Part shown: piece after piece, positions 1-64,000 of the stretch
Numbering within the stretch: the first letter of the stretch is position 1
Layout of the letters: the number at the start of each line of letters is the position of its first letter
Source of the DNA: Echinicola sp. 20G
GTDB taxonomy: Bacteria > Bacteroidota > Bacteroidia > Cytophagales > Cyclobacteriaceae
Direction of reading: 5' to 3'
Length of the DNA: 64,000 nt
Assembly: GCF_015533855.1 (NCBI RefSeq)
Contig: NZ_AP024154.1
Location: forward strand, 375,001 to 439,000
The notes under the pieces: model-generated
The model's input: only the letters and a program-made list of their open reading frames with translations
Told to the model about the DNA's origin: nothing
The model's database searches: none
Made by a program: the position numbers and the translations under genes

Positions 1-1095
1 GACATCTCCTGAGGTTGGGTGAGAAACACAGCAAAGAATGTAACCTTCTTTCTTTTCGTTTTCACTTAGTCCTGCATCTTGTTCCATGCTTACTTCTCCA
101 CTTGTCAATTTACCCCTACAAGCTGTACAAAGCCCACTTTGACAGCTATAAGGCATATCATGTCCTTCGTCCAAGCCTGCTTCCAGGATGGTCTTCCCAG
201 GAGGTACTTCAAAAGTATAGGTCTCCCCTTCGAGATTGATACTTACTTCACGCGTCAAAGCTGTTTGACTATCGAGTTTTTCCTTGGCTGCTTCTTCCGC
301 CTCATCAGAGGAGGATGTATAGAAGCTCTCCCTATGGATAGAATCATGAGGAACGTCCATTTTCAACAGTGCTTCCACACTCGCTTCCATTAATCCTTCT
401 GGACCACATAAAAAATACTGTTCCTTTTCGGCTTCTGAATAATGTTTTGACTTCAATACATCTTCTATCACGCTTTCATTTAGCCGCCCCTTAAAACCTG
501 ACCATTCTTCAGATGGCTGCGAAAGAATATGCACCACTTCAAATCGACCTTCATATTTCTTGGTCAAATCCTGAATCTGCTGATCAAAGATAATTTGATC
601 CTCCGATCGGTTACAATAAATCAAAGTCACCTTAGACTGTGGTTCATTGACCAAAACAGACTTACCAATCCCCATGATCGGTGTAATACCACTTCCTCCT
701 GCAATCATGATGAAGTGATTTTTGTTCTTCGAATGGAAATCAGTAGTAAAGTGACCTAGGGGTTTCATCACCTCTAAGGTCTTTCCAGACTTGATATTTT
801 CATTTAGAAAATTGGACACCACTCCACCATCAATTCTCTTTACCGTAATACCAGGATGTGGATCTAAATATGGAGAGGTACACAGGCTGTAAGACCTTCT
901 TTCTTCCTTTCCGTTCACCTCTAATATCAAGGTCAAAAATTGACCAGGCTGATATTCCAAGTATGGTTCTGGCTGCTCAAAATATATACTGACTGCATCA
1001 GGAGTTTCCTTTACCACCTCTCTGACTTTCAGTGACAAATATTGACTTCCTCTTTTCTTCTCTTCTTTATTTTTCTTGAATAGGCTAAATAACAT
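1..1095 (-). CDS. Ferredoxin-type flavin reductase (PaaE-like), 3' end outside window
   Basis: Reading the minus strand from the ATG at 1095 gives 365 codons open to the window edge, so the C-terminus is missing. The order is an FAD-binding reductase domain (RRSYSLCTSP motif), an NAD(P)-binding segment (GGSGITPIMG), then a plant-type 2Fe-2S ferredoxin domain with Cys spacing CQSGLCTAC and a fourth Cys in ILCCVSHP. This is the architecture of electron-transfer reductases such as PaaE or HmpA-like flavodoxin reductases, which pass electrons from NAD(P)H through FAD to an iron-sulfur centre. The partner oxygenase is not in the window, so the substrate pathway is unknown. The start has no Shine-Dalgarno sequence, as is usual in Bacteroidota. 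Confidence 0.85.
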   Translation of the reverse strand, partial: MLFSLFKKNKEEKKRGSQYLSLKVREVVKETPDAVSIYFEQPEPYLEYQPGQFLTLILEVNGKEERRSYSLCTSPYLDPHPGITVKRIDGGVVSNFLNENIKSGKTLEVMKPLGHFTTDFHSKNKNHFIMIAGGSGITPIMGIGKSVLVNEPQSKVTLIYCNRSEDQIIFDQQIQDLTKKYEGRFEVVHILSQPSEEWSGFKGRLNESVIEDVLKSKHYSEAEKEQYFLCGPEGLMEASVEALLKMDVPHDSIHRESFYTSSSDEAEEAAKEKLDSQTALTREVSINLEGETYTFEVPPGKTILEAGLDEGHDMPYSCQSGLCTACRGKLTSGEVSMEQDAGLSENEKKEGYILCCVSHPTSGDV

Positions 1096-1391
1096 TCTTC
1101 TTTGAATTTTATCCTGTATTGTTATTTGGCTTCAAAATTAAGGCCGATTTTTTTAAAATCCCCCTAATCCTAAAGTTAAAATCCTTTATAAAACACATTA
1201 TTCAAAAAGATGTTCCCAAAAGCGGAACAATAGATCAGTTTAAACCATACATCTAACATTAATAAGCGCGTTTTGTACTTATAGTGACCACTGCACTGAT
1301 ATTTTTTTCTCGGCACTGTAGCGTTTTTACATAAGCTTACGTTTCGAGAACAAAAGCAGAAAAAGAAAGAGAAGTAATAGATTAAACCAAC

Positions 1392-2144
1392 ATGATTATG
1401 TTAACTGGAGTAAACAATAAAAAAATGCTTATGAATTGGAAGAGAACACTTGGACTCTTTTTCCTGGCCCTATCACCTTTAGTGATTACCAGCTGTTTGG
1501 ATGATGAAGATGCAGCCGATATTCCTCCTGTAGCTTATGTGGCTTACTACCATGGATCACCTGAAACGGGAGCTGTCAGTATCTATGCGGACGGAAGACT
1601 GTATAACACCAATAACTTTGAGTATACTGACTTCTTTACTTATGGAAATTATTATACGGGTGAGAGAAACCTTTCTTTCAAAAACAAGAATGCGGCCAAT
1701 TCATTATTGGACACAACTGTAACGCTTAATGAAAACCAACCGTACACTTTCTTCTTTATTGATGGAGAAGAGTCAGCCATGGAAACGGTCATCGCTGAGG
1801 ACAACTGGGACGAACCTTCTGAGGGCAAAGCCATGATCAGATTAGTACACTTATCTCCAGATGCTCCAGCAGTAAACCTTGTCGTAAATGATGATGAAGC
1901 AGCGACTTTCTCTAATCAGGAATACAAAAATGTTACTGATTTCGTAGAAATAGATGCGGAACTTACTTCCTTTAGCATCACCAATTCAACAACTGGCGAA
2001 GTAATCTTGACAGCAGAAGACCTTGACCTTCGCACACAAAGAATCTATACCTTTATTGTACGAGGTTACGCAGCTCCTGAAGAGACCGCTTCTTCAATCG
2101 ATGACCTAAGCTTGCAAGTCATCAGGAACTATCCGAATTACTAA
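1392..2144 (+). CDS. DUF4397 domain lipoprotein
   Basis: Up to 250 residues. A hydrophobic signal segment ends in a lipobox (ITSC) followed by an acidic stretch (LDDEDAAD), which in Bacteroidota can act as an outer-membrane or surface export signal. The mature part has the DUF4397 pattern (VAYYHGSPETGAVSIYADG and later RLVHLSPDAPAVNLVV), a beta-sandwich repeat of unknown function. The real start may be the internal ATG at 1425 or 1431 (MNWKRTLG), because the first 11-13 residues before the signal peptide look non-coding. It is a single-gene unit with a strong terminator directly downstream. No function can be assigned beyond being a cell-envelope lipoprotein. Confidence 0.8.
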   Translation: MIMLTGVNNKKMLMNWKRTLGLFFLALSPLVITSCLDDEDAADIPPVAYVAYYHGSPETGAVSIYADGRLYNTNNFEYTDFFTYGNYYTGERNLSFKNKNAANSLLDTTVTLNENQPYTFFFIDGEESAMETVIAEDNWDEPSEGKAMIRLVHLSPDAPAVNLVVNDDEAATFSNQEYKNVTDFVEIDAELTSFSITNSTTGEVILTAEDLDLRTQRIYTFIVRGYAAPEETASSIDDLSLQVIRNYPNY

Positions 2145-2175
2145 AAATTATTCCAACTATTGTTCATAAGCGCGG

Positions 2176-2209
2176 GGGTAGGTTGTCCAAGAGACAGCCT
2201 ACCCTTTTT
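2176..2209 (+). terminator. Rho-independent terminator after the DUF4397 gene
   Basis: GGGTAGG and CCTACCC arms, extended by TGTC/GACA, form a GC-rich hairpin followed by TTTTTG. Confidence 0.8.
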
Positions 2210-2280
2210 GTTTGAGCCAGTATAACAAGCCTTTGGATGAAAATAAAACCAAATAAGGGGGCTTTTACGTTATAAAAAAT

Positions 2281-2288
2281 TATTTTTG
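2281..2288 (+). promoter_or_regulatory. Candidate -7 box for purB
   Basis: TATTTTTG matches the Bacteroidota -7 consensus TAnnTTTG and lies 31 bp before the purB ATG. The -33 box is weak (T-run near 2263). Confidence 0.45.
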
Positions 2289-2319
2289 CAGCGTCATTCA
2301 ATTTCAAACAGAAGTTATC

Positions 2320-3663
2320 ATGAATTTAAATACGCTGACCGCTGTATCCTCTGTAGATGGAAGGTATGGAAGTAAAACAGCCCCCCTAAGAGCCTTTTTT
2401 TCTGAGTATGCCCTAATCAAATATAGAGTACGGGTTGAAGTGGAATATTTCATTGCCTTATGCGAAATGCCTTTACCGCAGTTAAAGGGCATCTCCAAAG
2501 ACTTATTCCCAAAACTCCGTGCGATAGTAGATAACTTTTCAGAATCAGATGCAGAGGCCATCAAAGAAATAGAAAAGACTACTAACCATGATGTGAAAGC
2601 GGTGGAGTATTTTTTGAAAAATGAGTTTGACAAGTTGGGACTGGAAGCCCAGAAAGAATTCATCCATTTCGGGTTGACTTCCCAAGACATCAACAACACT
2701 TCTACTCCACTTATGCTGAAAGAAGGTTTGGCAGAGGTTATACTTCCTTGCTTAAACGAAGTTATAAGCAAGCTCAAAAGCCAAGTCGAAGAGTGGAAGG
2801 ACATCTCCATGCTCGCCAAGACCCACGGACAGCCTGCTTCTCCTACCCGCTTAGGAAAAGAGTTCCAAGTGTTTGTCACGAGACTTGAAAACCAACTTGC
2901 CCTTTTGGAGCAAGTTCCCCATTCAGCCAAATTTGGTGGAGCTACCGGAAATATGAACGCCCATAAAGTGGCCTATCCTGAGCTAGAGTGGACTGCTTTC
3001 GCCAACAATTTTGTGACGCAATATTTAGGCTTGGAAAGAAGTTTCCCAACCACGCAGATTGAACATTATGACAACCTTGCAGCTCTATTTGATGGTCTAA
3101 AGCGCATCAATACCATTTTGTTGGACCTCTCAAAAGACGTTTGGCAATATGTCAGCATGAACTACTTTAAGCAAAAAATCAAAGCAGGTGAAATTGGTTC
3201 TTCAGCCATGCCCCATAAGGTCAACCCAATTGACTTTGAAAATGCAGAAGGTAACTTGGGCATTGCCAATGCCTTGTTGGAGCACCTGGCGGCCAAACTC
3301 CCGATCAGTAGACTTCAAAGAGACCTTACAGATAGTACGGTATTGCGCGTAATTGGTGTGCCATTGGCCCATATGTTGATTTCATTTGAGTCCTTGAAAA
3401 AAGGTTTGGGCAAATTGGAGCTTAACCAAGCGGCGATTGAGGCGGATTTGGAAGAAAACTGGGCTGTAGTGGCAGAAGCCATCCAGACTGTCCTCAGAAG
3501 AGAGGCATATCCAAAACCGTATGAAGCATTAAAGGAACTTACCAGAACCAATTCCAAAATCACGGAACAGTCCATAAAGGAATTTATTGAAACCTTAAAT
3601 GTTTCTGATGAGATCAAAGCAGAGTTGAGGGTGATTTCCCCATTCAACTATACTGGTTTGTAA
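2320..3663 (+). CDS. purB: Adenylosuccinate lyase
   Basis: 447 residues, a typical length for bacterial PurB. The fumarase/aspartase-superfamily signature is present as SSAMPHKVNPIDFENAEGN near residue 290, and the upstream TSQDINNT and KTHGQPASPTRLGKE blocks carry the conserved catalytic His and Thr/Ser residues of the family. PurB cleaves SAICAR and adenylosuccinate, releasing fumarate, in purine synthesis and AMP formation in the cytosol. The gene stands alone, with its own -7 box upstream and a bidirectional terminator downstream that it shares with the convergent ctlX-like gene. Nothing unusual was seen. Confidence 0.96.
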   Translation: MNLNTLTAVSSVDGRYGSKTAPLRAFFSEYALIKYRVRVEVEYFIALCEMPLPQLKGISKDLFPKLRAIVDNFSESDAEAIKEIEKTTNHDVKAVEYFLKNEFDKLGLEAQKEFIHFGLTSQDINNTSTPLMLKEGLAEVILPCLNEVISKLKSQVEEWKDISMLAKTHGQPASPTRLGKEFQVFVTRLENQLALLEQVPHSAKFGGATGNMNAHKVAYPELEWTAFANNFVTQYLGLERSFPTTQIEHYDNLAALFDGLKRINTILLDLSKDVWQYVSMNYFKQKIKAGEIGSSAMPHKVNPIDFENAEGNLGIANALLEHLAAKLPISRLQRDLTDSTVLRVIGVPLAHMLISFESLKKGLGKLELNQAAIEADLEENWAVVAEAIQTVLRREAYPKPYEALKELTRTNSKITEQSIKEFIETLNVSDEIKAELRVISPFNYTGL

Positions 3664-3684
3664 TAATTATAGGATTCACAGAAA

Positions 3685-3724
3685 AGAGGCTTTCCTTGTA
3701 GCTTAATGCTTTAGGGAAAGCCTC
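3685..3724. terminator. Bidirectional terminator between purB and the CtlX gene
   Basis: Arms GAGGCTTTCC and GGAAAGCCTC form a 10-bp perfect stem. It lies between two convergent genes, 21 bp after purB and 3 bp after the ctlX-like stop. Confidence 0.8.
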
Positions 3725-3727
3725 TTA

Positions 3728-4672
3728 CTATTTTATCAGTTTCCTAGGCAAAAAAATCTCCGCCAACATGCAGCGCACACTACCTCCGCCCACTTTTTCG
3801 ATTGTTGGGATATCGGGGATAATCACCTCTGTATATTTTTCAATAATCTGCTTTTGCCCTGCTTTCAAACTTTTATAAGCTGTCCGTGACATTACAGTAA
3901 ACTTCTTCCCTTTATCATTATGCAATTCCAGCATGTTACCTGCAAAAGCAAATTTTTGTGGAATAGTAATGGGTACAATTTTCTTTCCGTTCTTTTCCAA
4001 GCTTTCCTTGATCTTCATCTTCTCGGCTTTTCGCTCGACACTGTCCAAACAAACTACTGCCAACTGCGTCCCAATGTGCATCATCACATTAGTATGATAG
4101 ATAGGAATTTTCTCTTTTTGAAGCACTTGTACAGCCGAAAACTCAAGAATTTCATATCCCATCAACTGTTCAAAATAATGTAAGGGAACCGGATGGGTTC
4201 TTTCAGAAATACATGCATAGGCCATTTGATACTGTCTGTCCAGTACCAAACTTCCGGTACTTTCCAGGAATTGACCATCATCCTCAAAAAATGTAAGGTC
4301 CACAATTTCCTCTACCTTATACCCCTCTTCTGAAAGTGTATCTACCAGATCTTTTCTTCTTTCCTTTCTCCTGTTTTCTGACAGCATGGGATATAGAAGT
4401 AAGCGACCATTGTAGTGGGTGCTGAACCAATTGTTGGGAAAAACAGCGTCAGGCTTGGCGGGCACTTCACTATCCTCCAAAACTATGACATGAATGCCCT
4501 TTGATTTGAGCAGTTCCACAAATCCATCAAACTCGCTCAAGACTACATTTTGCAGCTCACCATCAGCTCTTCGGTCAAATTGTTGGTATAAATTGTCCTT
4601 CGCTGTTTCTGGGTTGAACCCAAAAGCGGCCGGCCTTACCATCAATACTGTCGAAGTTGTTTGTAATGCCAT
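3728..4672 (-). CDS. ctlX: CtlX-like citrulline/arginine hydrolase (amidinotransferase fold)
   Basis: 314 residues of the guanidino-group-modifying (arginine deiminase/DDAH) superfamily. The N-terminus STVLMVRPAAFGFNPETA is typical of the Bacteroidota proteins called CtlX. A conserved His occurs in YHTNVMMHIG, and the candidate catalytic Cys lies in GGGSVRCMLAE near the C-terminus, where family members carry their nucleophile. These enzymes attack the guanidino or ureido carbon of arginine-like substrates, and CtlX is assigned to citrulline use. The exact substrate is inferred from family only. It is a monocistronic minus-strand gene, convergent with purB. Confidence 0.8.
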   Translation of the reverse strand: MALQTTSTVLMVRPAAFGFNPETAKDNLYQQFDRRADGELQNVVLSEFDGFVELLKSKGIHVIVLEDSEVPAKPDAVFPNNWFSTHYNGRLLLYPMLSENRRKERRKDLVDTLSEEGYKVEEIVDLTFFEDDGQFLESTGSLVLDRQYQMAYACISERTHPVPLHYFEQLMGYEILEFSAVQVLQKEKIPIYHTNVMMHIGTQLAVVCLDSVERKAEKMKIKESLEKNGKKIVPITIPQKFAFAGNMLELHNDKGKKFTVMSRTAYKSLKAGQKQIIEKYTEVIIPDIPTIEKVGGGSVRCMLAEIFLPRKLIK

Positions 4673-4747
4673 CTTTTCATTTTATCCCAGAACACAATCG
4701 TCCCTCTTTATCGAAAGTGCAAAGTTACAAAACAACAGCTTTCTAGC

Positions 4748-5665
4748 TCATTGTTTTTTATAGTACTGGTATAAAATTGGTTTGATCCGGAAACGCTCTT
4801 CACTCAATGAAAAATAACTGTTTCCATTTTTGGCAAAACCAATCGCCTCCCCCTGAGGTTCTGGCACATAAGGCAATTGAACGGGGCTTCTTGATAGGGC
4901 TTCAGCTAGGCTCTCTCCTTCTTTTCTTTCCCAATGATAAATCACCCAATAATTCTTAATAATAATCTCTTTTCCATCTGGAGAAATATCTCCTCCAACA
5001 GACATGGTGATGGGCAATTTTTCTATTTTTTCAAGCTCCAGCTCTCCTTCATCCAATTGGTCTACAGGTGCCCGGTACAATACATTACTGGAGTCCCTCT
5101 TACTAACAATATAAACATCACCGTTCCATGGGTCTACCATCAGGGTTTCAGCGTCCTTAGCCCCATCAGGGTAATTTAGTTTGATCACCTCTGGCTCTAC
5201 CTCCACTTCTGATTCATCAGCATTCGGTTCCTCAAACCTTAATAGTCTGATGGAATGATATTGAGCTTCATTATCTCCTATTTCTCCGACATAGATATAA
5301 GACTTTCCTTCGCTTCCACCTGGCCCTACTGCGATATCCTCCCAATCCCTATTATGGGTATTTAACAACTTTATTTTACCAATAGAATTCCCCATTGAAT
5401 CAAGCTTATAGACAATAGGCTCTCCTCCGCTATCATTATGGGTATATAGCAAATTATTATACGTTCTAGAAGCAGCAATACCACTGGCTTCATTTAGAAG
5501 TTTTGCGTCAACTTGTCCTCTTTCCTTGCCGCTATAGTACAAGGAATCCTGAACTTGTGGATTAATTCTGACTTCATACTTGTTGTAGATTTTCTCTGAC
5601 AATAAATAGGGCATCAATGAGGCCAAAAAGGTCAGTTTCAGAATGATGTGGAAAATAAATTTCAT
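4748..5665 (-). CDS. Secreted propeller-like protein of unknown function
   Basis: 305 residues beginning with a hydrophobic signal or anchor segment (MKFIFHIILKLTFLASLMPYL). The rest has repeated beta-strand blocks (ASGIAASRTYNNLLYTHNDSGGEP, DWEDIAVGPG, YVGEIGDN, DGDVYIVSKRD-like) that resemble SMP-30/NHL or phytase-type beta-propellers. I do not recognise a named family. The protein is probably exported to the periplasm or envelope. It lies in the gap between the ctlX-like gene and clpC on the same strand, with about 75 bp to its downstream neighbour, so read-through is possible. Confidence 0.6.
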   Translation of the reverse strand: MKFIFHIILKLTFLASLMPYLLSEKIYNKYEVRINPQVQDSLYYSGKERGQVDAKLLNEASGIAASRTYNNLLYTHNDSGGEPIVYKLDSMGNSIGKIKLLNTHNRDWEDIAVGPGGSEGKSYIYVGEIGDNEAQYHSIRLLRFEEPNADESEVEVEPEVIKLNYPDGAKDAETLMVDPWNGDVYIVSKRDSSNVLYRAPVDQLDEGELELEKIEKLPITMSVGGDISPDGKEIIIKNYWVIYHWERKEGESLAEALSRSPVQLPYVPEPQGEAIGFAKNGNSYFSLSEERFRIKPILYQYYKKQ

Positions 5666-5731
5666 AAGCCAGCATTAGCAAAAGAAAGACCAATCAATAA
5701 CAGGAACTCGGGATTTAATGTTAAAAAAACC

Positions 5732-5764
5732 TAAAAAAAGTGGTCCGCCAAGGCGAACCACTTT
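5732..5764 (-). terminator. clpC terminator
   Basis: AAAGTGGTTCGCC/GGCGGACCACTTT arms (one mismatch) around a 2-base loop, followed on the minus strand by a T7 tract. Confidence 0.85.
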
Positions 5765-5786
5765 CGAATAAACCGTTTATTAAAAT

Positions 5787-8315
5787 CTAATCTGCTTTTT
5801 CTTTTTTCTGTACTGTAATCGTCAGCTCATCTCCTTTACCGGAGTAGTCTGCCTTGATCACATCCCCTTCGGACAACTCTCCACGAAGAATTTCCTCAGC
5901 AATAGCATCTTCCAAGTATTTCTGGATTGCCCTGTTTAGTGGTCTTGCACCATATTGCTGATCATATCCTTTGTCGGACAAGAAGTCCTTGGCTTTATCA
6001 GAAAGTTCAATTTTGTAACCCAAATCAGTAATTCTACTGAAGAGTTTTTCCAAACTGATATCGATGATTTTGTGAATATCCTTTTTATCCAAGGAATTAA
6101 AGACCACTACATCATCTAGCCTGTTCAAGAATTCTGGACTGAAGGCTTTTTTCAAAGCACTTTGGATGGTTGACTTCATCACTTCATCCATATTTTCTTC
6201 CTTAGCTTTAGAGGCAAACCCGATTCCTGAACCGAAATCTTTCAAATCCCTCACACCAATATTGGAAGTCATGATGATCACCGTATTTCTAAAGTCCACT
6301 CTTCTGCCCAAACCATCAGTAAGGATACCATCGTCCAATACTTGCAACAACAAGTTGAACACATCAGGGTGAGCCTTCTCTATTTCATCCAGTAAGACTA
6401 CTGAATATGGCTTTCTACGAACCTTTTCAGTCAATTGTCCACCTTCTTCATAGCCGACATAACCTGGAGGTGCTCCTACCAAACGGGATACGCTGAATTT
6501 CTCCATGTACTCAGACATGTCGATACGTACCAAAGAATCTTCCTTATCGAACAAGTAGGTAGCCAGCGTTTTTGCCAACTCTGTTTTACCTACTCCTGTT
6601 GGGCCAAGGAAAATAAATGATCCAATAGGCTTTTTAGGGTCTTTCAATCCTACTCTTGTACGCTGAATGGCTTTGGTCAACTTCTTGATTGCATCATCCT
6701 GACCGATTACCTTGCCCTGCAACTCCTTACCCATACTTAGAAGCTTGTTTCCTTCGTTTTGGGCAATTCGCTTGGCAGGAATGCCTGTCATCATCGCAAT
6801 AACCTCTGCAACGTTATCTTCCTCAACGGTGTATCTCTTGGTCTTACTTTCTTCCTCCCACTTGGCTTTTGCATTTTCCAATTGCTCCAGAAGCTTTTTC
6901 TCACGATCTCTCAACTGGGCGGCCTCTTCGTACTTCTGACTTTTGACTACCCTGTTTTTCTCAACCTTGATATTTTCTACCTCTTCTTCCAACTTCAGGA
7001 TTTCGTCTGGCACATGGATATTGTTAATGTGCACACGAGCACCCGCCTCATCCAAGATATCAATTGCCTTATCCGGCAAGAATCGATCTGAAATGTATCG
7101 GTCTGAAAGCTTCACACATGCATCTATGGCTTCAGGAGTATAGTTTACATTGTGGTGATCTTCGTATTTGTCCTTGATGTTGTTTAGGATCTGGATGGTT
7201 TCCTCTGGTGAAGTGGCATCTACCATCACCATCTGGAACCTTCTGGCCAAAGCACCATCTTTTTCAATATATTGTCTGTACTCATCCAAAGTAGTTGCAC
7301 CGATGCATTGGATTTCTCCACGGGCCAAAGCAGGCTTGAACATATTGGACGCATCCAACGAACCGCTTGCTCCACCTGCACCTACAATTGTGTGCAACTC
7401 ATCAATAAAGAGAATTACGTTTGGAGATTTTTCCAGCTCGTTCATCACTGCTTTCATTCTCTCCTCAAACTGACCTCTGTATTTGGTTCCAGCCACTAAA
7501 GAAGCAAGATCCAAGGTCACCACGCGCTTGTTAAAAAGAACTCTGGAAACTTTCTTCTGAACAATCCTCAAAGCCAAACCTTCCGCGATGGCTGTTTTAC
7601 CCACGCCAGGTTCACCGATAAGAATAGGGTTGTTTTTCTTTCTTCTGGAAAGAATTTGCGCAACTCGCTCAATTTCCTTTTCCCTACCAATAATCGGATC
7701 CAATTTATCATCTTCCGCCATTCGGGTAAGGTCCCTCCCAAAATTATCCAAAACAGGAGTTCTGGACTTTTCTGTTGAACCTTTGCCTCCTCCACTGGAA
7801 GAGCCACCGGACGAGCCGAAAAGTTTGCTGCTTTCCTCATCTGTATCATCTGCCTCAGCACCTGAGCGAGGGGTCTGATCAGTTTGGAACTCTAGCATTT
7901 CTTTAACGGTATCATAAGTGGTATCGAATTTATGCAGAATCTGGGTAGCGATGTTGTCTTCATCCCTAAGGATTGACAACAACAAATGTTCTGTTCCGAT
8001 AAGTTGGCTTTTAAATATTTTAGCTTCCAAGTAAGTAATCTTCAGTACTTTTTCAGATTGCCTTGTCAATGGAATATTGGCCAAGTTTTTAACATTATGG
8101 TTGGCCGTCCCTTTGACCGCGCGCTCCACAGAATTGCGAAGCTCATCCAAAGGCACTCCTAATTTCTTTAATATGGAAACAGCGACACCTTCCCCTTCAC
8201 GGATCATGCCCAGCAAGAGATGTTCGGTCCCAATGTAATCGTGTCCCAGACGCAAAGCTTCTTCACGACTTAGAGAGATCACCTCTTTCACTCTATTTGA
8301 AAATTTTGCTTCCAT
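5787..8315 (-). CDS. clpC: ClpC-type AAA+ unfoldase of the Clp protease
   Basis: 842 residues with the full ClpC layout: a double Clp-N domain (residues about 1-150, starting MEAKFSNRVKEVISLSREEAL), AAA1 with Walker A GEPGVGKTAIAEG and Walker B VILFIDELHT, a middle coiled-coil domain with UVR-like segment (YEEAAQLRDREKKLLEQLE), and AAA2 with GPTGVGKTELAK and VVLLDEIEKAH. ClpC unfolds substrates and feeds them to ClpP in the cytosol for protein quality control. A Ser/Gly-rich linker (SSGGSSSGGGKGS) follows the N-domain. It is transcribed alone and ends at a strong terminator. Confidence 0.96.
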   Translation of the reverse strand: MEAKFSNRVKEVISLSREEALRLGHDYIGTEHLLLGMIREGEGVAVSILKKLGVPLDELRNSVERAVKGTANHNVKNLANIPLTRQSEKVLKITYLEAKIFKSQLIGTEHLLLSILRDEDNIATQILHKFDTTYDTVKEMLEFQTDQTPRSGAEADDTDEESSKLFGSSGGSSSGGGKGSTEKSRTPVLDNFGRDLTRMAEDDKLDPIIGREKEIERVAQILSRRKKNNPILIGEPGVGKTAIAEGLALRIVQKKVSRVLFNKRVVTLDLASLVAGTKYRGQFEERMKAVMNELEKSPNVILFIDELHTIVGAGGASGSLDASNMFKPALARGEIQCIGATTLDEYRQYIEKDGALARRFQMVMVDATSPEETIQILNNIKDKYEDHHNVNYTPEAIDACVKLSDRYISDRFLPDKAIDILDEAGARVHINNIHVPDEILKLEEEVENIKVEKNRVVKSQKYEEAAQLRDREKKLLEQLENAKAKWEEESKTKRYTVEEDNVAEVIAMMTGIPAKRIAQNEGNKLLSMGKELQGKVIGQDDAIKKLTKAIQRTRVGLKDPKKPIGSFIFLGPTGVGKTELAKTLATYLFDKEDSLVRIDMSEYMEKFSVSRLVGAPPGYVGYEEGGQLTEKVRRKPYSVVLLDEIEKAHPDVFNLLLQVLDDGILTDGLGRRVDFRNTVIIMTSNIGVRDLKDFGSGIGFASKAKEENMDEVMKSTIQSALKKAFSPEFLNRLDDVVVFNSLDKKDIHKIIDISLEKLFSRITDLGYKIELSDKAKDFLSDKGYDQQYGARPLNRAIQKYLEDAIAEEILRGELSEGDVIKADYSGKGDELTITVQKKEKAD

Positions 8316-8397
8316 TTAGTTCCTTTCTGAATTGTGAATAATTCTATACTTAATTTTACCGAATTTGTTTTAAAAACACAATTCTTTTAAAGATTGT

Positions 8398-9027
8398 TCA
8401 GTTGTTTTTTTTGGATCTTGCAATAACCTCTTTAGATAGAGGGCCTTCGCAAAACAACAAATCGATAATACTTAAATTTGGTACAAAGTCTGAGCCAAAT
8501 AATTGGTGATAGGGGCTTGGGCAATATAAATTTCTAGACTCAAATGATTCCTTTGCAACTATTTTACTTCTTAGGTCTTCCTCTGAGGGCTTATCAGTGT
8601 AATTGGATGTTAGGGTAATTTTTGTCTTGAACTTTAAAAGCTTCAGACAAAGTGTCAGTAACTCGAGATTGAAATCAAACAAATTGTCAACTTCTCTCTG
8701 AAATACATCCTCAAAATACGGAAAAAAATATTCAAAAAAAGGAGCCTTCCCATAGGCACTTTTGATCCCTCTTAGATGAACATTCTTCCATTTTTGGTGA
8801 TAATCGATATTTATCTTACTATATTTTACTTTTTTGTTACCTCCAACTACAGGTATACTGAGTGTCTCCACCTTATTGGCCAAACGAACCAACGACCTAT
8901 TTCTGTATGTCTGCTTCTGATAATTGTCATGTGCTTCCAGCCTTAATTCATCGAAATCTTGAATAGCTACAAAAAATTCGATGGGTGGCAGGTAAAACAA
9001 ATCAGCTACAATCACTTTATTTTCCAT
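8398..9027 (-). CDS. WbqC-like family protein
   Basis: About 209 residues. The N-terminus VIVADLFYLPPIEFFVAIQDF and the block NRSLVRLANKVETLSIPVVGG fit the WbqC-like family, small proteins often found near O-antigen or lipid-modification genes and of undefined biochemistry. The ATG at 9027 (MENKVIV) is preferred over an upstream in-frame TTG. The gene lies about 80 bp upstream of clpC on the same strand and about 50 bp downstream of the YrdC-family gene, so the three may be read together. There are no polysaccharide genes nearby to support a role in sugar modification. Confidence 0.65.
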   Translation of the reverse strand: MENKVIVADLFYLPPIEFFVAIQDFDELRLEAHDNYQKQTYRNRSLVRLANKVETLSIPVVGGNKKVKYSKINIDYHQKWKNVHLRGIKSAYGKAPFFEYFFPYFEDVFQREVDNLFDFNLELLTLCLKLLKFKTKITLTSNYTDKPSEEDLRSKIVAKESFESRNLYCPSPYHQLFGSDFVPNLSIIDLLFCEGPLSKEVIARSKKNN

Positions 9028-9075
9028 GCCCAAAAGTAATCAAATCATGTCAGCCTCCACTTGATTCCTTCAATC

Positions 9076-9705
9076 TTAAAGCATTTCCTCCAAATCACCC
9101 TGCCCCTGTCTTACCACTTCAATATCTCCTCCTGTGCAATCCACCACCGTGGAAGCGATATTGTTTCCATACCCTCCATCAATCACCACATCTACCAAAT
9201 CCCGGTATTTCTCATAGATCAACTCAGGATCTGTACTGTATTCCAAGACATCATCTTCATCTCTTATGGAAGTTGTCACAATAGGTTGCCCCAACTCCTT
9301 AACCAATATACGAGGAATACTATGGTCGGGGATTCGAATTCCCACTGTTTTCTTTTTACTATGCAGCAATTTGGGCACATTATTATTGGCATCCAATATA
9401 AAAGTGAACGGCCCTGGCAAGGCTTTTTTCATCACCTTAAACACTGGCGTACTCAGCGCCCGGGTATATTCTGCAATATTGCTAAGGTCATAGCAGATAA
9501 AACTAAAATTCTGTTTCTGAGGCTTCACCCCTTTGATCAAGCAAATTCGCTCTATCGCCTTTTGATTATAGATATCACATCCAATTCCATAAATAGTATC
9601 AGTTGGATAAATGATCACTCCCCCCTTCCTCAGTACATCAACCACTTGATTTACTTGTCGGGGATTTGGATTTTCAGGGTATATTTTAATCAGCTCTGCA
9701 GACAT
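9076..9705 (-). CDS. L-threonylcarbamoyladenylate synthase-like protein (Sua5/YciO/YrdC family)
   Basis: About 209 residues covering one YrdC domain. The motifs PTDTIYGIGCDIYN near the N-terminus and GIRIPDHSIPRILVKELGQPIVTTS in the middle are the nucleotide and threonine binding regions of the Sua5/YrdC fold. TsaC/Sua5 enzymes make threonylcarbamoyl-AMP for the t6A37 tRNA modification, while YciO paralogues are less well defined. The spacing of motifs resembles YciO-type proteins, so the exact paralogue is uncertain. Start chosen at the ATG at 9705 (MSAELIKIYP). Confidence 0.8.
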   Translation of the reverse strand: MSAELIKIYPENPNPRQVNQVVDVLRKGGVIIYPTDTIYGIGCDIYNQKAIERICLIKGVKPQKQNFSFICYDLSNIAEYTRALSTPVFKVMKKALPGPFTFILDANNNVPKLLHSKKKTVGIRIPDHSIPRILVKELGQPIVTTSIRDEDDVLEYSTDPELIYEKYRDLVDVVIDGGYGNNIASTVVDCTGGDIEVVRQGQGDLEEML

Positions 9706-9835
9706 AACAATCAATCAAAATAAAAGCGTTTAACTACACTAACACAAATCAAGGGCCAAAACACTGTAATTTAATCTCTAAACATTTCCATCAGAAAGTC
9801 TAGAGGCTTAAAAATACCTTTTAATTTTATTTAGC

Positions 9836-9843
9836 TATTTTTG
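9836..9843 (+). promoter_or_regulatory. Candidate -7 box for mltG
   Basis: TATTTTTG fits TAnnTTTG, 34 bp before the mltG ATG. No convincing -33 TTG is present at the expected distance. Confidence 0.4.
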
Positions 9844-9876
9844 CCCAAAGCTAAAATCTGAGCCGTTTATTATCTT

Positions 9877-10920
9877 ATGATCACAAAAAAGAATCAAAAA
9901 TATTACATGGTAGGAATGGTGGCCATTTCTGTATTGGTTTCCTCCTTTGTTTTTTACTTCTACCAAGTATTCTTCAGCCCTAATACCTTAACTGAAACCG
10001 ACCAAGCAGCAACATTGTATATTCCAAGTAATGCTACTTTTCAACAAGTTTCTGATAGTCTCACCCAAAATGAAATCATCACTGATGTCATTTCTTTTAG
10101 CTTTGTAGCCAAAATGATGAAATATCAGGAGAATGTCAAACCTGGCCGCTATACCATCGAACCTAAATTGTCCAATAAAGAATTGGTTACCTTACTTCGA
10201 TCAGGAAAACAAACCCCTATCAACCTGACATTCAACAACATCAGAACTAAGGAAGACTTAGCTGAGAAAATCAGTAAAAATCTAGAAATCAGAGAAGATC
10301 AATTTCTCGAATTAATCCGTGACAGCTTATACATTCGGAAATTTGACTTCAACGAGGAGACCATTATGAGCATGTTTATCCCCGATACCTATGAGGTATA
10401 TTGGGACATGACTCCGGAACAACTCTTTGACCGCATGTACAGGGAATACAATAAATTCTGGACTGATGACCAGAAAGCGAAAGCAGAAGCCTTGAACATG
10501 AGTCCAGTGGAAGTTTCCACGCTGGCATCCATTGTACAGGCAGAAACAGCCAAAAAAGATGAGAGAGCCAAAATAGCAGGGGTATATATCAACAGGTTAC
10601 AAAGGAATATTCCTTTACAGGCTGACCCTACTTTGGTCTTTGCCTTGGGAGACTTCAGCATTAAACGTGTCCTGAATGTACATAAAGAGATCGATAGCCC
10701 CTATAACACCTACATGTATGCAGGTTTACCTCCAGGACCAATCAACCTCCCTGACAAGTCTTCATTGGATGCAGTCCTAAACTATCAGGAACACAATTAC
10801 CTTTATTTCTGTGCCAAAGAAGATTTTTCTGGTTACCATGTGTTCTCTACCAATCTTCGGGACCATTTGAACCAAGCAAGGAAATACCAAAACGCATTGA
10901 ACGCCGCGAAAGTATTTTAA
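9877..10920 (+). CDS. mltG: Endolytic murein transglycosylase MltG
   Basis: 347 residues. A single N-terminal membrane anchor (about residues 10-32) is followed by a LysM-like region and the YceG/MltG catalytic domain. The conserved LASIVQAETAKKDERAKIAGVYINRL block contains the catalytic Glu, and LQADPTLVFALGD, SPYNTYMYAGLPPGPI and YHVFSTNLRDH are further family signatures. MltG cleaves nascent glycan strands at the inner membrane and sets their length. It is the first gene of a tight operon: the next start codon follows its stop after one base, suggesting translational coupling with the thioesterase. Confidence 0.95.
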   Translation: MITKKNQKYYMVGMVAISVLVSSFVFYFYQVFFSPNTLTETDQAATLYIPSNATFQQVSDSLTQNEIITDVISFSFVAKMMKYQENVKPGRYTIEPKLSNKELVTLLRSGKQTPINLTFNNIRTKEDLAEKISKNLEIREDQFLELIRDSLYIRKFDFNEETIMSMFIPDTYEVYWDMTPEQLFDRMYREYNKFWTDDQKAKAEALNMSPVEVSTLASIVQAETAKKDERAKIAGVYINRLQRNIPLQADPTLVFALGDFSIKRVLNVHKEIDSPYNTYMYAGLPPGPINLPDKSSLDAVLNYQEHNYLYFCAKEDFSGYHVFSTNLRDHLNQARKYQNALNAAKVF

Positions 10921-10921
10921 T

Positions 10922-11326
10922 ATGTTTACAGCTGAAACCCAAGTACGTGTAAGGTATGCCGAAACAGATCAGATGGGCTATGTCTATTATGGCAATTACG
11001 CCATGTATTTTGAAGTGGCCAGAGTGGAGTCCATGCGCCAAATCGGCTTTTCCTATAAAAGGATGGAAGACAAGGGCGTCATGATGCCTGTCCTGGAAAA
11101 TCACAATAGTTATATCAAAGCAGGCAAATATGATGAGCTTTTGACCATCAAAACGATCATCACAGAAATGCCGGGCATTAAAATCAGGTTTGATTACGAA
11201 ATAACGAATGAGGTCAACGAACTAATCCATACAGGGTATACCGTATTGACTTTCATTAAAAAAGACAGTTACAGACCGTGCAGACCTCCCAAGGATTTGT
11301 TAGATTTATTAAAAGCTTACTTTTAG
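10922..11326 (+). CDS. Acyl-CoA thioesterase (hotdog fold, YbgC/FadM-like)
   Basis: 134 residues, a full single hotdog domain. The motif RVRYAETDQMGYVYYGNYAMYF holds the catalytic Asp and the central helix start of the 4-hydroxybenzoyl-CoA thioesterase class. The predicted reaction is hydrolysis of acyl-CoA thioesters in the cytosol, with an unknown chain preference. It is placed immediately after mltG and 13 bp before the YihY-family gene, so the three probably form one transcript. The operon does not by itself explain the substrate. Confidence 0.85.
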   Translation: MFTAETQVRVRYAETDQMGYVYYGNYAMYFEVARVESMRQIGFSYKRMEDKGVMMPVLENHNSYIKAGKYDELLTIKTIITEMPGIKIRFDYEITNEVNELIHTGYTVLTFIKKDSYRPCRPPKDLLDLLKAYF

Positions 11327-11339
11327 AGATACAGCACTG

Positions 11340-12278
11340 ATGGTCAAAAAGAAAGTGCATGACATATTGGAAAGGCTGGACAAACAAGCCCAAAAGCTTA
11401 GGAGCATCCACCTCAAAAACCCCAACCAGAACCTTTACGATGTTGGGAAGATCTTTATTCACCAACTCAAAAAAGATGAAATTGATGACCGTGCCAATGC
11501 AGTGGCCTTTAACTTTACGGTAGCCCTTTTTCCATTGATTCTATTTTTGCTGAACATGCTTCCCTTTGTGGAAATCTTTTTTCCGGAAGTCACCCCTGAA
11601 AACATCCTTCTTTTCATTAAGGAAGTAATGCCTCCCCCTTTGTACGAAGGCACAGAAGCCACCATTCGGGACATTATCAGCAGGCCTAGACAAGGGATGC
11701 TTTCCTTTGGGTTCTTTTTAGCCCTTTACCTCGCTACCAATGGCGTTGTGTCTCTAATGAGTGCATTTAACGCTTGCTATAGAACCAAAGAAAACCGGGG
11801 CTTTTTTCAAACTAGGGCCATTGCTGTTGCCATTATTCTCATTTTGGTTTTGGATATTTGTGCCGCTGTATTGACCATGATCCTCGGCAACAAAACATTA
11901 ACCCTGCTCACAGAATACGGCGTTGTCTCCAACAATATCCTATACTACCTTATTACCTCTCTAAGGTTCTTTGTGCTCTTGGTACTCTTTATGGTGGCCA
12001 CGGCATTCATCTTCCGTTTTGCTCCAGCTGTCCATGACAAGTGGCATTTCTTCTCCATAGGCTCCACCACTGCAGGCCTGTTGATTACTTTGGGGTTCTA
12101 CCTCTTCTCTTTTTATTTGAATAACTTCGCCAGCTACAACAAACTGTATGGTTCCATCGGCACCTTGATTGCACTAATGCTCTGGCTGCTGATTACCTCC
12201 TTTATCATTTTGATCTGTTTTGAGATCAATGTAAGCTTGGACAAAGCCGCCGAAGGAAAAAGATATTCAAAAATTTAG
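11340..12278 (+). CDS. YihY/BrkB-family inner-membrane protein
   Basis: 312 residues. After a soluble N-terminal segment of about 45 residues come five or six hydrophobic helices. Family motifs include DEIDDRANAVAFNFTVALFPLILFLL, GVVSLMSAFNACYRTKENRGF and SYNKLYGSIGTLIALMLWL. Members are inner-membrane proteins of poorly defined role; older names (ribonuclease BN, virulence factor BrkB) are not a safe functional guide. It is the last gene of the mltG operon and ends about 130 bp before tRNA-Ser. Confidence 0.85.
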   Translation: MVKKKVHDILERLDKQAQKLRSIHLKNPNQNLYDVGKIFIHQLKKDEIDDRANAVAFNFTVALFPLILFLLNMLPFVEIFFPEVTPENILLFIKEVMPPPLYEGTEATIRDIISRPRQGMLSFGFFLALYLATNGVVSLMSAFNACYRTKENRGFFQTRAIAVAIILILVLDICAAVLTMILGNKTLTLLTEYGVVSNNILYYLITSLRFFVLLVLFMVATAFIFRFAPAVHDKWHFFSIGSTTAGLLITLGFYLFSFYLNNFASYNKLYGSIGTLIALMLWLLITSFIILICFEINVSLDKAAEGKRYSKI

Positions 12279-12331
12279 TCGCCCAAAACCAGCGAGTTAG
12301 GGAAAATTGAATATTTTTATCACACCAAGTA

Positions 12332-12361
12332 TTGCAAATATCAAACTAAGCCGTACCTTTG
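12332..12361 (+). promoter_or_regulatory. tRNA-Ser promoter (TTG-N19-TACCTTTG)
   Basis: TTG at 12332-12334, a 19-base spacer and TACCTTTG at 12354-12361 match the Bacteroidota primary sigma consensus exactly. The tRNA starts 50 bp further on. Confidence 0.8.
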
Positions 12362-12410
12362 CAAACCGTAAGACAAACATAAACGTCTTCAAATAATACG
12401 CAACAGACCC

Positions 12411-12495
12411 AGAGGAGTGGCAGAGTGGTCGAATGCGGCGGTCTTGAAAACCGTTGTACCGCGAGGTACCGGGGGTTCGAATCCCTCCTCCTCTG
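12411..12495 (+). tRNA. tRNA-Ser (anticodon UGA)
   Basis: An 85-nt class II tRNA. The acceptor stem AGAGGAG/CTCCTCT is perfectly paired, the anticodon loop is CTTGAAA (anticodon TGA), a long variable arm GTACC-GCGA-GGTAC follows, and the T arm carries TTCGAAT. CCA is not encoded. The 3' two thirds are the prophage attachment core, and the gene remains intact because the phage carries the same sequence. Confidence 0.97.
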
Positions 12496-12496
12496 C
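12440..12496 (+). repeat. attL core (57-bp direct repeat with attR)
   Basis: The 57 bases from the anticodon stem to one base past the tRNA end are identical to 47932-47988. Flanks diverge immediately on both sides. Confidence 0.95.
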
Positions 12497-12499
12497 TGA

Positions 12500-12550
12500 A
12501 AGGCTTGTAAATGACTGAAAATCAGGATTTTACAAGCCTTTTTCTTTTTT
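12500..12550 (+). terminator. Terminator after tRNA-Ser
   Basis: Perfect 12-bp arms AAGGCTTGTAAA and TTTACAAGCCTT are followed by a T-rich tract. The sequence is phage-derived because it lies inside attL. Confidence 0.85.
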
Positions 12551-12568
12551 TACTTGCTATTCACTTGC
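12550..12568 (+). promoter_or_regulatory. Integrase arm-type sites near attL
   Basis: TTACTTGC (12550) and TCACTTGC (12561) lie 11 bp apart and match the three copies near attR in sequence, orientation and spacing. Confidence 0.65.
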
Positions 12569-12640
12569 AGAAAGCAGAAAAAAATCATTTTTTTTTAATT
12601 CTTCTCAATATCATTTAGCTAAAATAAAAAAGACAGCCTT

Positions 12641-13015
12641 TCAGCTGTCCTTGCCATTACTAATCTTCCTAAACAACTTCTCCTGCCAAGCCAGTATTTC
12701 TTTGACTTTACTATGCTCTTCGTGCATTCCATTCAACAAGCATATCTTAACCATCAAATAGGCACTTCCAAACATATCATTCCCAAGAATACCAAAACTA
12801 GTTTCCTTTTTTCTTTCAGAAGCAAATTGACAAACTAACTTCCCATTGGAATCATTTAGAACAGTAATCTTAAAACCATCCCCTTCGAATGATTCAATTG
12901 ATGGATCGCAAAATATATATTTCTCAGATTCCAAATCAAAATAGCTATCATCTACAATTTTACTTATGGAATGTTCCTTTTCCATCTGCTCAAAAACCTT
13001 CTGCAAATCACTCAT
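12641..13015 (-). CDS. Hypothetical prophage protein, last gene before attL
   Basis: About 124 acidic residues with no recognised family, signal peptide or membrane segment. The start is the ATG at 13015 (MSDLQKVFEQMEKEH); in-frame TTG codons further upstream are less likely. It is separated from the spike gene by about 360 bp of hairpin-rich DNA and so probably has its own promoter. Its position at the extreme left end, next to attL, is typical of lysogenic-conversion genes expressed in the prophage state, but nothing in the protein shows a role. Confidence 0.55.
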   Translation of the reverse strand: MSDLQKVFEQMEKEHSISKIVDDSYFDLESEKYIFCDPSIESFEGDGFKITVLNDSNGKLVCQFASERKKETSFGILGNDMFGSAYLMVKICLLNGMHEEHSKVKEILAWQEKLFRKISNGKDS

Positions 13016-13377
13016 AACCAAAAATTTAAATTGAAAAACTAACCTTAAAATAACAATTTTGAATATTCATTACAATTATAAAATCGATTATCATATCAAA
13101 TTATACCTTATAAATAACATATAACAACAAATACAGCTACTATATTTTTCAAATAAAATTTGAATTATTATATTATAATAATTAAGCAGACGGCTTATAT
13201 TTTCACACCTTCAGTGTGTGAAAATCATATAGTAATATAAAAGGGGATGAAACCTTCTTCATATATAAAAGTACACAACATCATCTTTATTAAATCATCC
13301 CCTTTTTACTTTGATATTTAAAACCATTGATAATAAGTGAAACTGTATTAAGGCTTGACTATTGTTGAGCCTTTTTT
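13016..13377. other. AT-rich intergenic region with two hairpins
   Basis: About 360 bases without a convincing gene. It holds a 9-bp stem-loop (TTTTCACAC/GTGTGAAAA, 13200-13224), the large terminator at 13239-13306 and a degenerate copy of the phage motif (13334-13351, TTAA-N5-TTTCACTTA on the minus strand). Confidence 0.6.
13239..13306 (-). terminator. Long-stem terminator-like hairpin after the spike gene
   Basis: Perfect 12-bp arms AAAAGGGGATGA and TCATCCCCTTTT around a 44-base loop, with a U-tract on the minus-strand reading. Confidence 0.6.
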
Positions 13378-16300
13378 CTACCTCCAAACCATATTCTTCA
13401 ACTTACTAGCAATCACATACCAAGCTGTACTGGCAATACTCTTATAATTGGAAATCTCATAAGTCTCATCCCTTAAGACTGCATACCTATAACTTCCATC
13501 CTCTTCTTCAAACAACTTAAGATCACTCAGTATTTGATTGAATTTACTGTAATCCCTAGCTCTCCAATAAGCCAAAGCAACACCAAAGCTTCCTTCAAAC
13601 CAAACAGTATCTACAGCACTTGGATAGCCCCATTGATCCGAATATGGTTTATAGCCTTTTGCGCCTGTTTCAACGTCCTCAACATAATAATACTGCTCTA
13701 ACCTATCCAATAGGTTTTGACCTCTCCTAGCCTCCCCAGAAGCAGCCAAAAACAAATATCCCCAACTATTACAATCAAGGGCATCAGCTGTATCTTTTGT
13801 ATTATTTGAAGCATCACTGATACCTTGGTAAAATCTTTGATTGGACTCATCCCAAAGCTCATTCAACATTAGATTCTTTACACTATTGGCCTTATGCTTA
13901 TATCCTGAATCCTTCAACACCTTTCCTGCCTGTTTAAGGGCAAAATAGTAATCAATGCAATGTTCCGTACTTATCCATCCGATTGAGTAATTTGGATTGA
14001 AATTGATTCCTTCATACCTCCCACTTCCTCCTGTAGGCAATCCAATTGGATTATCTTCTAATGAAGCTATGTAGTCAAGTGTATTTGAAATAGCTGTTGC
14101 CACCTCACTCCTATTTTCAGGACTTCTTCTGTACTCCAAATAGAAACCCAAAGCATAAGCCACCCAAGCTATAGCACCAACCCTAAAATAAGCATCATTG
14201 TATTGATAGTTTGGACTTGAATGGTTTGCACCAAAAGGAAAAGCACCATTAGGAAACTGAGATAATAAAATACCTTTTACAATCTTATCAGCTAATTCAA
14301 ATTCCTTTAATCCAGTTGAGCTTATCAAACTTAAAGCAGCATCATATATATAGTTTCTATCCACAAAAGGAGAGCTATAAACTTCTTCCTCTTCAGGTGG
14401 TATTTCATAGCTCCTTGGCAAATCAGCTTTGATAGGTGTTTCAGCAACATAGGTATCATCACTTGGTCTATAAAGCTTGTATTTAATCAAGCCTTCGTCA
14501 TAGGTATATTCATAGCTGAACTGATTATTATGTGGAGCCATTATTTCAGCTTCCAGATAATCGGTATCAGTAGTTACAAACTTGTGAATCTCCAAGTCAG
14601 TCCATTTATCAATTGTATTCCCATCATTTGCCCAAGTAGAGACCACAAAATCATAGACAACATCATACAGTTCTAGAACTATTGTCCCACTCTGTAAGCT
14701 GCTATCTATGGTAAAAGATCCATCACTTAATACATTTACTGTCTGAATCAGATAATCAATATCAGACCTTCTATAATACCTTATTTGATGGGTTCCAGTT
14801 CCTACAGTTTGACCAACGACATTTCCAGTAATCTCACCTTTCCAAGCATTTGTTAAAGCTCCATAAGAAGGACTTGTAATCTCTATATAACCACTAAGCT
14901 CACTGTGATTGGCCTGATCAACCGTTAAGCTGCCTTTATCAATTCTATAGTTATCAATAAACTTTTCAGGAGAAGGAATATTGGTATAGTTGTTTTTGGT
15001 CTGGTACTGCTTTTTAAACTCCCTGACCTTATAAAGCTCATTCCCTCCTTCATAAAAGGAATAATAGCCATATTGCTCAATCTTCAACTCAATCCAATTA
15101 CTACCCAAATCTGTCACTGTAAAAAATGAAAATACATTTCCACCACTTGGATAAGGGCCTCCACTGTCTATTTGATTGTTAATCTGAAACTGTCCATTCT
15201 GCTTATCAGGGTCTTTATCAAAAGGTGAAGATTCTATGATTACGTGTCTAAGATTATCTGGGACTTCATCAATATCAATCCTGTTGCCTTCATTGTTTGT
15301 AGCATAGAAATTATTCCTTCCATCATCAATGGCCAACATATGGCTATCACCATTACAAATTACCACATTTGGAATTTGGTTGTAATACATAAAGTTGGCC
15401 AACTCTTCCCTCTCTGCTAGATAAACATTCCAAACCTCTGTGGTCACACCATAAGACCAACAATAAGGATCATCAACATCACCAGTCCAACCAAAAGGAT
15501 TCATCCAGAAACACATATCCAAGTTAGGATTGGCTTTGTATTCCAACATCAAATCCTTAAACCATTGTTTGGTTACAGCTCCCAATACTGTTTTATTGGG
15601 ATCATCATAAGGTTCCAACATCCAATCATCTCTATTACTCCTGTTATCGGTCATAATAAACCGACATCTACCAATATCCCAATACTGGCTTACACCGTTG
15701 GTTTCAGGATCAGTAATGATATTGGCAACTGGTACATTCTCTAAAAAGAACTGTAAAGCAGCTTCCCTTGAAGCACTGTTCTTATCACTATTGTTGGCTC
15801 CAAAGTCGTGATCATCCCATACATAATAATTGTTCTGATTGCTGTAGAAGCTCTTCTGTTTTTCTTGCTCTACTGTACTATTAAAAGCATCCCTGAACAA
15901 ATCCACATCATTCACATTAATATCCTCATAATGTAAATCGCCCAAATGAATAAATACATCTGGGTTATAAGTCTTCATAGTTTCCCAAATCAAATGGTTA
16001 CTATTGCTATAATTACAGGAGCCAAAAATGAAAGTAAAACTCTGTGGTTGCTGCTTTTTAAAGGTTTTGAATTTTGCTTGATGGCTTTGTAAAAAACTAT
16101 CAACTTCAGCCTTCACAAAGTATTCAGCATCTTCATCAAGGTTCTCAATATTAAAAAGCAAAGCTCCTTTGTTTAAAGAAGAAGCTGTTTTTAAAGGAGT
16201 GTATTCAATATCATTTAAAAAGTTGGAATCTTTTGTATATCCAATCCTTATTGGTGCTGTTTGCTCTGCTCCTCCACTTTCATCAATAACATATTCCCTT

Positions 16301-17193
16301 AAAACTGTACCATTCCTATAAGTACCACCAATTTGCATTCTTAATGAAAGGTCAGTTTCATTAGCATACTTCTTGAACCTAATCGGTATATTCCAAGAAC
16401 CACTGTTTGTGATAGATCCAAATATTGTCTGGCTTGCTGCAAAACCTCCTGTTAAATCAAAATCATCAAATTTAGCCACTACCCAAATAGTCAAATAATC
16501 TGGATCATTTGAATCATTGGCTCCCCCATTCTGGACTGACATTTTAAAGAAATTATCCCCATTAAAACGGATTACATTCTTTCCATTTTTACCACTGGAT
16601 TCAATGGGTAACTTATTTGAAGTAGGTACATTATAATAAACTGAAGTCTTGGCAACACCGCTAAAAGCAGCTTTATCATTCCAAGCATCAGCATAGCCAT
16701 TAACATCATCTACAATGGTTGATTCATCAAAATGAAGCCATTTTTCTACACCTCCATTACCTCCACTTGTAAAGGTTGGTTCTGTACCTTCAGAAGATTG
16801 CACAGTATAACCATTGAAGTCTGTTCCAGTATCTAGCCATTTATCAGCAAGCCACCTATTATAAGCAGTAATTTCAGCATCACTTAAGCTGTCATAGCCT
16901 GTTTTATAAAACATACCTTCACAGATATAACCATTCAAATTTTGCTCATCACCCCCAATCAATAAGTTTTGAAAGTATGGGTGTACACCTGTTACATCAG
17001 TTTCACTTACTACTTCATCATTGCACCAAATCCTTAACTTCCCTGGGCTTGTAGGCCATTTATATTGGATGGTATATACTCTAAGGTTGTTTTCAACCAC
17101 TGGCTCAGCATCAGGAAAATCAACCCTTGCTTTTATAGTGGTTCTATTCTGTTCTGTCCCTCCTGCATAAAGCTGTTTCAATTCTATTGGCAT
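13378..17193 (-). CDS. Tail spike/fibre with PhoD-like phosphatase and toroid-like glycosidase domains
   Basis: About 1271 residues. Residues 1-330 look like LamG/concanavalin-type beta-sandwiches (ICEGMFYKTGYDSLSDAEI, TIWVVAKFDDFD). Around residues 385-690 is a PhoD-like metallophosphatase with GSCN, HLGDLHYED, YVWDDHDFG, MTDNRSNRDD and VVICNGDSHMLAID, that is, the metal and catalytic motifs in the right order. From about residue 990 on, repeated Trp/Tyr-rich helices (FRVGAIAWVAYALGFYLEYRR, DALDCNSWGYLFLAASGEA) suggest an alpha/alpha toroid as in glycoside hydrolases. The position after the tail genes implies a receptor-binding enzyme that cuts surface polymer. The start is the ATG at 17193, four bases after a T7 tract. 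Confidence 0.8.
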   Translation of the reverse strand: MPIELKQLYAGGTEQNRTTIKARVDFPDAEPVVENNLRVYTIQYKWPTSPGKLRIWCNDEVVSETDVTGVHPYFQNLLIGGDEQNLNGYICEGMFYKTGYDSLSDAEITAYNRWLADKWLDTGTDFNGYTVQSSEGTEPTFTSGGNGGVEKWLHFDESTIVDDVNGYADAWNDKAAFSGVAKTSVYYNVPTSNKLPIESSGKNGKNVIRFNGDNFFKMSVQNGGANDSNDPDYLTIWVVAKFDDFDLTGGFAASQTIFGSITNSGSWNIPIRFKKYANETDLSLRMQIGGTYRNGTVLREYVIDESGGAEQTAPIRIGYTKDSNFLNDIEYTPLKTASSLNKGALLFNIENLDEDAEYFVKAEVDSFLQSHQAKFKTFKKQQPQSFTFIFGSCNYSNSNHLIWETMKTYNPDVFIHLGDLHYEDINVNDVDLFRDAFNSTVEQEKQKSFYSNQNNYYVWDDHDFGANNSDKNSASREAALQFFLENVPVANIITDPETNGVSQYWDIGRCRFIMTDNRSNRDDWMLEPYDDPNKTVLGAVTKQWFKDLMLEYKANPNLDMCFWMNPFGWTGDVDDPYCWSYGVTTEVWNVYLAEREELANFMYYNQIPNVVICNGDSHMLAIDDGRNNFYATNNEGNRIDIDEVPDNLRHVIIESSPFDKDPDKQNGQFQINNQIDSGGPYPSGGNVFSFFTVTDLGSNWIELKIEQYGYYSFYEGGNELYKVREFKKQYQTKNNYTNIPSPEKFIDNYRIDKGSLTVDQANHSELSGYIEITSPSYGALTNAWKGEITGNVVGQTVGTGTHQIRYYRRSDIDYLIQTVNVLSDGSFTIDSSLQSGTIVLELYDVVYDFVVSTWANDGNTIDKWTDLEIHKFVTTDTDYLEAEIMAPHNNQFSYEYTYDEGLIKYKLYRPSDDTYVAETPIKADLPRSYEIPPEEEEVYSSPFVDRNYIYDAALSLISSTGLKEFELADKIVKGILLSQFPNGAFPFGANHSSPNYQYNDAYFRVGAIAWVAYALGFYLEYRRSPENRSEVATAISNTLDYIASLEDNPIGLPTGGSGRYEGINFNPNYSIGWISTEHCIDYYFALKQAGKVLKDSGYKHKANSVKNLMLNELWDESNQRFYQGISDASNNTKDTADALDCNSWGYLFLAASGEARRGQNLLDRLEQYYYVEDVETGAKGYKPYSDQWGYPSAVDTVWFEGSFGVALAYWRARDYSKFNQILSDLKLFEEEDGSYRYAVLRDETYEISNYKSIASTAWYVIASKLKNMVWR

Positions 17194-17204
17194 AGTCAAA
17201 AAAA

Positions 17205-19442
17205 TTATTCTTCAAGATTAATGGAATATCCATCTTCATTATCTACGTGGGTATAGGTCATTGATTTAATGAAGTTCAACTGCTCATTCTCCTCCACATC
17301 CTGCAACAGCTCCCTTAATTCAATTTCATAAACACCTTCTTTATCATTCAACTCAAGCCCTTGAATGATGAAATATTTATCTGTCATAGGATTATAGAGA
17401 ACAGTATTCAAATCAATGGTTTCTTCAGTGGCAATCTTAGCCCTAAATATCATTGAAGGTGTTTTATACTGCTTGATAATCCTATTGGCAGTATGTTGAA
17501 GTATAGGTAAATTCTGATTGCTTCTTATCCATAGTTCGGTAACTGACTGCCCATCACTTTTTAACAAGCTAGACTGAATCAAAGCATCTCCATCACCCAT
17601 TTCAACATCAAATCCATCTAATTTTTTGATGTTTTTCTGGTTGTCTCCAAGGATTATCAAATTCTGTTCTTCTATCTCATTACTTTCAATACTGACCTGT
17701 TGCAACTCAATATCTATATCTGTAAATGTCAGTTGATATTCTGTTGGAATCCCTGAAATGGTTGAAGTAAGGTTCCATACATAAGGAGGGTAAACATAAA
17801 ATTCAAAATATCCATCTTCAGCAATCAATGGAATTTGTTGTTCATATTGATCTTTATAAAGATAAATTCTCTGTTGGTAATTATAGAATCCCTTTAAAAA
17901 CTCTTTCTTATCGTATCCACTTACCCAACTAACCTCCTTATAGATATTCCTGTTACTGCTAACCTCTAATTCTTTATATTCAACCCTATCCCCATTTAGA
18001 TAATTGAAGTATTGCTTTGTGGTTGTCGGTGTCCATTCACTTCTATAATTCCTTCCAACTGCAACAGGTGTTGGTTGTAAATCCCCTTCTTCAAGTTTAG
18101 CAATCAAATCTGGGTCTTGATTTAACCAATACTCCCCTGTAGAATCTGTATATCTAATACTAAAGAGTGATCCAATATCACAATTATCAATTAACTGGTT
18201 TATTTGGTCTTCTTTGTAAGTATAGTATTGTTCAAAATTGTAATTGGGATCAGAAGTAAATTCAGGAGGCTCAGTAAAAAGAGGTGTAAGCTTCATCAAA
18301 AAGTTAATATCAAAATACTTATCATTCTTATTTGGGATAAGGCTAACTGGAATATGGGCAACAGGAATTGGCTCACTTTTTATAAAATTCACCTTTGAAT
18401 CAATAAATAGATTCCCTCCTGTATAACTCAAATCATTATAGTAGTCTTGAAACAAAATCCCCTCCTCAGTTTTCAGAATATTAATATTTGTCTCCTCCCA
18501 ATTTTGAAGATCATTAGTATCCTTCCAACTACTGGAAAGCTTAAAATCTCCTCCTTTGATGATGTTTTCTTTCTTCCCAACTTTATGAGTAATCTCCAAT
18601 GATTTCTTAGCTCCTTCAATTTCAAGCTCACCACTCTCATCAATAATCTTCACCTCATAATCATCCAAGTAAAGCTGTTTTTCAATACTCTCCTCACCTA
18701 AATAGAAACCACTATAGGAATACTTCTGGAAGCTTTTGGTAGGATTATCAAAATGGCTTATTTCCCATCTCCCTTGGTTTTGCTTTAAAGTAGCCCCAAA
18801 GGTTTTTAATATCTCTTCTAAAACATCCTGACAGTTCCAAGGCTTGGGATTATCGCTGTTTACATCATCCACATACTTCTTACAGTTTACCTTTGTAGCA
18901 GCTAAAGTACTGGTTACCGAAACATCATATTTCACATCTATCCCATCATAAATAGGAAGGTCTAAACCTATCTTTTCAAAAATGATTATCAGCACTTCCA
19001 AAAGGGATTTAGTTTCATAGATATTGTTCCCCAAATCATCTGTAAAATCAATATCCTTTAAGGTGGTCAAATAATCTATGGCCAACAATTCTATCTCATA
19101 AGGAGGAGTAACATAAGACTCCCTGTAATTATCTGGAAGAAGGAAACCAACCCAATACAACAAACCTCCTTTGATTACCTCAACCAAATATTGCTTCTCC
19201 TCAAAATCTGCAAATTCTATAAACTCAAAATTGAACTGTGATAACAAAGAAATCCTTGCTTCACTCTGTTGGATTGTCTGGAACTTTGAACCTCCTTCTC
19301 CGAACCATTTTACAAACAAAGGATCAACACCAAACTTATCAAGCTCAATAAGTTCACCTTGGTAATCCTTGAGCTTGATATTTACAGTGGTGTTTACTCC
19401 ATATAAATCCTTGTATTGGATGCTGTATTTGGTATTGTACAT
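17205..19442 (-). CDS. Large tail protein (probable distal tail/baseplate component)
   Basis: 745 residues, beta-rich and acidic, with no membrane segment. It lies between the tape measure and the spike, where siphoviruses encode distal-tail and tail-tip proteins. The N-terminus (TKYSIQYKDLYGVNTTVNIKLKDYQGE) and the late block LILGDNQKNIKKLDGFDVEMGDGDALIQSS suggest beta-sandwich domains. I recognise no named family, and the role is inferred from synteny. It ends 11 bp before the spike start, so the two are almost certainly co-transcribed. Confidence 0.65.
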   Translation of the reverse strand: MYNTKYSIQYKDLYGVNTTVNIKLKDYQGELIELDKFGVDPLFVKWFGEGGSKFQTIQQSEARISLLSQFNFEFIEFADFEEKQYLVEVIKGGLLYWVGFLLPDNYRESYVTPPYEIELLAIDYLTTLKDIDFTDDLGNNIYETKSLLEVLIIIFEKIGLDLPIYDGIDVKYDVSVTSTLAATKVNCKKYVDDVNSDNPKPWNCQDVLEEILKTFGATLKQNQGRWEISHFDNPTKSFQKYSYSGFYLGEESIEKQLYLDDYEVKIIDESGELEIEGAKKSLEITHKVGKKENIIKGGDFKLSSSWKDTNDLQNWEETNINILKTEEGILFQDYYNDLSYTGGNLFIDSKVNFIKSEPIPVAHIPVSLIPNKNDKYFDINFLMKLTPLFTEPPEFTSDPNYNFEQYYTYKEDQINQLIDNCDIGSLFSIRYTDSTGEYWLNQDPDLIAKLEEGDLQPTPVAVGRNYRSEWTPTTTKQYFNYLNGDRVEYKELEVSSNRNIYKEVSWVSGYDKKEFLKGFYNYQQRIYLYKDQYEQQIPLIAEDGYFEFYVYPPYVWNLTSTISGIPTEYQLTFTDIDIELQQVSIESNEIEEQNLIILGDNQKNIKKLDGFDVEMGDGDALIQSSLLKSDGQSVTELWIRSNQNLPILQHTANRIIKQYKTPSMIFRAKIATEETIDLNTVLYNPMTDKYFIIQGLELNDKEGVYEIELRELLQDVEENEQLNFIKSMTYTHVDNEDGYSINLEE

Positions 19443-19462
19443 AATTTTAATAGCTTAAAAAA

Positions 19463-20008
19463 TTAACTCCTGCTCCTTCTTCCTTTTTCCTTATCAATAG
19501 CATAAACAAGGTCACTTCCTTTGGCTCTAAGCTCCCCACTTATAAAGACCTGTTGATTGTTCACCTTCAAATCGCTGTTGGAAACTATGGTTCCACTTTG
19601 ATTGGGAACAAAAAGCTCCTTACCTCTTTCACCTACATAATAAGCTTTTCCAAAGTCCACATTACCGCCTTCTGCCCTGCTTCCTCCAAATTGGTCACCC
19701 ATATTACTAGCACCACTTTTAATGGCTGAACTCAAAGCAATCAAGGCCACACCTGCAGCTATGGCCACATAAGGATTAAGGGATTTTAAGGCTGTCTTTA
19801 TGCCTTCAATTGCAAGTCCTGTAGCAATAGCCATCTTACCCAATTGTCCCATCACATTGGCCAATGTATTAAGCAATGATACACCAATACTGCTGATATG
19901 GGCACTGCCTGAAATCACCTGTCCCAATGCATCCGCAAAGGAAGTTAAGCCGTTGGCAATACCTTTATTGATAATATTGTTGAATCCTTCAGTAAGCCTT
20001 TTGGCCAT
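19463..20008 (-). CDS. C-terminal tape-measure fragment, separated by an in-frame TAA
   Basis: 181 residues from the first ATG, but the frame is open back to 20212, directly after the TAA that ends the upstream tape-measure gene, and it is the same frame. The intervening 68 codons read as normal protein (KLELTEFNKSLEELKNKGI). The segment has hydrophobic tape-measure helices (GLTSFADALGQVISGSAHISS) and the VGERGKELFVP motif found near the C-terminus of many tape-measure proteins. So this is the rest of an originally about 864-residue protein. It may be made by restart at ATG 20008, by stop readthrough, or not at all. Confidence 0.75.
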   Translation of the reverse strand: MAKRLTEGFNNIINKGIANGLTSFADALGQVISGSAHISSIGVSLLNTLANVMGQLGKMAIATGLAIEGIKTALKSLNPYVAIAAGVALIALSSAIKSGASNMGDQFGGSRAEGGNVDFGKAYYVGERGKELFVPNQSGTIVSNSDLKVNNQQVFISGELRAKGSDLVYAIDKEKGRRSRS

Positions 20009-20212
20009 TTCATCAACTGTAGTACTTAGTTGGATTCCCTTGTTTTTAAGCTCCTCTAAGCTCTTATTGAACTCAGTAAGCTCAAGTTTAGGGACTACCT
20101 TTTTAACTGAATCAATCCAACCAAAAGAAGTTCTCTTAGATGCTTTATTGCCATTGATTGAACTCGAGTTAACAGTTGGTTCAATGGATGGAATAATTAC
20201 AGGATTTGTATT

Positions 20213-22054
20213 TTAATTCCCTTCAACTTCTTCTTTTACCTCCTTGACCTTTGAAATATAATCATCCAAGCTACTATTGACCTTATCCAAACCTGAAGCT
20301 ATACCATCCAATCCAAGTACTTCTGTAATGGTGGATATTCCAGAAATCACCGTTCTAAAGACTGATAAAAGGGATTGGAAAACTGATAGGTAGAGTTCTT
20401 TTATAAAATTACCCACTGATTCAAAAGCTCCTTTAAAGTCACCTTTTACAAGCTTTACTACTACATCTATAAAGGTGCTGATATATTTTACTACAAGGGT
20501 AAGTTGGCTAATGACCAAATTAAAAGCAGTCATTATTACCTCTCCAATCCATTTGAAGACCTTGCTTATCTCTTCACCGTACTTGTTCCATATGTCCTTA
20601 GCTGTATTGGTAAAAGTCTGGATAAGGTTCTGGATGTTTACCAACACCTGATTCCAAAGAGCCTTCAGTTCATCTAAAAACTTAACTCCTTTACCCTTTG
20701 TAAAATAAGCTACTATATCATCCCAATATTTATAAATCAAAATGGCTGCAGCACCTACAGCAGCAGCAATACCCAATACAGGCGCACTTATTCCACCTAA
20801 AAGAGGAATCAATATTTTAATGGCTCCAATACTAGAACTTACTAGCTTAATAATCTGACCTAAGCCCAAAATCAATGGTGGGATTACAGTAAGCACCACC
20901 CCAATCCCAACTACTATTCCTTTGGTGCTATCATCCAATTCTCTAAACCAATTGGCCACTGATTGTACAACTCCTGAAAGCTTGGTAAATATTGGAGTAA
21001 GCTTTTCTCCTATTTCAATTTGTATGCTTTCCAAAGCAGATCTGATACTTCTTAAAGCTCCACCAAGTCCGCTTTCCATAGTTTCAGCCATATTTGCAGC
21101 AGCCCCATCACTATTAGCAAGCTCATCTTGGTATCTTCTTAATTCACTACTTCCAGAATTCAAAAGAAGGTTTACACCTCTAATGGCTTCTTGTTTAAAA
21201 ATGGCTGATAAAGCTGAATCCCTCATTTTATCGGATAATCCATCTGTGGCAGTCTCCAAATCAGCCACTATATCCACCAAGCTCCTAGTATTGCCTTCTG
21301 CATCATAAAGGGCTATCCTAAAGCCATTCACACCAATCATTCCATTGGTGCTTGCTTTCTTCATATCCCTAAACATTGCATTTAGTGTAGTACCTGCCAT
21401 AGAGCCTTTTAAGCCTGAATTGGCAAATACAGCAAGAAGGGATATTGAATCTTCAATAGATTGGTTAGCAGAAGCCATATTTGCAGAAGCATACTTCATA
21501 GCCTCTCCCAATTGCTCAACATTAAAGTTGGCTTTGGCCTGACCTGTGGCAAAAAGGTTAGCTACTTTGGTAGTCTGATTGGCAGCTAAACCATAAGCAG
21601 ACATTGTATCAGTAAGAATATCTGTCACCCCTGCCAAATCACCTCCTGCAACAGCAGCCAAATCAAGACTTGAAGCCAATGATTCCTGAATTTGTACAGT
21701 GTTATAGCCTGCCAATGCCATATACTGCATTGCTTGGCTTACTTCTGTAGCTGAAAACCTTGTGTTTCCTCCAAGCTCTTTGGCCTGTTCATTTAGCCTC
21801 TCAAGTTCTTCAGTTGTGGCACTTGTCAAGGACTGCACCTTTAACATCCCATCACTGAATTGGGCTGTGGTATCTGTTGCAATACCTCCCAATACAGCCA
21901 ATGGCAATGATACCTTAGCTGAAATATCCCCTGCTATCTGGTTTAAATTCCGTGAAAGTCTGTTTAAATCTCGTTGTACTCCTCCTATGGCCTGTTGGAA
22001 TCCAGAAGCATTCCCACCAATGGAGATGAGTATTCTCCCTACATTGCTGCTCAT
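20213..22054 (-). CDS. Phage tail tape measure protein (TP901-type core), N-terminal part
   Basis: 613 residues. The TP901 tape-measure core is clear: TDTTAQFSDGMLKVQSLTSATTEELERLNEQAKELGGNTRFSATEVSQAMQYMALAGYNT, followed by hydrophobic helices (GIVVGIGVVLTVIPPLILGLG) and further helical repeats. The protein sets tail length and helps DNA cross the membrane. The ATG at 22054 directly follows a T6 tract; an upstream in-frame TTG is rejected. The reading frame stops at a single TAA (20213-20215) and then continues in frame for another 249 codons, so the gene may carry a nonsense mutation. Confidence 0.88.
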   Translation of the reverse strand: MSSNVGRILISIGGNASGFQQAIGGVQRDLNRLSRNLNQIAGDISAKVSLPLAVLGGIATDTTAQFSDGMLKVQSLTSATTEELERLNEQAKELGGNTRFSATEVSQAMQYMALAGYNTVQIQESLASSLDLAAVAGGDLAGVTDILTDTMSAYGLAANQTTKVANLFATGQAKANFNVEQLGEAMKYASANMASANQSIEDSISLLAVFANSGLKGSMAGTTLNAMFRDMKKASTNGMIGVNGFRIALYDAEGNTRSLVDIVADLETATDGLSDKMRDSALSAIFKQEAIRGVNLLLNSGSSELRRYQDELANSDGAAANMAETMESGLGGALRSIRSALESIQIEIGEKLTPIFTKLSGVVQSVANWFRELDDSTKGIVVGIGVVLTVIPPLILGLGQIIKLVSSSIGAIKILIPLLGGISAPVLGIAAAVGAAAILIYKYWDDIVAYFTKGKGVKFLDELKALWNQVLVNIQNLIQTFTNTAKDIWNKYGEEISKVFKWIGEVIMTAFNLVISQLTLVVKYISTFIDVVVKLVKGDFKGAFESVGNFIKELYLSVFQSLLSVFRTVISGISTITEVLGLDGIASGLDKVNSSLDDYISKVKEVKEEVEGN

Positions 22055-22090
22055 CAAAAAATCAGTTTAAAAAGTGTAATTCTGGAACTA

Positions 22091-22351
22091 TCAGAAGTTC
22101 CATTTCCTCCTAAGCTCTTCTACCTCTGTGGAAGTCAGTTTCTTTGGCTGAACCTGCTTTTTCTTCTCCCAACTAAAAGGAATAAGGCTGTCTATGGGCT
22201 TGTTTTGGGCTGCTTTATCCAAGTGTGGCTTCAATGAAAAATAAGCTCCAAACCTCGCTAAATTGTAATCGTGCTTCTTTCGGTTTTCAAACCCTGCTAA
22301 AAACTTGCTAAACTCTAAGGGCGTTAAGCTGTAAAAATCATCCAATGACAT
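22091..22351 (-). CDS. Tail assembly chaperone, frameshift extension (gpT-like)
   Basis: 86 residues if counted from its own ATG, but its frame is open upstream as far as the T7 slippery tract in the preceding chaperone gene. It is therefore most likely expressed as the C-terminal part of a gpG-gpT type fusion after a -1 frameshift (about 200 residues). The sequence (MSLDDFYSLTPLEFSKFLAGFENRKKH) resembles the short domains encoded immediately upstream of tape-measure genes. The fusion would bind the tape-measure protein and recruit tail-tube subunits. Confidence 0.75.
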   Translation of the reverse strand: MSLDDFYSLTPLEFSKFLAGFENRKKHDYNLARFGAYFSLKPHLDKAAQNKPIDSLIPFSWEKKKQVQPKKLTSTEVEELRRKWNF

Positions 22352-22434
22352 TCCTGCTTCAAATGCAAGCTCAAGGGCAATGTCATTATCATTGGCTTCA
22401 TTCTCCTCTATAACAACAGAAGAAGTAATGTTGC

Positions 22435-22734
22435 TTACTTCTTCTTCTCGGTAAAAAAACTGGAAATCACCTTACCACATTTTTCAAAGAACTCTGAAAC
22501 CTCCATCTTGTCCAGTTCATCTTCAAATTTCTCATAATCTTTAAAAGGGTTCTTTTCATCTAAAAACCTATACCCTTCACAAACTCCCATATAAATAATA
22601 TGACTCAATTCCTCTGTGGATATATCACCAAGCTTTGCCAGTGACTTACCAAACTTCTTTTCAAAAAGTACAATGGCTCTCCTGTTTATCCTTACAGGGA
22701 ATTCCTTTTCTTCAATTTTCAAATATTCAATCAT
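22435..22734 (-). CDS. Tail assembly chaperone (gpG-like)
   Basis: 99 residues, between the tail-tube and tape-measure genes, the invariant place of siphovirus tail assembly chaperones. It is helical and charged (YLKIEEKEFPVRINRRAIVLFEKKFG) and resembles the Gp13/DUF-type chaperones of Gram-positive and Bacteroidota phages. The frame ends shortly after a T7 run at 22453-22459, where a -1 slip would extend it into the next frame. A phage-specific motif lies 20 bp before its start and a terminator precedes that, so it may begin a new transcription unit. Confidence 0.75.
   Translation of the reverse strand: MIEYLKIEEKEFPVRINRRAIVLFEKKFGKSLAKLGDISTEELSHIIYMGVCEGYRFLDEKNPFKDYEKFEDELDKMEVSEFFEKCGKVISSFFTEKKK
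22453..22459 (-). promoter_or_regulatory. Programmed -1 frameshift slippery heptamer
   Basis: On the minus strand AGT TTT TTT ACC gives the heptamer T-TTT-TTT in the 0 frame. The -1 frame is open from here through 22091 with no stop codon, joining the two chaperone reading frames. Confidence 0.75.
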
Positions 22735-22753
22735 AGCCTAAAAATGTTTTCAT

Positions 22754-22771
22754 TAAGTAAAAAATGGTCAA
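22754..22771 (-). promoter_or_regulatory. Phage motif TTGA-N5-TTTTACTTA, copy 1
   Basis: Exact match, 20 bp upstream of the tail chaperone ATG and just after a terminator. Confidence 0.6.
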
Positions 22772-22784
22772 TCCATAAAAAGCA

Positions 22785-22813
22785 AAAGGGTAACCACTGA
22801 ATGATTACCCCTT
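22785..22813 (-). terminator. Terminator after the tail tube gene
   Basis: AAAGGGGTAA/TTACCCTTT stem on the minus strand followed by a T-rich run. Confidence 0.65.
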
Positions 22814-22835
22814 TAAATAATATCTGTTCTAATGC

Positions 22836-23276
22836 TTAAGCTACAGTCTCAAATGTAATGCCTCCATCCACTTGAATTGTAAAAGATGCACTGGCTGTTT
22901 CATCCATAGAATAAGAACCACTGGCTGAACTCAGATAACCTTCACCTTTGGCAACCTTGCTTCCTGAAACATCATTTCCCAAAACAAACTCAACCAAAAT
23001 CCCATCATAGCACATTTCCATTAGATCATCTTGGGTAAGGGTTCCAGAAGGATCATATAGGGATTCCAATGAAATAGTGGAAGTCACCCTTGTTGGGGTA
23101 TATCTTCTTACAGGCACACCATTGCCATCCACTGTGGTCTTACTGGTATATTCCCTCATTTCTCTCTGAATCTCCAAATTGGCACTGGTTTGCCCTGCCA
23201 ACACTTCTACACTACCAACACCATCTGAGGCATCCTTTAGCTTAATCAGCACTTTATTACTGTCTGCAGTATTCAT
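22836..23276 (-). CDS. Major tail (tail tube) protein
   Basis: 146 residues. It carries the pattern of TP901-1/phi13-type tail-tube proteins: an N-terminal strand (KVLIKLKDASDGVGSVEVLAGQTSANLEIQREMREYTSKT), a middle GTLTQDDLMEMCYDGILVEFVLG segment, and a C-terminal SGSYSMDETASASFTIQVDGGITFE strand that closes the tube subunit. It is expected to be the most abundant tail protein. It has its own upstream phage motif and T6 leader tract plus a downstream terminator, so it is a single-gene unit able to be made at a high level. Confidence 0.85.
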   Translation of the reverse strand: MNTADSNKVLIKLKDASDGVGSVEVLAGQTSANLEIQREMREYTSKTTVDGNGVPVRRYTPTRVTSTISLESLYDPSGTLTQDDLMEMCYDGILVEFVLGNDVSGSKVAKGEGYLSSASGSYSMDETASASFTIQVDGGITFETVA

Positions 23277-23314
23277 ATATCAAAAAATTAAAAGTCAAAA
23301 AATCTTACTGCCAG

Positions 23315-23332
23315 TAAGTAAAAATGAATCAA
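23315..23332 (-). promoter_or_regulatory. Phage motif TTGA-N5-TTTTACTTA, copy 2
   Basis: Exact match, 39 bp upstream of the tail tube ATG. Confidence 0.6.
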
Positions 23333-23340
23333 TCCGAAAA

Positions 23341-23396
23341 GGTAACTTTTTTTACGAACGCCCTATATAAGTAATTTCATTTCAAAAAAAGTTACC
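23341..23396. repeat. GGTAAC inverted-repeat element, copy A
   Basis: GGTAAC-T7 and A7-GTTACC form a perfect 13-bp inverted repeat around about 30 bases. It follows the stop of the 23405 gene and may terminate it. A related copy lies at 37190-37241. Confidence 0.65.
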
Positions 23397-23404
23397 TCAC
23401 ATTT

Positions 23405-24043
23405 TTATAAATAGCTCCTTAATTTAGAATTAAGTGATTTCCTTACTGGATATATAATGTGATTAATCTCAACCTCAAATTCTTTTGAATTAGCAGGAAT
23501 AGACTGTATGATTTTAGAGGCTGATAAGTAAGTACCATTTTGAGAATCATCCAGTAAATTTTCTTTTATTTTTTTCTGATTTTTATAGATGAATTTATAA
23601 CAATCGAACCTGCTTCTATATTTGTTAACCATTTCTTTAAACTCATCAGGTGGTTTATTCTCAAAAGCTAGATTTGCATTTACATTAAATTGGCTTAATA
23701 AATGATTAGCTTGGTTAAAATCAAAAAAGTCCAAGTTATGAGCCAATGTAATAAATAAAGAAGCTTTACTTCCAGATAACTGGAGATGTTTTTGTAATGC
23801 ATTAGATAAATTCCCATTGTAGGTAATTTGGATATTATAATATGTACTCCAAATCATTTGGTTTAGCTCTTCAATTATTCTCAGGCATTCTGTAATATAG
23901 ACCTCATTTCTGTTATACTCCGCAATTCGAATATGATCACTGAAGTATTTCGAAGCCCTCCAAACTCCAAAAAGAATTGCCAAAAAACCAATAAAATTAA
24001 AAACTGGCTCTAATCTCTGTAATTGAGCTATAAGTTGATCCAT
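23405..24043 (-). CDS. Membrane-anchored accessory protein (moron) in the tail module
   Basis: 212 residues with one N-terminal membrane segment (FNFIGFLAILFGVWRASKYF) and a long helical, basic cytoplasmic region (YITECLRIIEELNQMIWSTYY, KYRSRFDCYKFIYKNQKKIKENLL). I do not recognise the family. It interrupts the otherwise conserved order of tail completion gene then tail tube gene, is more AT-rich than its neighbours, and is bracketed by an upstream AT-rich gap and a downstream inverted repeat. That is the usual form of an independently expressed moron. Exclusion or lysogenic conversion is possible but unproven. Confidence 0.6.
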   Translation of the reverse strand: MDQLIAQLQRLEPVFNFIGFLAILFGVWRASKYFSDHIRIAEYNRNEVYITECLRIIEELNQMIWSTYYNIQITYNGNLSNALQKHLQLSGSKASLFITLAHNLDFFDFNQANHLLSQFNVNANLAFENKPPDEFKEMVNKYRSRFDCYKFIYKNQKKIKENLLDDSQNGTYLSASKIIQSIPANSKEFEVEINHIIYPVRKSLNSKLRSYL

Positions 24044-24068
24044 CGGGTTAAGTTCAATATTTCACTAA

Positions 24069-24260
24069 TTAACCAAATGCCTCAAACTTTTTCAATAGAT
24101 CATCAATTTTATCAGGATTTTCATCAACTGAAATAGAACTTTCTTTTTCAAAATGTATTGATGTTCCCCCTTTATTGTTTGATGAATAATATGTAATGCT
24201 TGCAATATTTACTCTAACTTTATTTTTGGATGATGTACGAGTAACTGAGATAAACTTCAT
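24069..24260 (-). CDS. Small hypothetical protein upstream of the membrane moron
   Basis: 63 residues, basic N-terminus then alternating strands (FISVTRTSSKNKVRVNIASITYY, TSIHFEKESSISVDENPDKIDDLLKKF). The strand-strand-helix pattern is like the small FlbD/LytTR-type beta units, but the match is too weak to name. It lies 25 bp upstream of the membrane protein gene and is probably co-transcribed with it. A possible -33/-7 pair (TTTTG about 24321-24325, CATATTTAG about 24289-24297, minus strand) would drive both. Confidence 0.5.
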   Translation of the reverse strand: MKFISVTRTSSKNKVRVNIASITYYSSNNKGGTSIHFEKESSISVDENPDKIDDLLKKFEAFG

Positions 24261-24438
24261 AATGATAAGACTTAAATATATGAGAAAACTAAATATGATG
24301 GTAAAAACCGAAAATTATTACAAAACCAAAATGAGCTATCTTTAAAATGCTACATTTTTTGATTCTGCATATATAAATAGATTTTAAAAACTTTCAAACA
24401 ACTCACAATCAACACACTGTAAATATTTACTACATTTT

Positions 24439-24837
24439 TCAGTTAGAAAAAAGTAGCAGGGTAAAATTCACTCCCCTATGGTATAATTCACTATTCTCCT
24501 CAAACTCATCTGAAAAGCTTTCAAACCTCACCAAATCAATCACCACATTATCTTCTTCATCGGTAAAGGTCTTATAATCCAATAATTCCTTTAAAATGGT
24601 AACTGAATCAACCACCTCCTTATAATTCTCCGAAAACACATTCAATTTAAGCAAATAGCCATCTTTTAGAGATTTAGAAACCTTGGTATGATCAACCTCA
24701 ACTTGTTTCACCTCATAAAGCAAAACAGGCAATTTCTTACCACTCGAGCCAACCAAAGGAAAGACATTCTCCCCAAAGATGGCCTGTAATTCTGTAGATG
24801 CTGAAAGCACCTGATATATTATTTCTTCTACTGTCAT
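24439..24837 (-). CDS. DUF3168-type tail completion protein
   Basis: 132 residues. The N-terminus (VEEIIYQVLSASTELQAIFGENVFPLVGSSGKKLPVLLYEV) and the C-terminal SELYHRGVNFTLLLFS fit the DUF3168/gp17-like tail completion family, which caps the tail or joins it to the head. The stop of the upstream gp10-like gene is one base from this start region, indicating tight coupling. It is the last conserved connector gene before the moron pair. Confidence 0.75.
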   Translation of the reverse strand: MTVEEIIYQVLSASTELQAIFGENVFPLVGSSGKKLPVLLYEVKQVEVDHTKVSKSLKDGYLLKLNVFSENYKEVVDSVTILKELLDYKTFTDEEDNVVIDLVRFESFSDEFEENSELYHRGVNFTLLLFSN

Positions 24838-24838
24838 T

Positions 24839-25300
24839 TTATAAACCGTTTGCCTGAATAAACCTTTTCAACTCATCATTAAAAGCCCTGATTGCATCAT
24901 CTTTATTAGATTCATAAGCTTCTCCTAAAAATGGCTCTGCCTTTACTCCTTTTACCTTTTTGGCATAGATCATTTGCCCATTGGCTCCTTCAAACTTTAA
25001 AAACTTGTGCTTAGTAGGTTCCCTATCCTCAGTACCCAATTCAATCAAATGATGGGCTGGACTTTCTACCTTAACCAATAATGTAAAGCCTTTAAAATAC
25101 CTACCTCTTGCTGCTTTTACCTTGACTTTGGATTTCATCAATCCAGTATCAACAGGGGTATTCTTTTTTGCTTCTCTTTTTATAAGATTGGCTCCTTTCC
25201 TCACTGCTTTTTTAACCACCTTATCTTCTACACCTGCATTGAGCTTTTTAAGCTTCCTCAATAATTCCCTACTGTCCATTTGAAGTGTAAATGTTGCCAT
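24839..25300 (-). CDS. HK97 gp10-family head-tail connector
   Basis: 153 residues, basic. The block KNTPVDTGLMKSKVKVKAARGRYFKGFTLLVKVESPAHHLIELGTEDREPTKHKFL is the diagnostic core of the HK97-gp10/DUF-type minor tail protein family. Its ATG at 25300 overlaps the stop of the preceding head-closure gene (tgATG), so translation is coupled. An upstream in-frame GTG is not needed. Confidence 0.8.
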   Translation of the reverse strand: MATFTLQMDSRELLRKLKKLNAGVEDKVVKKAVRKGANLIKREAKKNTPVDTGLMKSKVKVKAARGRYFKGFTLLVKVESPAHHLIELGTEDREPTKHKFLKFEGANGQMIYAKKVKGVKAEPFLGEAYESNKDDAIRAFNDELKRFIQANGL

Positions 25301-25623
25301 CACCTATTGTTTTTAAATTGGGCTGTAATCTCAAGCCCATCCCTATAACCCAATTCCTTTACTCCTTTGATATTGTATTCCCTGCCCTCAAATTCAATCA
25401 GATAGGAAGTATCAATATTCTCATCAAAGTAAATTCTGAAAACTGCAATATCACTTTCTATTAATTGGCTGTTTTCATACTTCTCCCTGTTCTGCCATTC
25501 ATATTTTGAAGCCCAAAAATCCATATAATGGGTTTTCTGTTTGGTTATTTGACCAAATGAATCCTTGGTTTCTACATAGTTGTAAACAGCAATCCTATGT
25601 CTTAAGTCCTCCAACTGTATCAT
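25300..25623 (-). CDS. Phage head closure/head-tail adaptor protein
   Basis: 107 residues of the SPP1 gp16-like head closure family: LRHRIAVYNYVETKDSFGQITKQKTHYMDFWASKYEWQNREKYENSQLIESD. The C-terminal YLIEFEGREYNIKGVKELGYRDGLEITAQ segment is typical. The protein stops the portal ring after DNA packaging. Its ATG overlaps the previous stop by four bases (ATGA). Confidence 0.8.
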   Translation of the reverse strand: MIQLEDLRHRIAVYNYVETKDSFGQITKQKTHYMDFWASKYEWQNREKYENSQLIESDIAVFRIYFDENIDTSYLIEFEGREYNIKGVKELGYRDGLEITAQFKNNR

Positions 25624-26165
25624 ATGAACCTCACTTTCCTATAGGGTTGTAAAAGCCTATCAACTGTCTTTTGAAGATGGATTACAGTCTTACCAACAAC
25701 AATACTTCCCCTATGTAAATAAAGGTCTGTAAGGGTCAATAAAGCAGCCTGTTTGATAGCTGTAGGAATATCATCTACAGATTCATAGCCCTTTTTATAA
25801 TTTATTTCTATTCTTGTGTATGTCTCTGGAAGGGCTGAAAAAGTGATGTATTCATCTGTAGAGGTATAAGCAACCCCACTTTCAATTAGAGTGCTATCAT
25901 TATAAACCAAAACTTCCTTCACCTCCACAATTGGAGAATTAGGAAACATTATTTGCTCTCCTTCTTCTACTTGGTCAAAAATGGCAAAGACATACTCGGT
26001 ATCTACCAAATCCTTTTCAAGCTCATTTTCCAAGGTATCAGTAACCACATAAAGCAAGCTGTTTAAATACAGATCTTCATAGGCGTGTAATATCTTCAAA
26101 TGCTCTTTGGCCTCTTCCAAAGTCACAATGGACTGATTGGATTTCTTCACTAGCTTAGCTATCAT
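25620..26165 (-). CDS. Head-tail connector protein (gp6-like)
   Basis: 181 residues. The N-terminal SIVTLEEAKEHLKILHAYEDLYLNSLLYVVTDTLENELEKDLV helix pair and the C-terminal PTAIKQAALLTLTDLYLHRGS match the HK97 gp6/YqbG-type connector fold, which forms a ring under the portal. It starts a run of translationally coupled connector genes reaching down to 24439. A T6 tract precedes its ATG. Confidence 0.8.
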   Translation of the reverse strand: MIAKLVKKSNQSIVTLEEAKEHLKILHAYEDLYLNSLLYVVTDTLENELEKDLVDTEYVFAIFDQVEEGEQIMFPNSPIVEVKEVLVYNDSTLIESGVAYTSTDEYITFSALPETYTRIEINYKKGYESVDDIPTAIKQAALLTLTDLYLHRGSIVVGKTVIHLQKTVDRLLQPYRKVRFI

Positions 26166-26178
26166 ATCAAAAAATGGA

Positions 26179-26367
26179 TTATTGTTTCTTAGGCTTTCTA
26201 CCTCTTTTAACTATGGCCTTTTCGGTCTTCATTTCTATTGAAGCTGTTTCTAAAACCTCAATCAGATTATACTTTTTAATGGCCTCCAACTGCTTTGGAT
26301 CAATGGTAATCTGATCTCCTGAAAAATAACCACTTCCTTTTAGTGGCTTGATGATTTTGATTTTCAT
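26179..26367 (-). CDS. Small hypothetical protein between capsid and connector genes
   Basis: 62 residues, very basic at the end (KAIVKRGRKPKKQ). The sequence GSGYFSGDQITIDPKQLEAIKKYNLIEVLE looks like the short proteins often found right after the capsid gene in HK97-type phages (head fibre or connector accessory). Function not known. It lies 13 bp before the connector gene. Confidence 0.6.
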   Translation of the reverse strand: MKIKIIKPLKGSGYFSGDQITIDPKQLEAIKKYNLIEVLETASIEMKTEKAIVKRGRKPKKQ

Positions 26368-26404
26368 AATATTCAGTTTAAAAAGTTCTCAATTCGATTA
26401 AATG

Positions 26405-26435
26405 AAAAAAGGGACAGCCTAAACCATCCCTTTTT
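26405..26435 (-). terminator. Terminator after the capsid gene
   Basis: AAAAAGGGA/TCCCTTTTT arms followed by a T6 run on the minus strand. Confidence 0.7.
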
Positions 26436-26459
26436 AATCATCTTCATTTCTCAGATAAT

Positions 26460-27707
26460 CTAGGCTACTATATCTTTAGAAAGCGCAATACCTTCATCAT
26501 ACTTGTTCTTAATATCCCAATAAGAACCTACATTCATAATAGTTTGGCCGCTTCCTGCACTGGTATATGGGTCAACTAAAATCTCAACTGCTCCCCAACC
26601 TGCTACAATCGTATTGGTGAAATCACCGAAAGCCATTGCAGAAAGATCAGTTCCAGTACCTTTGGTTAAATCTGAAGGTACTCTATTGGAAACAACATAA
26701 TCAAAACCTTCAATCACATCTCCATCCAAAACAAATCTTTCATTGGAATCAACTTTCTTAAGGGCTTTCAAAGCTCCATAAGTGTCCCAATTGATCAGGA
26801 ATTTAGCAGCAGCCACATCAGCTTCAGTTTTACCAACCTTAGTGATGAATTCCATTACTTTAGCATAATCCAAAGCAGCACCATCAGTACCGTTTACAAT
26901 TGCTTGCACATCAGAAGAAGCCAAAAGATTAGAAATAAACTTCTCATCCAAAGCTTTCTGAATACTCTTTTCAATCTCGTTTCTCAAATAGGTATCTACA
27001 GATTCAGAAGATTGGATAAACAATTGGTTAGAAACATTCATTCTAGTTGCCAATCGATTTGGTCTAAGCTCTATGTTTCCAATGTTGTGATCAGTAGCAC
27101 TTACAGCTTGGTTTTCTGTAACCCAACTGGAAGTAACACTACCTCCTTTAGGAAGGTCGATATTAGAAACCAATCCCAACATTCTACCTGCTCCTACTTT
27201 AGAAAGTAAAGAGCCTTCAAATAATGATTCAATGATTCCACCTTTCTTGGTTTCTACAAGGTTTCCACCTTTAGCACCTGAATCACCGGTTACACTAAAA
27301 TCCCTTACATAATTTGCAGGTATATAAACTGCATTGGCATTGACACTAACACCTGAATCTCTTAATTCCTTTTCCCCTTGGCTCTGGGCTTCCTGAAAAA
27401 CCCCATCAATTTTACCGCTTCTAACAGCGTTGATATGGCCAATAATGGAATATTTTTCTTTTGACCTTGTTTGGATTGTAGGAGCTTTAGCACCAAATTC
27501 AGAAGCTTGTCTAGCTTCAAATTCTTCTGCTTTTTCTGCTCTGGCAATATCCTCTCTAAGGTTTTCTGCTTCCTTGAATTTTGCATCAAAAGTTTCTTTC
27601 TCTTCGTTTGAAAAATCTCTGTTTTCTTGTTTGGCAGAATCCAACAAGCCTTTAATTTCCTTGTCCAGTTCTGCCAACTGCTTCCTCAGCTCAACACTTC
27701 GTTTCAT
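26460..27707 (-). CDS. HK97-type major capsid protein
   Basis: 415 residues. The first about 100 form a charged coiled coil (RKQLAELDKEIKGLLDSAKQENRDFSNEEKETFDAKFKEAENLREDI), the delta/scaffold domain that the prohead protease removes. The remainder has the HK97 fold signatures (GGIIESLFEGSLLSKVGAGRMLG, FISNLLASSDVQAIVNGTDGA, AGWGAVEILVDPYTSAGSGQTIMNVGSYWDIKNKY). It follows the protease gene and has its own upstream phage motif, T6 leader and downstream terminator, consistent with separate high expression. Confidence 0.93.
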   Translation of the reverse strand: MKRSVELRKQLAELDKEIKGLLDSAKQENRDFSNEEKETFDAKFKEAENLREDIARAEKAEEFEARQASEFGAKAPTIQTRSKEKYSIIGHINAVRSGKIDGVFQEAQSQGEKELRDSGVSVNANAVYIPANYVRDFSVTGDSGAKGGNLVETKKGGIIESLFEGSLLSKVGAGRMLGLVSNIDLPKGGSVTSSWVTENQAVSATDHNIGNIELRPNRLATRMNVSNQLFIQSSESVDTYLRNEIEKSIQKALDEKFISNLLASSDVQAIVNGTDGAALDYAKVMEFITKVGKTEADVAAAKFLINWDTYGALKALKKVDSNERFVLDGDVIEGFDYVVSNRVPSDLTKGTGTDLSAMAFGDFTNTIVAGWGAVEILVDPYTSAGSGQTIMNVGSYWDIKNKYDEGIALSKDIVA

Positions 27708-27748
27708 ATGTATTTCAAAAAATTTAAGTCCAAAAAATCTTATGCTGT

Positions 27749-27766
27749 TAAGTAAAAAGTGATCAA
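27749..27766 (-). promoter_or_regulatory. Phage motif TTGA-N5-TTTTACTTA, copy 3
   Basis: Exact match abutting the protease stop codon, 42 bp upstream of the capsid ATG. Confidence 0.6.
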
Positions 27767-28354
27767 CTAAAGAAGATTGTTTCTTAGTTGGTTGTACTTA
27801 ATCAGATATTCATAATTGAAGCCCTTTTTCCCAAGCTTCTCTTTGACCTCATCTAAGTTTCTAACACTGGTATCTGAATAGGCAGGATTGGTAACAGGGC
27901 TTACATCATAAATCCCTTTAAAGGCTGTAATGGTTCTTACATACATCCCATCTCTCTTTTCCCATTCCTCTCCATCTTCTGCAATTCTAAAAGCAAAACT
28001 AGATTTGGATATATTGCCTTTTTGGATGTTCCTGTATAAGTCTTTCTGATAACTGATTTCCTCATCTATCTCAAACCGATAAAACAAACCAACCTCATCA
28101 ACCCTAAGCTCCAAAGTGTTTACACTATCATTCTTTCTGGCCAATACATAGTTTTGATTGTGGTTGAAAAGAGCCACCACATCACTTAAATCTGTTTGTT
28201 CATTAATGGCTTCCCTGCTAATGGTTTCATAGAAGCCTCCCAAATCCTTGCTCCTTGTATTGAACTTAAGGGCATAACCAGAAATGTATTTCTTATCTTC
28301 TTCCTCCGTAGCCCTAAATTCTATATCACTAAAAGTTCTTATTTCTTTATTCAT
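27767..28354 (-). CDS. HK97-family prohead protease
   Basis: 195 residues of the S78/herpesvirus-assemblin-like fold. The motif VVALFNHNQNYVLARK contains the catalytic His, and GNISKSSFAFRI contains the Ser. The enzyme cleaves the capsid delta domain during head maturation. It lies between portal and capsid, the standard order, with only 11 bp to the portal stop. The first residues (NKEIRTFSDIEFRATEEEDKKYISGYALKFNTRS) are typical of the family. Confidence 0.9.
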   Translation of the reverse strand: MNKEIRTFSDIEFRATEEEDKKYISGYALKFNTRSKDLGGFYETISREAINEQTDLSDVVALFNHNQNYVLARKNDSVNTLELRVDEVGLFYRFEIDEEISYQKDLYRNIQKGNISKSSFAFRIAEDGEEWEKRDGMYVRTITAFKGIYDVSPVTNPAYSDTSVRNLDEVKEKLGKKGFNYEYLIKYNQLRNNLL

Positions 28355-28365
28355 AGCTTAAAAAA

Positions 28366-29574
28366 TTATTCCTCTGCTTTTGAATTGTCCAAATTGGTTT
28401 TGGCCTCATCCTTTGTAATCTTTCCTGTCCAGAAATCCTTGCTCAATTCACTTGGGATTAGGTTGGAATGGATATAGCCTTGACCATTGTATTCCACTGG
28501 TAAATCTTCCTTCTCCCTTATCTCCTGTGGAGTTATCGCATTTAAATAGAAAAGCTCTTTGTAATACTCAGCCCTGCTCTGGCTGTCTCCTCTTAGTACC
28601 GCTTCAACATTTGCCTTTACATAGAAACCATCCAATATTTCCTGCTTGGTAAACAGCTTGTGTTTAAGCTCTGCTTCTATCTTGGTAATGATTGGTAAAA
28701 GGGTCTGTTTGTAATAGTGAAGGTTCTGAATCTCCACATTGCTATAACTGGTTGAGTAATCCCCTACCACAAAAGGAGGAACATTGAGCATACTGGCTAT
28801 TTCCCCTTTCTCAAATTGTCTGCTCTCTAAAAATTGTGTTTGTTCAGGACTAAGGTTAATGTTTTCCAGTTTCATCCCATCCTCTAAAAAGATAACCTTC
28901 TTACCATTCCTACCACTGAAATTATTGCTCAGCTCATTCCTTAACCTATCCCTTTGCCTGTCATTTAAAGGCTTGTCATAGGTTATTGAACCTTTAATTG
29001 AACTTGCTTCTCCTGTGTAAACTCCATTGGTATAATTGGCTGCATTCAGGTTGATTTCAATGTTTCTCCTGAAATTGGAAATGGGATCTATCCCCAAAAA
29101 GCCTGTACCGATATTCTTAAAATGTATCAGGTCTTCATTGGCTATACTATCCCCATCATCAAACTTGAAAAACAGCTTATCATTAAAAATAATTGGTTCC
29201 ACAAAGGAGAAGTTGACAATTACCAAGCTTTCAATATCACCTTTGCCATCCCTTACAATCCTAGCAAATGCATTTCCTTTTAAATGCATAATCAGGAGCA
29301 TTGTATTGAAGAACTCATAAGCTGTTTGGTAACTGTTGCTCTTCTCTTTTATCAAAAAATGGATGTTGCTTTTCTTCTGTACCTCCTTATCCTTATAAAC
29401 CTTAAAAGGCAATGAAGCTATGGTATTTGCAATGCTGTTTACTCCCTGATAAAAAGTACTTATGGTTAAAGCTGTATTGGCATCAACCACACTATTATTA
29501 TTAATATCTTCAATGCTTAGGATAGCAGGGGTTATAGCTACTCTTCTGTTAAAAATACTTTCAAAATATCCCAT
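28366..29574 (-). CDS. Phage portal protein (HK97 family)
   Basis: 402 residues. Recognisable blocks are YQGVNSIANTIASLPFKVYK near residue 45, SNSYQTAYEFFNTMLLIMHLKGNAFARIVRDGKG, and the stem region GRNGKKVIFLEDGMKLENINLSPEQTQFLESRQFEKGEIASMLNVPPFVVGD. The dodecameric portal is the DNA entry channel at one capsid vertex. The gene begins 3 bp after the end of the endolysin gene, so the lysis and head genes form one transcript. Confidence 0.92.
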   Translation of the reverse strand: MGYFESIFNRRVAITPAILSIEDINNNSVVDANTALTISTFYQGVNSIANTIASLPFKVYKDKEVQKKSNIHFLIKEKSNSYQTAYEFFNTMLLIMHLKGNAFARIVRDGKGDIESLVIVNFSFVEPIIFNDKLFFKFDDGDSIANEDLIHFKNIGTGFLGIDPISNFRRNIEINLNAANYTNGVYTGEASSIKGSITYDKPLNDRQRDRLRNELSNNFSGRNGKKVIFLEDGMKLENINLSPEQTQFLESRQFEKGEIASMLNVPPFVVGDYSTSYSNVEIQNLHYYKQTLLPIITKIEAELKHKLFTKQEILDGFYVKANVEAVLRGDSQSRAEYYKELFYLNAITPQEIREKEDLPVEYNGQGYIHSNLIPSELSKDFWTGKITKDEAKTNLDNSKAEE

Positions 29575-29577
29575 TTA

Positions 29578-29955
29578 TCACTTCTTAAAAATTAAAAAAT
29601 CAGGTCTAATATCGAAGTGCAAAAAGCTGTCATACACTCCTAAACCGCCTACTTTTATCTTCCCTTCATCTTTTAGTCTCAGTACAGTTTCCAATAATCC
29701 CTGGGGAGTTATCCCACCAACCTTTATATCAGCAGCCATACCCTTTAAATGGTAGCTGTTCTTAGCTCCTCCAATGGCTTTGTTATGGTCTGGGCTTCTG
29801 TAGCCACTGTTTATATAAATGGGCTTACCCAACTCATCCCTTAAAACCTGAAGGCTTTCTGCCAGTTCTTTAAGGTTGTTTGTAACACAAATTGGAAAAG
29901 CTACACCATCCTTGGATTTGAATTCATCCAATGAAAAATTCTTGGTCAACTTCAT
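29578..29955 (-). CDS. M15A peptidase endolysin
   Basis: 125 residues, a single peptidase M15 domain. Zinc-binding and catalytic motifs are intact: INSGYRSPDHNKAIGGAKNSYHLKGMAADI supplies the first His and Asp, and GVYDSFLHFDIRPD supplies the last His. It is predicted to cut the peptide stems or crosslinks of peptidoglycan at lysis. There is no signal peptide, so export would depend on the holin encoded 6 bp upstream. Confidence 0.88.
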   Translation of the reverse strand: MKLTKNFSLDEFKSKDGVAFPICVTNNLKELAESLQVLRDELGKPIYINSGYRSPDHNKAIGGAKNSYHLKGMAADIKVGGITPQGLLETVLRLKDEGKIKVGGLGVYDSFLHFDIRPDFLIFKK

Positions 29956-29961
29956 AAAAAA

Positions 29962-30417
29962 TCATTTGAACCTATCACCAAACCTTCTTTTCAGTTTATT
30001 TAGAAGGGACAATGGCAATAGCTTTAATTCTGTAAGGTTCTCTGCTATGCTTATGATTTGTTGGCCTGTAAACACCCCGTAAAAAATGCTGTACAAAGGG
30101 TAAAACACTATTACATACATCCCTGCAAACTTTAGAATGCTCAGTATCATCAAAGCTGCAAGCATTGTAAAAAGGAACCTTGGAAACTTCTTTGAAACCA
30201 GTTCCTTCTTATAAATAGCCTTGGCCACTCCACTTAAAAAATCAATCACATATAGCACAATCAAAAAGTAAATTCCACCAACGGACTGAAACAAAAATTG
30301 AAAAATCACATCAATCCCAACTATTAAGGGAACAATGTATTTCAGTATGAAATTGGTGGTTATATTCTTAAACAGGCAGTGTAATAACTCGCCTATACCG
30401 TTAAATCCAAAAAACAT
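29962..30417 (-). CDS. Phage holin-like membrane protein
   Basis: 151 residues with three or four hydrophobic segments (PLIVGIDVIFQFLFQSVGGIYFLIVLYVIDFLSGVAKA, FLFTMLAALMILSILKFAGMYVIVFYPLYSIFYGVF). The YVIDFLSGVAKAIYKKELVSKKF turn is typical of the phi-LC3/toxin-secretion holin family. It would form the inner-membrane lesion that releases the adjacent M15 endolysin. The C-terminus is basic (NKLKRRFGDRFK). A phage motif lies 36 bp upstream of its start. Confidence 0.78.
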   Translation of the reverse strand: MFFGFNGIGELLHCLFKNITTNFILKYIVPLIVGIDVIFQFLFQSVGGIYFLIVLYVIDFLSGVAKAIYKKELVSKKFPRFLFTMLAALMILSILKFAGMYVIVFYPLYSIFYGVFTGQQIISIAENLTELKLLPLSLLNKLKRRFGDRFK

Positions 30418-30452
30418 ATCTCAAAAAATAAAGGTCTTAAATCAATTGACTT

Positions 30453-30470
30453 TAAGTAAAAAACAGTCAA
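30453..30470 (-). promoter_or_regulatory. Phage motif TTGA-N5-TTTTACTTA, copy 4
   Basis: Exact match directly after the terminase stop, 36 bp upstream of the holin ATG. Confidence 0.6.
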
Positions 30471-30471
30471 T

Positions 30472-32079
30472 TCAGACAAAGAAGAATCCACCCTCATTAT
30501 AGGGGCTTTTGTTGTACTCTTCCTCCAAAAGCTCTTCATTCTTATCAATGAAAAATTGGCCTACAGCCATCACCAAAGACACTGCATTATCAATTTTCTC
30601 TTTGGATTTTTCCTTGCTCATCTTCACATTCCCTGCATCATCCTTTACAATCTTAACATTGGAAATACACCACTTTAAAATTGGATTGTTATTGTGAAGA
30701 AGGTTCTTTTCCATTATCAAGGATTCAGTCTTTTTAATGGCAGGAGACATAGATTTATAGCCTTGTCCAAAAGCTGTGAATTTCAATCCTTCTATCTCCA
30801 ACTTGGTAACCAGTTGATCAGCTCCCCATCTATCATAGGCTATATTCTGGATATTGAATTTCTCTGATAGCTCCAATATCTTTTCAAATATGTAATCATC
30901 ATCCCTGCTTCTCAGCTCTGTAAGATAAAGGTGGTTGTTCTTGTTCTTTGCCCATCCAATAAAGGCTTTACCTGCAGCTATATTGTCCTTTCTTTTAGCA
31001 GCTTCATATGGAAGGAAAGTATAACTCAATGTTTTGAATTTGCCGTTGTCCTGTGGAAAGACCAACACAAAAGCATTTAGGTCTTTGTTATTGGACAAGT
31101 CCAACCCTGCCCAACAATCCATCCCCAACAAATCCTCTTCTCCATAATCAATTTGGCCTCCCATCCAATCCAAATTACTTATCCAAGCTTCTACAGAATC
31201 CACCCATATATTAAGGTGTAATTGTCTGTATGTGTTTAAATAGGTTGGAATGGCTTTGGCCTTATTGATCTGCTCAATCAGGTATTCTTCTTTGATGGAT
31301 TTACCAAAGCTTGGATTGGCTTTCTTAGCAGTTTCAATACTAAAAGGATCATCATTTTCATCTGCCTCAAAAATCACTGGCAGGAAAGTTTCATCCTCAA
31401 TAATTCCGTTTATTATCTTCTTGCTGTAATCGTATAGGTCATAGCATATATGGTTTTTATTGCTCCCTGCAGTGGTAATACTTACAAGTAAGGGTTGTGA
31501 CCTTGCTCCCATTGAGGTCTTTAAAACATCATATAATTCACTATCCTTATGGGCGTGTAATTCATCAACAAGAGCAAAGGAAAGGTTGGCACCGTGAAGG
31601 CTTCCTGCATCAGCACTAACCACTTTAAAAAAGGAATTGTCCTTGGTGAATTCAATGGAGTTCCTAAAAAGTTTAAGGTGCTTGGAAAGTTCTTTACTGT
31701 TCCTTACCATACCCTGCATAATCTCAAAAGCAATCCTAGCCTGTTCCCTTGTAGAAGCGGCAAAGTAACCTTCACCTCCCTTTTCACCATCAGCCAAAAT
31801 CATATAAAGACTGATAGCAGAAGACAAAGTTGACTTACTGTTCTTCCTAGGTAGGAAAATGAAAGCTTCCCTGTATTTCCTTAGCTTGGTTTCCTTGGAC
31901 TTCCAACCAAATAGATTCTGGATAATCTCTTTCTCCCAATCCTGTAAAATGTATGGTTTACCTGCTAAATCCCCTTTTACGTGGGTACAAAAAGCTTCTA
32001 TAAATCTGGTTGCCCTGTCTGCAGTGTATGAATCAAAGTAATATTTGCTCCTGTCGATCTTTGTAAAATCAACAGTCAT
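30472..32079 (-). CDS. Terminase large subunit
   Basis: 535 residues of the HK97/P27-type large terminase. The N-terminal ATPase has a Walker A-like FLPRKNSKSTLSSA and a Walker B ALVDELHAH; the C-terminal RNase H-like nuclease starts at GLDLSNNKDLNAFVLVF with its first metal-binding Asp. It cuts concatemeric DNA and drives it into the prohead. The N-terminal ADRATRFIEAFCTHVKGDLAGKPYILQDWEKEIIQNLFGW is a family signature. The gene is 20 bp downstream of the small subunit. Confidence 0.95.
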   Translation of the reverse strand: MTVDFTKIDRSKYYFDSYTADRATRFIEAFCTHVKGDLAGKPYILQDWEKEIIQNLFGWKSKETKLRKYREAFIFLPRKNSKSTLSSAISLYMILADGEKGGEGYFAASTREQARIAFEIMQGMVRNSKELSKHLKLFRNSIEFTKDNSFFKVVSADAGSLHGANLSFALVDELHAHKDSELYDVLKTSMGARSQPLLVSITTAGSNKNHICYDLYDYSKKIINGIIEDETFLPVIFEADENDDPFSIETAKKANPSFGKSIKEEYLIEQINKAKAIPTYLNTYRQLHLNIWVDSVEAWISNLDWMGGQIDYGEEDLLGMDCWAGLDLSNNKDLNAFVLVFPQDNGKFKTLSYTFLPYEAAKRKDNIAAGKAFIGWAKNKNNHLYLTELRSRDDDYIFEKILELSEKFNIQNIAYDRWGADQLVTKLEIEGLKFTAFGQGYKSMSPAIKKTESLIMEKNLLHNNNPILKWCISNVKIVKDDAGNVKMSKEKSKEKIDNAVSLVMAVGQFFIDKNEELLEEEYNKSPYNEGGFFFV

Positions 32080-32099
32080 TTATAAATCAAAAAATAGAA

Positions 32100-32588
32100 T
32101 CAGTTTACACTTAAAAAATCATCTAATGAAGCTGAATCATCCACCTCTTCATTCTTAATTTTACTTATCTTCTGTCTCTCACTTGGGCTTAATCCAAACT
32201 TACCCATCAAGCTATTGTAGTTCTTAAAGGCATTATTGGCAATGTTTACCCAAGGACTCACCATTTCATAGCTTGAGCCATTCTTATTGGTTCCATTCAC
32301 CACATAACCTTCTTTCTTCAGCTTATATTGGGCTTCCACATACTTCCCATATTCAGCAGATAGAAGTTCAAGTGTTTCAATATCTGTTTCTGTGAGTACA
32401 AAGGATTCAGAAAGCTTGTCCCTGTAAGATTCAAAGAATGCTTTCCCATATTTATTTAGAAATGTAGGAGCTTTGACCTTTTTGGGTTCAGATACTTTGG
32501 CTGTCTCCATTGGATCATCCAATTCCCTGCACTTCCTAAGTGTACCCCTCTTTTCTTTTATTTCTCTTGGTAAAGTAATACTCGGCAT
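32100..32588 (-). CDS. Terminase small subunit (P27 family)
   Basis: 162 residues. The PTFLNKYGKAFFESYRDKLSESFVLTETDIETLELLSAEYGKYVEAQYKLKKEGYVV core and ending NNAFKNYNSLMGKFGLSPSERQKISK are typical of P27-like small terminases. It recognises the packaging site on phage DNA and feeds it to the large subunit. It lies right in front of the large subunit. The closest phage motif lies about 120 bp upstream, beyond a terminator. Confidence 0.85.
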   Translation of the reverse strand: MPSITLPREIKEKRGTLRKCRELDDPMETAKVSEPKKVKAPTFLNKYGKAFFESYRDKLSESFVLTETDIETLELLSAEYGKYVEAQYKLKKEGYVVNGTNKNGSSYEMVSPWVNIANNAFKNYNSLMGKFGLSPSERQKISKIKNEEVDDSASLDDFLSVN

Positions 32589-32708
32589 AGTCTAAAAAAT
32601 TAAATCCCACCCCTAGAGGGATAAGGATGCGTGTAAATGTTGGTATGCTTAAACGGTTAACTAAAATTTTTATAAAAGTTTCAACCGCCCCATACCCTTC
32701 TTTTTCAG

Positions 32709-32726
32709 TAAGTAAAATCCAATCAA
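32709..32726 (-). promoter_or_regulatory. Phage motif TTGA-N5-TTTTACTTA, copy 5
   Basis: Exact match just downstream of the terminator at 32734-32760 and about 120 bp before the small terminase start. Confidence 0.55.
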
Positions 32727-32733
32727 AAAAAAT

Positions 32734-32760
32734 ATCCTGCCAGACAAAGCCCAACAGGAT
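32734..32760 (-). terminator. Terminator after the sigma-like gene
   Basis: ATCCTG/CAGGAT stem with a U8 tract on the minus strand. It lies between motif copies 5 and 6. Confidence 0.7.
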
Positions 32761-32802
32761 CAAAAAATAACTTAACAATCAAGACGAAAAAACTAACACC
32801 TA

Positions 32803-32820
32803 TAAGTAAAACCCAATCAA
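32803..32820 (-). promoter_or_regulatory. Phage motif TTGA-N5-TTTTACTTA, copy 6
   Basis: Exact match overlapping the stop codon of the sigma-like gene; it shares the extended form TTGATTGGnTTTTACTTA with copy 5. Confidence 0.55.
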
Positions 32821-33335
32821 CTCCTGCACCCCACACACTCCAACTGAAGCTTACTCTTTATCTCCTTCATACATTTATAATTGTACTCAATAGCTGTTTG
32901 ATAGGTAACACTCAACCTCTTTGCAATCTCCTTATAGCTGTAGCCCTTAATCACCAAATAAAACACTCTCCATCTGGTAAGCTTCTTATCAATCAAGTAA
33001 TAATTCTTAAATACATACTGCTTGATCTCATTCAATGTACTCTTAAAAAGTGGAGTGTCTTCAATATAATACACCTCATCAGGGACAAAATCAGGAATCT
33101 CCCTTTCCTCCTCACTCAGGTAGTTAATCCCATAATGAAATTGCTTATAAAAAGTGGTTGAATAGTTCCAAACTATCCCTTTGATATAGTTCTTTAATCG
33201 GTCTGTCAGAGGCTTATCTATCAACTCCTTCTCACATAGGATCAATAAAACCTCTTGTCTTACATCTTCAAAATCTTCTTTGTTCTTAATTGTTTTGCAT
33301 ACGCTTTCTACGTAATCGTAAATATTTGAATTCAT
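32817..33335 (-). CDS. Sigma-factor-like late regulator
   Basis: 172 residues. The N-terminal part (YVESVCKTIKNKEDFEDVRQEVLLILCEKELIDKPLTDRLKNYIKGIVWNYSTTFYKQF) resembles sigma region 2, and the C-terminal part (LTRWRVFYLVIKGYSYKEIAKRLSVTYQTAIEYNYKCMKEIKSKL) is a region 4 / HTH of LuxR-sigma type that would read a -35-like element. It is probably a positional regulator of the phage late genes, because it is encoded upstream of the terminase and next to repeated promoter-like motifs. Direct evidence for the partner site is lacking. Confidence 0.7.
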   Translation of the reverse strand: MNSNIYDYVESVCKTIKNKEDFEDVRQEVLLILCEKELIDKPLTDRLKNYIKGIVWNYSTTFYKQFHYGINYLSEEEREIPDFVPDEVYYIEDTPLFKSTLNEIKQYVFKNYYLIDKKLTRWRVFYLVIKGYSYKEIAKRLSVTYQTAIEYNYKCMKEIKSKLQLECVGCRS

Positions 33336-33394
33336 TAATATTCATACCTAAAAAAATCATAACTGTAACCATTATCTAAAAAGTAAACTGAATA

Positions 33395-35029
33395 TTATCT
33401 ATTGAACTTCCTGAAAGCTGCAATGAATTGGTAAAGGAGGTAGGCCATCAATAGCTTATAACCAAAATCCCAAACTTTCAACCAATTACAAAATTTATAA
33501 TCTTTGATGTTGTCTAGGAATAAGAACGGCTTTATAAAATAAGAGTAGTTACCATTCATAAAATCCCAAAAGCTATCATCCCTGTACCACTGGAAATAAA
33601 AGTAAAGCAATGTTATATATTGAACACTAAAGAATAGCATCCACCCTAAAGCATATTGTGGTTTGGTTCCGTGATTATTGGATAGTTTATTTGCCCAAAG
33701 AATAAACTTGTTCATCATTCCCAAGCCTTGGGATTGATCATTTAATAATTCATTATACTCAAGAGCTTTAAATCTTTGTTCCAAATAATGATTTTTATGA
33801 TCTTGAGAAATTCCCTTTAACTCCCTGTATAAACTAAGATAATTTGTCCCTGCTTCTTTCCCTTGAGAAGAAATTGCCCTAGTTGGAATATCTATCAAAT
33901 TATAAACCTTAAGACCTATTAATGATGATTCTGAAAAATTAATATTGGAAAATAAATGTAAAAAAGAAGGACTTAATTCAACATTTTGTAAGATTGACTT
34001 ATCTATTTCTAAGATAGATCCGTTTTTTTCGACACTTATATTTTTAAATGAAATTAACCCTTGGCAAGTAAATCTATCAAAACGCACATTTTCCAAAACA
34101 GAATTCACGATATAGTTTGACCCAAGAATATAATTTGACAGCAATATATTTTTAATGCTAAAGTTTCCAATTGTGACGTTGGCGGAATTCTCAATAATTA
34201 CCTTATTAATTTCACATTTTCTTTTAGATATATCCATATTATAAATACTCAACATTTTAGAATCAACCCCCTGAATGTTAATCATTTCTACCTCACCTCT
34301 CTTGTAAACAAAATCTTCTATATCTATCTCTATTGTGTCAAATTGAACATCAAAAATCACAATTTCTTTTGGATTAGAAATTTCAATCTTCGATTTAGAT
34401 TTTAAAACGACATTTTCAAAAAACAAATAATCCACTGTTGATTCCTCTATCTTAATATTGTCAGCCCTAACCTTCAAAAAATCTAGCTTGTTAAATTCAC
34501 ATCGTCTAATTAAAATTTCACTTAAATAGTTAGGGATTGTGTCTGAGAAGAAAAAATTTTCAATAATGGAATCTTCAATTGTCAACTCTACTTTAGATAG
34601 ATTACCCAATTGCAATTGAGAGCTTTGGAATTTTTTAAAATGTAAAGATATATTTGGAAAACTTCCATCTTTTTTCTCAAGTGAGAAAAGAGCATCTATG
34701 GATAAAACTTCTAAATTACCTGATAGAGAAAGATCAACATTCAATATATCTTCAGAAGTTGTGTGCAAAGAATCGAAATAAAATCGCCCTCCTTTCCCAT
34801 TGAAATGTTCCCTTCTTGAGATAAAGCAAAAATTAAAATAAACTGTTTTATTTGAAAAGTCTCGCTTATAAAACCACCCTCTCGGGAAATCTATATTATT
34901 AAATTCAAATACATCTACCTTATTATATTGAGACAGTATAAAATTATTTACTTCACTTATTTTGGCTCGTGGGTTAAATTCATATACCTGTGTCTCACTA
35001 TCACGATAAACCAATTTAAAATATTCCAT
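33395..35029 (-). CDS. Beta-rich repeat membrane protein, paralogue 1
   Basis: About 544 residues from the ATG at 35029 (MEYFKLVYRD); an in-frame ATG at 35077 is also possible. The first 400 residues are strand-rich degenerate repeats with alternating hydrophobic and polar residues (like a right-handed beta-helix or diverged pentapeptide repeats). Then comes a conserved helix EQRFKALEYNELL, the motif NNHGTKP, two membrane segments and the end YQFIAAFRKFNR. Paralogues at 40129 and 41747 share this C-terminal plan. It lies downstream of the PD-(D/E)XK-like gene on the same strand. Function unknown; an exclusion or defence effector is possible. Confidence 0.7.
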   Translation of the reverse strand: MEYFKLVYRDSETQVYEFNPRAKISEVNNFILSQYNKVDVFEFNNIDFPRGWFYKRDFSNKTVYFNFCFISRREHFNGKGGRFYFDSLHTTSEDILNVDLSLSGNLEVLSIDALFSLEKKDGSFPNISLHFKKFQSSQLQLGNLSKVELTIEDSIIENFFFSDTIPNYLSEILIRRCEFNKLDFLKVRADNIKIEESTVDYLFFENVVLKSKSKIEISNPKEIVIFDVQFDTIEIDIEDFVYKRGEVEMINIQGVDSKMLSIYNMDISKRKCEINKVIIENSANVTIGNFSIKNILLSNYILGSNYIVNSVLENVRFDRFTCQGLISFKNISVEKNGSILEIDKSILQNVELSPSFLHLFSNINFSESSLIGLKVYNLIDIPTRAISSQGKEAGTNYLSLYRELKGISQDHKNHYLEQRFKALEYNELLNDQSQGLGMMNKFILWANKLSNNHGTKPQYALGWMLFFSVQYITLLYFYFQWYRDDSFWDFMNGNYSYFIKPFLFLDNIKDYKFCNWLKVWDFGYKLLMAYLLYQFIAAFRKFNR

Positions 35030-35233
35030 AAGGTGATTAAATAGTTGTGAAAAATAGAGCGTAAACTTAACATACACGCTATGATAAAAAAATAGATAAA
35101 CTAAAAATCTCTTTTAACTTAATCATATGGCCGTATGGTATTTAAAATCAAACTCCCCACCCCCAACATAAAAAAGCAAATCTTAGCTCCAATAGTCATA
35201 GCAAAGAAGGTCGCAACAGTAAAGCAAAACAAA

Positions 35234-35710
35234 CTAATCAATATCAACAGTCTCATTTCTAATTATTCCTTTAGGTGATGGAGTAAGAAAATAGCACTCC
35301 TTATAAGCCAATGAACTCGTATCTACTGTGGTGCTAGGTAAATGCAATTGCTGAACCTGCAAATCTTTCTGATTATAAAGATTGATCATTATGAAGCCAT
35401 CCAAGTAAGTGCATATATAAAAAGGCATAAAACCAAGCTCTGCAAACTTCATCAGGTTATCATATTTGTACTTCTCAATCAGTACATCAGGATAAGCATC
35501 AATCTTTACATTTCTGCTTTTTACCTCAACCACTAAAGGCTTGTATTTATCTGAAAAAGCAATCAAATCTATCTCATCATATTCATCTATGGTAGCTGAA
35601 ATATGCTTGAAACTAAGGCTCTGTAGAAGCTCTACAACCTTCTTTCTTCCCTCCTCCTCATAGGCTTTAAAGCCACTATGAGAAGAGGTTGTTGTATTAT
35701 AAAATGTCAT
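35234..35710 (-). CDS. PD-(D/E)XK nuclease-like protein
   Basis: 158 residues. The pattern E-YDEIDLIAFSDKYKPLVVEVKSRNV has the acidic residue, the Asp and the E-x-K of the PD-(D/E)XK nuclease core in the right spacing, so a metal-dependent DNase or RNase activity is likely. The rest (LMKFAELGFMPFYICTYLDGFIMINLYNQ) is consistent with the alpha/beta fold seen in Holliday-junction resolvase or restriction-like proteins. It precedes membrane paralogue 1 on the same strand, with about 200 bp between them. Substrate unknown. Confidence 0.65.
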   Translation of the reverse strand: MTFYNTTTSSHSGFKAYEEEGRKKVVELLQSLSFKHISATIDEYDEIDLIAFSDKYKPLVVEVKSRNVKIDAYPDVLIEKYKYDNLMKFAELGFMPFYICTYLDGFIMINLYNQKDLQVQQLHLPSTTVDTSSLAYKECYFLTPSPKGIIRNETVDID

Positions 35711-35738
35711 TTGGATTTAGTATTGAAAAGTGGGTGAA

Positions 35739-35756
35739 TGAGTAAAAATCATCTAA
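35739..35756 (-). promoter_or_regulatory. Degenerate phage motif TTAG-N5-TTTTACTCA
   Basis: Three mismatches to the consensus, 29 bp upstream of the nuclease-like gene start. Confidence 0.35.
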
Positions 35757-35824
35757 AAATAACTGGTACAAATATAGTGAATTTTAAATACAAAAACAAT
35801 TAATGTATGTACATATTTTAAAAT

Positions 35825-35852
35825 AAAAAAACTCCCCTGATCTTCAGGAGAG
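35825..35852 (-). terminator. Terminator after the 35861 gene
   Basis: CTCTCCTGA/TCAGGGGAG hairpin with a T7 tract on the minus strand. Confidence 0.75.
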
Positions 35853-35860
35853 CTTATAAA

Positions 35861-36274
35861 TCAATCTATTAAGTCATTTTGAAAACTAATCAAATCTCCA
35901 CCCTTACTAAACTTTCTTTTGAAGAAGATTGAATGAATTCCTCCACCTTCATATTCTTCAGTCAAGTTGGAAAGCGAATATTCCTCAAAAGTCGTTTCAT
36001 TGTCAAAATGGAGGCAATAACCTTTCTGCTTATTAGGAATTACATTTAATGTATAATCCCTATCACCTCCATTATACCCCTTTAAGGATTGTAAGAAAAC
36101 CTTAACCTCTAAATGATCCCCCTTATCTGTAAGGAAAACATCAAAATCAAGTTTATTAGTCTCTTCGCTATCTACCGTTATAGTCATACCTGAAACATAT
36201 TCAGGAAAAGGGACATTGGGGGATTTTTCCCCCAATTTATTCCCATCAACATCAAGGATAATAACTTTATCCAT
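35861..36274 (-). CDS. Hypothetical acidic prophage protein
   Basis: 137 residues, acidic and strand-rich (VIILDVDGNKLGEKSPNVPFPEYVSGMTITVDSEETNKLDFDVFLTDKGD). No known motif, signal or membrane segment. Its start overlaps the end of the upstream 36267 gene by 8 bp, so the two are coupled. Both belong to the same minus-strand unit in front of the nuclease and membrane-protein genes. Confidence 0.6.
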   Translation of the reverse strand: MDKVIILDVDGNKLGEKSPNVPFPEYVSGMTITVDSEETNKLDFDVFLTDKGDHLEVKVFLQSLKGYNGGDRDYTLNVIPNKQKGYCLHFDNETTFEEYSLSNLTEEYEGGGIHSIFFKRKFSKGGDLISFQNDLID

Positions 36275-36704
36275 TGACCTTGATTATTTCAACCTGATAA
36301 ACAGCGCCAGATATAGTATGATTAGTACCATCCTCATCTTCCCAAACTCCAATGTATTCAACTGGCTCACCTCTAAATGAAACCAAACCTTCTTTGGTAG
36401 AAGTATCGTACAATACTCCATAGCCTTTCTTGGTTACCACATCAAGTTTTATTTCTTTAAAAGGGACTTTGCCTATTGGTTCTGGAAATGAAATTTCAAC
36501 AAATCGCTTGTCACCATCAGAAGTGACTTTAACAGTTGACTTTTCTAGAATTTCAAGGTATTTCTCTTCCACCTTGTTTCTAAAAATAAAGGCCAATTTT
36601 TCAATTTCCCCATCTTGAAATATTCCATCTTTAGAAGGAACGACAAACTCAAACAAGTTTGTATTATATGAAGCCTTTACAGGCTTTTTAATTAAACACT
36701 TCAT
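36267..36704 (-). CDS. Hypothetical prophage protein
   Basis: 145 residues, mixed alpha/beta (FEFVVPSKDGIFQDGEIEKLAFIFRNKVEEKYLEILEKSTVKV, GYGVLYDTSTKEGLVSFRGEPVEYIGVWEDEDG). Not recognised. It is the first gene of the minus-strand accessory unit and is preceded by a leader of about 200 nt with a predicted promoter at 36928. Confidence 0.6.
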   Translation of the reverse strand: MKCLIKKPVKASYNTNLFEFVVPSKDGIFQDGEIEKLAFIFRNKVEEKYLEILEKSTVKVTSDGDKRFVEISFPEPIGKVPFKEIKLDVVTKKGYGVLYDTSTKEGLVSFRGEPVEYIGVWEDEDGTNHTISGAVYQVEIIKVNG

Positions 36705-36927
36705 ATATTATTGTTTAAACAAATTTTGATAAATCCACCTAGCACTTCTAGGAGGCAAAACCTAAGACATACCTCTTCCATTAACCCATTTTCAGGGCTT
36801 TAAAAGCGAATAGGATGTGAATAGATTTTTAATGTCATCAATGGGAAATACTAAAGAAAGTCTATAGCCAATTCTTAAGTACGCCCCAACCCCTTGGCCT
36901 TCGTAGGTTGTTTACTTGATAACATTA

Positions 36928-36935
36928 CAAAGGTA
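36928..36935 (-). promoter_or_regulatory. Minus-strand -7 box TACCTTTG
   Basis: Exact TAnnTTTG, with TTT at the -33 position 19 bases upstream. It would give a leader of about 220 nt for the 36704 gene. Confidence 0.5.
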
Positions 36936-37133
36936 ATTACCTATTTTATTATGTAAAAATATTTATTATTATTTTTATTATTTTATATATTATATTATTT
37001 ATATATTTTCAATCTTTTATTTTTATTTTTCATATTTTACAATATAACATAAAATATAATGGCTATTTTTATATCAATTTTAAAATATTTTAAAATTTTT
37101 CAGAATTATATTTTTTAATAATTTTATTTTCAC

Positions 37134-37141
37134 TACCTTTA
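37134..37141 (+). promoter_or_regulatory. Plus-strand -7-like box TACCTTTA for the helicase gene
   Basis: One mismatch to TAnnTTTG, TTT 19 bases upstream. Predicted leader of about 200 nt. Confidence 0.4.
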
Positions 37142-37155
37142 CATCATTAACCCAA

Positions 37156-37180
37156 CAGGTGGTTTATCCACCTATTTTTA
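37156..37180 (+). terminator. Attenuator-like hairpin in the helicase leader
   Basis: AGGTGG-TTTAT-CCACCT followed by ATTTTT, some 15 bp after the predicted promoter and before the GGTAAC boxes. Confidence 0.45.
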
Positions 37181-37189
37181 AAACAACAA

Positions 37190-37241
37190 GGTAACTTTTT
37201 TTACGAATCATATATACTTGTAATTCAGAAAACTCATTACC
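37190..37241 (+). repeat. GGTAAC element, copy B
   Basis: Shares the 20-mer AAGGTAACTTTTTTTACGAA with copy A at 23341, then a common GTAATT and a closing TTACCT. Further GGTAAC boxes follow at 37281 and 37303. Confidence 0.55.
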
Positions 37242-37349
37242 TACTATATATCAACAGGTTACATCACAATATCTTAAAAAGGTAACTTTTTTATATGAAA
37301 AAGGTAACCACCAAACCAGATAAGCCAGCACATTAGATCATCAAACAAA

Positions 37350-39170
37350 ATGATCAGCATTTTTTATACAACAATGAAAATCAACACTTTAAACATCAAA
37401 AAGGGGACTAAGTACCTAAGCAATGCACTAAATAACCAATTACCGATTAATTGCATTTTTGACAAAGGAAAGGTTGGAGCAGGTGGAACCACCATAGCAC
37501 TAACCAACCAAGTAGATTATATAGTATGTGTGCCTTATAGGTCACTAATAGATAATAAGATCGAGCAAAGTAAATCCAATGCTCTTTACCCTTATCCAAT
37601 CCTGTCTGTCCAAGGAGGAGCCAACAGAACTACTTCAGCTGAAATCAAGGACTATATAAGGAAGAATTCTGTAAGGAAGATTATGGTTACATACGACAGT
37701 TTACCAAGGCTATTTGAAATTCTGGATAGACTAGGTTTGGTATCTTCATTTAATCTCCTGATAGATGAATATCACCTGCTATTTACCAATTATGTTTTCA
37801 GGGACAAGGCGGTGAAAGGAGTCCTGGACTTATTCAGAAAATTCAAGTCCTATACATTTATGACTGCTACAGTCTTGGAGGATGAATTTCTATTGGATGA
37901 GCTAAAGGGAGTAAGGAAAGTAGTTGTCGAATGGGAGGAAGTAGCTGAAGTAAATATTAGACCTGTACAGGCTAAGAATGGAGTGATCCAAAGCACTATT
38001 ACAATGGTGGAGCGATTCTTAAGAGGAGAGTTAAAAGGGAATGCCTACATCTTTGTGAACAGCTTAGACTTTGTTAGGAAGGTTATCAAGAGCTGTGGCC
38101 TTACAGAGGAGAACACTAGGCTAATCTACAGTGAGAGCAACAAAGCAAGATTACCTATCAAAAGAGGAAAGACAACAGATAAACCAAAGAAAATCCAGTT
38201 CATTACATCCACTGCTTTTGAAGGTGCTGATTTCTATGACAAGGAAGGCAGGATTATTATTATCAGCGATCCTAGCAAATCCCATACTCTGGTTGATATA
38301 AGTACAAGCCTGCAGCAAATAGCAGGAAGGATTAGAGACACAAAGTTTATTGATGAAATTTGGCACTTGTACAGTCATACCAGATATGATGAGAGCCTTT
38401 CTTATGATGAATACAGGGATAAGGTCAACCAAAATATTAATGCTGCCAATGAGCTTGTAATGGAGTATAATGGACTTAGCCAAGCAGCCAGAAGACCAAT
38501 GAATGTGGATGCTGATAGCCATTATTTTTATAAGGGAGAAGATAATTTCTTTGTGTTTGATCCCAACAGGGTAAAGCTTGATTTGTACAACTTCAAAATC
38601 ACCCACCACCTGTACAAGACAAGGGTGAGTCTGAGTGAGGAATATAAAAAGAATGGCTTGAAATTGGACAACTATTATTTGGATGAATCACAGGTAGTGG
38701 TTAATACGGATGATTTAGGAACCACTTTTAAAGATGTTGCATTGGAAGTAAAAGCTGTTTGGAATGATCATTTTAATTCTAATAGAATTGATATAATAAA
38801 CGGAGCATTTGCCAAATACCAATTCCTGAACGAAGCCATAGATAGACTTGGGTTTGAAGGATTGAAAGAACAAGGTTATATGCCTTCCAATATAAAAAGG
38901 AAATTGGTAAGCACTGATCTTAACACTTCCTTGGAAGTTAAAGTAATGGAAAGACTACAACTTGAACCATCTTTGAAATCGGGCTGCTTTGTTCCTGCCA
39001 ATAAATTGAAATCAATCTTCAGTTATATTTATAAAGAACTTAAGATTAAAAAAACAGCTAAAGGGACAGATATAGAAGCTTATTTTGATGGCAAATTTCA
39101 GACTAAAAAGATCAATGGAAAAGCAGTTAAGGGGTATATAGTCAATAGACAAAAAATTGTTATAGGTTAA
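37350..39170 (+). CDS. DExH-type SF2 helicase-like protein
   Basis: 606 residues (or 598 from the ATG at 37374). It has a P-loop-like DKGKVGAGGTTIAL, a Walker B LLIDEYHLLF (DEYH box), MTATVL (motif III), ITSTAFEGADFYD, and an arginine-finger region QQIAGRIRD, that is, the SF2 motif order. The P-loop is degenerate (GAGGTT instead of GxGKT), so ATP use should be tested. A C-terminal region of about 180 residues is unassigned. It is the only large early gene on the plus strand and the best candidate for a replication or recombination function in a phage without a visible primase. Confidence 0.7.
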   Translation: MISIFYTTMKINTLNIKKGTKYLSNALNNQLPINCIFDKGKVGAGGTTIALTNQVDYIVCVPYRSLIDNKIEQSKSNALYPYPILSVQGGANRTTSAEIKDYIRKNSVRKIMVTYDSLPRLFEILDRLGLVSSFNLLIDEYHLLFTNYVFRDKAVKGVLDLFRKFKSYTFMTATVLEDEFLLDELKGVRKVVVEWEEVAEVNIRPVQAKNGVIQSTITMVERFLRGELKGNAYIFVNSLDFVRKVIKSCGLTEENTRLIYSESNKARLPIKRGKTTDKPKKIQFITSTAFEGADFYDKEGRIIIISDPSKSHTLVDISTSLQQIAGRIRDTKFIDEIWHLYSHTRYDESLSYDEYRDKVNQNINAANELVMEYNGLSQAARRPMNVDADSHYFYKGEDNFFVFDPNRVKLDLYNFKITHHLYKTRVSLSEEYKKNGLKLDNYYLDESQVVVNTDDLGTTFKDVALEVKAVWNDHFNSNRIDIINGAFAKYQFLNEAIDRLGFEGLKEQGYMPSNIKRKLVSTDLNTSLEVKVMERLQLEPSLKSGCFVPANKLKSIFSYIYKELKIKKTAKGTDIEAYFDGKFQTKKINGKAVKGYIVNRQKIVIG

Positions 39171-39175
39171 AAAGG

Positions 39176-39197
39176 TCAGGGCTGAAATAAGCCCTGA
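39176..39197. terminator. Bidirectional terminator between convergent genes
   Basis: TCAGGGCT/AGCCCTGA arms around a short loop between the helicase stop and the 39198 gene. Confidence 0.7.
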
Positions 39198-39665
39198 TTA
39201 ATAATCTATTTCTTTTGTCCATTTATAGAAAGTCTGATAATCTATCCCCTTTTTTCTGGCAAATTCAGTTTTCTTAACCCCTCCTTTATCTTCAACTACT
39301 TTCCATTCTTTTAAAATTGCCTTCTTTTCCTCCATAGAATAAGTCGTACGTTTAGGGTCATCTTTCAAATCCTCAAAATTCACATAACCAAAGTGCTTTA
39401 ATAGCTTTACAAATTTCAACGCTACTTCATTTGAAGTGACTCCCATCACTTCCAAAAAGCCAATGGCATTTAAAGAAGGTGAATAATACTCAATATTAGG
39501 TTTTGTAACCCCTTTACTAAAAGCATATTTAACAGCTTCCTCGTAAGTACCATACCCCATCCCTTTTATACTTCCATCCTCTTGGACTTCATTATAAACA
39601 TAGACTTCGTAATCCTTATTTTTAAGTAAAAAACTGTAATCTTCAACGAATTTATCTATTTTCAT
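39198..39665 (-). CDS. Hypothetical protein with C-terminal HTH
   Basis: 155 residues. The last 50 (YSMEEKKAILKEWKVVEDKGGVKKTEFARKKGIDYQTFYKWTKEIDY) form a helix-turn-helix like those of transposase/Trp-repressor type proteins, suggesting DNA binding. The N-terminal part (VYVYNEVQEDGSIKGMGYGTYEEAVKYAFSKG) is of unknown type. It is convergent with the helicase gene and divergent from the HNH gene. A regulator or recombination accessory protein is possible. Confidence 0.6.
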   Translation of the reverse strand: MKIDKFVEDYSFLLKNKDYEVYVYNEVQEDGSIKGMGYGTYEEAVKYAFSKGVTKPNIEYYSPSLNAIGFLEVMGVTSNEVALKFVKLLKHFGYVNFEDLKDDPKRTTYSMEEKKAILKEWKVVEDKGGVKKTEFARKKGIDYQTFYKWTKEIDY

Positions 39666-39731
39666 TACTGTGCTATTTATTGATGCAAATATATCTATTT
39701 ATAATAAATACATAAACTAAATATATTTTAT

Positions 39732-40112
39732 ATGAATAAATGGAACAATAAAGGATGGGGCTATGACACCGATTTTTACAGAGGCTCCAAATGGCGAAAG
39801 GTCAGAAAGCAGTACATAGAGGAAAATCCTATTTGTGAATTATGCGCTCAATATGATATTGTCAGTGAAGGGGAATATGTGGATCATATCATTCCTAGGA
39901 GATTTTGTAAGGAAATGGAATATGATAAAAGGAATCTCCAAACCTTATGTGGGGATTGCCATAATAAGAAGACTGCTTTAGAGAGGGGGATTGATAGTTT
40001 GGAGGTCTATTTGGAGGAGATGAGGGAAGGGAGGTTGAAATACATTTGCAAATCAGAAAAATCAATTATACTTATTAAAGTAGATGGCTTTTACGTAAAT
40101 TTTGCATTTTAA
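39732..40112 (+). CDS. HNH endonuclease
   Basis: 126 residues. The classic HNH domain occupies residues about 15-90: a CxxC pair in NPICELC, the VDHIIPRRF His-Asp-His stretch, and LCGDCHNKKTALERG closing the metal site. Free-standing HNH enzymes in phages often aid terminase, but here the gene is 8 kb from the terminase and is followed after 16 bp by two membrane-protein paralogues. So it may work with them rather than in packaging. The C-terminal tail (KSEKSIILIKVDGFYVNFAF) is unusual for the family. Confidence 0.8.
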   Translation: MNKWNNKGWGYDTDFYRGSKWRKVRKQYIEENPICELCAQYDIVSEGEYVDHIIPRRFCKEMEYDKRNLQTLCGDCHNKKTALERGIDSLEVYLEEMREGRLKYICKSEKSIILIKVDGFYVNFAF

Positions 40113-40128
40113 AGTTAATTTTTGATAG

Positions 40129-41736
40129 ATGAATAATACATTGATAACCGCTAATGATTTTAGGATAAGCGAAATAAAAACAGGAAATAAAATCCACCGA
40201 ACCTATTATTATAAACACAAAGTTTGTGATAATGTTATCTTTAAAGATGTTGAGAATAAATTTCAGGGAGATATAGTATTTAATGAAGTTAAGTTTGTGA
40301 ACAAAAATGAATTTAACCTAATAGACAAAACTATCTATATAAATAAATGTAATTTCTCTTTGGGAAAAATAAGTTTTGATGGAAACAATAATACTTTGAG
40401 CTTTGACACAAGTTACGGAATTGAAAAACTAGATGAATATTTGACAACTATAATATTTAAAAACCTTAATGACTCCACCAGAGATTTTAAATTCAGCGAG
40501 GAATGGATAGTCAAAAGAATTAATCTATTGAATTTTACTGTAAAGGATGTTTATATTAAAAGTAACAAAGTAGCAAGTTTACAAATTCAAAACTTCAATA
40601 ATTCTAAATCAAGGATATTTAACGAATCCTCATCCCTAAAATCAATAAAATTAGAAACAGCAGCATTGAGTAGTTTAACTCATAAAGGTGGATTATTGAA
40701 TTCAATTCGTTTTATTGATGTCAATTTTAAGGATATTAACATTTTTTCATTCAAATGTGATGATTTAAAGGAGTTATATATCAAAAACACAAATATTAAA
40801 AGCTTTATCGTTAATTCGGTTGCTAAAGAGGAAGTAAACGTTAATAGGGTCGTTCTATTAGATAATTTTTATCTAACCAAATTTGAATACAATTACTTAA
40901 ACCCTGCTAGCAAAAACATCAGAATTAACGAGTTAGAGATAAATTCTGATACTTCAATAAACTTAAAGAAAATTGATTTTAAAACGGTAAAACTAACTAA
41001 TGAATTCACAAAGAATAGCTCCTTTGTTAAATGCCAAATAAACCAACTTATCTTTAATGATTTTAGCACCACCGCCACTTTTATCTTTAAAGACATAACC
41101 GTTAATTCAGAGAACTCAAAGTTAATCATATATAACTCTATTCTAAACAATGTAACTTTTAATCCTTCTATTTTTCACCTATACGATTCTATAGAATTTA
41201 AAAAGTCAAAACTCGATGGTTTAGAGGTTAATTCATTTGAATTCGTTAAATCAAAAACAATATCAGAGTATAGTGATAAAGGCAAAATTGATAGAGTTGA
41301 GCTTATACGTTTCTTCAAAAACCTTGTTGATGGAGATAAGAATCTAAACCTTTATCAAAAATATAGGGCAATGGAATACAACCAAATGCTCAAGGAAGGA
41401 ACAGATTTAAATTGTGGAGAAAAATTAATTCTCATATTTAACAAAATAACAAACAACCATACAACTCAATGGTATAATTCCGCAATCCTTATTATAATTT
41501 TCGCTGTTTGCTATGGAGGCTACTTGTTTTATTATTTAAGTTCAACCAATCAGATTGATAAACCAGACATTATCCTACAAAATTCCGTCATTCTCCTTAG
41601 CCCTGTTAAGTATTTAAATTCTCTTGAAGAATGCATATTTCCAACTTGGCTATATGTTTTTGACATTTTCTACAAATTCATAATAGGATCATTGCTATTC
41701 CAAATGGTAGCGGCTTTCAGGAAATTTCACAAATAG
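40129..41736 (+). CDS. Beta-rich repeat membrane protein, paralogue 2
   Basis: 535 residues. N-terminal 380 residues of irregular beta repeats (NNTLSFDTSYGIEKLDEYLTT, VNRVVLLDNFYLTKFEYNYL), then YQKYRAMEYNQML, NNHTTQW, two membrane helices (AILIIIFAVCYGGYLFYYL, LYVFDIFYKFIIGSLLFQM) and the end AAFRKFHK. The plan is the same as paralogues 1 and 3. The gene is strongly AT-rich. It starts 16 bp after the HNH gene and ends 10 bp before paralogue 3, so the three form an operon. A TTTTTGAT tract precedes its ATG. Confidence 0.7.
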   Translation: MNNTLITANDFRISEIKTGNKIHRTYYYKHKVCDNVIFKDVENKFQGDIVFNEVKFVNKNEFNLIDKTIYINKCNFSLGKISFDGNNNTLSFDTSYGIEKLDEYLTTIIFKNLNDSTRDFKFSEEWIVKRINLLNFTVKDVYIKSNKVASLQIQNFNNSKSRIFNESSSLKSIKLETAALSSLTHKGGLLNSIRFIDVNFKDINIFSFKCDDLKELYIKNTNIKSFIVNSVAKEEVNVNRVVLLDNFYLTKFEYNYLNPASKNIRINELEINSDTSINLKKIDFKTVKLTNEFTKNSSFVKCQINQLIFNDFSTTATFIFKDITVNSENSKLIIYNSILNNVTFNPSIFHLYDSIEFKKSKLDGLEVNSFEFVKSKTISEYSDKGKIDRVELIRFFKNLVDGDKNLNLYQKYRAMEYNQMLKEGTDLNCGEKLILIFNKITNNHTTQWYNSAILIIIFAVCYGGYLFYYLSSTNQIDKPDIILQNSVILLSPVKYLNSLEECIFPTWLYVFDIFYKFIIGSLLFQMVAAFRKFHK

Positions 41737-41746
41737 AATAATTGTT

Positions 41747-43348
41747 ATGGATATAAAACTACTAAATATTTCCGAGTTCAAGGAAGAGTCTGGAATATTT
41801 GTATACTTGGGAACAATATGTACAAAATCTGGTTTTGACAAAACAATATTAAATTCAAATGTTTCTACTATTCAGTTTGACAAAGTTAAATTTGAGAATT
41901 CAATAACCTTCAACTTTTCAGATAAGCATATAAATCTAAATAATTGTAATTTCAATAGAGAAGCTACATTTAAAGGAAATAATAACCATTTAAGATTTAT
42001 TGATTCTTCTCTTGAAAAAATTTCAATTATCGAGCCATTTTCCTACTTACTTTTAGAATACTCTTTAGAAGATTTTTATTTATATCTTGATTCCTCAATT
42101 GAAATTAAATTTCTTTCAATTTTTTTACATAAGAATGTTGATATCATCAATCTCAATAATTGCATAATTAAGGATAGTGTTGAAATAAATAGCACTGATA
42201 ATATTTATATTAAGACCTTAGAATTTAATTTAAATAGCTGTGATGAACTGACAATTAGTTACATAAAGGTCGGAGGGATTGAATACACAAAAACATCATT
42301 TTCTAATTTAATTCTAGATTCCATATCAACTCTTGCGGATGATACCTTCACTTTAAATATTGAATCTTTTGATACAATATTTATTAAAGAATGTAATTTT
42401 AAGAAATTAGTTTTACAAAGTATTTTTGAATCAAAACTTAAGCACCTTAAGTTAATAAATAATCAAATAGATGATATCCTCCTAAAGGGGATGAAAAACC
42501 ATATGGTAAGAATTGAACACCTAAAGCTAGAGAATGTAAGCAATTTAATATTACAAGGTAAATTTAGCTTTGATTCTTTGTTATTAGAAGGAGTGTTTGA
42601 TGAGATTTTATTGAATAGCTTTTCAGTTAAACATCTAAAGTTTGACGATCTAATTGTTACAAAAAAACTGGAATTAAATAGGATAGATTTTGAAGAAAAT
42701 GGCGGAGTTCAAATCTTTAATAGTTTACTTAATAATGTTATTTTTAGGAAATCCTTTTTTCATAATGTAAGCTTTATTGATTTTTTTGATTCTTCAATGG
42801 AAGGTGTTTTAATTTCGTCCTTTAAAGACTTCGATCCAGCAATTATCCGATCTGTCACTTTAATTCAACCAAAAGGAGAACTAAAGGGAAAAGAACTGTT
42901 TTTAGATAAATCTGATTTTATACGGTTTTTAAAGGTTTATAATGAACAAAGATCAAATACTCATTTGGTCCAAAAATACCGTGCACTAGAATTTGAAGAA
43001 CAAAGGAAAAACCATAATCTTTATTGGTATGAAAAATTTGTTCTTTGGACAAACAGATATACAAATAATCACATTACAAATTGGTGGATTGCAGGAAGAG
43101 CAATTTTAACAATGATATTTTTTTACATAGCTTTAACAACATCTTACTTATATTATTCTGAAACTGTCGACAATTATTGGGATAGTATGTTTATTCTTCC
43201 TTATGCAGTATCACCTGTAAGTTTTTTAGGAACGTTAAAAGGGTATTCTTTCCACCCTGTTATATACATAATAGATTTCTTATATAAAATAATCTATGGC
43301 TTGTTACTATATCAAATGATCGCAGCCTTTAGAAAGTTTAATAAATAA
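41747..43348 (+). CDS. Beta-rich repeat membrane protein, paralogue 3
   Basis: 533 residues with the same layout: beta-repeat region, VQKYRALEFEEQR, NNHITNWW, two membrane segments (AILTMIFFYIALTTSYLYY, VIYIIDFLYKIIYGLLLYQM) and AAFRKFNK at the end. N-terminal parts differ more than the C-terminal parts among the three, which suggests variable recognition and a fixed membrane module. It ends only 7 bp before the stop of the convergent kinase gene. The family is not one I can name; a diverged pentapeptide-repeat protein is the closest description. Confidence 0.7.
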   Translation: MDIKLLNISEFKEESGIFVYLGTICTKSGFDKTILNSNVSTIQFDKVKFENSITFNFSDKHINLNNCNFNREATFKGNNNHLRFIDSSLEKISIIEPFSYLLLEYSLEDFYLYLDSSIEIKFLSIFLHKNVDIINLNNCIIKDSVEINSTDNIYIKTLEFNLNSCDELTISYIKVGGIEYTKTSFSNLILDSISTLADDTFTLNIESFDTIFIKECNFKKLVLQSIFESKLKHLKLINNQIDDILLKGMKNHMVRIEHLKLENVSNLILQGKFSFDSLLLEGVFDEILLNSFSVKHLKFDDLIVTKKLELNRIDFEENGGVQIFNSLLNNVIFRKSFFHNVSFIDFFDSSMEGVLISSFKDFDPAIIRSVTLIQPKGELKGKELFLDKSDFIRFLKVYNEQRSNTHLVQKYRALEFEEQRKNHNLYWYEKFVLWTNRYTNNHITNWWIAGRAILTMIFFYIALTTSYLYYSETVDNYWDSMFILPYAVSPVSFLGTLKGYSFHPVIYIIDFLYKIIYGLLLYQMIAAFRKFNK

Positions 43349-43355
43349 GTTAAGA

Positions 43356-44861
43356 TTACAATCTTGACCAGACTTCAGGACGCTTGTTTTTTCGAATGCT
43401 TTTTTGAAACTCCATTAACTCTTCCTTCCCAATTTTACCTTGATCCAAAGTTATCCTATCAATAAATTCACTAACTATTCTATCATTTTTAATATACAAA
43501 ACACAATGAAATTCAGTTCCTATGAAAAAATAACCTTCTTCACTCATTCTTTCTGTTCTTTCTACTTTATGATTCGACAGTTTAATAACATCATCTCCAA
43601 TATCAGCGTAACCATTTTCCAATTCAGAATATTCTATTTCATATTTATCATCCACTGTTATCATAAAATAAGGATCATTTTCATATATATTAAAGGGTTC
43701 AGATGGAATGTAATGAATTAAAACGAAATCGTTAAATAAGCTATTATCGTAGTATCCCCAAATCTCCTTAATATTATATTCTATGTCATTGATTTTCCAT
43801 TGACCAGATTTATTTTGATTCAAAGTAATATCTATATTACCCATCCCATCGTGCCACCAAAGGCGGTTTCTAAACTCTTTTTCTTTTTCCTTTAATTTCC
43901 CAAAAAATCTAGCAATTTTCTTATATTCATCAGAATGAAATAAACCAGAATTATTTTTAGGAAATGAGCTCCTCAAGCAAAAACTAAAAATCCTGAAATA
44001 TTCAAAAATATCTTTCTCTTTCTTATTTTCAATATATTCCCTTATTTCATTAATATTTTGAAATCTATTTTTTGGATTATTTGATAAACAAATTTCGATA
44101 ACCTGATTATAAATAATTGATTCATCAGATCTGTAAGGAATATTTTTTCTTCCTGTTCCTCGATGCGTTTCCCCTGTGGCATACCACTGCAGTACTTGTC
44201 CAATGGAATAAATATCCATTGTTGGACTTCCTTCTACACCTGAAATCTCCTGTTCAGGGGCTGAAAACAGTCTATTCCCAATCCTTTCTCCTTTTTCAGT
44301 ATCAGCCCTTACTTTAAAAATTTCTGGATTGAAACTAGCTATACCAAAATCTGCTATTACATAACCTTCCCCATCTCTTAATATATTTTCAGGTTTAAGG
44401 TCTCTATGAATTATACCTTGATTATGTAGCCGTTCAATTGAGTTTGTTAAAAAATTAAACAAACTAATAAATTCCTTTTCACTTGGAGCAGAATCATTTC
44501 TTTCTAAAGCTCCTGCATATTCTTTCATTATAATTACAGGAATTTCGACCTCTCCCTCTTCATCTTCAAAACAATAAATGTCATAATCCACATACCTCAC
44601 CAACCCTTTAAGATCGCTCAATGTCATAACATTGAAATACTCCGCTAAAAATCGTTGATTCTTTCTTCCTAATGATTCCCCTGAGGTATTTGAAAGTAAA
44701 AACTTAAATGCTAATGTCTCCCCTAAAATCTGACCAGAATAAACTACACCATTGCCTCCTTGTCCCAACTTTTCCTTTATCTCAACCTCACCAATAGCTA
44801 ACGCTACTTTCTTTTTTCTACTTTTCAAGTGTTTGGAAAACCTTTGAAGTAAACTGTTCAT
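43356..44861 (-). CDS. Hanks-type serine/threonine protein kinase
   Basis: 501 residues. The kinase domain covers about 20-280: Gly loop LGQGGNGVVYSG, VAIK-type Lys in ETLAFKFLL, catalytic IIHRDLKPENIL, metal-binding IADFGIASF, and the activation segment end SAPEQE. The C-terminal about 210 residues (YFRIFSFCLRSSFPKN, RLWWHDGMGNIDITLNQNKSGQWKINDIEYNIKEIWGYYD) are of unknown type. It is 56 bp downstream of the XRE repressor gene on the same strand, so it is probably made in the lysogen. Prophage Ser/Thr kinases are known to act in phage defence (Stk2 of Staphylococcus), so that role is plausible here. Confidence 0.85.
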   Translation of the reverse strand: MNSLLQRFSKHLKSRKKKVALAIGEVEIKEKLGQGGNGVVYSGQILGETLAFKFLLSNTSGESLGRKNQRFLAEYFNVMTLSDLKGLVRYVDYDIYCFEDEEGEVEIPVIIMKEYAGALERNDSAPSEKEFISLFNFLTNSIERLHNQGIIHRDLKPENILRDGEGYVIADFGIASFNPEIFKVRADTEKGERIGNRLFSAPEQEISGVEGSPTMDIYSIGQVLQWYATGETHRGTGRKNIPYRSDESIIYNQVIEICLSNNPKNRFQNINEIREYIENKKEKDIFEYFRIFSFCLRSSFPKNNSGLFHSDEYKKIARFFGKLKEKEKEFRNRLWWHDGMGNIDITLNQNKSGQWKINDIEYNIKEIWGYYDNSLFNDFVLIHYIPSEPFNIYENDPYFMITVDDKYEIEYSELENGYADIGDDVIKLSNHKVERTERMSEEGYFFIGTEFHCVLYIKNDRIVSEFIDRITLDQGKIGKEELMEFQKSIRKNKRPEVWSRL

Positions 44862-44917
44862 AAAACTTTAAATACTATTTAATAAAAGACTATAGAACAA
44901 AACTATTCTATTTCAAC

Positions 44918-45310
44918 TCACTTCTTCTCCAACAACTCCATCAACCGCTTATTCATCTCAACTATACTGCTCATCAAAGATAGCATCATTTCATTCTGCT
45001 TCTCATTAACCGTATTAAAGGTTTGGAAATTACTGTTGATTGGAGAATTGTTGACGTTCTCGAAGAAATTACCCTGATTTGGAGCAATCAGTTGTAAAGG
45101 ATCAACCTTTAAATATTCAGAAACTTTTTGAATAAGGTCAATAGATATCTTGCTCTCCCCTCTTTCATACTTGGTGTAGGCTGATTCAGTAATTCCAATA
45201 TGCTCAGCTAATTGTAAGGCTTTTACATCTTTCACCTTCCTCATTTTATAAAGGTTTCTGCCTATGGTCTTGTTTTCAAGTATGGTAAAGGGGTTATCTA
45301 AGTCGTTCAT
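44918..45310 (-). CDS. XRE-family repressor
   Basis: 130 residues. The N-terminal HTH (IGRNLYKMRKVKDVKALQLAEHIGITESAYTKYERGESKISIDLIQKVSEYLKVDPLQLI) is a standard XRE/Cro-type DNA-binding domain, followed by a Gln/Asn-rich linker and a C-terminal coiled coil (NEMMLSLMSSIVEMNKRLMELLEKK) for oligomerisation. There is no peptidase domain, so it is not LexA-like. It is divergent from the 45591 gene and may control lysogeny and the kinase gene it precedes. Confidence 0.8.
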   Translation of the reverse strand: MNDLDNPFTILENKTIGRNLYKMRKVKDVKALQLAEHIGITESAYTKYERGESKISIDLIQKVSEYLKVDPLQLIAPNQGNFFENVNNSPINSNFQTFNTVNEKQNEMMLSLMSSIVEMNKRLMELLEKK

Positions 45311-45590
45311 AAAAGTATTTTTACTGTCAAAATCATATAAATAAACAACTATTTGAGAGAATATACAACGACTACAAGCCTAATACCTACAAAGTCAGTT
45401 TTTAACTTTGCAATACTATCAAAAGGTAATTCCAATATTCAAACTATAAAATTTCACCTAAAACACTCATAAATAATATTTTTCTGCTATTTTGGTAATC
45501 AAGAACCTTTTTAAAGGGAATACCAACTGTTTAATAGCTACATAGGAAGAGTATTATTTAATATTTATTTCACTTCTTAACCTATTTCTA
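45311..45590. promoter_or_regulatory. Divergent promoter/operator region of the repressor
   Basis: 280 bases between divergent genes. A TAACTTTG -7-like box (45403-45410) points right; GGTAATTCC and GGTAATC/GGGAATACC-like half-sites between 45425 and 45525 could be repressor operators. Confidence 0.4.
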
Positions 45591-45947
45591 ATGAGCTCTT
45601 TCAATACTATTTTTGAGAATTATAAGGAAAAGTTTACCTATAAGCACGGACACAATAAGGTGCAAAAAATAAAATCCAAAGTCCTTAGTTCTTCCAACCT
45701 CAAAAAGCTATCTCAAATTTCAATTGACAGGCGAATTGCTCCATCTGAAGCAGATTTTGGTAGTGGAATCCACACAATAACCTACTTTATGTTTGCAGGA
45801 GGTGAAACAACTGCAATGGCTGAATTATTTGCTATTCACAACTGGAATGAAACGGTCAATAGAACATATAGACTTTGCAGCGACTTGGACTTATGTCATA
45901 AGGCTGAAGCCACTTTTAGAAGATATCAAATTCCAATGTCACATTAA
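45591..45947 (+). CDS. Hypothetical prophage protein
   Basis: 118 residues, basic at the N-terminus (TYKHGHNKVQKIKSKVLSS) with a hydrophobic stretch GIHTITYFMFAGGETTAMAELFAIHNW in the middle. Not recognised. It is the first rightward gene after the repressor region, the position of early lytic genes such as cro or excision factors in other phages, but the sequence shows no HTH. Confidence 0.5.
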   Translation: MSSFNTIFENYKEKFTYKHGHNKVQKIKSKVLSSSNLKKLSQISIDRRIAPSEADFGSGIHTITYFMFAGGETTAMAELFAIHNWNETVNRTYRLCSDLDLCHKAEATFRRYQIPMSH

Positions 45948-45992
45948 TAAACAATTATTCAAGTTAGTCTACCATTAAAAAACCAAATTACT

Positions 45993-46292
45993 ATGATCGA
46001 ACAATTGAATGAATTCGTAAGAAAAATAAATTTTAGCATCAAGAGCTATAACTATCGTCACAATAATTTCCAATATAATACTCCAGAATCTAATATTCCT
46101 CAAATTACAAATTCAAGAGTTATTTACGATCCTCTTTTGCGTAATCTTTTAAGTAAATCTTTAGATATATGTGCAAAATACGAAAGGGAGCTCAATAAAA
46201 GCCCTGTAAACCATCAAATGGCTAATGAGCTAGAAAAAGAACTAATCAAAAATAAAAAGCTTATTGTTCAAATAATCGATAGCGTTAATTGA
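45993..46292 (+). CDS. Hypothetical helical protein
   Basis: 99 residues, highly charged and helical (FVRKINFSIKSYNYRHNNFQYN, LDICAKYERELNKSPVNHQMANELEKELIKNKKLI). No family recognised. It follows the 45591 gene by 45 bp and precedes a small membrane protein by 6 bp. Confidence 0.5.
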   Translation: MIEQLNEFVRKINFSIKSYNYRHNNFQYNTPESNIPQITNSRVIYDPLLRNLLSKSLDICAKYERELNKSPVNHQMANELEKELIKNKKLIVQIIDSVN

Positions 46293-46298
46293 TAATCT

Positions 46299-46502
46299 AT
46301 GAACTGGCTGTGGGTCATTTTAGCGATGGCAGCGATTGGAGGCATAATTGGCTTCCTAAGCTCCAATGAAAACCGTGGTGAAAGTGCTGCTCAAGGAGCT
46401 GTTATGGGTAGTGTAGGATGTGGCTACATAATTTTTCAAATTATGTTTGCCTTAATAGGTCTTTGGTTACTTATTACAATTGGAAGTTGGTTATTTGGAT
46501 AA
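46299..46502 (+). CDS. Small two-pass membrane protein
   Basis: 67 residues with two hydrophobic segments (WLWVILAMAAIGGIIGFL and IIFQIMFALIGLWLLITIGSWL) joined by a Gly/Ser/Ala-rich loop (GESAAQGAVMGSVGCG). It resembles holin-like or toxin-like small phage proteins but the similarity is only of general type. It ends the short rightward early unit just before the integrase terminator. Confidence 0.5.
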   Translation: MNWLWVILAMAAIGGIIGFLSSNENRGESAAQGAVMGSVGCGYIIFQIMFALIGLWLLITIGSWLFG

Positions 46503-46547
46503 AACTTTATATATGTCATCATCTAGTAAAATACAGTGATCAAATGT

Positions 46548-46565
46548 AAGGGTTAGTTAGCCCTT
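46548..46565. terminator. Terminator between convergent early and integrase genes
   Basis: AAGGG-TTAGTTAG-CCCTT hairpin directly between the two stops. Confidence 0.55.
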
Positions 46566-46566
46566 T

Positions 46567-47802
46567 CTATCCTACACTAAACAACCCATTCAATTTATTC
46601 ATCTCCTGCTCCTTAATAGCATCAGCAATATTCACATATTCACTCAGTTGCTTCAAAGTTGTATGACCTGTGATTGATTGGATTACGTGCAGGGGAATCC
46701 CCTTGATGATGGCATTGGTAATAAAGGTTCTTCTAAAGGTGTGAGAACCTACTAACTCATATTTAAACCTCTGTGTAGTTACCTGCTTTCCATTCTCAAA
46801 ATAGATATGCTCAGCCTTAGAATCAATTCCTGACATTTGAATCAATGTCTTTAAATGATCATTGTATTTCTGATTACTAATCATCAGTGGGGTTAAATCA
46901 TAATCGTATTTTTCAAGCAAAGTTTTTAAAGCAGGATGAAGTGGAATATGGATATTTTGATTTGTCTTTACTGCAGTAATTGACAATTGACCATTAAAGA
47001 CATTGGTTTTATTGATCTTCACAGCATCAGAATACCTTAGTCCAGTAAACAATTGAACCATTGCTAAATCCTTCACTCTTTGTAAAGACTCCCTTGGTGG
47101 TTGGAATTCAAGCAAGGTTCTTATTTCATCCTCTAAGAGCACCATTTGCTTCTGCTTAAAGGCTCTTGGATAGTTTAGGTTCTTGTACTTTGCATCAATA
47201 ATATCAAGCTTGTTATAGTGGTTTAAAATCTGTCTGAGAAAGCTAAAGGTTTTATGTATGGTGGAAGGTTGTTGACTCTTTCTAAGGTTTTTGTTTGGAT
47301 GATCTGGCCTTTCTTGCTGTAAGTATAGCGTGAAGTCATTTATCCATTTTTGAGTTATTTGTGAGTAGTAGAATTTCTTACCTCCTGAGAAGTCTTCTAA
47401 CCTAGTAACTAAATTCACAAGCTTCTCAATCATTCTAGGTTTGGCATCAGTCCTAAGAGCTATATATTCTTTAGCTAGAGAAATGAAATCTTTCTCTCCT
47501 TCCTTTTCTACCTGTCTGTAATTTTTAACATTAGTAGCATTTATTGGAATACTCCTAATCCTTAATTCATTCAGAATCTTATGTATTTCCTGAAGTTCAG
47601 TATTAAGTGAATCATTTAATTCATAATGGCTTGGATGAGAAGTACTGACTTTATTCTTTTTCCAATGCTTCTTTTCAATCTTAACTGTAGTCTTGAACTG
47701 TACAGTCTCTCTAGTTGAAGGGTTCAAAAAGTCTAAAATATAATAAACAGTTCCTAAGCCAGTCTTCTTACTGATATTCTGTAAATATGGTCTAATTGTC
47801 AT
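46567..47802 (-). CDS. Tyrosine integrase
   Basis: 411 residues of the Bacteroidota phage-integrase type: an arm-binding N-terminal domain (about 1-100), a SAM-like core-binding domain, and the catalytic domain with Arg in FTGLRYSDAV, HTFRR (HxxR), ITGHTTL and the Tyr nucleophile in SEYVNI. It is encoded next to attR and faces away from it. It would recombine the 57-bp core in the tRNA-Ser gene. No excisionase was recognised nearby. Confidence 0.95.
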   Translation of the reverse strand: MTIRPYLQNISKKTGLGTVYYILDFLNPSTRETVQFKTTVKIEKKHWKKNKVSTSHPSHYELNDSLNTELQEIHKILNELRIRSIPINATNVKNYRQVEKEGEKDFISLAKEYIALRTDAKPRMIEKLVNLVTRLEDFSGGKKFYYSQITQKWINDFTLYLQQERPDHPNKNLRKSQQPSTIHKTFSFLRQILNHYNKLDIIDAKYKNLNYPRAFKQKQMVLLEDEIRTLLEFQPPRESLQRVKDLAMVQLFTGLRYSDAVKINKTNVFNGQLSITAVKTNQNIHIPLHPALKTLLEKYDYDLTPLMISNQKYNDHLKTLIQMSGIDSKAEHIYFENGKQVTTQRFKYELVGSHTFRRTFITNAIIKGIPLHVIQSITGHTTLKQLSEYVNIADAIKEQEMNKLNGLFSVG

Positions 47803-47840
47803 TGCAGGTAGTTTTTAAGTTATTCCAAAGGTATAAAAAT

Positions 47841-47870
47841 TTACTTGTATTTTACTTGCGAGTTACTTGC
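47841..47870 (+). promoter_or_regulatory. Integrase arm-type sites near attR
   Basis: TTACTTGT, TTACTTGC and TTACTTGC start at 47841, 47852 and 47863: three direct copies at exact 11-bp steps, matching the pair near attL. Confidence 0.7.
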
Positions 47871-47931
47871 GTAAGTTGGATTATTGTAGTCATTAAAAAA
47901 TAAAAAAGTGCTTTTAAAGCCATTATAAAGT

Positions 47932-47988
47932 GGTCTTGAAAACCGTTGTACCGCGAGGTACCGGGGGTTCGAATCCCTCCTCCTCTGC
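47932..47988 (+). repeat. attR core (57-bp direct repeat with attL)
   Basis: Identical to 12440-12496. It is the 3' part of tRNA-Ser without a 5' half, so it is not a functional tRNA gene. Confidence 0.95.
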
Positions 47989-48010
47989 ATTTTAACAGTC
48001 AAATGTTTCG

Positions 48011-48046
48011 AAAAGCCTCAGAATTTAGTTTCTGAGGCTTTTTTCG
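48011..48046 (+). terminator. Host terminator after attR
   Basis: AAAAGCCTCAGA/TCTGAGGCTTTT arms with a T6 run; probably the original tRNA-Ser terminator before integration. Confidence 0.8.
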
Positions 48047-48087
48047 TTTTGTAACCTTTCAAAAAACCTTACATTTTTCATATTTAT

Positions 48088-48128
48088 CGAGACCAAATCG
48101 AGACCATATGATTTTTTTAGCGAGACCA
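48088..48128 (+). repeat. CGAGACCA iterons outside attR
   Basis: Three direct copies of CGAGACCA start at 48088, 48099 and 48121, at steps of 11 and 22 bp. They look like arm-type sites of a second integrase, but none is encoded here. Confidence 0.5.
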
Positions 48129-48218
48129 TTTTTCATTTTGTGATTATGTAAAATCAGTAGTCATTCGGTGGAGAAATATAATTCTATCGCACCTAAAACT
48201 CACTTCACTATTTGTTTT

Positions 48219-48356
48219 TCATACTATAATATGAAAAATCATGATCAAACACTCAACACAGTTGAATCAAACACTTATTTTCACACTATAATGTGATTTA
48301 AATTGATTTTCAATTGACTTTTTGCTATTTTTATCAAAAATCACATTATAATGACA
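48219..48356 (+). promoter_or_regulatory. Three hip operators
   Basis: TCATACTATAATATGA (48219), TCACACTATAATGTGA (48281) and TCACATTATAATGACA (48341): near-palindromes with a common CTATAAT-like core at 62- and 60-bp steps, the last overlapping the hipB start codon. This suits autorepression by HipB. Confidence 0.7.
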
Positions 48357-48566
48357 ATTAATGAGATAGGAAATAGCATTCGGGAACGTCGCAAAATGTT
48401 GGATATAACCCAACCAGATCTAGCGGAAATGGCCCAAATCAGCATCAACACCCTCTATAAAATCGAAAGAGGTGAGGCAAATCCATCAGTAAGGATCTTG
48501 AACAAAATTGCTAACATCCTTGGGTTGGAAATTTTCATTGCTGTCAAAAAAGTAATTGATCAATGA
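48351..48566 (+). CDS. hipB: HipB-like antitoxin/DNA-binding protein
   Basis: 71 residues, a compact XRE HTH domain (IGNSIRERRKMLDITQPDLAEMAQISINTLYKIERGEANPSVRILNKIANILGLEIFIAVKKV). It is the first gene of a three-gene hip operon. Its start codon lies inside the third operator, so its own synthesis is easily repressed. HipB proteins bind the operator as dimers and hold the kinase toxin in check. Its stop overlaps the next ATG (ATGA). Confidence 0.88.
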   Translation: MTINEIGNSIRERRKMLDITQPDLAEMAQISINTLYKIERGEANPSVRILNKIANILGLEIFIAVKKVIDQ

Positions 48567-48892
48567 AAAGAGCCAAGGTATTAAGAAATGGAGAATTGGT
48601 AGGCTGGCTGACCAAGGAAGGTTCTGAAAAGTATACCTTTTCATATGACAAGACATGGTTTGATGACCCTAAAAAACCTGCGCTTAGCCTTACTTTGCCT
48701 AAAAGCCAAAAAGATTATCAATCAGAACACCTATTTCCTTTCTTTTTCAATATGCTTTCAGAAGGAGTAAACTTAAAGTTGCAGGCCCGTCAATACCAGA
48801 TTGATGAATCCGATTATTTTGGACTTTTAATGCTCACCGCTGACAAAGAAACCATTGGCCCCATCACTGTCCACCCCATAAATGAACCATGA
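48563..48892 (+). CDS. hipS: HipS-like protein (HipA N-terminal subdomain)
   Basis: 109 residues that correspond to the N-subdomain 1 of HipA (VLRNGELVGWLTKEGSEKYTFSYDKTWFDDPKKPALSLTLP, then HLFPFFFNMLSEG). In classical HipA this part is fused to the kinase; here it is a separate gene, as in HipBST systems, where HipS is the antitoxin that inhibits the kinase HipT. The ATGA overlaps on both sides show strict translational coupling of the three genes. Confidence 0.85.
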   Translation: MKRAKVLRNGELVGWLTKEGSEKYTFSYDKTWFDDPKKPALSLTLPKSQKDYQSEHLFPFFFNMLSEGVNLKLQARQYQIDESDYFGLLMLTADKETIGPITVHPINEP

Positions 48893-49908
48893 TCAAGATC
48901 ACCAACTGCCCTGGCACACTAGCATCCGATCACAAAACTTATAGTACTCGTTGTATCAGGTATATATTTGAAGGTAAAAAAACAAGCCATTTTCTACCCT
49001 ACCAGAGCCATCAGTCCAATGATGATCTGGAAATGGCCGCTTTGATGGATAATCGGAAACGAATTTCCATTTCCGGAGTCCAGGAAAAATTATCTGTTAT
49101 TTGGGATAAAGGAGTAATCCGCTTGACCAAAGCAGGTGAACAGGGCGCGTATATCCTTAAACCAATCCCAAGGGATTTGGAAAAAGTGGACCAGGTTCCC
49201 GCAAATGAGCACTTGACCATGCAGATCGCCAAGCAAGTATATGGATTGACGACAGCCGAAAATGCCTTGATATTCTTTCAGAATGGCGAACCCGCTTATC
49301 TCACCAAAAGGTTTGATATACTAAAAAATGGAAGAAAATTAGGGATCGAGGATTTTGCCACCCTAGCCGGTAAAACAAAGGAAACCGATGGTGATGAGTT
49401 CAAATACAATTACAGCTATGAGGGTATTGCAGACCTCATTAAACAATATGCCGCTGCTGCTCCCATTGCTTTGGAAAGCTTCTATAAACTGGTACTGTTC
49501 AATTTCCTGTTTTCAAATGGAGATGCCCACCTGAAAAACTTTAGCCTTTTGGAAACCCCTGCAGGAGATTACCAACTGAGTCCCGCTTATGACCTGACAA
49601 ATTCCCGACTCCATGTAAAAGACCCAGAACTCGCTTTAAAGAGAGGCCTTTTCAAAAACGATTATGAGACAGAAAGCTACAAAGCAAATGGTTTTTATGC
49701 TCAAGATGATTTCCTTGAATTTGGAATAAGGATTGGAATTCTAAAGACAAGGGTAATAAAGATTTTAGGGGACTTCAAAACCGAAAAAGAAGAGGTTAAA
49801 ACCTTAATCTCTAGAAGTTTTCTGAATGAAGAGACTAAAAAAATCTATTTACAAACTTATGTTGATCGATTAAACTCTCTGAATTACTCATTTAGCAACA
49901 AAATTTAA
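48889..49908 (+). CDS. hipT: HipT-like serine/threonine kinase toxin
   Basis: 339 residues, the kinase core of HipA without the N-subdomain. The Gly-rich loop region RKRISISGVQEKLSVI holds the SIS pair that corresponds to the autophosphorylated serines of E. coli HipT. ILKPIP carries the ATP-binding Lys, NFLFSNGDAHLKNF the catalytic Asp, and SPAYDLTNS the metal-binding Asp. Known HipA/HipT targets are aminoacyl-tRNA synthetases (GltX, TrpS); the target here is unknown. All catalytic residues are present, so the toxin looks active. Confidence 0.87.
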   Translation: MIKITNCPGTLASDHKTYSTRCIRYIFEGKKTSHFLPYQSHQSNDDLEMAALMDNRKRISISGVQEKLSVIWDKGVIRLTKAGEQGAYILKPIPRDLEKVDQVPANEHLTMQIAKQVYGLTTAENALIFFQNGEPAYLTKRFDILKNGRKLGIEDFATLAGKTKETDGDEFKYNYSYEGIADLIKQYAAAAPIALESFYKLVLFNFLFSNGDAHLKNFSLLETPAGDYQLSPAYDLTNSRLHVKDPELALKRGLFKNDYETESYKANGFYAQDDFLEFGIRIGILKTRVIKILGDFKTEKEEVKTLISRSFLNEETKKIYLQTYVDRLNSLNYSFSNKI

Positions 49909-50019
49909 AGCAACAGGTTCATAAAAAAGAACTTACAAATGAAGTTTAGTATAACCATTTATCCTTAAATAGAACAAATCTCAAAATATGTTTCAATTGA
50001 TAATGATTAACTCACTTCA

Positions 50020-50856
50020 TCAAACCTTAACTTTTTCTAAAAACCCATTAATCTCCTCCACATACCAGCCTCCAAATCCTTTACTTTCCAATAGATAGGA
50101 AAAGCCAGCGAGGTGTTCACCAGAATATTGAATTACTTCACAATGGTTACCAAGTGCTTTTTGAAGACCCAATGTATCCTGATGGGTTGTAATAATATCC
50201 TTAGAGGCTGTGAAAATCAAAAGGGGAATATCAATGGACTCAATGGCCTTCCTATACTCAGCAGACTCTTCAGGAAGCACCAAGAGCTTACCTTTCTCCT
50301 TGTACCTATCTACAATAGCTAAAGTATCGGTTACATAACCTTCGCCAATCATAAAATCAATTTTGCCCTTTAAGACAGGATAAGCCCTAGAAGCAATCGT
50401 GGTTCCCATCGACATGGACCAAATCCCAAATTTCTTATCCCTAAACTTTAATGAAGCTGCCTTAACAACGGCCTCAAGGTCCTTGGCAAACTCCGTGTAG
50501 TAGAGATAATCTGACTGAATATCGAAATCATCACTTTTACCAAAACCCCGATAATCAAAAGTAATCACCGTATAGCCTGCATTCGCCATTATCCCAGCAT
50601 AATAAACAAAGTAGGACATATTCCCTGCATCTGGATAAGCTAAAACAAGTACTACGCCTTTATCATTTTCTGGCCTCGCCTCATAAATCCATGAGTTTAA
50701 CTTATAGCCATCTTCCGTTGTAATTTTCAGTTCCTCATAATTCCAGCTTATTGAATCTGGTGTCATAAAATATTCCCTGTCCGGTTGAATAGCAAAAGCT
50801 TGATTTATCAAGCTCAAAAGCATCAGAAAAACAAAAAAAGGTGCTATTTTTTTCAT
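50020..50856 (-). CDS. Secreted alpha/beta hydrolase
   Basis: 278 residues with a signal peptide (APFFVFLMLLSLINQAFA). The hydrolase core shows VLVLAYPDAGNMSYFVYYAGIMANAGYTVITFDYRGFGKS, the nucleophile elbow GIWSMSMGTTIA (Ser), IFTASKDIITT with an acid, and a terminal GEHLAGFS His. It resembles serine aminopeptidase S33 or lysophospholipase-like enzymes acting in the periplasm. It stands alone, convergent with hipT. Substrate unknown. Confidence 0.8.
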   Translation of the reverse strand: MKKIAPFFVFLMLLSLINQAFAIQPDREYFMTPDSISWNYEELKITTEDGYKLNSWIYEARPENDKGVVLVLAYPDAGNMSYFVYYAGIMANAGYTVITFDYRGFGKSDDFDIQSDYLYYTEFAKDLEAVVKAASLKFRDKKFGIWSMSMGTTIASRAYPVLKGKIDFMIGEGYVTDTLAIVDRYKEKGKLLVLPEESAEYRKAIESIDIPLLIFTASKDIITTHQDTLGLQKALGNHCEVIQYSGEHLAGFSYLLESKGFGGWYVEEINGFLEKVKV

Positions 50857-51401
50857 ACTTAGTTAATAAGGTATCTATTCTTTGTCTAGTAATTTTCAAA
50901 AATTCCAAAAACAAAACTTGAAAACCGGACCCTTTACTAAGGTAGAAAATTCAATTTTATTTTCTTCAATATTAGTAAAAGTAAAGCCCGGTTTCATTTC
51001 CCTAAGTCAATGCAAAAGCATTGATCCACAAAATCATTTCATTAACCATCAATAAACTACAATTAGTCTTTTTAACCCCTTTATGCTTCTTTTTCACCCT
51101 GTTTTGCTGCGAAAAAAAATCCATTCCTTTTGTTCCTTGAACCTTTGGGATTTGTTAAATTAATGGTATTCAAGAAACCCAAAATCGCATGAAAAATTTA
51201 CTGTACTTTATCATGCACCCTAGGGCATGGGAGTTTGGATGCCCCAGGCAGAAAGTGTATGAGACCATGGCTTTGCCAAGCATGTACGCCTAATAACCAC
51301 TTTAATACAAGGTTTCACTTTGTCCTTTGACGCTTTTCCAATTTCTACCATTGCCACCAATAACCCAAAACCTATAGAGAGATCACCATAATTAACAAAA
51401 C
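50857..51401. other. Intergenic region, no gene seen
   Basis: About 545 bases between divergent genes. Only a weak stem (GGGCATGGGAGTTTGGATGCCC near 51222, split arms GGGCAT/ATGCCC) was noticed. No promoter or RNA could be assigned. Confidence 0.4.
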
Positions 51402-52064
51402 ATGCAGTTGTTTATCATTGGAGACATTCACGGATGCTTTCACACTTTTAAGAAGTTGCTCACTCATTGGAACCCATCAGAAGAGCGGCTGATCCAAGTG
51501 GGAGACCTCATCGATAGGGGAAACTTTTCTGTCGAAGTATTACAGCTGGCAAAGGACCTTTCTAGCGAGCATTCGGAAAAAAGTGTTTTTCTAAAAGGCA
51601 ATCACGAACACATGATGGTCGAACATATAGAAAACGGATACATCGGCGGGAGTTGGCTTTTCAACGGGGGCAAAGGCACATTAATCCAATTCAAAGAAAG
51701 AAATGTAAACCCTGAGCAAACTCTCCCATGGATTAAAGCCCTGCCGCTAAAATGGGAAAACAGTCATGTGATGGTCTCCCATGCAGGTATCTCCAAAAGC
51801 TTACATCCACTGGATCCTGATGGTCGGGATGGTATTCTGTGGAATAGAAAACCTTTGAAAAAACTTCCTAAAATCCAAGTGATCGGACACACTCCCCAAC
51901 AAAATGGCAAGGCCAACTTCACCACCTCTTCCCAATCTTGGAACATCGACACTGGAGCTTACCGGGGTATCTGCCTGACAGGATTAAAGCTCAGAGAAAA
52001 TGGTGACTTTTTGGAAGAAATCAATATCCCTACAGATGAACGGGATCTGGAGCAGCAATTGTAA
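51402..52064 (+). CDS. Metallophosphatase (PP1/ApaH-like)
   Basis: 220 residues of the calcineurin-like phosphoesterase family. The metal-binding motifs are GDIHGC at the start, GDLIDRG, GNHEHM, HAGIS and GHTPQ near the end, in canonical order. Such enzymes are Ser/Thr phosphatases or diadenosine tetraphosphatases in the cytosol. The last 35 bases overlap the 3' end of the convergent Ppx/GppA gene. Confidence 0.88.
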   Translation: MQLFIIGDIHGCFHTFKKLLTHWNPSEERLIQVGDLIDRGNFSVEVLQLAKDLSSEHSEKSVFLKGNHEHMMVEHIENGYIGGSWLFNGGKGTLIQFKERNVNPEQTLPWIKALPLKWENSHVMVSHAGISKSLHPLDPDGRDGILWNRKPLKKLPKIQVIGHTPQQNGKANFTTSSQSWNIDTGAYRGICLTGLKLRENGDFLEEINIPTDERDLEQQL

Positions 52065-53577
52065 TTTCTCTTTCCAGAGCCTTCTCCAATACAAAACGGT
52101 GACGCATTGCATCCCAAATCTCCAAATCAGGATTCTCTTCACCTTTTACGGTAATGATTATTTGTTTCTCTGCCCACTTACAGGACAAAGAGTCCACCCA
52201 TTGGTTTTTGGTCTTGTCCAAGCCTATGGCAATCCTCATGATTCCTGACAAAGTTCTCACGAGGTATTTTTGTGACTTGGTCATTTTTTTAAATTTAGAA
52301 TGCCTTTTCTTTGGACCAGACTTCCTATGGTACCTTGCCAAATGCCCCAGCAAGGCGATCTCCTCATTGGTAAATCCTCTCAATCGGGAATTCGAAATAA
52401 TATAACGGGAATGTTTATGGTACTTCGGAAAACCGATAAAGTGCCCCACTTCGAAAATCATGCAGGCAAACTCCAACAATTCCCTTGCTGAATCATCCAT
52501 TCCATGTAATTGCTGGAGTTGGTCAAAAAGCTGAAGGGACAGATGGGCAACATGTTTCTTTTGCTCAATATCACTTTGGTATCGTAAAGCCAAATGCAGC
52601 ACACTTCTGTACCTGAGGTTTCCTTCTGGGCCAAGTATCGTTTGTTTCCTCCCCAGACTGTCTAAATAATCCAAAATCAATCCTTCTCTCAAAGAAGCAT
52701 CACAAAGAGTGATTTCACTGGCTTGAGACATCTCAAGTAAATTCACCAAAAGCATGCTCCCCAGATGTATCGCATCCGCTCTATTGCTGCTGATCCCAGG
52801 CACCTTTTCCCGTTCCTCCAAAGTCATCTTCAGTAGCTTCTTGGACAGTTTGGAGAGTTCTTTTGTGCTGACCACTTCTGCATTGACGGTATCCAAAGAA
52901 CTGCCCTTTCCGGCAAGATGAGCGGCTTCACCCAATGCCCTGATGGTTCCTGAAGTACCTATCACCTTGGTAAAGCCTTCGGCAAGCACTTCCTTCATCA
53001 CCTCCTCAGCCGCCAACTTAATATGTCCCAATAGCTCCGTCGCATCTGTTTTTGTCAGCGTTTCCTTTCCTCCTGCCATATCCAGTAAACGAAGGACACC
53101 CAGCTTGATACTTTTCTTAAAATAAATATTTTCTTGGTCCCCTACCGTCGCTTCGGTACTTCCTCCACCGATATCCAGCACCAATACCTTTTCATTTCCA
53201 AAAGCAATAGCTCTCCTAACTGCCAAAAAGATCAATCTCGCTTCTTCCTTTCCTGAAATCACATGAGGTGTCAAGCCCGTCTCTCTTGCTAAAGCATCCA
53301 AAAACTCGCCACCATTTTTGGCTTCTCTGGTGGCACTGGTCGCGGCCGTAATGATCTCATCTACCCCAAACTGATCTGCCAATTGAACATATCGTTGGAT
53401 AACAGCTATCCCGCGCTCAAAGGCCTCTTGGGAAAGTTGGTTGGTTGCAAATACCCCTACCCCCAGCTTCACCATCTCCTTTTCATCGATCAGCACTTTA
53501 AGGTTCCCCCTTTGAGTCACCTCTGCAATTACCAGATGAATGGAGTTGGTACCGATATCAATCGCTGCTAAGTTCAT
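52030..53577 (-). CDS. Exopolyphosphatase/guanosine pentaphosphatase (Ppx/GppA family)
   Basis: 515 residues. The N-terminal ASKHA-type domain is clear: LAAIDIGTNSIHLVIAEV (phosphate 1), TSATREAKNG, VLDIGGGSTEATVGD and GTSGTIRALGEAA. The C-terminal third is an HD-like helical domain (ACMIFEVGHFIGFPKYHKHSRYII, LGHLARYHRKSGPKKRHSKF). The family splits polyphosphate or converts pppGpp to ppGpp. The two activities cannot be told apart by sequence. It overlaps the convergent phosphatase gene by 35 bp. Confidence 0.9.
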   Translation of the reverse strand: MNLAAIDIGTNSIHLVIAEVTQRGNLKVLIDEKEMVKLGVGVFATNQLSQEAFERGIAVIQRYVQLADQFGVDEIITAATSATREAKNGGEFLDALARETGLTPHVISGKEEARLIFLAVRRAIAFGNEKVLVLDIGGGSTEATVGDQENIYFKKSIKLGVLRLLDMAGGKETLTKTDATELLGHIKLAAEEVMKEVLAEGFTKVIGTSGTIRALGEAAHLAGKGSSLDTVNAEVVSTKELSKLSKKLLKMTLEEREKVPGISSNRADAIHLGSMLLVNLLEMSQASEITLCDASLREGLILDYLDSLGRKQTILGPEGNLRYRSVLHLALRYQSDIEQKKHVAHLSLQLFDQLQQLHGMDDSARELLEFACMIFEVGHFIGFPKYHKHSRYIISNSRLRGFTNEEIALLGHLARYHRKSGPKKRHSKFKKMTKSQKYLVRTLSGIMRIAIGLDKTKNQWVDSLSCKWAEKQIIITVKGEENPDLEIWDAMRHRFVLEKALEREITIAAPDPVHL

Positions 53578-53815
53578 ATAGCTTTATAATTTAATCTGAT
53601 CATTTCACTCACACCAACCGTCGCATTCCATATTGCCTGCGTTATTGACTTTTCCGACTTTATTCTGGTCGTACTTTTTTCTTAAATGAAATCATAAATG
53701 TTCTACCAGGACATCAATGAAAGAAGGCAAGTTCTAATCGCATAGGGAATGGAGCATGGAGCTATCAATCCACTGACTTTATAAAAACGGAGACCAATTC
53801 CATAAACACTTTGTG

Positions 53816-55714
53816 CTACTCTTTATTCCAATTGTTCTTATAAACTTTTCCGGAAGTGTCATTAGCAAGACGATAACCATGTTCACCAAAATAATCCCTT
53901 TGGGCTTGTACCAAGTTGGCGCTGGACTCCCCGGTGCTCATACCATAGAAATAATTGATAGCGGCAGACATAACCGGCATGGCCACACCTGCTTTCAGCG
54001 CAGTACCAACCACCTCCGCCATGGCTGTAGCATTCTCTTCAAAAGTTTGCTGAAGTACTGAAGACTCCATCAGGCTGTTGGCTTTCTTAAATACACCCGA
54101 AAGCTTCTCCATCAAACTGGATTGGATGATGGAGCCACTGGTCCAGCAGCGAGCAATTTCACTCATGTCTAAGCCCCAATTTTCATCGTCCCCTACTTTT
54201 CTGATCAATGAAAACCCGATTTCATGGTTGATCAAGCGTCCCATTTCGTAAGCCCCTTTTAAAGAGCTTAGCATCTCTTTCTGATCTATCTCCACCGCTT
54301 TTCGATCATATTTTTTGGCCATTGCCACCCTTTGAGCTTTCTTGCTAGAGATCAACCTTGCCGTTACCGCAGCAGTTAGCGGCGCATAAGGCACTCCGTA
54401 TTTAGCGGCAGTGCTGACCGCCCATCCCCCTGTACCGGTCTGCTCGGCCACATCCAGGATCTTATCCAACAACAAATCTCCATCTTCCTCGTAGTTCAGT
54501 ATGGCCAAGACTGCATCCATCAAATAGCTATCCGCTCCTTCCTTGGCCCATTTTTTAAATACTTTCACGATTTCTCCTGTGGACATTCCCAGCCCCTTCC
54601 GCATCAATGCGTAGGTTTCTGCCAAGAGCTCCATTTCACCATATTCAATGCTATTATGTACCATTTTGATAAAATGACCTGCTCCATCAGGCCCCACATA
54701 ATGCATACAAGGCTTTCCATCCTTGTCCTTTCCGGCTATCTTTTCTATAAAAGGCTTAATCAAAGCAAAGCCCTCAGAAGTTCCCCCCGGCATTAATGAG
54801 GGACCTTTTCTTGCTCCATTCCGGCCACCTGAAATCCCCATGCCCACAAAATGGATCCCCGGCCCTTTGAGGTATTGCTGCCGCTTGGCACTGTCCTCAA
54901 AGTAAGAATTACCCCCATCTATGATCACATCCCCCTTGTCTATAAATGTCAACAATCTGGCTATCTGCTGGTCAATGATCTGGCCAGCAGGAATCATCAT
55001 CAGGATTTTACGGGGCTGTTCCAAGGATTCCACAAATTCATCCAATTTGTCAAAAGGTAAAACTCCCTTCATATCTGGGTTGGCATCCACAAACTTCTGT
55101 GCTACATCCTCCTCTACACCTTGAAGGGTTCGGTTGTACACACTGATCTTGATGCCTTTTTCAGCCATATTTAGGGCGAGGCTACTGCCCATCACGCCCA
55201 TTCCAATAATTCCGAAGGAAGAAACTGCTTTTTTGTTTTTGAGGTTGCTCATAATGTCTTGAAGTATTTTTTCAGGTGTTTGATCAATATTGATGTGTTC
55301 GGCATGCTTGGGAACTTCCAGTGTGTCAAACTGTGAATTCAACAGTTCCTCCGGCATATAGTGCCCCTTTCTTTGTGCCATCCGACTGCTGATCAGCTGT
55401 GGGTTCCCTTTGAGAAAAAACCAACTGACCTGTACCGCCTTGCTTACCAAAACCCTTCTATAGTCTTCCTTTAATGCCGAACAGGCCAATATCGCTCCGC
55501 CTTGTTCTTCCCAGCTGACCATTTCCCTGGACAGACGCTCCAGCCAAGGCGCGCGGTCATTGTCATTGAGCGCGATACCCGCAGTCATTTTGGCCACATT
55601 TTCTTTGGGATGAAAATCATCTGCATCATAAAAAGGGAGGCCCATTTTTTTACTGAGCATCCCGCCGATGGTAGTTTTTCCGCTTCCGGACACACCCATT
55701 AACAAAATTATCAT
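53816..55714 (-). CDS. Fused gluconokinase and 6-phosphogluconate dehydrogenase
   Basis: 632 residues. Residues 1-160 are a GntK-type gluconokinase: P-loop MGVSGSGKTTIG, DADDFHPKENVAKMTAGIALNDNDRAPWL and ACSALKEDYRRVL. After a short linker (NLKNKKAVSS), residues about 168-632 are a full-length decarboxylating 6-phosphogluconate dehydrogenase (GIIGMGVMGSSLALNMAEKG, GGNSYFEDSAKR, GPDGAGHFIKMVHNSIEYGEMEL, TGTGGWAV). The fusion would convert gluconate plus ATP and NAD(P)+ to ribulose 5-phosphate in two steps on one chain. No frame disruption is present at the junction. Confidence 0.92.
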   Translation of the reverse strand: MIILLMGVSGSGKTTIGGMLSKKMGLPFYDADDFHPKENVAKMTAGIALNDNDRAPWLERLSREMVSWEEQGGAILACSALKEDYRRVLVSKAVQVSWFFLKGNPQLISSRMAQRKGHYMPEELLNSQFDTLEVPKHAEHINIDQTPEKILQDIMSNLKNKKAVSSFGIIGMGVMGSSLALNMAEKGIKISVYNRTLQGVEEDVAQKFVDANPDMKGVLPFDKLDEFVESLEQPRKILMMIPAGQIIDQQIARLLTFIDKGDVIIDGGNSYFEDSAKRQQYLKGPGIHFVGMGISGGRNGARKGPSLMPGGTSEGFALIKPFIEKIAGKDKDGKPCMHYVGPDGAGHFIKMVHNSIEYGEMELLAETYALMRKGLGMSTGEIVKVFKKWAKEGADSYLMDAVLAILNYEEDGDLLLDKILDVAEQTGTGGWAVSTAAKYGVPYAPLTAAVTARLISSKKAQRVAMAKKYDRKAVEIDQKEMLSSLKGAYEMGRLINHEIGFSLIRKVGDDENWGLDMSEIARCWTSGSIIQSSLMEKLSGVFKKANSLMESSVLQQTFEENATAMAEVVGTALKAGVAMPVMSAAINYFYGMSTGESSANLVQAQRDYFGEHGYRLANDTSGKVYKNNWNKE

Positions 55715-55950
55715 GCTTTAATTTATGGAATAATTTCAAAAATTATAGTACCACTGACACTTAAAAATTGAAGGTTTAGTTGTATGTAAAATCCTCTTAG
55801 TAAAATTGTAAATAATGAAATTTAAGGCACCAAATATTATTGATCAGCTAGCTGTGGACATCATTCACTTTGGCCATATTTGAGAACAATGATTATATTT
55901 TTAGAATCTTTGGTCTCTAATTTAAATCAACCCGTTTCTCCAAAACCCAT

Positions 55951-55971
55951 TGGGATAAAGTTTTTATCCCA
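55951..55971. promoter_or_regulatory. 21-bp palindromic operator upstream of the oxidoreductase gene
   Basis: TGGGATAAA-GTT-TTTATCCCA: perfect 9-bp arms about 25 bp upstream of the -7 box, in the place for a regulator of the oxidoreductase gene. Confidence 0.55.
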
Positions 55972-55994
55972 CCTGAAAAACTTTATCGTTTTAG

Positions 55995-56002
55995 TATATT
56001 TG
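55995..56002 (+). promoter_or_regulatory. -7 box TATATTTG of the oxidoreductase gene
   Basis: Exact TAnnTTTG with CTG 19 bases upstream. It lies 22 bp before the ATG at 56024 and so decides in favour of that start. Confidence 0.6.
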
Positions 56003-56023
56003 AACAACCTAAAAAAAAGACTT

Positions 56024-57100
56024 ATGACAAATTCCCCTCTTCGGACTTTAGTAGTAGGATGTGGCAATATGGGTGCTTCCCATGCTTTAGCGTACCACCA
56101 AATGGATGGCTTTGAGATTTGTGGACTGGTAGCCAGGGGCGATAGTAAACAAATACTCAATGAAAAACTGAAGGCCGATTATCCATTATTTTCAAGTTTT
56201 GAAGAGGCCTTGGAAACCACCAAACCAGATGCGGTTTGTATTTCCACCTATCCTGACACCCATGAGGAATATGCATTGAAAGCCTTGGAAGCCGGCTGCC
56301 ATATTTTTATAGAAAAACCCTTGGCAGATACCGTTGCCGGTTCTGAGAGGATAGTGGAAGCCGCAAAAGAAGCCAACAAAAAAGTGGTGGTTGGCTATAT
56401 CCTCAGGCACCATCCTTCCTGGATGAAGTTTACGGAGATCGCCCAGGGACTGGGACAGCCACTGGTGATGCGCATGAACCTCAACCAGCAAAGTCATGGC
56501 CGCATGTGGGATGTCCATAGAAACCTAATGAAAAGCCTGAGCCCGATCGTAGACTGCGGTGTACATTATATTGATGTGATGTGCCAAATGACCAGCTCCA
56601 AGCCAGTAAGGGTATCGGCCATCGGTGCAAGGCTGACCAATGATATTCCAGAGGACAATTATAATTACGGGCAATTACAGATCACCTTTGAAAACGGCTC
56701 GGTAGGCTGGTATGAAGCAGGATGGGGACCCATGGTCAGCGAAACAGCCTTTTTTGTGAAGGATGTTTTTGGACCCAAGGGGTCGGCCTCTATCGTGGCC
56801 AAGGAAGCTAGTGGAGCAGGCAAATCAGATTCCGTGGATGACCATACCAAAACAGAATCCATCCGCATCCACCATTCGGCCATCGATGCCAAGAATGAAT
56901 TTGTTAAAAAGGATGAGTGGGTAGAAATGAAGGATGAACCCGGCCACCAAGAGCTTTGCGACCGTGAACAGGCCTATTTCCTCAAGGCCATCAAAGAGGA
57001 TATTGACCTGGCCTCCCATCTGGAGGATGCCGTCAATAGCCTAAAGGTTGCCTTTGCCTGTGATGAATCCGTAAAGACGGGCAAGATGGTTGAGTTATAA
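56024..57100 (+). CDS. Gfo/Idh/MocA-family oxidoreductase
   Basis: 358 residues from the ATG at 56024; an in-frame ATG at 55880 would add 48 residues with no family similarity and would start upstream of the promoter. The Rossmann motif VVGCGNMGASHALAYH is at the N-terminus and the family signature EKPLADTV is near residue 100; the C-terminal domain has RMNLNQQSHGRMWDVHRNL and DCGVHYIDVM with the catalytic His. These enzymes oxidise sugars or sugar derivatives with NAD(P)+. It is divergent from the gluconate fusion gene, which hints at a shared role in sugar-acid metabolism. Confidence 0.88.
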   Translation: MTNSPLRTLVVGCGNMGASHALAYHQMDGFEICGLVARGDSKQILNEKLKADYPLFSSFEEALETTKPDAVCISTYPDTHEEYALKALEAGCHIFIEKPLADTVAGSERIVEAAKEANKKVVVGYILRHHPSWMKFTEIAQGLGQPLVMRMNLNQQSHGRMWDVHRNLMKSLSPIVDCGVHYIDVMCQMTSSKPVRVSAIGARLTNDIPEDNYNYGQLQITFENGSVGWYEAGWGPMVSETAFFVKDVFGPKGSASIVAKEASGAGKSDSVDDHTKTESIRIHHSAIDAKNEFVKKDEWVEMKDEPGHQELCDREQAYFLKAIKEDIDLASHLEDAVNSLKVAFACDESVKTGKMVEL

Positions 57101-57251
57101 AATTTAAAATACTTGAATCATCAATTAGCGGACTTATTAATCCCCTTTTGATGACCTGTAATATAAAATTCACCAAAGGTGTAGCAGGCCAACAGTATAT
57201 GGTGGGTAAGTATACCTTTGGTTTACAGGTATATTAGTTGTGCAACATAAA

Positions 57252-57755
57252 ATGAAGACTATTACTAAAATTCAAAATTTGGCTAAGGAATTAGCAAGAA
57301 GAATTAAGGCACCGACAAACTTAATGCCGACTTTTAGTTCGCCAATTGGAGACGCAACACCAAATATCGAAGTTGATAATTCAGGACTTTATCATTTTGT
57401 GATTTCGGAAAGAGGAACTGAATATGAGCGAAAGATCACTTCTGACTTAAATGATTTAATGTACTGGATTTTTTCTGGTGTGACCTTTTCGATGGCATGT
57501 GATTACGAATTAAAAAATAGAATTGAGGACAAGGATTCACGAAGAATAATGTTTGCAAAGCAAGAAGAGTTACTTGGTATTTTAAATAAGGATTGGGAAG
57601 AAAAGGAGAGAAAAGAGCATGAATCAATTCTGATTAACAATCCTTTTGATGATTTAGCTGGATTAAGAGCCTCCTATTTCGGAGAATTGAGAGCAAAGGG
57701 AATTTCCGAATCAGAAATTAAAAAACTAGCTTATGAAAAGTATCCTGAAAAATAA
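57252..57755 (+). CDS. Imm63-like immunity protein
   Basis: 167 residues from the ATG at 57252 (MKTITKIQNLAKEL). The block VDNSGLYHFVISERGTEYERKITSDLNDLMYWIFSGVTFSMACDYELKNRIEDKDSRR matches what I know of the Imm63 family of polymorphic-toxin immunity proteins. No toxin gene is adjacent, so it would be an orphan immunity protein that protects against toxins of neighbouring cells. It lies 12 bp before the Imm27-like gene inside the same inverted-repeat unit. Confidence 0.65.
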   Translation: MKTITKIQNLAKELARRIKAPTNLMPTFSSPIGDATPNIEVDNSGLYHFVISERGTEYERKITSDLNDLMYWIFSGVTFSMACDYELKNRIEDKDSRRIMFAKQEELLGILNKDWEEKERKEHESILINNPFDDLAGLRASYFGELRAKGISESEIKKLAYEKYPEK

Positions 57756-57767
57756 ATCCATAAGGTC

Positions 57768-58001
57768 ATGGAAAAGGAAATAATTGGAAAATGGGTATTC
57801 AAGGATGGTAAGACGGTCGCTGATGCAAATTGCCATTTGATTGAATCAATGATTAAAAATGACTTAAAGGAATTTGAAAATAGTGAAGATGGATGGACAA
57901 GGCGTTATAAACACGCAAATGGCAGTATTTGGGAATTGACTTATCCTGAAAGTCATTTACATGGCGGTGGACCTCCTAAACTATCCAGAATAGAAAAATA
58001 A
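57768..58001 (+). CDS. Imm27-like immunity protein
   Basis: 77 residues. IGKWVFKDGKTVADANCHLIESMIKNDLKEFENSEDGWTRRYKHANGSIWELTYPESHLHGGGPPKLSRI fits the Imm27 family (the GGGPP ending is characteristic). Again no toxin is present. Two different orphan immunity genes side by side suggest an acquired immunity cluster. Confidence 0.7.
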   Translation: MEKEIIGKWVFKDGKTVADANCHLIESMIKNDLKEFENSEDGWTRRYKHANGSIWELTYPESHLHGGGPPKLSRIEK

Positions 58002-58018
58002 AAAAAACGTTGCACAAT

Positions 58019-58064
58019 GGCTAAAAAATCAAAGCTGCCCTGCGGGACAGCAGCACTTTTAGCC
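58019..58064. other. Structured palindrome after the immunity unit
   Basis: Outer arms GGCTAAAA/TTTTAGCC and inner arms GCTGCCC/GGGACAGC form a two-stage hairpin. It is not followed by a T tract, so a recombination or folding site is as likely as a terminator. Confidence 0.55.
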
Positions 58065-58213
58065 GAGCCGTTGTAGAAATTCCCCAGACTTAATAAAATC
58101 CTTTCAGAGTTTAATTAAAGAGAAATGAAAGCTAAAGGGGTATGAGAAATTATTATTACTCCATTTTTCAATGGAAAAGGCAGAAATATTTCTTAAAAGT
58201 CTAAATTTAACTC

Positions 58214-58669
58214 GTGAGAAAATTCTTAAAAGTAATTACAATATTGGGATATCTTTTATTCGGAGCATTTTGGTCTATGACACTTTATAATGCATTAACT
58301 ACAAACTCAATTTTTGAAATTTTCAAATTCGAATCTCTTAAAACGACAGAGGTGAAATATTTAGATGTTTCAAATTCTGATAAAATAATAGTAGATTATT
58401 CATATGAAATTGGTGGAAATGTTTATTCTAACCAAATAAAAGCCTCAAAGGAAGCTTTTGATAAAAAGGTAGGTATTAAAAACGAACTTCCAGTTAAAAT
58501 CAATAAAAGTTTTCCAAGTGTCAGTTACATAGTCAACTGGAAACTTAGTACCTATAATAATTTAACTTTATTCCTGTTTTCCATCTTTTTGGGAATGATA
58601 ATATTCTTTGATTTTGGGGTTGATAAGGATAAATGGATATCAAAGTATTCTAGTGCATTAAATAATTAA
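58214..58669 (+). CDS. Hypothetical two-pass membrane protein
   Basis: 151 residues from a GTG start. Membrane helices lie at both ends (FLKVITILGYLLFGAFWSM and NLTLFLFSIFLGMIIFFDFG), with a beta-rich extracytoplasmic middle (SDKIIVDYSYEIGGNVYSNQIKASKEAF), the general plan of DUF3592-type proteins. No clear family. There is no ATG in frame nearby, so the GTG is accepted. The gene is a typical small accessory gene of this variable region. Confidence 0.5.
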   Translation: MRKFLKVITILGYLLFGAFWSMTLYNALTTNSIFEIFKFESLKTTEVKYLDVSNSDKIIVDYSYEIGGNVYSNQIKASKEAFDKKVGIKNELPVKINKSFPSVSYIVNWKLSTYNNLTLFLFSIFLGMIIFFDFGVDKDKWISKYSSALNN

Positions 58670-58991
58670 TAAAACGAAAGAAAAAGCTGCTAATATTGCA
58701 TATAGCTTATGGAGGGTCATGACGAACATGAAGAGTGTCAGACTCCTTCAGAGTGAACGGCTACCAGCAAGGTTTTCGCACCGTAATCAGCTATGGTTTC
58801 GGTGGTCAGGAAATTACTCCAAAATGCCTAGCAATAACGAACACATTAATTATAATAATTTTGTGAGTAAACCGCCACAAGCCATAGCCAAACCGTTGGT
58901 GGCTAATTTGAAAAATGACCCTGAATTTTAAATACGTACAAGATTTAGCTATTTCTGAATCCTAGTTCATAAGCAAAGACTGAGACGGAAA
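58670..58991. other. Intergenic region with no supported gene
   Basis: About 320 bases. It includes a partial inverted similarity (GCTATGGTTTCGGTGGT versus GCCATAGCCAAACCGTTGG) and a short basic open frame that looks non-coding. Probably the remnant of a cassette boundary. Confidence 0.4.
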
Positions 58992-60022
58992 ATGATAAAA
59001 AATAGAAAAGCCAAATGGATCGTAAGACTTTTATTACTCATTGGTACAGTAATATCCATGTTTTTTGTGCCATGGATTTTGGTAAAGGCCTGGATTTTAC
59101 CCTTACCTGATACTGTCCAAGAACAAGTGGATGAAGCAATTGGATATGGTTTTGACGGCATGATTGTTTATGTGGACCAAGCAGGAAAACCACCAAGACA
59201 TTATAAGGGTGGTTGGAAAGATAGAGAAAATAAAATTCCAGCCGACCCAAAATCATTTTTCAAAATTGCCAGTATTAGCAAGCTATATACCGCTGTAGCA
59301 GCCACTAAAATGGTCAAAGAAAAGCGTTTGTCTTTTGATAAAACACTCGCCGATTATCTTCCAGAACTTGTAGGTAGGATTGAAAATGTTGAAAAAATCA
59401 CCTTGAGGATGATGATTCAACACCGTTCTGTTATTCCAAATTTCACAGATAATCCAGCTTATTGGGAGAACGAACAAGAAAATGGCAATAATGCTTTGGA
59501 TTTTGCTCTTGACCTACCAGCCAGTTTTAAACCTAATGAAGGATATGAATATTCAAACACGAATTATTTATTGCTTCGTAGGATTATGGATAATGTTTTA
59601 GGGTATAGCCACAATCAGTATATCAAAGAGAAAATATTGATTCCCCTAAAGCTGAATAATACCTTTTTTTCGATTACCGAAGTCGATTTAGATAGTGTTA
59701 TGAGTGGATATTATGTGGGTTATGAGGAAGATTTTAAAGCCCGTGAATATGGAATGTTGGCTACAGCAGAAGATGTGGGCATATTCTTACGGGCCTTAAA
59801 CGATGGTTCGGTATTTGACGAGGGAGAAGAGTTAATCTATCCTTATGAATATAATCATGGGGGGGGTTGGTTATTGGTTATCAAAGCCTTGCAGAATACC
59901 ACAAGGACATTGATGCCGTGGTAGTTCAATTTATCAACACTACGGATTTTGAAGGTTATGAATGGAACTTATCTGAAATCACAATAAACCGAATTGTAAA
60001 AATAATTAGAAAGAAAAACTAG
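58992..60022 (+). pseudogene. Serine hydrolase (beta-lactamase fold), frameshifted at G8
   Basis: A class C beta-lactamase/DD-peptidase-like protein: N-terminal membrane anchor, FKIASISKLYTAVAATKM (SxxK), EYSNTNYLLLRRIM (YxN). The frame that starts at 58992 ends at 59924, but after the run of eight G (59869-59876 region) the protein-like sequence continues in another frame, GYQSLAEYHKDIDAVVVQFINTT, to a TAG at 60020-60022. Six G would restore one frame giving YNHGGLVIGYQS, and the HGG is the third active-site element. So the present form loses it. The run could be a phase-variable switch, a mutation or a sequencing error. Confidence 0.8.
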
Positions 60023-60146
60023 CCACAATGGCTTCCATCAAGAACCAAAAGTTCCGATAAGCCCTTTATTTTTTCTTTTTGGCTTCTCTTTGGTTTTGTA
60101 CCCAATTGTACACTTAGCCTTGTGATAATCACTTTTTAAAATTTAC

Positions 60147-60493
60147 TCTCCTGTAAGCCGATTTTCACTTCCTGTTACCTTTATCGAGCTTCCTGTATAC
60201 TTGTCTATCCTTCCTGTACGACTATTAAGGCTTCCTGTAAGCGCATTCCCCCTTCCTGTACCCCATAAGAGGCTTCCTGTAGTAAATATTGCCCTTCCTG
60301 TCGAACAGGAAGACATGAAAGCTACAGGAAGGGTGTACCAGCCTACAGGAGGCCAACTTTATATACAGGAAGGCTAATTAGTCCTACAGGGCGTCAACTT
60401 TACCTACAGGAGGCCAACTTGGGGTACAGGAAGGGTCTAAGGGGTACAGGACGGTACTTTGGCCTACAGGACACTGACTTTGCTTACAGGACG
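60147..60493. repeat. Convergent array of 18 short TCCTGT units around a central palindrome
   Basis: Left half: a degenerate unit at 60147, then CTTCCTGT at 60168, 60189, 60210, 60231, 60252, 60273 and 60294, at exactly 21-bp steps. Right half: ACAGGAAG or close variants (ACAGGnnn) at 60305, 60324, 60345, 60365, 60386, 60406, 60426, 60446, 60466 and 60486, at 19-21 bp steps. The centre is CTTCCTGT-CGA-ACAGGAAG. The spacers (about 12-13 bp) all differ. No open frame fits. It is not a CRISPR because the repeat is only 8 bp and the two halves are inverted. Confidence 0.85.
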
Positions 60494-60654
60494 GAATAAA
60501 ATTTTACGATTTAACAGATTACATACATAAATAACCAATAAACGGCTTACCCGAAATAATCGGGAAAGGCTGCCCAACTATGTTTTAACCGCAATCTTGA
60601 TAGTCTTAAGAAAATAGTTTATTTTTTGCCTAGATTGCATTTAAAACACTTTAC

Positions 60655-61080
60655 GTTATGCGGCATGCTAAGACAAACACAATAAAATGAAGTACTATCA
60701 ATTATTTATAGACACTGACAATAATGCTGAAACTTATAATCGTGTGACAGATATATTAGGACTTCAGCCGACAAAAAGTGAAAAGAACAAGACTTCGGAA
60801 GACAGATATAGTACTTGGATGTATATAGTCACAGAAACTGAAACAGACCCTTACTTTGATTTTATCAATAATTTCCTTGACATTTTAGAACCGAAATTTG
60901 CTAACCTTGAAAAACTAGGTGTGACAAGAGATAAAATTCTGTTTTGGAAGCTCTATGAATATGACCAACAATGTGGAATGGAATTTCATCCTCAAGAAAT
61001 GGTAAGACTTGGACAAAGTGGAATTCACCTGAATATTGACTGTTGGACAAACAATACGGAAGAAAGCACGACCGCATAAC
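60655..61080. repeat. Cassette-like unit bounded by GTTATGCGG/CCGCATAAC
   Basis: A perfect 9-bp inverted repeat (60655-60663 and 61072-61080) encloses only the DUF4279-like gene, and its right arm contains the stop codon. A hairpin GTCAG-GCGGG-CTGAC follows. Confidence 0.55.
60687..61079 (+). CDS. DUF4279-like protein
   Basis: 130 residues. KYYQLFIDTDNNAETYNRVTDILGLQPTKSEKN at the start and GQSGIHLNIDCWTNN at the end resemble DUF4279, a family common in accessory and immunity-type regions. Function unknown. It is the only gene of its 9-bp inverted-repeat unit, and its TAA is formed by the right arm. Confidence 0.6.
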   Translation: MKYYQLFIDTDNNAETYNRVTDILGLQPTKSEKNKTSEDRYSTWMYIVTETETDPYFDFINNFLDILEPKFANLEKLGVTRDKILFWKLYEYDQQCGMEFHPQEMVRLGQSGIHLNIDCWTNNTEESTTA

Positions 61081-61189
61081 ACGGGTTTTGCGTCAGGCGG
61101 GCTGACGTGCAAGCTTGGAGATTTGTGTTGCTAATGAAATTTAGTAATAAATTGAAACTTTGTTCTCCGAAACCATTAGTAGTAATTCA

Positions 61190-62047
61190 ATGTTAAAGAC
61201 AATCAAACATATAATAATTTGTCTACTGACATTTTGGACGATAGACATTTTTGCGAGTCCACAAATGCCAGACTATGTGATTTACAATAAGGATACAATA
61301 GCCACTTACAACCTGATTCTTGAACAATATTTGCAACGACAAGACTCGACAGAAACAAAACAACTTTTTGAACTCATATTTCGAGAAGGAGCATTTTTTA
61401 ATTGTTGGCGGGGTTATCAGGCTATTTATCAGATAAAGAATGACAGTTTATATTTGATTGACATAGTTAATTGTGGAGAACTAAAAAGTGGTAGAATAAA
61501 CAAAAGCCAATCCGTTGAAAAAATGAAATCCATTTTCGGTAAAAAGTTGAAAAATGGAAAACTTTTTATTGACTGGTTTGAAGGCTACTTAAATTTCCCC
61601 TTAAACAATGAAGTCATAAGATGGGACGGAGTTTTCTACACAATATTTGAAAGAGAAAAAGTTTTAACTATTGCAAATGGACTTATTGAAAGAGAAGAAG
61701 ATTTTAACAATTATATCGATGACCCGAAAAGAATCGACAGGCGTGATAAGAGTAAAATATCCGACCTCCTATTCAAGAAACTGAAAAAGGCGAAATGGAA
61801 AAACCCCGATGAATTTGACTGTTCTGAAACATATTTTGTAACAATTAATGAAAATGGAGTTATTTCAAAGGTCAGAATGGCTCTATCTGACCAACAGGTT
61901 GATGAATATTACGAACCAAACGAATTCAACTTTTGCATTGACAAAATGATGACAGCTTTAAAAGATTTGAAATTCGACATTATCAAGGATAAGGGAAAAC
62001 CCATATCCGAAGATATTTATATTGAAATTTATGATTATCCGCAATGA
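61190..62047 (+). pseudogene. Secreted hypothetical protein, 3' end displaced by IS insertion
   Basis: From the ATG at 61190 the product begins with a signal peptide (HIIICLLTFWTIDIFA) and has a TonB-C-like end (YFVTINENGVISKVRMALS...CIDKMMTALKDLKFDIIKDKGKPISED). The reading frame runs into the IS after IYIEI and ends with a few foreign residues. The lost end (FVEDNGKIENWTN, stop at 63113-63115) is found in frame on the far side of the IS after the second copy of ATTGAAATTT. Removing IS plus one repeat restores a 293-residue protein. It is still nearly complete, so it might keep some function. Confidence 0.7.
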
Positions 62048-63064
62048 TGCCAGTAAGGATAAATAGCAGCAATGATGAGCCTGTCAAATAGTTTTTGACC
62101 GAAATATCTTCTGTTGAGCTTATAGCAGAACTCGTCAAGATAGTTTTGCATCATTCTTTCACTTATCATATGGTATGTCTGCAGGTGTTTCTTTAAGTTG
62201 CTGATAGCAATGTGTACCCATTTGAGGTTGAAGTGCCCCTTTTCGGTTCCCGAGATCTCCTTGACATGCACATCTATACAATCACCCAGGTCTGAGAAGG
62301 TGGTGCTCATATCTGTTTGAAGCACTGAGTTTGGATCAATAAATTCCTTGATCAAATTCTGGGCTGTTTTCGCCTCCAGGTTCTTTATCTTCTTCATCTT
62401 AAAATACCTACAGCTTTTGTCGGATTTGCCCGTTTCAAGGTCTTCCAAAACCGTTGATTCGGCCATTACGGCCACTATTGACCGTTTTTGGCTGCCCCTG
62501 CCTCTTTTGAGTTTGTGTGGTTTTTTCGTTGCTTTGCCCACGAAGGCCTCGTCATACTCCACCATGTCCTCAAGACTGTAAAGATCATCGCGTTTCCCCA
62601 TTACTTTACGGAGTTTATGGTACATCCTGAAGACAGGTTCGTAACGCTTCATGCCCAGCTGTCTTTGGAGTTCCAAAGCACTGAAGCCCTTCTTGGTGGC
62701 TGTGATGAAGGTCATGGCCAACAACCAGGTCCGGATCGGAAGATTACTGTTTTCCATTACCGTTCCACTTCTGATACTTGTCCTGAAGCTACAGGAAGAG
62801 CATTGAAAGGCCTTTTTGTTTGCCAACCAATAATGTCTGATACCTTTGCATCTTTTGCAGATGATACCTGCTTGGCTCCTTTTGTGCCTGATAAACTCGA
62901 TACAGGAAGATTCGTCAGGAAACCGATTGATGAAGTTGATAATGTTCATGGTCAAAACCGTTTGTCTTGACCCAATTTATTGAGAGTAATAACTCAACTG
63001 AAGCAATTGACACCAACTGTCAATGTTAATTTATTTGGCTACTGGTGCTATTGCGGATATACAC
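62031..63064 (-). mobile_element. IS1595-family (ISXO2-like) insertion sequence
   Basis: About 1034 bp. Near-terminal inverted repeats share TATCCGCAAT and CCAGTA (62036-62045 and, inverted, 63050-63059). The 10-bp direct repeat ATTGAAATTT flanks the element (62021-62030 and 63065-63074) as a target duplication; the family norm is 8 bp. Confidence 0.75.
62035..62949 (-). CDS. IS1595-family transposase
   Basis: About 304 residues. Two CxxC pairs form an N-terminal zinc ribbon (ICKRCKGIRHYWLANKKAFQCSSCSFR); the DDE-type core has VEYDEAFVGK and LQTDMSTTF with the two Asp and HIAISNLKKHLQTYHMISERMMQNYLDEFCYKLNRR with the Asn/Glu position and the family's C-terminal YLDEF..NRR. The ATG at 62949 is preferred over an in-frame TTG. 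The stop codon lies in the left inverted repeat. The gene looks intact, so the element may still move. Confidence 0.9.
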   Translation of the reverse strand: MNIINFINRFPDESSCIEFIRHKRSQAGIICKRCKGIRHYWLANKKAFQCSSCSFRTSIRSGTVMENSNLPIRTWLLAMTFITATKKGFSALELQRQLGMKRYEPVFRMYHKLRKVMGKRDDLYSLEDMVEYDEAFVGKATKKPHKLKRGRGSQKRSIVAVMAESTVLEDLETGKSDKSCRYFKMKKIKNLEAKTAQNLIKEFIDPNSVLQTDMSTTFSDLGDCIDVHVKEISGTEKGHFNLKWVHIAISNLKKHLQTYHMISERMMQNYLDEFCYKLNRRYFGQKLFDRLIIAAIYPYWHHCG

Positions 63065-63210
63065 ATTGAAATTTTTGTTGAAGACAACGGTAAAATTGAG
63101 AATTGGACAAATTGAAAAAGCACATACCACCATCAAAAGTTCCCATAAAAACTACTCGCCAAATTACTCAAACCTGGTTTACAGCTGCTAGCATGACCGT
63201 CGTTTTCCTC

Positions 63211-64000
63211 CTAAGCCCTTTTCCTTATCAATTCCCTTTCCTTCCATTCTGTTGGGGACATGCCTTCAAACTGTTTGAAAACCCTGGAAAAATAATTGAC
63301 ACTGCTAAAGCCACTTTCAAAGCAAGCTTCGGTGATATTGCTGCCTTTCCAGAGGATTTGCTTCTTGGCCAATTCCAACCTCTCCCTGTTGACAAACCTT
63401 ACGGGCGTTTCTCCCAGCTCCCTTTGGAAAGCCCTGAAAAATTGGGCGCGTGAAAGGCAGGCCTGACTGGCCAAACCATCCACATCCAAGTTTTGATGTA
63501 GGTTTTGCCGGATAAAACGGACCACATGCGCCAACCTATTTCTGGTGCTGAGTTTATCCACATTTTGTAGTAGGTAATGTCTGGCCTGGGTCTGCATCAA
63601 GCTGGCAATCAGTTCCCGGGTGGTATTGGAGGCCTTCATCTGCTTTCCAAAGCCATTGTCCACCATTACCCGGATCAGGCTATTGAGATTTTCCTGAACC
63701 AATTGGTTGTTCATCAGTAAAAAATTATCCTTGCTCCACGTCCATTTTTCCTCATCTATTTTGGGGAAGTGTTCATTGAGCCAAGCCATGGTTTCCTGTA
63801 CAAATCCCTCACTGATTTCCAATGCCAAACACTGGGTGGGGTCATCAAAAGTAGCTTCCGGAAAGTCGATGTACATCAATTCGGATGCCGGCATCACAAT
63901 GGATTGCCCGGGTAAAAACTCAAATGCATCCTGTGACCTAAGGTGCATGATTTTCTTGCCCTGAATCATGCTTACAATTACTGGATTGTCAAACTGCAGG
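63211..64000 (-). CDS. AraC-family transcriptional regulator, 5' end outside window
   Basis: The reading frame is open to the window edge. The N-terminal cupin-like part of the AraC_N type is seen (NPVIVSMIQGKKIMHL, FEFLPGQSIVMPASE) and the C-terminal double HTH is clear: LDVDGLASQACLSRAQFFRAFQRELGETPVRFVNRERLELAKKQILWKGSNITEACFESGFSSVNYFSRVFKQFEGMSPTEWKE. It would activate a nearby gene in response to a small molecule. An in-frame ATG at 63969 exists but upstream similarity shows the true start is beyond 64000. Confidence 0.88.
   Translation of the reverse strand, partial: LQFDNPVIVSMIQGKKIMHLRSQDAFEFLPGQSIVMPASELMYIDFPEATFDDPTQCLALEISEGFVQETMAWLNEHFPKIDEEKWTWSKDNFLLMNNQLVQENLNSLIRVMVDNGFGKQMKASNTTRELIASLMQTQARHYLLQNVDKLSTRNRLAHVVRFIRQNLHQNLDVDGLASQACLSRAQFFRAFQRELGETPVRFVNRERLELAKKQILWKGSNITEACFESGFSSVNYFSRVFKQFEGMSPTEWKERELIRKRA

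Follow-up and report, generated by a model that had tools for sequence, protein, structure and literature searches.

A phased ACAGGA array in Echinicola sp. 20G, a candidate orphan of a gene-array pairing in Bacteroidota

Introduction

In plasmid Rep-iteron systems, sites repeated in tandem every two helical turns or so adjoin the gene of a small cognate protein. The ParR-parC and TubR-tubC centromeres combine a small DNA-binding protein with its own phased site array and with pair-specific recognition. The REP/RAYT elements are palindromic repeats between genes, linked to a gene of the chromosome and with orphan copies, and CRISPR loci consist of long repeats (over 20 bp) together with cas genes. 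Two repeat families are described from Bacteroidota. The BrickBuilt minisatellite-MITE of Porphyromonas gingivalis has 23-nt tandem repeats which are intergenic and multi-copy (PMC4596501). TAACTGA repeats are direct heptamers, lying mostly close before start codons in their main species and found also in some Bacteroidota (PMC4679880).

The array studied here lies in a window of 64,000 nucleotides from Echinicola sp. 20G, and it shares some traits with each of these systems except CRISPR. Rep-iteron systems resemble it in having direct repeats 20–22 bp apart beside a gene (here in 35 of 45 3′ flanks), but the 28 family members scanned gave no replication initiator domain match, the own gene and arrays lie in a single 5.79-Mb contig, and a plasmid search with one query protein was empty. 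Here, moreover, a core of 5–6 bp alone is kept, the arms are convergent, and the cores differ between close paralogues. With ParR-parC and TubR-tubC the likeness is a small protein with its own phased array and, as predicted here, pair-specific reading; in contrast, no motor gene (ParM, TubZ, ParA) was present among the few neighbours scanned against Pfam, the protein is all-helical without a family match, and in this branch it is the 3′ side of the gene that carries the array. REP/RAYT shares intergenic palindromic repeats, linkage to a chromosomal gene and orphans, whereas our proteins gave no match to the Y1 (HUH) transposase and the arrays are long and phased rather than single palindromes. 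CRISPR differs in its repeats, the core here being 5–7 bp, and no cas family was detected among ten proteins scanned. BrickBuilt elements are likewise intergenic, multi-copy repeats of Bacteroidota, but their repeats have no spacers, they carry IS5-like terminal repeats, and the accessible part of their description mentions no cognate protein (PMC4596501). The TAACTGA repeats are also short and intergenic, with some in Bacteroidota, while phased spacers and a cognate gene are not mentioned in the accessible part of that paper (PMC4679880).

We give about two chances in three to the reading that a dedicated small all-helical protein uses the array as a DNA platform with many helically phased sites, and that the window copy is an orphan served in trans. 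The pairing of gene and array appears to be previously undescribed: among titles and openings of abstracts, with subscription journals and preprints outside the scope, no description of such a system was found. Searches of the same scope for "PQLLE", and for "21-bp repeats" with Bacteroidetes, found nothing.

Results

Layout of the window array

Two arms of short units converge on a palindrome (Table 1). The sequence-only reading had claimed eight rightward units at exact 21-bp steps, and all their starts were found again: 60149, 60170, 60191, 60212, 60233, 60254, 60275 and 60296. The leftward units start at 60305, 60324, 60345, 60365, 60386, 60406, 60426, 60446, 60466 and 60486, with successive steps of 19, 21, 20, 21, 20, 20, 20, 20 and 20 bp. 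For these, the claim of ten TCCTGT units at 19–21 bp holds in spacing and count but not in every letter, as nine are ACAGGA and the one at 60386 is ACAGGG, with one mismatch. The centre, CTTCCTGT-CGA-ACAGGAAG, is palindromic without mismatch as claimed, its 8-bp halves being 3 bp apart, and no two spacers of the array are alike, again in agreement with the earlier description.

Table 1. Parts of the array and their positions in the window
Feature	Position	Strand	Description
Left arm	60149..60301	+	Eight TCCTGT units, 21-bp steps exact
Centre CTTCCTGT-CGA-ACAGGAAG	60294..60312	no strand	Convergent cores, 3-bp gap
Right arm	60305..60491	-	Ten leftward units, 19–21 bp; distal half at 20 bp
Whole array with AT-rich distal end (cggaataaaattttacg)	60149..60508	no strand	One of four ACAGGA arrays in the genome

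A detector blind to the motif, which takes the longest chain of any one 5-mer at 19–22 or 39–43 bp, was applied to 127 overlapping 1-kb tiles of the window. Chains of 2–3 were obtained except in four tiles: two with chain 5 on a low-complexity TATTT tract, and two with chain 10 on the array. The word TTCCTGT occurs 24 times in the window, against a mean of 11.1 and a maximum of 19 in 100 shuffles. A coding repeat (21 bp being seven codons) was rejected for these arrays because of the 20-bp steps in the right arms and in many others.

On one side the array is flanked by a gene of the serine hydrolase family, and on the other by a gene whose match to DUF4279 is borderline (24.8 bits against a cut-off of 25). 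The gene-free stretch of 664 bp described earlier stands if the upstream gene ends at 60022; with the ORF as listed (58992–59924) the gap is 762 bp, the next ORF being at 60687. The serine hydrolase gene (58992–60022; beta-lactamase family, PF00144) has a reading frame apparently broken near its 3′ end. An IS1595-type transposase (ISXO2-like) is located at 62035–62955, about 1.5 kb off the array, with no obvious link to it.

Arrays in the genome and its relatives

The own genome (G000) has four ACAGGA arrays: the window array and those at 3.127 Mb (L148), 3.526 Mb (L149) and 4.386 Mb (L150), of which L149 is reduced to 4 + 1 exact units. A three-unit pattern matched 6 of 59 genomes, the matches in G016 and G044 being other repeats, and its reversed form, used as control, matched none of the 59. 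Congeners G001, G007 and G008 have further arrays, and G002 has one with a CCCTGT core which the strict pattern overlooked. In the family-level set a looser pattern matched 29 of 295 genomes (reversed, 6 of 295), many of these being simple repeats or lone chance matches; arrays of like kind are present in other genera (L184, L185, L187–L189). The sequence-only reading had proposed a search for phased TCCTGT units in the own and related genomes and had counted absence from relatives, together with spacers explicable as diverged copies of one sequence, as a sign of neutral decay. Further arrays were found in both, and relatives do carry them.

Plain TCCTGT at 21 bp was detected in 117 stretches from many phyla. 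An AT-rich block such as GAATATTATTTGG often closes arrays (by eye in L202, L209, L228, L238, L239 and L241) and is perhaps an end unit. In L187 (G246, with a gene fragment only) a second array begins at 7041 (5-mer AGGAA, chain 13), about 1.3 kb from the CAGGA array. Short palindromes (gcaacgcgggttgc) recur in L150 at 5180–7590, in the stretch that separates the gene from its cis array; at 7035–7586 there is a gene which resembles, by eye, a REP-associated transposase.

The linked gene and its protein family

L150, L154, L194, L184 and L191 have homologous genes, each with the array on its 3′ side; the protein they encode is about 245 aa long, and is shortened in L184. The family protein is all-helical, 230–250 aa long, uncharacterised and without a Pfam family; a Pfam scan of 28 members gave nothing better than E 0.013 and no Rep family. 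A single family gene was found in the own genome (G000:C1:4387324-4388067), with the tail YYRK and an ACAGGA array 3′ of it. The whole-genome search matched 4.387 Mb alone, with no family gene near the window array, which is therefore an orphan. The distance between the two is 3.95 Mb along the contig, or 1.83 Mb the opposite way if the contig is circular.

The gene is present in 3 of 11 genomes of the genus and in 28 of 295 at the family level, often in several copies with broken ones among them, and its dN/dS among three species is 0.10–0.13. A protein search yielded 244 homologues. The organisms among the best 120 included Echinicola, Marivirga, Aquimarina, Fulvivirga and Reichenbachiella, and the names given in these 120 were "hypothetical" or "uncharacterized", apart from one UniRef entry called DUF3102 domain-containing. 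The A2 search of a class-level sample matched 1 of 395 genomes, the own one, and in the family of G423 none of 294 genomes matched, in a sample without a known positive. Plasmids and phages gave no match to one query protein, and on viral contigs 108 stretches fitted the peptide pattern, with none confirmed. Genus-level searches brought no new genomes on which the tail code could be tried independently.

NCBIfam NF052641, "PQLLE family protein", is a remote homologue: 25 of 28 proteins match it at E 0.1 or better, and profile–profile comparison gives E 2.5e-7, but the own protein scores 36.9 bits, under the curated cut-off of 80. Among remote homologues in Bacteroidota, 12 of 19 loci (examined from 26 matches outside the own genome) have 21-bp phased arrays exceeding their own shuffles; these lie 5′ of the PQLLE genes, in contrast to the 3′ position here. 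At about 360–730 of L251, in gene orientation, a PQLLE-like gene is preceded by repeats of 42 bp starting GTCATTCAGAGCGAAGCGAAGAATCC, double the usual unit. Another such gene has an upstream 21-bp array (L247:684–950) that is by eye open as 7-codon repeats in one frame, while in L260 the corresponding frame of the upstream array has stops, also by eye. The proteins of L248, L252, L253, L258, L260 and L261 have extra C-terminal parts that look fibronectin type III-like by eye.

Linkage of gene and array, and array geometry

We analyzed 47 loci from 48 distinct gene copies. L220 (G022), which is remote and has no phased repeat, was excluded, and L196, L211 and L212 were swapped for fuller stretches of the same loci. 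A chain of at least 5 was detected in 35 of the 45 3′ flanks that reach 300 bp (L205 and L222 are shorter), against none of 47 5′ flanks. In 40 shuffles for each of 44 3′ flanks (L197, which holds N, L205 and L222 left out) the chain was never above 4. The ten 3′ flanks of 45 without such a chain count against the multi-site array proposed here.

How regular are these arrays? With periods from 10 to 42 scanned (each ±1), chains of at least 5 were obtained at 20–22 and 40–42 only. In the 35 gene-linked arrays the chained steps were 21 bp (157), 20 bp (57) and 22 bp (5), plus 27 doubles of 39–43 bp, and the first chained site follows the matched gene end at a median of 50 bp (range 6 to 644). 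When 40 gene-linked arrays were tested for two exact cores converging at a distance of 12 bp or less, 20 had such a pair, and in 14 of the 20 the cores are exactly 3 bp apart. Over 252 units, positions 12–17, about 11 bp from the core centre, are AT-rich, and the spacers retain a weak common consensus. Upstream of genes the own core occurs in 9 of 40 regions and other cores in 92 of 600; with the core hardly enriched there, promoter autoregulation by it has no clear support and was rejected.

Core words and the C-terminal tail

The core word varies from copy to copy (ACAGGA, ACAGGG, GCAGGA, TCAGGA, CCGGGA, CCATGG, CCCAGA, CCGGAA, TGGAAG, GTTGTG and others) and is unlike even between close relatives. 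Two paralogues in a single genome also differ, L199 having GCAGGA and L224 CCGGGA. Judging from the sequences compared, the protein tail tends to change in step with it. Thus, Y-L-[ND] goes with TCAGGA (6 genes), Y-H with CCGGGA (5), Y-F-[RK]-[NM] with GCAGGA (4), H-W with CATG (3), Y-Y-R-K with ACAGG in the genus (3) and Y-R-S-R with GTTGTG (2). When all 252 columns of the alignment A2 were scanned (20 proteins; 8 same-core distant and 180 different-core pairs), the residue after a conserved GYxSxY, column 234, was the best separator of same-core from different-core pairs, with agreement of 0.75 in same-core distant pairs and 0.12 in different-core pairs, a difference of 0.63 against 0.39 for the next column. 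The tail pattern was first noticed on A2, and core classes were set afterwards from automated consensus and inspection.

For a stricter test L203 and L217, with cores read by eye, were removed, and proteins were clustered at 70% identity. Between clusters (below 70% identity) the tail residue was common to 23 of 40 same-core pairs, against a mean of 5.1 and a maximum of 18 in 20,000 permutations over 35 genes, which ignore the tree and leave the cluster split as the sole guard against kinship. Within clusters, the tail residue differs in 22 of 24 different-core pairs and is identical in 7 of 8 same-core pairs. This residue is the fourth most variable of 232 columns among the best 120 of 244 homologues; around it, G, Y, S and Y are conserved in 112, 110, 115 and 105 of the 120 listed.

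Among the L224–L243 copies with a core class known from A2, the expected tail was present in 8 of 12 (L224, L225, L227, L229, L230, L233, L237 and L241); this test is not fully independent, since some of these copies are close relatives of A2 members. The tail was unexpected in the other four: L232 (resembling NCGGGA and classed as CCGGGA), L234, L238, where the gene is broken, and L240, the last compared with L214, all being like cores with unlike tails. Nor is the code one to one. Y-F is found also with ACAGGA (L184, L191), CCCCGG, CCCAGA and TTAGGA; Y-R, Y-W and Y-K tails each go with several cores, and F, W, R, K and Y after the tyrosine recur with other cores.

Conservation, loss and decay

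Selection on motif and phase, as the sequence-only reading had suggested, is supported by comparison of the orthologous cis arrays of G000 and G008: in an alignment partly anchored on motifs, 92 of 96 motif bases (96%) are kept against 185 of 266 spacer bases (70%). The chained steps of the gene-linked arrays, at 20–22 bp and their doubles, support it as well.

Arrays do not strictly need the gene. G001 (L151, 18 units), G259 (L189, about 20) and G086 (L188, 8) have good ones although no gene was detected in them, and these count against the preferred reading. So do the reduced arrays of genomes that have the gene: L149 in G000, and in G008 L153, which copies the L151 array but has a single unit in its right arm. 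In G007, where no gene was found, one array is down to two units and another is cut short. The third array of G007, short on the right, weakens the suggestion that gene loss leads to array decay, since it matches the equally short L149 of the gene-bearing G000. At the L149 locus nine other congeners have one flank in common, with no array in the adjacent 600 bp.

Discussion

Alternative explanations

It is possible, although on balance unlikely, that gene and array form a selfish pair, in which the protein spreads, expands or maintains the arrays, like a minisatellite with its helper gene, and the orphans are useless by-products. The multi-copy, patchy genes with broken copies would suit this, as would orphan arrays sharing the core of the resident gene, close relatives with different cores, and the units duplicated, by eye, within the arrays L168 and L176. 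But the proteins scanned include no nuclease, recombinase or transposase family, and viral, plasmid and phage collections held no confirmed copies at the sensitivity used. Mobile insertion with a clean empty site was also considered and rejected, as in the lone candidate, G007 at the L148 locus, a deletion seems to have removed all but two distal units. Since motif and phase are kept while spacers diverge, selection on binding would be needed even for a selfish pair. Purely neutral minisatellite decay, with the units as diverged functionless copies of one repeat, is already strongly disfavoured and seems to us highly improbable. The weak spacer consensus, the duplicated units and the arrays that outlast the gene in some genomes agree with it; the excess of motif over spacer conservation in orthologues, the spacing fixed at 20–22 bp despite differing spacers, the position 3′ of one gene family and the core-tail covariation all speak against it.

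The transcribed arms might instead fold as a long imperfect hairpin, or give repeated sites for an RNA-binding protein. Indeed, the window array folds at -144.4 kcal/mol against -102.8 in 100 shuffles (z -7.5, none as low), and in L204, L206 and L208 the first hairpin looks, by eye, like the gene's own terminator, with the convergent pair at its tip. Yet several arrays are nearly one-armed (L148 with 3 and 14 units, L189 with 1 and 19, and by eye L208 and L198), and because such arrays are common the two-arm hairpin is not the conserved feature. An RNA element also leaves the 20–21-bp spacing without a reason, and an Rfam scan of window 58000–64000 gave nothing up to E 1; we regard it as improbable. 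Slightly less credible still is an iteron-like replication or copy-control system, or a ParR-type centromere left by a once mobile replicon. Such systems do have repeats at two helical turns that adjoin a small-protein gene, and paralogues with different words in the same genome are what avoidance of cross-talk requires, but Rep, ParA/ParM and relaxase families are absent from the proteins scanned and the one query protein found no plasmid match.

Proposed mechanism and significance

According to the phased-platform reading, the basic C-terminal tail would read the core in the major groove and a protein dimer would occupy the central palindrome. Cores 20–21 bp apart, which is two helical turns, would face the same side, and further copies may line the arms along this one DNA face to give an ordered nucleoprotein complex, the AT-rich patch about one turn from each core probably aiding arm assembly. 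The product of the single gene of the own genome would act on all four ACAGGA arrays, that of the window included. The sequence-only reading, which had guessed at a protein filament or large complex, is partly supported as a whole: a dedicated protein is now indicated by the linkage of gene and array and by the core-tail covariation. The complex may serve local chromosome structure or tethering, act in a partition-like way, or maintain the pair selfishly; of these we favour structure or tethering, at odds well below even.

We consider it slightly better than an even bet that these loci represent a class of gene-array pairs, so far undescribed and spread through the whole phylum Bacteroidota, in which a helical protein builds a complex on its own 21-bp array and specificity is switched largely by one hypervariable residue in GYxSxY-X. 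This would amount to a natural tail-to-word code with many orthogonal pairs, sometimes several per genome. If this is right, a new DNA-array system extends across a phylum, with an evolving protein–DNA code readable from sequence, and a genome whose paralogous pairs differ in their words would offer orthogonal modules for docking on DNA, ready for use. Then we can also ask: What use do bacteria make of long, exactly phased arrays outside plasmids and centromeres?
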